16,064 bases of DNA. Origin: Flavobacteriaceae bacterium. GTDB lineage: Bacteria > Bacteroidota > Bacteroidia > Flavobacteriales > Flavobacteriaceae. A program made the position numbers and the translations under genes. The stretch lies in assembly GCA_002693605.1 (NCBI GenBank), contig NZQO01000120.1, positions 1-16,064 of the forward strand. The letters run 5' to 3'. The notes beneath the pieces were generated by a model, which saw only the letters and a list, made by a program, of their open reading frames with translations, searched no databases and had not been told where the DNA came from. Positions 1-16,064 of this stretch are shown in pieces; the stretch's first letter is position 1; the number at the start of each line of letters is the position of its first letter.

Positions 1-450
1 CTTGGCCTCTGCCAAACTGGCCCGCGCGGCGTCTACTTCGGCTTCGGTAAACCCACGACCGGCCAATTGCGCGGCCCGATCATAGGCCGCTTGCATCACC
101 GGCAGATTGGCCTCTGCCGTGGCCACATTCGCGCGTGCTGTTGCGACGGCGGCGAGATAAGACGCATCGTCGATCCTGAACAGGGGGTCGCCTATCTCGA
201 GCAGCTGGCCGGGCGTATAGAGGATGTCTTCGATCACGCCGCCAACACGCGGCCGCACCTCCACGTCCTGAAACGCAACTGCGCGCCCGGGCGAAGTCAC
301 GATGCGCGGAATCTCTTGCAAGGTCGCCTCGACAACGCCCACCTCTGTCGGCCCCAAATCCATTGGTGGCATCGGTTGCGCCTTCACCATCACAGCCGAC
401 CCTGCTAGCGCGAAAGCCATACCGATTACTTTCCAATTGCAAATCTTCAT
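1..450 (-). CDS. RND efflux periplasmic adaptor (HlyD/AcrA family), N-terminal part
   Basis: Partial gene: the start is at 450 and the reading frame stays open for 150 codons to the window edge. The protein begins with a short basic segment and a hydrophobic stretch to about residue 24 (signal peptide, possibly uncleaved). It continues into a membrane-fusion-protein beta-barrel/lipoyl half-motif (VRPRVGGVIEDILYTPGQ, about 67-84), then LLEIGDPLFRIDD and an Ala-rich helical hairpin start (AAVATARANVATAEANLPV). That order is typical of AcrA/MexA-like adaptors, which link an inner-membrane RND pump to an outer-membrane channel. It is divergent from a TetR regulator, the usual arrangement for a repressor-controlled efflux operon. 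The pump and channel genes would lie left of the window. The substrate cannot be read from this fragment. Confidence 0.9.
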   Translation of the reverse strand, partial: MKICNWKVIGMAFALAGSAVMVKAQPMPPMDLGPTEVGVVEATLQEIPRIVTSPGRAVAFQDVEVRPRVGGVIEDILYTPGQLLEIGDPLFRIDDASYLAAVATARANVATAEANLPVMQAAYDRAAQLAGRGFTEAEVDAARASLAEAK

Positions 451-486
451 CTGCGTTTCGATCCTTGACTGAACAGCGGGTTTCAA

Positions 487-517
487 GCGTTATACGCAAA
501 CATTGCACACTATGCAA
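487..517. promoter_or_regulatory. Paired inverted repeats in the efflux/TetR divergent gap (candidate TetR operators)
   Basis: The 78-base gap holds two short perfect inverted repeats: GCGT-TAT-ACGC at 487-497 and TTGCA-CACTA-TGCAA at 503-517. Their centres are about 18 bases apart. Both sit between the start codons of the adaptor (450) and the regulator (529), where a TetR-family dimer would repress both directions. The repeats are seen directly. That they are operators of the adjacent regulator is inferred from position. Confidence 0.55.
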
Positions 518-528
518 AGAGGCAAGGG

Positions 529-1116
529 ATGACAGTTTCGTTACGAGAGAGACGGCGGCAGCAAACCGCACGCGATATCCAGATCGCGACCTTGGAACTG
601 GCGGCGGAAAAAGGCCTCGAGACCATCACCACAGAGGAAATTGCCGCCGCCGCAGGGGTCAGCACCCGGACCTTCTTCAACTACTTCACCAATAAAGAGA
701 CAGCGGCGATCGGCGCGCCGCCTGCTTTCAAAGAAGAGGATTTGCAGGCCCTGCGAGAGGGAACGGGATCGCTGGCGGCTGACATCAAGATCTTTCTGGA
801 CAAGCACATCGAGGTTCTGGCCGGCGATGAACCTATTCTAAAGTTGATCGGCTCGGTCCTGCGCTCAAACGAGAAGGCGCGCGGCATTCTCGAAGGCTTT
901 CTGGCCATGGGACGCATCGAGCTCAGGGATTGCTTGAACACCCGCGTGGGCAACCCTTATGCCGCCGCCGCTCTGGCGAGCAGTATCATGGACACAATCG
1001 GTCGGGCGATCTACCTGTGGGAGCACGAAGACGGCCTGTCCCTAGTCGCGGCTCTGGATGTTATTTGGGAGGGCACGATCCGCGCCTCACAACTTCTGGC
1101 CGCACCGTCAGAATAG
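529..1116 (+). CDS. TetR/AcrR-family transcriptional regulator
   Basis: 195 residues, the normal length for a TetR repressor. The N-terminal DNA-binding domain is clear: a basic start (RERRRQQTARDIQIATLELA), then TTEEIAAAAGVSTRTFFNYF at about 34-53, the helix-turn-helix with the family's F-x-Y-F recognition-helix end, followed by NKE. The C-terminal helical part is the variable ligand-binding and dimerisation domain and gives no clue to the ligand. The ATG at 529 follows a purine-rich AGAGGCAAGGG. The gene is divergent from the RND adaptor and most likely represses it and itself through the inverted repeats between them. Its 3' end faces the cytochrome/propeller gene, 56 bases away. Confidence 0.93.
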   Translation: MTVSLRERRRQQTARDIQIATLELAAEKGLETITTEEIAAAAGVSTRTFFNYFTNKETAAIGAPPAFKEEDLQALREGTGSLAADIKIFLDKHIEVLAGDEPILKLIGSVLRSNEKARGILEGFLAMGRIELRDCLNTRVGNPYAAAALASSIMDTIGRAIYLWEHEDGLSLVAALDVIWEGTIRASQLLAAPSE

Positions 1117-1120
1117 CTAT

Positions 1121-1162
1121 GGCGTAGACGCCGGACCGACGCAGGGCGCCAAGAAGGCCTTC
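1121..1162. terminator. Short hairpins between convergent genes
   Basis: The gap between the convergent TetR and cytochrome genes holds GGCGT-AG-ACGCC (1121-1132) and the palindrome GAAGGCCTTC (1153-1162). Either could act as a weak bidirectional terminator. There is no T-run and the loop of the first is only two bases, so this is a low-confidence call. Confidence 0.3.
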
Positions 1163-1172
1163 AATCCCGGCG

Positions 1173-2405
1173 TCAATCCCCGCGCTGCACGGTGACGCGG
1201 GCGATGTGGTTGGTGCCGCTTTGGTGGATGAGCAAAGCCTCGCCATCTAGGGTCGTGCGCATGTGGCGCAGGATGCCCGCGTGCACCGGACCCGACGGGA
1301 TCGGCCAGCTCTGGAACGCCTCCGCCTCGGGGTCAAAGCGCACTAGCATGTCCGGCCGCACCCCGCTTTCATTGTACCAGACCGCCCCATCGAACACCGC
1401 GATGGCATAGGGGTGCGAGGTTGGCCCACTGGGCGAGGCCCATTCCTGTATGTCGCCTGTCGTCGGGTCATAGCGCCCCAACCGGCCCAGCCCGGAATTG
1501 ACCCACCAGATGATCCCGTCTTCATCGATATCGAGCCGACGCACCGTGGTGCCGCGATCGGGCAAAACTATCTCGCTGACCTCCATCGTCTCCGGGTCGA
1601 GACGCAGCAGGCAATTGGCCCCGTTGCAGGCCACCCAGACAGTGCCATCCGCGCCGATCTTCACGCCATAGGGGCGCGCGCCGTCGCGTGGGCTGGGGAC
1701 CAGGCGGACCTCACCGCTTGCCGGGTCCAACCGGCCGATCATGTTGCTGCCCTGCAGGCTAAACCACAGGATGCCGTTGGCATCAAACTCGGCCGTATGC
1801 GGATCGCGGGCCGCCGCCTGCGGCATCGGGTATTCGGTAATCTCGCCGGTCGCCGGATCAAACCGGCCCATGGTGGCGTTGCGGTTGCCGGTATACCAGA
1901 CCGCGCCATCGGGACCGATGTTCACCGAATGCGGACGCGCCCCTGCGGGCAGGTCGAACTCTTGCATGGCGCCGGTCTCGGGATCGATCCGCCCAAGGAT
2001 GTCCATCCACTGCCCGACCCACCAGATGCCGCCATCCGGCGCTTCGACCGGATCGCGCGCGCGCTGGCCCGGTGTCGGCACTCGCCATTCCTCGAACCGA
2101 AGGGTCAGCGGCCCAGAGACCGGCGTCGCCGCACGGGTGTCGCTCGGCGGAAAGCTCTCGGCGAGATAGTCGAGGATTTCGCCCTGCATCTCGGGATCAT
2201 CCGACAGGTCGATCATCGTCGAGGTGAGAAACTGCCAATCCTCGCGGGAATAGCCCGAGCTGCGCTCGATCAGATGCACCCCGTGACACGCCGAGCACAC
2301 GGCCTCCACCGTCTCCCGGCCTTCGCCGTCCGGCAACGCAAGCGCGGCGGCAGGAGAGCAGAGCGCCGTCGCCAAGAGAACGGTCTGAAACATCTTGTGG
2401 GACAT
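1173..2405 (-). CDS. Secreted cytochrome c fused to a Vgb-like (virginiamycin B lyase-type) beta-propeller
   Basis: 410 residues from the ATG at 2405, which has an AAGGTG Shine-Dalgarno-like site seven bases upstream. That start puts a signal peptide first (hydrophobic core about 6-24, ending in an ALA-type cleavage site). A longer frame opening at 2465 would add 20 residues and bury the signal. After the signal comes a small haem-c domain with CSACH at 37-41 (C37, C40, H41). From about residue 100 there are repeated blades of the type W-(F/Y)-x-N...(I/M)GR(L/F)DP-x-TGE, which form a Vgb/SMP-30-like propeller. The domain order suggests a periplasmic electron-transfer protein. Vgb lyases open streptogramin rings, but the haem domain makes plain antibiotic resistance unlikely. 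The substrate is unknown. It lies 109 bases downstream of the MFS gene on the same strand and may share its transcript. Confidence 0.85.
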   Translation of the reverse strand: MSHKMFQTVLLATALCSPAAALALPDGEGRETVEAVCSACHGVHLIERSSGYSREDWQFLTSTMIDLSDDPEMQGEILDYLAESFPPSDTRAATPVSGPLTLRFEEWRVPTPGQRARDPVEAPDGGIWWVGQWMDILGRIDPETGAMQEFDLPAGARPHSVNIGPDGAVWYTGNRNATMGRFDPATGEITEYPMPQAAARDPHTAEFDANGILWFSLQGSNMIGRLDPASGEVRLVPSPRDGARPYGVKIGADGTVWVACNGANCLLRLDPETMEVSEIVLPDRGTTVRRLDIDEDGIIWWVNSGLGRLGRYDPTTGDIQEWASPSGPTSHPYAIAVFDGAVWYNESGVRPDMLVRFDPEAEAFQSWPIPSGPVHAGILRHMRTTLDGEALLIHQSGTNHIARVTVQRGD

Positions 2406-2514
2406 GCGAGCACCTTCAGCTGTGTTGAGGCCCGCCAAAGCTACCCCGAATCGCCGCTGTTCCAAAGACCGGAACTGGCGCGCGACGGCGTCTGTGGATC
2501 ACAGTCTGGTGAGA

Positions 2515-3840
2515 TTATTTCTGTTCTGGCCAGACAGGGTGCAGATCATCGATGATGAAAACATGCCGGTGGCTGTGCCCGGAACTGCCGTCGAGATGCG
2601 GGTGGTCCTGCGGCAGGTCGGCATGGCTATGGGCCAGCGCCTCCGGCGCACCGGCGGGCCAGACCCAAAGCGCCGCAACGATGCCGATGCTCGCCAGCGA
2701 GGCGAGGACCACACATGCAGGCACCGTGCCAAACGCGGTCATGAGCCACCCCGCCAGCGGATAGGTCAGCAACCAGCCGGCGTGGCTCAGCGCGAACTGC
2801 GCCGCAAAGATCGCCGGGCGATCGGGCGCATGGGCAGAGCGCCGCAAAAGCCGCCCCGAGGGGGTGAGTACCATGGAATTGCCAAGCCCGATCAGCAACC
2901 AGGTCCCCAGCAGCAGCGGCCAGCTCAGCCCGACCATGCTAACCGCCGTGGCAATGCCCAGAAGCGCCGCGACCATCAGCCCCGCACCGGCGATCATCAC
3001 CGGCCGGTCCGGCACCCGGTCGAGCAGCCGCGGCAGCGTCAGCGCGGCAATCATGCTGCCCGCCCCAAAGGCGAACATCGTCCAGGCCAGCGCGGTATCG
3101 TCCAGACCCAACTGACCGCGCACAAGAACCACCGAATTGACCAGAACCATCGCCCCGGCGCTCGACACCGCGAGGTTCAGCCCGAGCAGGCCACGCAGCC
3201 GCGGCGTCGCGAGATAGATGCGCAGGCCACGGGTCGTGCGGTCGTAAATCCCGCGCTTCTTTGCCCCTTTGGGGCTGGGCAGCACGACAGAGAGCACCAG
3301 CAGCGCCGAGGCCAGAAACCCCGCGAAGGTGCCAAGGAAGAGCGTGTTATAGTTCACCACGGCCAGCAGCAGCGCGGCCAGAACGGGCGACACGATATTC
3401 TCCAGATCATAGGCCAGCCGTGACAGCGACAGGGCCCGCGTATACTGCGCCTCATCCGGCAACACATCGGGGATCGTCGCCTGAAACGTGGGGGTGAACC
3501 CGGCAGAGGCGGCCTGCAACAGAAAGATCAAGACATAGACCTGCCAGATCTCGCTGACAAAGGGCAGTGCAAGCGCCACGCTGGCCCGGATGAGATCGAG
3601 CCCCACCAGCATCGCGCGACGCGGCAGCCGTTCGGCAAAGGCCCCGGCGACGGGGGCGATACCCACATAGGCAACCATCTTGATGGTAAAGACCGTGCCG
3701 AGCACCAGCGCCGCCCGGTCCCCCGCCAGATCATAGGCCAAAAGGCCGAGCGCCATCGTGGCGAGCCCGGTGCCCAGCAGGGCCACCACCTGCGCCAGAA
3801 ACAGGTGCCGATAGGTGCGGTCTGCGAGAATGGCCAGCAT
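2515..3840 (-). CDS. MFS transporter with histidine-rich C-terminal tail
   Basis: 441 residues with about twelve hydrophobic segments, the usual size for a major facilitator exporter. The opening (LADRTYRHLFLAQVVALLGTG) and the loop AERLPRRAMLVGLDLIRA match the drug/metal-efflux branch of MFS proteins. The start at 3840 has GAGGGA four bases upstream. The striking part is the tail after the last membrane segment. From residue 404 to 434 there are eight histidines (404, 406, 413, 415, 422, 424, 426, 434), grouped as HSH, HPH and HSHRH with interspersed Asp. Such tails occur in NreB-like nickel exporters, where they bind metal. Metal efflux is therefore a reasonable inference, but plain sequence cannot separate it from drug export. 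It is followed by the cytochrome/propeller gene and preceded by the sensor kinase. Confidence 0.85.
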   Translation of the reverse strand: MLAILADRTYRHLFLAQVVALLGTGLATMALGLLAYDLAGDRAALVLGTVFTIKMVAYVGIAPVAGAFAERLPRRAMLVGLDLIRASVALALPFVSEIWQVYVLIFLLQAASAGFTPTFQATIPDVLPDEAQYTRALSLSRLAYDLENIVSPVLAALLLAVVNYNTLFLGTFAGFLASALLVLSVVLPSPKGAKKRGIYDRTTRGLRIYLATPRLRGLLGLNLAVSSAGAMVLVNSVVLVRGQLGLDDTALAWTMFAFGAGSMIAALTLPRLLDRVPDRPVMIAGAGLMVAALLGIATAVSMVGLSWPLLLGTWLLIGLGNSMVLTPSGRLLRRSAHAPDRPAIFAAQFALSHAGWLLTYPLAGWLMTAFGTVPACVVLASLASIGIVAALWVWPAGAPEALAHSHADLPQDHPHLDGSSGHSHRHVFIIDDLHPVWPEQK

Positions 3841-3914
3841 GGGGTCCCTCAGAGGTAACGTGTGATCGATCTCGGCGCGGCCTCGCGCAAGACCCGGGTC
3901 CGCTGCGTCGCGAT

Positions 3915-5153
3915 CTATGCCCGGTTTGGCATTTGGAACGTAAAGACGGTGCGCTCATCATCCGATGAAGCCGTCAAAGCGCCGCCATGGCCCTTCGCGA
4001 TCTCGGTGGCGATAAACAGCCCCAATCCCAGACCTTCCCGGTTCGGCCGGTCCTTGCGGCGCTCGAAGGGAAGGAAGATATCGGGAAGCATCTCGTCGGG
4101 TATCTTCTTACCTCCATTGGCGACCGAAAGCGTGAAGGTCTCGGCGCATGCCGTGGCGCTCACCGCAATAGGCGCGCCCGACACACCGTGGGTGATCGCG
4201 TTGGCCAGAAGGTTCGAGAACATTTGGGACAGGCGCGGCACATCACAATCGACTGGCACGGGAAAATCAAACTTGGCCTCGATCGGCTGGTCGAGCGCGG
4301 TGGCTTGCAATTCGGCCACGATCTGATCCAGAGCGGGCCGAAGGTCCTCGGTCGCAGCTCTCTCGATAATGATGCCTCCGCCGTGTCGGCTGCGGGCCTG
4401 ATCCAGCAGGTTTTCGATCAACTGCCCCATACGGTTCACAGAGCCGCTCATCAGCTCCACCAGCTCATGCGCCTTGTCGTCGATCGCGCGCCGCGACATC
4501 AGGCGGAGACCTGCCTTCAACGCGTTCACGGGGTTGCGCAGATCATGGGCGAGGATCGCGATAAACTGTTCCTGAATGCGCGACAGCTCTCGCTCGTGGG
4601 CCAAAGAGGCCCGGTGGGCGGAGAGCTCTTCATCGGCATCCAGAATTTCACCGATCATCTGGGCAAAGAGCCTGAACATCGCCAGCACGCGTTCTTCCTT
4701 GAGCCTGCGGGGCTGCGGATCGATCGCACAAAGCGTGCCGAAAAATGACCCGTCTCGAAGATGAATTGGGATGGAAATATAGCCTCTGAACCCATAGCGG
4801 GCAGGGCAGTGGTGATCGACATAGGTCTCGTCAGAATGGACATCGTCGATCACGATCTCCTCATTGTGCTGCCGCACCTCGTGGCAGAGCGTGCTCTCAA
4901 CGTCCAGCTCATCCCCCGGCAGCAATCCAAAAGCGATATGATCCACCGAGCGACAGGTCACCCACCGTGTCTCGGTCACCCGCGCGACCGCCGCAAAGCC
5001 CATGCCCGTGGCCAGTGTGACAGTTTCCAGCAGGGTCAGGATCGTACTGCTTCGTCCAACCGCGTCGATGTCGGCTCGAAAATCATGTTGTCCCGCCAAC
5101 GGCTCTCTCTTTTGATCTAAAGTTGCATCCCACAACTTCTGGAGGGTAACCAA
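3915..5153 (-). CDS. GAF-domain sensor histidine kinase (soluble, orphan)
   Basis: 412 residues from a TTG at 5153. No in-frame ATG occurs until codon 51, which would cut into the GAF domain; TTG codons 7 and 19 are alternatives, the latter preceded by AAGAGAGAG. Domains: GAF sensor about 30-175, a helical linker, then the HisKA dimerisation helix with H-box ILAHDLRNPVNAL (H203 is the predicted phosphorylated histidine). The HATPase domain has N-box SNLLANAITHG (N314, N318), a degenerate G1 box (VANGG instead of DxGxG) and an intact G2 box GLGLGLFIA. There are no membrane segments, so the kinase is cytoplasmic. No response regulator is adjacent, so its partner is unknown. Cysteines 67, 90, 116 and 142 lie in the GAF region, but a cofactor role is not established. 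An IS30 element begins 150 bases upstream. Confidence 0.9.
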   Translation of the reverse strand: MVTLQKLWDATLDQKREPLAGQHDFRADIDAVGRSSTILTLLETVTLATGMGFAAVARVTETRWVTCRSVDHIAFGLLPGDELDVESTLCHEVRQHNEEIVIDDVHSDETYVDHHCPARYGFRGYISIPIHLRDGSFFGTLCAIDPQPRRLKEERVLAMFRLFAQMIGEILDADEELSAHRASLAHERELSRIQEQFIAILAHDLRNPVNALKAGLRLMSRRAIDDKAHELVELMSGSVNRMGQLIENLLDQARSRHGGGIIIERAATEDLRPALDQIVAELQATALDQPIEAKFDFPVPVDCDVPRLSQMFSNLLANAITHGVSGAPIAVSATACAETFTLSVANGGKKIPDEMLPDIFLPFERRKDRPNREGLGLGLFIATEIAKGHGGALTASSDDERTVFTFQMPNRA

Positions 5154-5303
5154 CCTCTGCCCCAGAGTCAGCGAAATTCAGGCGGGGCCACTAAATTCCA
5201 CCGTCACAGGACAGCCATTTAAGGGATCAAAGCAATTGAGGGCCGACACCTGGCACGGGCCGTCCTACTGTTGCAACCCGTGACATTCCTGAATGGTTGT
5301 GAG

Positions 5304-5321
5304 TTCCATTTCGATTGCATC
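5304..5321 (+). repeat. IS30 terminal inverted repeat, left
   Basis: TTCCATTTCGATTGCATC, matching the right end in inverted orientation at 17 positions apart from one indel and one substitution. It lies 21 bases beyond the transposase stop codon at 5343. Confidence 0.8.
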
Positions 5322-5342
5322 GGACTGCGTGGGAAAGATACT

Positions 5343-6350
5343 TCATTGCCGCTCCAGTTTCAGCAATTCATCTCTGAAAGCCTCGGCCGGAGTTCTGTAG
5401 CCCAGACATTTACGCGGGGTCGCGTTCAGACGATCGCAAAGCGACTTCAAATGTCGATTTTGGAGCGACAGCAGGGCAGTGTCCCGAGGAAGGTAGCGGC
5501 GGACCCGTTTGTTCATGTTCTCTACCGAACCTTTTTGCCAAGGCGCCTGGGGGTCACAGAACCACGCTTTTGTGCCCATGCCGTTTTGCAACTCGCGCCA
5601 GGATGTGAACTCAAACCCCCGGTCAAACGTGATGCTGCGTCGGGCTTGTGCGGGCAGGGGAGACATCTCGTCGATCAGCTTATTCATCAGAGGTCGTGAC
5701 TTGCGGTCGTTGTTGCGCAGCAGAACGGTGTAGCGTGTTTTTCGCTCCACCAACGTAGCGACGTTTGCGTTGCCCTGTGCGCGCTCAAAGATCATCAAAT
5801 CACCCTCCCAGTTGCCGAATTGGCTCCGGTCATTGATCTCGTCAGGGCGGTTATGAATGCTTGTTTCCAAGGGAAACACACGATCACGGGCTTTGCGCAC
5901 GTAACGCGGCTTCCGCTTTCTTTGGCGCTCAGGGAGGTAACGGCCGAGCTCCTGAGACTGGCCACTTTCAGAGTAAACATATTGGTAGATTGTTTCATGA
6001 CAGATCCGATATGGCGCACGTGGTTCGATCTTGAGCCGGCCTGCAATCTGTTCAGGCGACCAACCTTCCTTCAATTTGGCAATAACTTCATTGCGCAAAT
6101 CCTCATGCTGCTCCAGCTTGCGACGCTTCAAATGCCGCCGATCCGAGAGCATCTGCGCTGACAAATGCCAGTACCCATCAGCTTGAGGAACTTCGTCATC
6201 ATGCCACCAATTGCGCTTGATCTCGCGGTGGATTGTTGAGCGGTCTCGACCAAGTGTCTCAGCGATCTTTGTCTTCGTGGCCTTCGCCTGAAGCATGGTC
6301 GCCAGGATTCTACGTTCATCGAGGTTCAATTTACGATAGGGTCGTCTCAT
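5343..6350 (-). CDS. IS30-family transposase
   Basis: 335 residues from the ATG at 6350. A GTG immediately before it (6353) is possible, but AGGAGG lies five bases from the ATG and only two from the GTG. The N-terminal helix-turn-helix (LNLDERRILATML...IAETLGRDRSTIHREIKRN) is the IS30 signature that binds the terminal repeats. The catalytic DDE triad is present: D184 in NWEGDLMIF, D243 in TFDRGFEF and E277 in WQKGSVENMNKRVRRYLP. The 33-residue spacing between the second and third acidic residues is the family value. The frame is full length and uninterrupted, so the element may still be active. It is transcribed toward the histidine kinase gene. Confidence 0.97.
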   Translation of the reverse strand: MRRPYRKLNLDERRILATMLQAKATKTKIAETLGRDRSTIHREIKRNWWHDDEVPQADGYWHLSAQMLSDRRHLKRRKLEQHEDLRNEVIAKLKEGWSPEQIAGRLKIEPRAPYRICHETIYQYVYSESGQSQELGRYLPERQRKRKPRYVRKARDRVFPLETSIHNRPDEINDRSQFGNWEGDLMIFERAQGNANVATLVERKTRYTVLLRNNDRKSRPLMNKLIDEMSPLPAQARRSITFDRGFEFTSWRELQNGMGTKAWFCDPQAPWQKGSVENMNKRVRRYLPRDTALLSLQNRHLKSLCDRLNATPRKCLGYRTPAEAFRDELLKLERQ

Positions 6351-6386
6351 CACATCCTCCTGATCTGCATCAGAAAATTATCGAGT

Positions 6387-6405
6387 GATGCAATCCAAAA
6401 TGGAA
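6387..6405 (-). repeat. IS30 terminal inverted repeat, right
   Basis: On the minus strand it reads TTCCATTTTGGATTGCATC. It lies 37 bases upstream of the transposase start and pairs with the left repeat at 5304-5321. Confidence 0.8.
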
Positions 6406-6520
6406 TATGCCGGTTACGCTCCAAATATCGCGTAATGGATGTTATGTTAATTCTATTTGTAACCCTTAGGAAATCACTGGGAAGCGCTGCGCCGCAGCAC
6501 CAAAACCAGAAAGGACACCC

Positions 6521-7306
6521 ATGCCCCGTCTGAACACCAAGACCTGCATCGTCACCGGCGCCGGGCGCGGCATCGGGGCCGCAATCGCGCGGGCCTTCGC
6601 CACAGAAGGCGCGAGTGTCGTTGTGACCGACAAGGACGAAGACAGCGCCGCCGCGCTTGCCCGCGACATCGGCGGCCAAGCGATGCGCCTCGATGTGGCG
6701 TCCGAGCAGGATTGGGAGGCGCTGGCCCAAGCCTGGCCCGAATGCGACGTGATGGTCAACAACGCCGGGATCACCGGCTTTGAAGAGGGTTTGCGCCCCC
6801 ATGACCCCGAAACTGCCAGCCTGCAAGACTGGCGGGCGGTGCATGCGGTCAATCTCGACGGAACCTTCCTCGGGTGCCGCTACGCGATCCGGGCAATGCG
6901 CGCCCGAGGCGCCGGGTCGATCATCAATATCTCGTCCCGCTCGGGCCTCGTCGGCATCCCGGCGGCGGCGGCCTATGCCTCGTCCAAGGCCGCCGTGCGC
7001 AACCATACCAAATCGGTCGCGCTCTATTGCGCAGAGCAGGGGTTGAACATCCGCTGCAACTCGATCCCCCCCGCCGCCATCCTGACCCCGATGTGGGAGC
7101 CGATGCTGGGCACCGGCCTAGACCGCGCGGAGCGCATGGCGGCCTTTGTCGCGGACACGCCGCTGCGCCGCTTCGGCGATGCGGAGGAGGTCGCGGCCCT
7201 CGCCGTCCTGCTGGCCTCGGACGAGGCGGCCTATATGACCGGGGCCGAACTCAACATCGACGGCGGCCTGCTCGCAGGCTCGGCGGCGACACCCAAGACA
7301 GACTGA
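6521..7306 (+). CDS. SDR-family NAD-dependent oxidoreductase
   Basis: 261 residues, a classical short-chain dehydrogenase. The Rossmann glycine motif TGAGRGIG is at 12-19. D37 at the end of the second beta strand points to NAD rather than NADP. NNAG is at 80-83, and the catalytic tetrad is N111, S139, Y152 and K156 (YASSK). The C-terminal IDGG and the [29 protein letters not shown] ending are standard. Substrate is not predictable; a secondary alcohol or 3-oxoacyl-type compound is usual for this class. The ATG at 521 of the second half-kilobase line, position 6521, follows AGAAAGGACACCC. The gene starts 115 bases beyond the IS right end and its 3' end converges on the LysR gene with only 13 bases between. 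Confidence 0.93.
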
Positions 7307-7319
7307 CACAAACGACATA

Positions 7320-8276
7320 TCAGAGCGGCGCGATGAGCCTCTCGACCGAGAGCTTCGCTTCCGCCTCCGCCTGCACCCGGCGATAGCTCTCGATCACGAT
7401 CGAGCGAATCCATGACCCCCCGGCATCATTGGCGAGCCGCGCGCTCCAGAAAAACCGCACCAGAACCGACCCGAGATCGACCGGCGGCCTCAGCGCCCGC
7501 AACCCGAAAGCCTCCATATCCCAGGCCAGCAGAAGGGCCGGAAACGTCGCCAGAAAATCCGACTTTGCGAGCAACGAGGCAACCCCGGCGGAATCCCCGA
7601 TCATCGCGCTGACCCGCCGCGACCCGGGATCGTCCTGCGCGGCCACCGGAAACGGGTTTTGCATGGATTGGGTCACATTCACCATGAGATGCGGATATCT
7701 CCGCCAGGCCTCCAGCCCCCAATCGGCACAGGCCGGGTGATCCCGTCGCGCGAAGGTCACCCAAGAGAAAGGCTCCATCACCTGCTGTTCCAACCCATCC
7801 GGCAGCCGCGGTTCGCCGCCAAGATGGGCCAAGTCGATCAGCCCTTCGCTCAGCGCCGCATAGACATCGCGATGGGCGGGCAGCCACTCGATCTTCACAT
7901 TTGGCGCCTCCGCCTCGACGCGGGCCGACACTTCGGCAATGACCTTGGTGAGCGTCGGCATCGCGATGCGGAAAATACGGTCACTTGTCGCCGGATCGAA
8001 CAGGTCCCGCGGCGTGATGACCCGGCGAATGCTCCGCAGAATGGGGCGCACATCCGCGATGATCATCTCGGCATAGGGGCTGGGCTGCATCTTGCCCCCG
8101 ACCCGGACCAGCAACGGATCGCCGAGCTGATCCCTCAGCCGGGCAAGCGAATGGCTCACGGCGGATTGCGTGCGCCCGATCTTCTGCGCGGTGGCCGTCA
8201 CGCTCCGGGTCTCCATCAGCACCTCGAAAACCACGAGAAGGTTGAGGTCGACGCGATGTAAATCAATTTCATTCAT
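7320..8276 (-). CDS. LysR-family transcriptional regulator
   Basis: 318 residues from the ATG at 8276. A TTG at 8303 would add nine residues, but the chosen start places the family opening (DLHRVDLNLLVVFEVL) at the normal distance. The winged helix-turn-helix is at about 10-68, with SVTATAQKIGRTQSAVSHSLARLRDQLGDPLLVR. The rest is the periplasmic-binding-like effector domain. The DLNLL...GDPLLVR style belongs to the NodD/NahR/SyrM-like branch, which often senses aromatic or other small organic signals. It is divergent from the sulfotransferase-like gene across 128 bases rich in CATAT motifs, and convergent with the SDR gene. The most likely targets are the sulfotransferase-like gene and possibly the SDR gene. 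Confidence 0.93.
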   Translation of the reverse strand: MNEIDLHRVDLNLLVVFEVLMETRSVTATAQKIGRTQSAVSHSLARLRDQLGDPLLVRVGGKMQPSPYAEMIIADVRPILRSIRRVITPRDLFDPATSDRIFRIAMPTLTKVIAEVSARVEAEAPNVKIEWLPAHRDVYAALSEGLIDLAHLGGEPRLPDGLEQQVMEPFSWVTFARRDHPACADWGLEAWRRYPHLMVNVTQSMQNPFPVAAQDDPGSRRVSAMIGDSAGVASLLAKSDFLATFPALLLAWDMEAFGLRALRPPVDLGSVLVRFFWSARLANDAGGSWIRSIVIESYRRVQAEAEAKLSVERLIAPL

Positions 8277-8278
8277 GG

Positions 8279-8374
8279 CATATGCAAACGTTTCGTTCGA
8301 CAAAACCTCATATCTGGCGCCAATCTAACCATATCAACGCATATATCGGCAATCCCGATCAGACCTATTCATAT
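8279..8374. promoter_or_regulatory. Phased CATAT array in the LysR/sulfotransferase divergent gap
   Basis: Five CATAT motifs begin at 8279, 8309, 8330, 8340 and 8370, with spacings of 30, 21, 10 and 30. All are close to whole helical turns, so the motifs face one side of the DNA. The stretch is AT-rich in an otherwise GC-rich window and lies exactly between divergent starts at 8276 and 8405. It could be a LysR binding region or a bent or melting-prone promoter. The function is inferred. Confidence 0.5.
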
Positions 8375-8391
8375 AGGCCTGTTCCTATAGG
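8364..8391. promoter_or_regulatory. Nested CCTAT/ATAGG palindromes before the sulfotransferase-like gene
   Basis: CCTAT-TCAT-ATAGG (8364-8377) is followed by CCTATAGG (8384-8391). The middle ATAGG also pairs with the next CCTAT across six bases. Four half-sites thus lie within 28 bases, ending 13 bases before the ATG at 8405. The position suits a repressor or activator site close to the transcription start. Confidence 0.45.
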
Positions 8392-8404
8392 GAGCTCACC
8401 AGCT

Positions 8405-9040
8405 ATGGCACTCGAAATCATCGGCGCGGGCTTTGGACGGACCGGCACCTATTCGCTGAAAGCCGCGCTAGAAAGACTGGGCTTCGGCCCCTGTCACCAC
8501 ATGTCCGAAGTCATCGGCGACGCCGAACAGATCCGGCTCTGGGCAGATGCGGCAGAGGGGCGGCCCGACTACACAGGCCTCTTCGAAGGCTACCGCGCGG
8601 CGGTCGACTTTCCCGTCGCCGCCTTCTGGCCCGATGTTCTGGCCGCCACCCCCGGCGCCAAGATCATCCTTTCTGAGCGCGACCCCGAAGACTGGTATGG
8701 CAGTTTCTCGCAAACCATCCTGCCGCTCATCCTCGACCGGGCCGCATGGCCCGAAGACCGCCGGGCCTGGTTCGCGATGATCGAACAGGTGATCATCCAC
8801 CGGGCGCTCGGCGGGCGCACAGATCGCGACGGCATCCTCGCGGCCTACAGCGCCAATGTGGCCAAGGCCCGCGACATGGCACAAGACGGCCGCGCCTTGC
8901 TGTTTCACCCGCGCCACGGATGGGAGCCGCTCTGCCGCTTTCTCGGCGTCGAGGTGCCGGACGAGCCCTACCCCAACACCAACAAACGGGCCGAGTTCTT
9001 TGCCTCGGTCAAATCCGGCATCGAAGAGGCAGCAGGCTAA
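8405..9040 (+). CDS. P-loop sulfotransferase-family protein
   Basis: 211 residues from the ATG at 8405, preceded by GGAG ten bases upstream. A frame opening at 8282 would run through the regulatory gap and is not supported. The protein starts directly with the phosphosulfate-binding loop IGAGFGRTGTYSLKAALERLG (5'-PSB type, G7 to L18). The 3'-phosphate-binding motif RDPEDWYGS is at 92-100 (R92, S100). Both motifs belong to the short bacterial sulfotransferase-like family, which often carries no proven activity. If active, it would transfer sulfate from PAPS to a small acceptor. The NTF2-like gene follows 75 bases downstream and is probably co-transcribed. The LysR gene is divergent. Confidence 0.85.
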   Translation: MALEIIGAGFGRTGTYSLKAALERLGFGPCHHMSEVIGDAEQIRLWADAAEGRPDYTGLFEGYRAAVDFPVAAFWPDVLAATPGAKIILSERDPEDWYGSFSQTILPLILDRAAWPEDRRAWFAMIEQVIIHRALGGRTDRDGILAAYSANVAKARDMAQDGRALLFHPRHGWEPLCRFLGVEVPDEPYPNTNKRAEFFASVKSGIEEAAG

Positions 9041-9115
9041 CCTGAGAACGTCACCCAAGACGCGGGCCCTGCCCGGCAGGGCACAGATCCGCGCCGTCAC
9101 ACGAAAGGAAAGACC

Positions 9116-9544
9116 ATGTCTTTGAATGACATCCGTGCGGCCTCGACGAGGTTCTATGACGCGCTGAACAAAATGGCCGCAGGCGACGCCGCCCCCATGG
9201 CCGAGGCCTGGGCGCGAACTGATGAGTGCTCCGCGCAACACCCAATCGGCGGCCGCGACCTCGGCTATGACACGATCGTCGCGGGCTTTGCCAAAGTCGC
9301 CGAGATCGCCGGCGGCGGCCAGATCCGGCTGTCAGATCAGAGGATCGACCTCGGCACCGACTTGGCGGTCGAAACCGGCCTCGAGACCGGCACCATTGTC
9401 CTCGGCGGCCACGAGGCGGCAATTCATCAGCGCGTCACCAACGTCTACCGGCGGGTAGATGGCACCTGGAAGCTCGCCCATCACCACACCGACCTCTCCG
9501 AGGACATGCTGAGCATCCTCAAACGCCTGAGCGAGGCCGCTTGA
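9116..9544 (+). CDS. NTF2/SnoaL-like fold protein (nuclear transport factor 2 family)
   Basis: 142 residues. The pattern (an N-terminal helix with FYDALNKMAAGDAAPMAEAW, then RDLGYDTIVAGFAKVAE, strands ending in HQRVTNVYRRVDGTWKLAHHHTD) is the cone-shaped alpha+beta fold of the SnoaL/DUF4440-type group. Members include isomerases, hydrolases and pure binding proteins, so no reaction can be assigned. A clear AAGGAAAG site precedes the ATG. It lies downstream of the sulfotransferase-like gene in the same direction, which suggests one small operon. Its 3' end converges on the TolB-like/TPR gene, with a strong hairpin between. Confidence 0.8.
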   Translation: MSLNDIRAASTRFYDALNKMAAGDAAPMAEAWARTDECSAQHPIGGRDLGYDTIVAGFAKVAEIAGGGQIRLSDQRIDLGTDLAVETGLETGTIVLGGHEAAIHQRVTNVYRRVDGTWKLAHHHTDLSEDMLSILKRLSEAA

Positions 9545-9578
9545 CCTCTCCTCTCACATATCAGCCAACAAGATCGCA

Positions 9579-9594
9579 GGCGGCTCCGGCCGCC
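9579..9594. terminator. Hairpin between convergent genes
   Basis: GGCGGC-TCCG-GCCGCC is a perfect six-base stem with a four-base loop. It lies between the stop codons of the convergent NTF2-like (9544) and TolB-like/TPR (9629) genes. No T-run follows on either strand, so it is terminator-like rather than a textbook intrinsic terminator. Confidence 0.5.
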
Positions 9595-9628
9595 CGCAGC
9601 CCATGGGCCGAGGGCAGAGCACCCCCGC

Positions 9629-11104
9629 CTAATCCCCATAGGGCAGGCCAGCCTGCATCATCGGTCTGAGAAGATCCTCCAGGCGGCCTGAGTTTCGAAA
9701 GATCGCCCGCTCGATGGAGAGATTGAAGCCCGGAACCAGTGCCAGTAAACGATCCGCGATGGCGCGGGCGTCGTCCAGGCGGTTCTGCACCACAAGCACC
9801 GCGCAGAGGATGCGATAGGAGGGCGTAAAGCTCGGGTTGAGGTCCAACGCCTGTTGCCCGCAGGCGAGGCATTGATCGAACTCGTCGAGCATGAAATGCG
9901 CAAAGGCCTTGCCTGCGTATATTCGAAATCGCGTCGTCTCCAGCGGGCAGATCCTCAGGCAGCGTTCAAAATCCTGCAAGGCCTCCGCCCCGCGACCGAG
10001 GTAACATTTGACCCAGCCCGCATGCGACAGGGCCACCGCGTCGTTCGGGTTGAGCTGAATAGACCTCTCGATGGCCGCCAGTCCGGTCTCGAACTCACAG
10101 GCCAGCCACGCCAGCGAATACCCCCCACGGCTCAGCGCCTCGGCATCGCTCTGCCCATCGACCAGCGCGGCGCGCGCCATGGCCGTGCCGCGCGCGCGAT
10201 CCTCTTCGGGATCGTCCGACCAAAACTGCGCAATCCGCAGCGCATAGCCCCAGGCCCCGAGGCCAGAGGCGACCGCATAATGCGGCTCGGCCCGCAGGAT
10301 ATCGTCAATGATCTTCAGCCCCTCGAAATTATCCTCACGCGTCACGCGCCGAATAAGGGCGAGCGCCTGCAAATACTGATCATAGACCGAGACATTGGTC
10401 GGCCAGTTGCTGCGCTGGCGCGCGATTTCCTGTTCGAGCATCATCGGCGCAATGGCACCGACCACGCATTCGGTGATCGTGTCCTGCAGCTTGAAAATGT
10501 CATCCAGCGGATAGTTGAACCGATCCGCCCAGAGATGCCCGCCGGTGGTGGCATTGATCAACTGCCCCGTCACGCGCACCCGGCCCTGCTCGCTCTGCAC
10601 ACTGCCTTCCAGCACATAGCGCACCCCGAGTTCCTGACCGATCTGCCGCACATCGCGGTGCAGCCCGCGATAGCTAAAGCTCGACGTCCGCGCGACGACA
10701 AAGAGCCGGGGCACCTGCGCCAAGGCCGTGATGACATCCTCGACGATACCGTCGACGAAATACTCGCTGGCGCCGCGGTTCTCGAACGGCAAAACGGCAA
10801 TAGAGGGCCCATCGAACACTGGCGGCGGTGAGATGTCGAACGCGTCGCCCTGCGGGGCCAGCGCAGGGACATGTATCGCCCCGCTCAGGTCGAGACCGGT
10901 CTCCTGCGCCACGGTGGAAAGGGTCTTGTCCGAGTAAAGACCCACCAGAAACTTATCGATGGTGGATTTGCCAAGCTTGGTCCGGAACGCAAACTGTTCG
11001 CGCGAAATCCTCTCGCGTGCAAGATAGTCCCGCACACGATCAGCCACGGCGCGTTTGAACTCCTGGTTCCTCTCCATTTCAAGCGCCCACATCTCGTATG
11101 TCAC
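9629..11104 (-). CDS. HTH - TolB-like - TPR protein (one-component regulator type)
   Basis: 491 residues from a GTG at 11104. ATGs at 11092 and 11077 are alternative starts, and none has a good ribosome site. The N-terminus (about 17-72) resembles a helix-turn-helix of the XRE/Cro kind (REQFAFRTKLGKSTIDKFLVG). A TolB-like domain follows at about 100-215: PSIAVLPFENRG, FVDGIVEDVITALAQ, FVVARTSSFSYRG, YVLEGSVQ, LWADRFNYPLDDIFKLQD. The remainder (about 230-485) is tetratricopeptide-type helical repeats. The TolB-like plus TPR part is best known from proteins that carry an adenylate/guanylate cyclase or winged-helix domain in front; here only the HTH is present and no cyclase residues are seen. 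It has no signal peptide, so it is cytoplasmic. It is divergent from the secreted unknown protein across a repeat-rich gap and may control it. Confidence 0.8.
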   Translation of the reverse strand: MTYEMWALEMERNQEFKRAVADRVRDYLARERISREQFAFRTKLGKSTIDKFLVGLYSDKTLSTVAQETGLDLSGAIHVPALAPQGDAFDISPPPVFDGPSIAVLPFENRGASEYFVDGIVEDVITALAQVPRLFVVARTSSFSYRGLHRDVRQIGQELGVRYVLEGSVQSEQGRVRVTGQLINATTGGHLWADRFNYPLDDIFKLQDTITECVVGAIAPMMLEQEIARQRSNWPTNVSVYDQYLQALALIRRVTREDNFEGLKIIDDILRAEPHYAVASGLGAWGYALRIAQFWSDDPEEDRARGTAMARAALVDGQSDAEALSRGGYSLAWLACEFETGLAAIERSIQLNPNDAVALSHAGWVKCYLGRGAEALQDFERCLRICPLETTRFRIYAGKAFAHFMLDEFDQCLACGQQALDLNPSFTPSYRILCAVLVVQNRLDDARAIADRLLALVPGFNLSIERAIFRNSGRLEDLLRPMMQAGLPYGD

Positions 11105-11130
11105 AGCATACTACATTTCTCGCAAAATCA

Positions 11131-11170
11131 TCGTCGAAATCGCCCGGAAAGTTCCGACGAATTCCGACGA
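11131..11170. promoter_or_regulatory. TTCCGACGA repeats (candidate operator)
   Basis: TTCCGACGA occurs twice in tandem at 11152-11160 and 11162-11170, ten bases apart. An inverted near-copy, TCGTCGAAA (one mismatch), lies at 11131-11139. Direct copies one helical turn apart plus an inverted copy suggest cooperative protein binding. The cluster lies just upstream of the GTG of the HTH-TolB-like gene. Confidence 0.5.
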
Positions 11171-11174
11171 GAGA

Positions 11175-11217
11175 CCCGGAAAACCGGGCTTGCTATGACA
11201 CCGGCGTCAACCGGTGT
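11175..11217. repeat. Two adjacent hairpins in the 5' region of the secreted-protein gene
   Basis: CCCGG-AAAA-CCGGG at 11175-11188 is followed by ACACCGG-CGTCAA-CCGGTGT at 11198-11217, a perfect seven-base stem with a six-base loop. The second is followed by TTTC. They lie 90-130 bases before the ATG at 11308 and could be leader RNA structures, an attenuator or further protein sites. Confidence 0.45.
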
Positions 11218-11307
11218 TTCGGATGGGATCGGGCGACACAGAAGATCGAAGGTCCATCCGTCATCTTGGGGTTCGATGAAACCCCTCTGAACCAACAGGA
11301 AATTACC

Positions 11308-11985
11308 ATGCAAACGTTTTACATGCCCCTTGGGGCATTGGCTGTGCTTTGCGCAACTGCCGCCAGCCTCCCCGCCGCCCCGCTCGATGCCGAGACCGCG
11401 CTGCGGATCGATGCCTCGTCCACCCCGGCGCCGGGCGAACTGGCCTTGGCCGAGGTGCGCAAAGCCACGGAAAGGTTCCGCGATGTCAACGTGGCCTTGG
11501 CCGAGGGCTATATCGCCGAGCCCACAAACACCTGCGAAATGGCGGATATGATGGGGCACCCCCGCGCCTTGGGCGGGATGGGCATCCACTACTTCCGGCC
11601 CGACCCGCTGGGCATCACCGCGCCCCCCAATCCTCGGGTGGACGGCACCGGCACCCATGTCGATTTCAACCAGCCGTCAATCCTGATCTACGATCCGCAA
11701 GAGGATGGATCGCTCGAACTGGTCGCGGTTGAAAATCTCGTCTTCATCGACGCCTGGACAAAGGCGGGCAATACCGAGGCACCGTCGTTTCATGGCGTGG
11801 CCTATGACCTGATGCGCGACGACCCCGCGACCGAGATCGACGAGGCCCATGGGTTCGAGCCGCATTACGACCGCCACGTCTGGCTCTACCGGGAAAACAC
11901 AAAGGGCGTCTTTGCCCAGTTCAACCCCTCGGTGACCTGCGAATTTCACAAGACCGGCACGGCCCACGGACACACCAGCTCCTGA
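11308..11985 (+). CDS. Secreted His-rich protein of unknown function
   Basis: 225 residues from the ATG at 11308, with AGGA seven bases upstream. Residues 1-24 form a signal peptide (hydrophobic core ALAVLCATAASLPAA), so the mature protein is periplasmic or exported. I do not recognise a named family. The mature part carries clustered histidines and acidic residues in conserved-looking motifs: GMGIHYF (H94), GTHVDF (H117), SFHGVAYDL (H162), GFEPHYDRHVWLYREN (H186, H190) and CEFH (C211, H214). It also has two cysteines, C76 and C211, that could form a disulfide. The pattern suggests a metal- or cofactor-binding soluble domain, but no reaction is assigned. It is divergent from the HTH-TolB-like gene and followed 108 bases later by the FAD oxidoreductase. 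Confidence 0.75.
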   Translation: MQTFYMPLGALAVLCATAASLPAAPLDAETALRIDASSTPAPGELALAEVRKATERFRDVNVALAEGYIAEPTNTCEMADMMGHPRALGGMGIHYFRPDPLGITAPPNPRVDGTGTHVDFNQPSILIYDPQEDGSLELVAVENLVFIDAWTKAGNTEAPSFHGVAYDLMRDDPATEIDEAHGFEPHYDRHVWLYRENTKGVFAQFNPSVTCEFHKTGTAHGHTSS

Positions 11986-12007
11986 GCTGACCCACCCCCT
12001 GAAATCC

Positions 12008-12040
12008 CCCGGCTGAGCGACGCGCAGTTGCTCGGCTGGG
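12008..12040. terminator. GC-rich hairpin between secreted protein and FAD oxidoreductase
   Basis: An 11-base stem (12008-12018 with 12030-12040, two G-U pairs in RNA) closes an 11-base loop. It lies 23 bases after the stop at 11985. It has no T-run. It may end or dampen the upstream transcript before the FAD gene at 12094. Confidence 0.4.
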
Positions 12041-12093
12041 TCTGAGACCACATGCGCCGCGACCCGCGCGCGCAAAATTGGAGAAAAATTTTT

Positions 12094-13302
12094 ATGAGAG
12101 ACGTTGTTATCATCGGCGCCCGTTGCGCCGGCTCTGCGCTGGGCCTCATGCTCGCGCGCGACCATCTTGACGTGACGATTGTAGATCGCAGCACATTTCC
12201 CAGCGATACCCTCTCGGGGCATTACATTCATCCGGCCGGTGTGTCCTGCCTCAACCGCCTTGGTCTGGGCCCCGCGCTGGCGGATCTCGGCGCGCCCGCA
12301 CAAACAGAGGTGTCGGTCGATTTCGGTCCGGTCGTGCTCACCGGTCAGCCCGAGGCCGGGCCGGACGGCAATACCACCGCCTATGCCCCGCGCCGCTATA
12401 TTTTCGACCCGATGCTGGCCGAACACGCCGTCTCGGCCGGCGCGGAGCTGCGGCAAGGCGTCAGCTTTAGCGAACCCCTGATCGAGGACGGACGTGTCGT
12501 CGGCATCCGCACCCAACTGGCGAGCGGCAAGACAGAAGACATCCGCGCCCGCGTCGTGATCGGGGCCGATGGCGCCCGGTCGCGTCTCGCCAAAACGGTG
12601 GGGGCCGAACGCTATGACGTCCGCGCCGCCGAGACCTGTTTCTATTATGGCTACTGGAGCGGTGTTGATCTGACGCATCCGCGGCTGTTCATCCGCGACG
12701 GCCTGTTTGCCGTCGCCGCGCCGACCAATGACGGGTTGACCTTCATCGGCGTGGCCTGGCCCAAGGCGCTCTATTCGGATGTGCGCAAGGATGTGGACCG
12801 ATCCTACCACCGGGCCGTTGCAACCATTCCTTGGCTGGCAGACCGCCTGGCCCCCGCCAAACAGGTCGGCCGCTATGCTGGCGGCGCGCTGCTGGACGGG
12901 TTCTACCGAACCGCCTCGGGCGCAGGCTGGGCACTCTTGGGGGATGCGGGCTATCACAAGGATCCGATCACGGCGCAAGGCATGACCGACGCGTTCTTGC
13001 ATGGGGAACGCCTCGCCCGCGCGATCGCCCGTGGCCTGTCATGGGGGTCAAATCTGGACGCCGAACTGCGCCAATTCGGCCGTGAACGCGACGCCATGTC
13101 CCGCGCCATGTACGGGCTGACCTGCGACCTGAGCAGGCTGGCACCGCCGCCGCCAGACGCGATGGCCCTCATCGGCGCGCTCAAAGACAACCCAGCCCAG
13201 ACCCGCCGCTATCTCGGGGTCATCGCAGGGACCGTGGGGGTCGAAGAGTTCTTTGACCCAGAGAACCTCGCGAACATTTTGGATCAGACCGTCGCGGCCT
13301 GA
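12094..13302 (+). CDS. FAD-dependent oxidoreductase / monooxygenase (PHBH-type fold)
   Basis: 402 residues from the ATG at 12094, with GGAG ten bases upstream; a start at 12052 would only add a non-family stretch. The N-terminal dinucleotide-binding motif is the variant VVIIGARCAGSALGLMLA (G8-x-R-x-A-G13), with D31 after the second strand. The flavin-binding DG motif IGADGARSRLAK is at 157-166. The third FAD motif LLGDAGYHKDPITAQGMTDA is at 281-300, with G283-D284 and P291. This triple set defines the aromatic-hydroxylase/geranylgeranyl-reductase-like flavoprotein group. DTLSGHYIHPAGV at about 38-50 is typical of the subfamily with GARCAG. The enzyme is soluble with no signal peptide. The substrate is unknown. 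Downstream, 254 bases separate it from the sulfur operon. Confidence 0.88.
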   Translation: MRDVVIIGARCAGSALGLMLARDHLDVTIVDRSTFPSDTLSGHYIHPAGVSCLNRLGLGPALADLGAPAQTEVSVDFGPVVLTGQPEAGPDGNTTAYAPRRYIFDPMLAEHAVSAGAELRQGVSFSEPLIEDGRVVGIRTQLASGKTEDIRARVVIGADGARSRLAKTVGAERYDVRAAETCFYYGYWSGVDLTHPRLFIRDGLFAVAAPTNDGLTFIGVAWPKALYSDVRKDVDRSYHRAVATIPWLADRLAPAKQVGRYAGGALLDGFYRTASGAGWALLGDAGYHKDPITAQGMTDAFLHGERLARAIARGLSWGSNLDAELRQFGRERDAMSRAMYGLTCDLSRLAPPPPDAMALIGALKDNPAQTRRYLGVIAGTVGVEEFFDPENLANILDQTVAA

Positions 13303-13332
13303 TCCCCACATCACACCCAAACCGGGGCGCGC

Positions 13333-13355
13333 GGCGGAGGTGCAAAACCTCCGCC
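13333..13355. terminator. Strong hairpin after the FAD oxidoreductase
   Basis: GGCGGAGGT-GCAAA-ACCTCCGCC is a perfect nine-base stem with a five-base loop, 31 bases after the stop at 13302. No T-run follows (AACCCCC), so it is a terminator-like or repeat-element stem. It separates the FAD gene from the sulfur operon. Confidence 0.55.
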
Positions 13356-13382
13356 AACCCCCACCAACTCCCCTGCCCCACG

Positions 13383-13398
13383 CCAAAGGAACCTTTGG
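13383..13398. repeat. CCAAAGG-AA-CCTTTGG inverted repeat
   Basis: Perfect seven-base arms with a two-base centre, 28 bases after the previous hairpin. A further CCAAAGG follows nearby within CGCCAAAGGAGG (about 13421-13427). It may be part of an intergenic repeat element. No known site is recognised. Confidence 0.45.
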
Positions 13399-13482
13399 GC
13401 GCGCTCCCCGGTTGATCCGCCAAAGGAGGGGGATTGCTGCGGGCCGCCGGGTCTGCGCGCGCCACGCTTGTGCACAGCACTC

Positions 13483-13502
13483 ATATTCACATCCTTGAAT
13501 AT
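13483..13502. promoter_or_regulatory. SqrR/BigR-type operator, ATTC-N8-GAAT
   Basis: ATATTCA-CATCCT-TGAATAT is a perfect inverted repeat. Its core ATTC (13485-13488) and GAAT (13497-13500) are eight bases apart, which is the consensus I recall for the persulfide-sensing ArsR-family repressor SqrR of Rhodobacter. It lies 54 bases before the first gene of the sulfur operon. A -10-like TATTAT at 13500-13505 overlaps its right arm, so bound repressor would block the promoter. Match and position are seen; the identity of the regulator is inferred, because no ArsR gene is in the window. Confidence 0.78.
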
Positions 13503-13556
13503 TATGTGGGAGGACTACATTGTGCTCCACGCACCCGCGTCAAAAGGAGTTGGGAT

Positions 13557-13991
13557 ATGGAAACCGAATTCACCCCGTGGCTGTCGCTTGGCGGCGGCAT
13601 GATGATCGGGGCCTCGGCCGTGCTGCTGATGGCCACCAACGGTCGCATCGCCGGGATCAGCGGCCTGACCTCCAAACTCTTTGCCCGCGACAGCGATGGC
13701 GAGGCCCGAGGCATCGCAGCGCTCTTTGTGCTGGGTCTGCTGCTGGCCGCGCCGCTCTGGCTCTTTGTGTCGGGGGGCTGGCCGCAACAATGGGTGCCGT
13801 CGAACCCTCTCCTCATGGGTCTCGCCGGCCTGCTGGTCGGCTTCGGCGCGACCTATGGCAACGGCTGCACCTCGGGCCATGGCGTCTGCGGCATCAGCCG
13901 CGGCTCGGCGCGCTCGATCGTGGCGACCCTCACCTTCATGGCCACCGCCTTTGCCACTGTTTTCATCCTGCGCCATGTGATCGGAGCCTGA
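13557..13991 (+). CDS. YeeE/YedE-type membrane protein (sulfur-compound transport), first half
   Basis: 144 residues from the ATG at 13557, with AGGAG seven bases upstream; the frame is open further upstream, but that part overlaps the operator. About four membrane helices are visible. The YeeE/DUF395 signature GATYGNGCTSGHGVCGISRGS is at about 97-117 with C104 and C111. In characterised YeeE, conserved cysteines line the path of thiosulfate. This is a half-size protein that pairs with the next gene, as in PmpA/PmpB-like pairs. It probably moves a reduced sulfur species across the inner membrane; direction and substrate are not proven. It is the first gene of a four-gene operon behind the SqrR/BigR-like operator. 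Confidence 0.92.
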   Translation: METEFTPWLSLGGGMMIGASAVLLMATNGRIAGISGLTSKLFARDSDGEARGIAALFVLGLLLAAPLWLFVSGGWPQQWVPSNPLLMGLAGLLVGFGATYGNGCTSGHGVCGISRGSARSIVATLTFMATAFATVFILRHVIGA

Positions 13992-13992
13992 G

Positions 13993-14433
13993 ATGAAACA
14001 GATCTTCGCCCTTCTCTCCGGCCTCCTCTTCGGCCTCGGCCTGATCGTGTCGGGCATGGCCGATCCGGCCAAGGTCCTCAACTTTCTCGACCTCTTCGGA
14101 AACTGGGATCCGAGCCTCGCCTTCGTGATGGGCGGTGCCATCGCGGTGACCGCCCCGGGATTTGCCCTGCTCTTCGCAAACCGGCAAACCCCCTATTTCG
14201 ATCAGAAATTCCGCCTGCCCACCCGCAGTGATCTCGAACCGAAACTGATCACCGGCGCGGCGCTCTTCGGCATTGGCTGGGGGCTCGGGGGCTTTTGCCC
14301 CGGACCGGCGCTGACCGCCCTGCCCCTCGCGGCCAGCGGCACGCTGATCTTCGTGCCCGCCATGCTCATCGGCATGTGGGCCGCCCGCCATACACCCGAC
14401 CTGACCCCGACCGCGAAAGAAGGAGCCACCTGA
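13993..14433 (+). CDS. YeeE/YedE-type membrane protein (DUF6691-like), second half
   Basis: 146 residues, starting one base after the previous stop (TGAGATG), so the two are translationally coupled. It has about four hydrophobic helices. The second-half signature GIGWGLGGFCPGPALTAL is at about 93-110 with C102. The opening (LLFGLGLIVSGMADPAKVLNFLDLFGNWDPSL) is typical of the partner protein in two-gene YeeE systems. Together with the preceding protein it would form one full transporter. Its stop overlaps the next start by one base (TGATG). Confidence 0.92.
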   Translation: MKQIFALLSGLLFGLGLIVSGMADPAKVLNFLDLFGNWDPSLAFVMGGAIAVTAPGFALLFANRQTPYFDQKFRLPTRSDLEPKLITGAALFGIGWGLGGFCPGPALTALPLAASGTLIFVPAMLIGMWAARHTPDLTPTAKEGAT

Positions 14434-15350
14434 TGAGCGACCCTCTGAACAGCCCCGTCGTGCGCCATTCCCCGTCCAGCGGCCCGAACAGCCCCGATGT
14501 CTGGGGCATCTACGAGCCTGACACCGGCTCGATCCAATACATCTGCGCCGATCCGATCACCAAGAAGGCCGCGCTGATCGACGTGGTGTGGAATTTCGAC
14601 CCGAAAAACTATCGCTTCTCGCAGGAGAGCATGGATCAGGTGCTGGACCTTGTGGCCGAGAACGGCCTCACCGTGGACTGGGTGCTCGACACGCATCCCC
14701 ATGCGGATCACGTCATGGCCTCCGCCCATCTCAAGGCGCGCACCGGGGCGCCCAACGCCATCGGCGCGCTGGTGCCCGAGATCGCCAAGATCTGGGCCGA
14801 TCTCTACAACCTGCCAGAGGCCTTTGACCCGGATCGCGATTTTGACCGCCTGTTCCAAGAAGGCGAGAGCTTCAAGATCGGCGATCTGGACGTCAAGATC
14901 ATGCTCTCGCCCGGCCATACCCTGGGGTCGATCACCTATGTCTGCGGCGACGCCGCCTTTGTCCATGACACCTTGATGCAGCCCGATGCGGGCACCTCGC
15001 GGTCGGATTTCCCCGGCGGCAAGACGCATGAGCTCTGGGACTCGATCCAAGACATCCTCGCCCTGCCCGGCCACACCCGGCTTTTCATCGGCCATGACTA
15101 CGGCACGGACAACCGCAAAGAGCCGATGTGGGAGGCCACGGTCGACACCCACAAGGCGCAGAACATCCACGTCAAGGACGGCACCAAGCGCGAAGACTTC
15201 ATCGAACGCCGCCAAAAGCGCGACGCGACGCTGGCCTTGCCGAACCGCATTCTCGCGGCCTTGCAGATCAACCTGCGCGGCGGACGCCTGCCCCCGGCCG
15301 AAGAGGACGGGAACCACTATCTCAAGCTGCCCGTAAACCGCTTCGACTAA
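14433..15350 (+). CDS. blh: Persulfide dioxygenase-like metallo-beta-lactamase-fold protein (Blh type)
   Basis: 305 residues from the ATG at 14433, with AAGGAG eight bases upstream; a longer open frame overlaps the previous gene and is not used. The metal site is complete: THPHADH (H88, H90, D92, H93), GHTLGS (H162), VHDTL (D179) and FIGHDYG (H221). In the ETHE1/persulfide dioxygenase group, a mononuclear iron uses the first His, the second-site His and the Asp to oxidise glutathione persulfide to sulfite. The C-terminal EDGNHYLKLPVN ending and the 305-residue length fit the Blh branch found in bigR operons. No rhodanese domain is attached. It is cytoplasmic with no signal peptide. Glyoxalase II and true beta-lactamase are unlikely given the operon. 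The symbol is assigned by operon type and family resemblance. Confidence 0.85.
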   Translation: MSDPLNSPVVRHSPSSGPNSPDVWGIYEPDTGSIQYICADPITKKAALIDVVWNFDPKNYRFSQESMDQVLDLVAENGLTVDWVLDTHPHADHVMASAHLKARTGAPNAIGALVPEIAKIWADLYNLPEAFDPDRDFDRLFQEGESFKIGDLDVKIMLSPGHTLGSITYVCGDAAFVHDTLMQPDAGTSRSDFPGGKTHELWDSIQDILALPGHTRLFIGHDYGTDNRKEPMWEATVDTHKAQNIHVKDGTKREDFIERRQKRDATLALPNRILAALQINLRGGRLPPAEEDGNHYLKLPVNRFD

Positions 15351-15357
15351 GCCAGAG

Positions 15358-16064
15358 ATGACCCTCCCTCCGCTCGCGCGATATCTGCCGATCCTCGACT
15401 GGGGACGGCGCTATGACCGGGGCAAGTTCACCGGCGACATGGTGGCGGCCGTGATCGTCACCATCATGCTGATCCCGCAATCGCTGGCCTATGCGCTGCT
15501 GGCCGGGATGCCTGCCGAGGCGGGGATCTATGCCTCCATCGCCCCCATCGTGCTCCACGCGATCTTCGGCACCAGCCGGGCGCTGGCGGTGGGGCCGGTC
15601 GCGGTGGTCTCGCTGATGACGGCGGCGGCCTTGGGCAATATCGCGGCCAGCGGCACCGCGGGCTATGTCACGGCGGCGCTTACACTGGCTTTTCTCTCGG
15701 GGGCGATCCTGCTGGCGCTCGGGCTGCTTCGGCTGGGGTTCTTGGCGAATTTCCTGTCGCACCCGGTCATCGCGGGCTTCATCACCGCGTCGGGCATCCT
15801 CATCGCGGCGAGCCAGCTGCGCCATATTCTGGGGATCGAGGCCGAGGGCCACACGCTGGTCACGATCCTCGCCAGCCTCTGGGCGCATCTGGGCGAGGTC
15901 AACCTGATCACCCTGCTGCTCGGCGTCACGGCCACGGCATTTCTGTTCTGGATCCGCCGCGGGCTCAAGCCCCTGCTGCGCCGCGCCGGGCTGTATCTGG
16001 CGGCGCTCATGATCCTGCTCTGGTCCGCCTCGCCCTTCGTGTGGCAGTTCGCGACCTCGTTCCA
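15358..16064 (+). CDS. SulP-family anion transporter, N-terminal part
   Basis: Partial: starts at 15358, seven bases after the previous stop, and runs 235 codons to the window end. The opening LARYLPILDWGRRYDRGKFTGD and the following VIVTIMLIPQSLAYALLAGM are the SLC26/SulP signature. HPVIAGFITASGILIAASQ, at about 140, is the second conserved block. Several membrane helices are visible; the C-terminal STAS domain would lie beyond the window. SulP proteins carry sulfate, bicarbonate or other anions. Downstream of a persulfide dioxygenase, transport of sulfite or sulfate is the natural inference. Confidence 0.93.
   Translation, partial: MTLPPLARYLPILDWGRRYDRGKFTGDMVAAVIVTIMLIPQSLAYALLAGMPAEAGIYASIAPIVLHAIFGTSRALAVGPVAVVSLMTAAALGNIAASGTAGYVTAALTLAFLSGAILLALGLLRLGFLANFLSHPVIAGFITASGILIAASQLRHILGIEAEGHTLVTILASLWAHLGEVNLITLLLGVTATAFLFWIRRGLKPLLRRAGLYLAALMILLWSASPFVWQFATSF

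Follow-up and report, generated by a model that had tools for sequence, protein, structure and literature searches.

A conserved candidate operator ahead of a persulfide dioxygenase operon that lacks the divergent ArsR-type regulator gene of its relatives

The window (the whole stretch of 16,064 nucleotides analysed here) carries, ahead of a predicted sulfane-sulfur operon, a perfect inverted repeat that is conserved before orthologous operons in relatives. In those relatives the repeat is linked to a divergent gene for a two-cysteine ArsR-type regulator, and this gene is absent from the window. The best explanation, with a probability of about three in four, is that the repeat was inherited as the operator of a dedicated ArsR-type repressor with two cysteines, that the repressor gene has been lost or moved here, and that the site is most likely used in trans. 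The relevant features are as follows.

12094 to 13302, plus strand: FAD-dependent oxidoreductase gene (PF01494), on the side that the regulator gene occupies in relatives
13482 to 13484, minus strand: CAT, letters as at the divergent regulator start in 25 of 34 relatives
13483 to 13502, no strand: candidate operator O1, ATATTC-N8-GAATAT in 12 of 12 letters, a perfect 7+7 inverted repeat, conserved
13495 to 13500, plus strand: TTGAAT within O1, putative -35 box (a guess based on relatives)
13499 to 13518, no strand: weaker second site O2, 9 of 12 letters, overlapping O1 (10 to 11 of 12 in seven relatives of the same clade)
13518 to 13523, plus strand: CATTGT, place of a putative -10 box 17 nucleotides further on, 3 of 6 letters of TATAAT
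13544 to 13549, plus strand: AAGGAG, probable ribosome-binding site for the first gene, picked by eye
13557 to 13991, plus strand: first YeeE-type half transporter gene (PF04143, Sulf_transp; 144 amino acids)
13993 to 14433, plus strand: second YeeE-type half transporter gene (PF20398, DUF6691; 146 amino acids)
14433 to 15350, plus strand: persulfide/sulfur dioxygenase gene, metallo-beta-lactamase fold, Blh-like C-terminal part only (305 amino acids)
15358 to 16064, plus strand: SulP family anion transporter gene, running past the window end

The genes downstream of O1 follow the arrangement of BigR-type yeeE-yedE-pdo operons, with two YeeE-type genes and then the dioxygenase gene. An earlier note, made from the letters alone, had described a YeeE-YeeE-Blh-SulP operon; its gene order holds, but the name Blh fits the dioxygenase part only. 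The protein scores 406 bits against the Blh model NF040641, short of the cut-off of 625, and matches positions 140-423 only, so it lacks the sulfur-transferase half.

O1 consists of the arms ATATTCA (13483-13489) and TGAATAT (13496-13502) around the spacer CATCCT (ATATTCA-N6-TGAATAT), and its ATTC-N8-GAAT core (13485-13500) is the sole match to that pattern within the window. When re-measured, the repeat, its core and the gap of 54 bases (13503-13556) before the ATG of the first gene at 13557 lay where the earlier note had put them. The TATTAT that it had read as a -10-like box does overlap the repeat (13500-13505), but was rejected as a -10 box; no recognisable -35 box accompanies it, and a promoter scan of 13250-13700 found none. 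By itself, without conservation, the repeat is weak evidence: ATTC-N8-GAAT is expected 0.26 times per window by chance and was present in 47 of 200 shuffles, and at least one perfect 7+7 repeat (loop 0-10) occurred in 19.6% of 1000 shuffles of 13303-13556, a region whose actual sequence contains five such pairs, of which three belong to one GC hairpin. The repeat is taken as real because it is conserved in relatives, not because it is improbable by chance. A GC-rich hairpin without a T run was also observed 3' of the FAD gene (13333-13355); it is perhaps that gene's terminator, though no terminator was called by the scan for such elements.

When named genomes were scanned with the dioxygenase, 151 relatives came up, and the best 80 of the 151 loci, mostly from Rhodobacteraceae sensu lato, were kept. 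The first gene of the operon is more than 70% identical in 36 of these, 48-57% identical in 33 and absent in 11. Two of the 36 (L031 and L049) were dropped because of contig ends, leaving 34 relatives which, with the window, make 35 operons. Scored at the best place in the 135 bases that precede the first gene, a site with at least 10 of the 12 letters of ATATTC-N8-GAATAT, at O1 or at the overlapping O2, is present in 33/34 relatives (34/35 with the window), rows that are partly non-independent since identical proteins occur in L029 and L030 and in L051-L053. Among 1750 shuffled controls none exceeded 10 of 12, and 1.4% reached 10. Conservation before orthologous operons, one of the two tests on which the earlier note had staked its reading beforehand, is borne out by these counts. 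The best-scoring place is O1 in most operons and O2, offset from O1 by 16 bases, in a few (e.g. L039, L054 and L055); the sole exception among the 35 operons is L048, with 6 of 12. Across 32 genomes the exact ATATTC-N8-GAATAT was counted 10 times, seven at these operons and three elsewhere (L106, L107 and L109), and ATATTM-N8-GAATAT occurs at 18 places in 11 relatives' genomes picked from the 32, with 15 of the 18 at these operons. Being nearly unique per genome, the site looks, from these pattern counts, like a one-operon switch. Among the 33 distant operons just one (L092) reaches 10 of 12 within 200 bases, and 30 carry a divergent ArsR-type regulator of their own, which in one of the 30 is cut by a contig end. 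Another sequence, often ATATTAG-N-TTGACT-GATTT, was noticed about 100 bases upstream in this second group (L058, L070 and similar).

In 32 of the 34 relatives (32 of 35 operons with the window) the operator coincides with or adjoins the start of a divergent ArsR-type gene, and in 25 of the 34 that gene's reversed start codon, CAT, overlaps the operator's first two bases. The earlier note had supposed a regulator encoded away from its operator, which as a general layout is contradicted by this arrangement. The same regulator and site stand ahead of the dioxygenase in L056 and L065, which have no YeeE genes. By a simple pattern, all 34 such regulators carry both cysteines of SqrR/BigR-type sensors, and a sensing role of these two residues in such ArsR regulators is described in the consulted parts of two papers (PMC9774250; PMC10451225). 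Against solved structures, one relative's regulator, the single protein tested, scored 78.3 bits with HlyU, 65.7 with the entries taken to be SqrR and 63.5 with BigR; with HlyU closest, its identification as a SqrR ortholog was rejected, the SqrR-like protein being a separate paralog. Identification as the BigR equivalog was likewise rejected, as two relatives' regulators reached 76.1 and 74.0 bits against NF040642 (cut-off 155), a model that found matches in 32/32 genomes and exceeded its cut-off in 0/32. Of the SqrR/BigR-type operator first proposed, there survives an operator-like element linked to a two-cysteine ArsR-type gene in relatives. The kind of element was thus named correctly, but the relatives' regulator is not the SqrR-like protein and lies far under the BigR cut-off. 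The consensus ATTC-N8-GAAT, which the earlier note had invoked, is in print as the deduced site of Rhodobacter capsulatus SqrR, cited as such in a portion of PMC9774250 that also describes binding of YgaV to a promoter without this motif.

On the regulator's side of O1 the window has the FAD gene, for which no match (E ≤ 1e-8) was found in the loci of the 80 relatives (up to 6 kb of flank, some cut by contig ends). No ArsR-type regulator like that of the relatives was found in the window at E 1e-4, no ArsR domain in ten other window ORFs tested, and a search of 12001-13700 for a regulator remnant returned chance-level matches only (best E 0.12). The CAT at 13482-13484 opens an unrelated frame in the window (MSAVHK...). 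In the tree the window falls in an eight-row, mostly Sulfitobacter clade (support 95/86), whose other seven rows comprise six titled Sulfitobacter and one titled Nocardioides. Because all seven of these relatives have the regulator, it was lost or moved on the window's lineage, unless the contig is chimeric; it is possible that the gene moved beyond sulP, past the window end. The row titled Nocardioides marinus (L024), whose operon resembles those of Sulfitobacter and groups among them, is probably a mislabelled or contaminated record. Two other operons have no adjacent regulator: that of Pontibaca salina (L055), which is the same operon with both sites kept (10 and 11 of 12), and that of L048, which has no site. 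The L055 sites lie at 5029-5064, and the ORF upstream of them looks transporter-like by eye. Elsewhere in the window, a transposase-like ORF (5343-6353, minus strand) has HTH_38 and an integrase core, and is presumably IS30-like.

The remaining leader of the window differs from those of its clade. Measured start to start, O1 lies 74 bases from the first gene, compared with 96-103 bases in clade relatives, which makes the leader 22-29 bases shorter. Outside O1 its alignment with nine relatives' leaders is modest (equalled by between 3 and 185 of 500 shuffles) and best at the ribosome-binding end; some alignments beat nearly all shuffles (3-4 of 500 as good), and the contrast of an intact O1 with a changed leader is a matter of degree. 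O1 itself is an ATATTC version with 12 of 12 letters, whereas the seven clade relatives have ATATTA versions with 11 of 12. In these seven relatives it is plausible, judging from the letters, that TTGAAT in O1 and the -10-like box 17 nucleotides on constitute a promoter under both sites. The box matches TATAAT in 3-5 of 6 letters there, and a clear decay of the window's -10 position was dropped as a claim, two of the seven being equally low (3 of 6). With this promoter guessed from relatives, the site 54 bases ahead of the persulfide operon might show the promoter overlap of a SqrR/BigR-type operator.

From these observations we infer a scheme in which a dedicated repressor of the SqrR/BigR/HlyU sort would control yeeE1-yeeE2-dioxygenase-sulP as a sulfane-sulfur operon. 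Ancestrally, the repressor gene would start at the operator and run the opposite way, and because of this divergent start one site could serve both directions; O2 would overlap O1 over the presumed promoter. In the present contig the regulator gene would have been lost or moved, the break falling no more than a few bases from O1, which itself would have stayed intact while the remaining leader changed. The repressor acting on O1 in trans would be either a moved copy or the SqrR-like paralog. Persulfide would link its two cysteines, upon which the repressor would leave O1 (in relatives also O2) and the operon would open, allowing sulfane-sulfur import and oxidation. We lean to control in trans because O1 is fully intact while its surroundings have changed.

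It is possible, but doubtful, that control has passed specifically to the SqrR-like paralog through recognition of a similar ATTC-N8-GAAT. The paralog occurs in the genomes of six of the seven clade relatives, a distribution consistent with such a transfer, but none was shown in the seventh (G009). A Sulfitobacter representative (L118) is closest to SqrR, at 129.9 bits and E 3e-37 to 6o8l and its kin, entries titled only 'ArsR family' that we take to be R. capsulatus SqrR; it adjoins thioredoxin-like and CcdA-like ORFs, which on inspection look like a sox cluster. Upstream of the SqrR-like gene group, L114 has a full ATTC-N8-GAAT (954-969) and L115, L121 and L126 have 7 of its 8 letters, which would suit a regulator of this specificity, but among the 17 SqrR-like regulator loci scanned these four are the only ones with at least 7 of 8 at that place (L110 has a site elsewhere, and 12 have none). 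A stretch common to L117 and L118, CATATTCAAATTACGTTGA, was also noted and does not have the ATTC-N8-GAAT spacing. A more specific history, in which the dedicated repressor was lost and the operator was kept and sharpened (ATATTA to ATATTC) because the SqrR-like repressor took over, is decidedly unlikely. If true, a takeover by the paralog would have turned a switch for a single operon into a wider regulon for sulfur oxidation.

Use of O1 in trans also has to be weighed against the unlikely case of a relic, in which the repressor was lost, O1 is unbound and the operon is constitutive or on a new promoter. The absence of the regulator gene and of any remnant agrees with a relic; the weaker O2, down to 9 of 12 from the values in the seven clade relatives, fits decay after repressor loss; and L048, also without an adjacent regulator, has no site. 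A relic accords poorly with an O1 that at 12 of 12 stands above the 11 of 12 of clade relatives though the surrounding leader has changed, and with L055, which keeps both of its sites without an adjacent gene.

The third alternative, a metagenomic chimera in which the true genome would have the regulator at the operator, the FAD side having been joined in error, is very unlikely. The contig (C121 of its bin) has 63% G+C, compared with 42-50% in 17 of 20 sampled bin contigs, and its tetranucleotide signature correlates at r 0.84-0.91 with 11 Rhodobacteraceae loci and at 0.24-0.47 with 18 of the 20 sampled contigs; the remaining two (C1 and C49) are also Rhodobacteraceae-like (0.83 and 0.90). 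Of 39 relatives of the bin that were sampled, none has a dioxygenase ortholog, and 34 gave weak matches (best 42 bits, vs 712.6 for the protein's own score). The contig is most likely foreign to its bin, that is, misbinned, and the bin mixed. In the bin, 68% complete and probably not the source genome, neither the BigR model nor the relatives' regulator found a match, and PF01022 gave four weak ones; because the contig is probably misbinned, this absence is uninformative on the source organism, and so on the other test of the earlier note, presence of a homologue in the genome. In the same bin, probably foreign to the window, ATTC-N8-GAAT occurs at 61 places (20 for a reversed-pattern control) and ATATTM-N8-GAATAT at seven, the window's included. 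A mixed bin and a break within bases of O1 are both compatible with a misjoin. So is the junction of FAD gene and operator, which is not spanned by the matches listed in 295 sampled genomes of the family to which the L020 genome belongs (two candidates scored per genome); among 25 of 251 matches listed from plasmid records, where relatives of the operon are present, none reaches the FAD side. The tetranucleotide signature and G+C content are nevertheless alike across all four quarters of the window, and the leader downstream of O1 differs as well, which a simple upstream misjoin would not explain. The last alternative, a chance AT-rich palindrome with no regulatory history, is given practically no weight: about one in five intergenic shuffles holds some perfect 7+7 repeat, but the sequence and its place are kept in 33/34 relatives, which already contradicts that reading.

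The preferred reading, an inherited operator most likely used in trans, supplies the persulfide-dioxygenase operons of marine roseobacters with a precise candidate operator that has an overlapping second site and abuts the regulator's start codon. Among the papers listed in the literature searches none deals with this operator in roseobacters. The window and P. salina, in both of which the regulator is gone and the operator kept, would provide a small natural test of sensor replacement between persulfide-sensing paralogs.

The kind of system is already known. In Acinetobacter baumannii, BigR controls yeeE-yedE-pdo2 (PMC7315123, in the part consulted), and the two YeeE-type proteins and the persulfide dioxygenase are common to both operons, as is a two-cysteine ArsR repressor in the window's relatives; the window adds sulP, and its regulator gene is missing on the operator's side. 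With the bigR/Blh operon of Xylella and Agrobacterium it would share BigR-type control of a sulfur dioxygenase, but Blh is there a sulfur transferase/dioxygenase, whereas the window protein corresponds to profile positions 140-423 only (PMC5823870, as far as excerpted). YedE1E2 is a zero-valent sulfur importer, and paired YeeE/YedE genes lie upstream of blh in Agrobacterium (PMC10812762, from the portion available); the window likewise has a pair, for which transport is putative. With R. capsulatus SqrR, which loses DNA binding through a polysulfide bridge (PMC9774250, in the section consulted), the eight core letters and their spacing are identical and a two-cysteine ArsR regulator is common, but the operator-linked regulator of the window's relatives is a paralog, and their SqrR-like protein is encoded elsewhere. 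Relative to these systems, a regulator that is gone and an operator that is kept amount to a modest twist.
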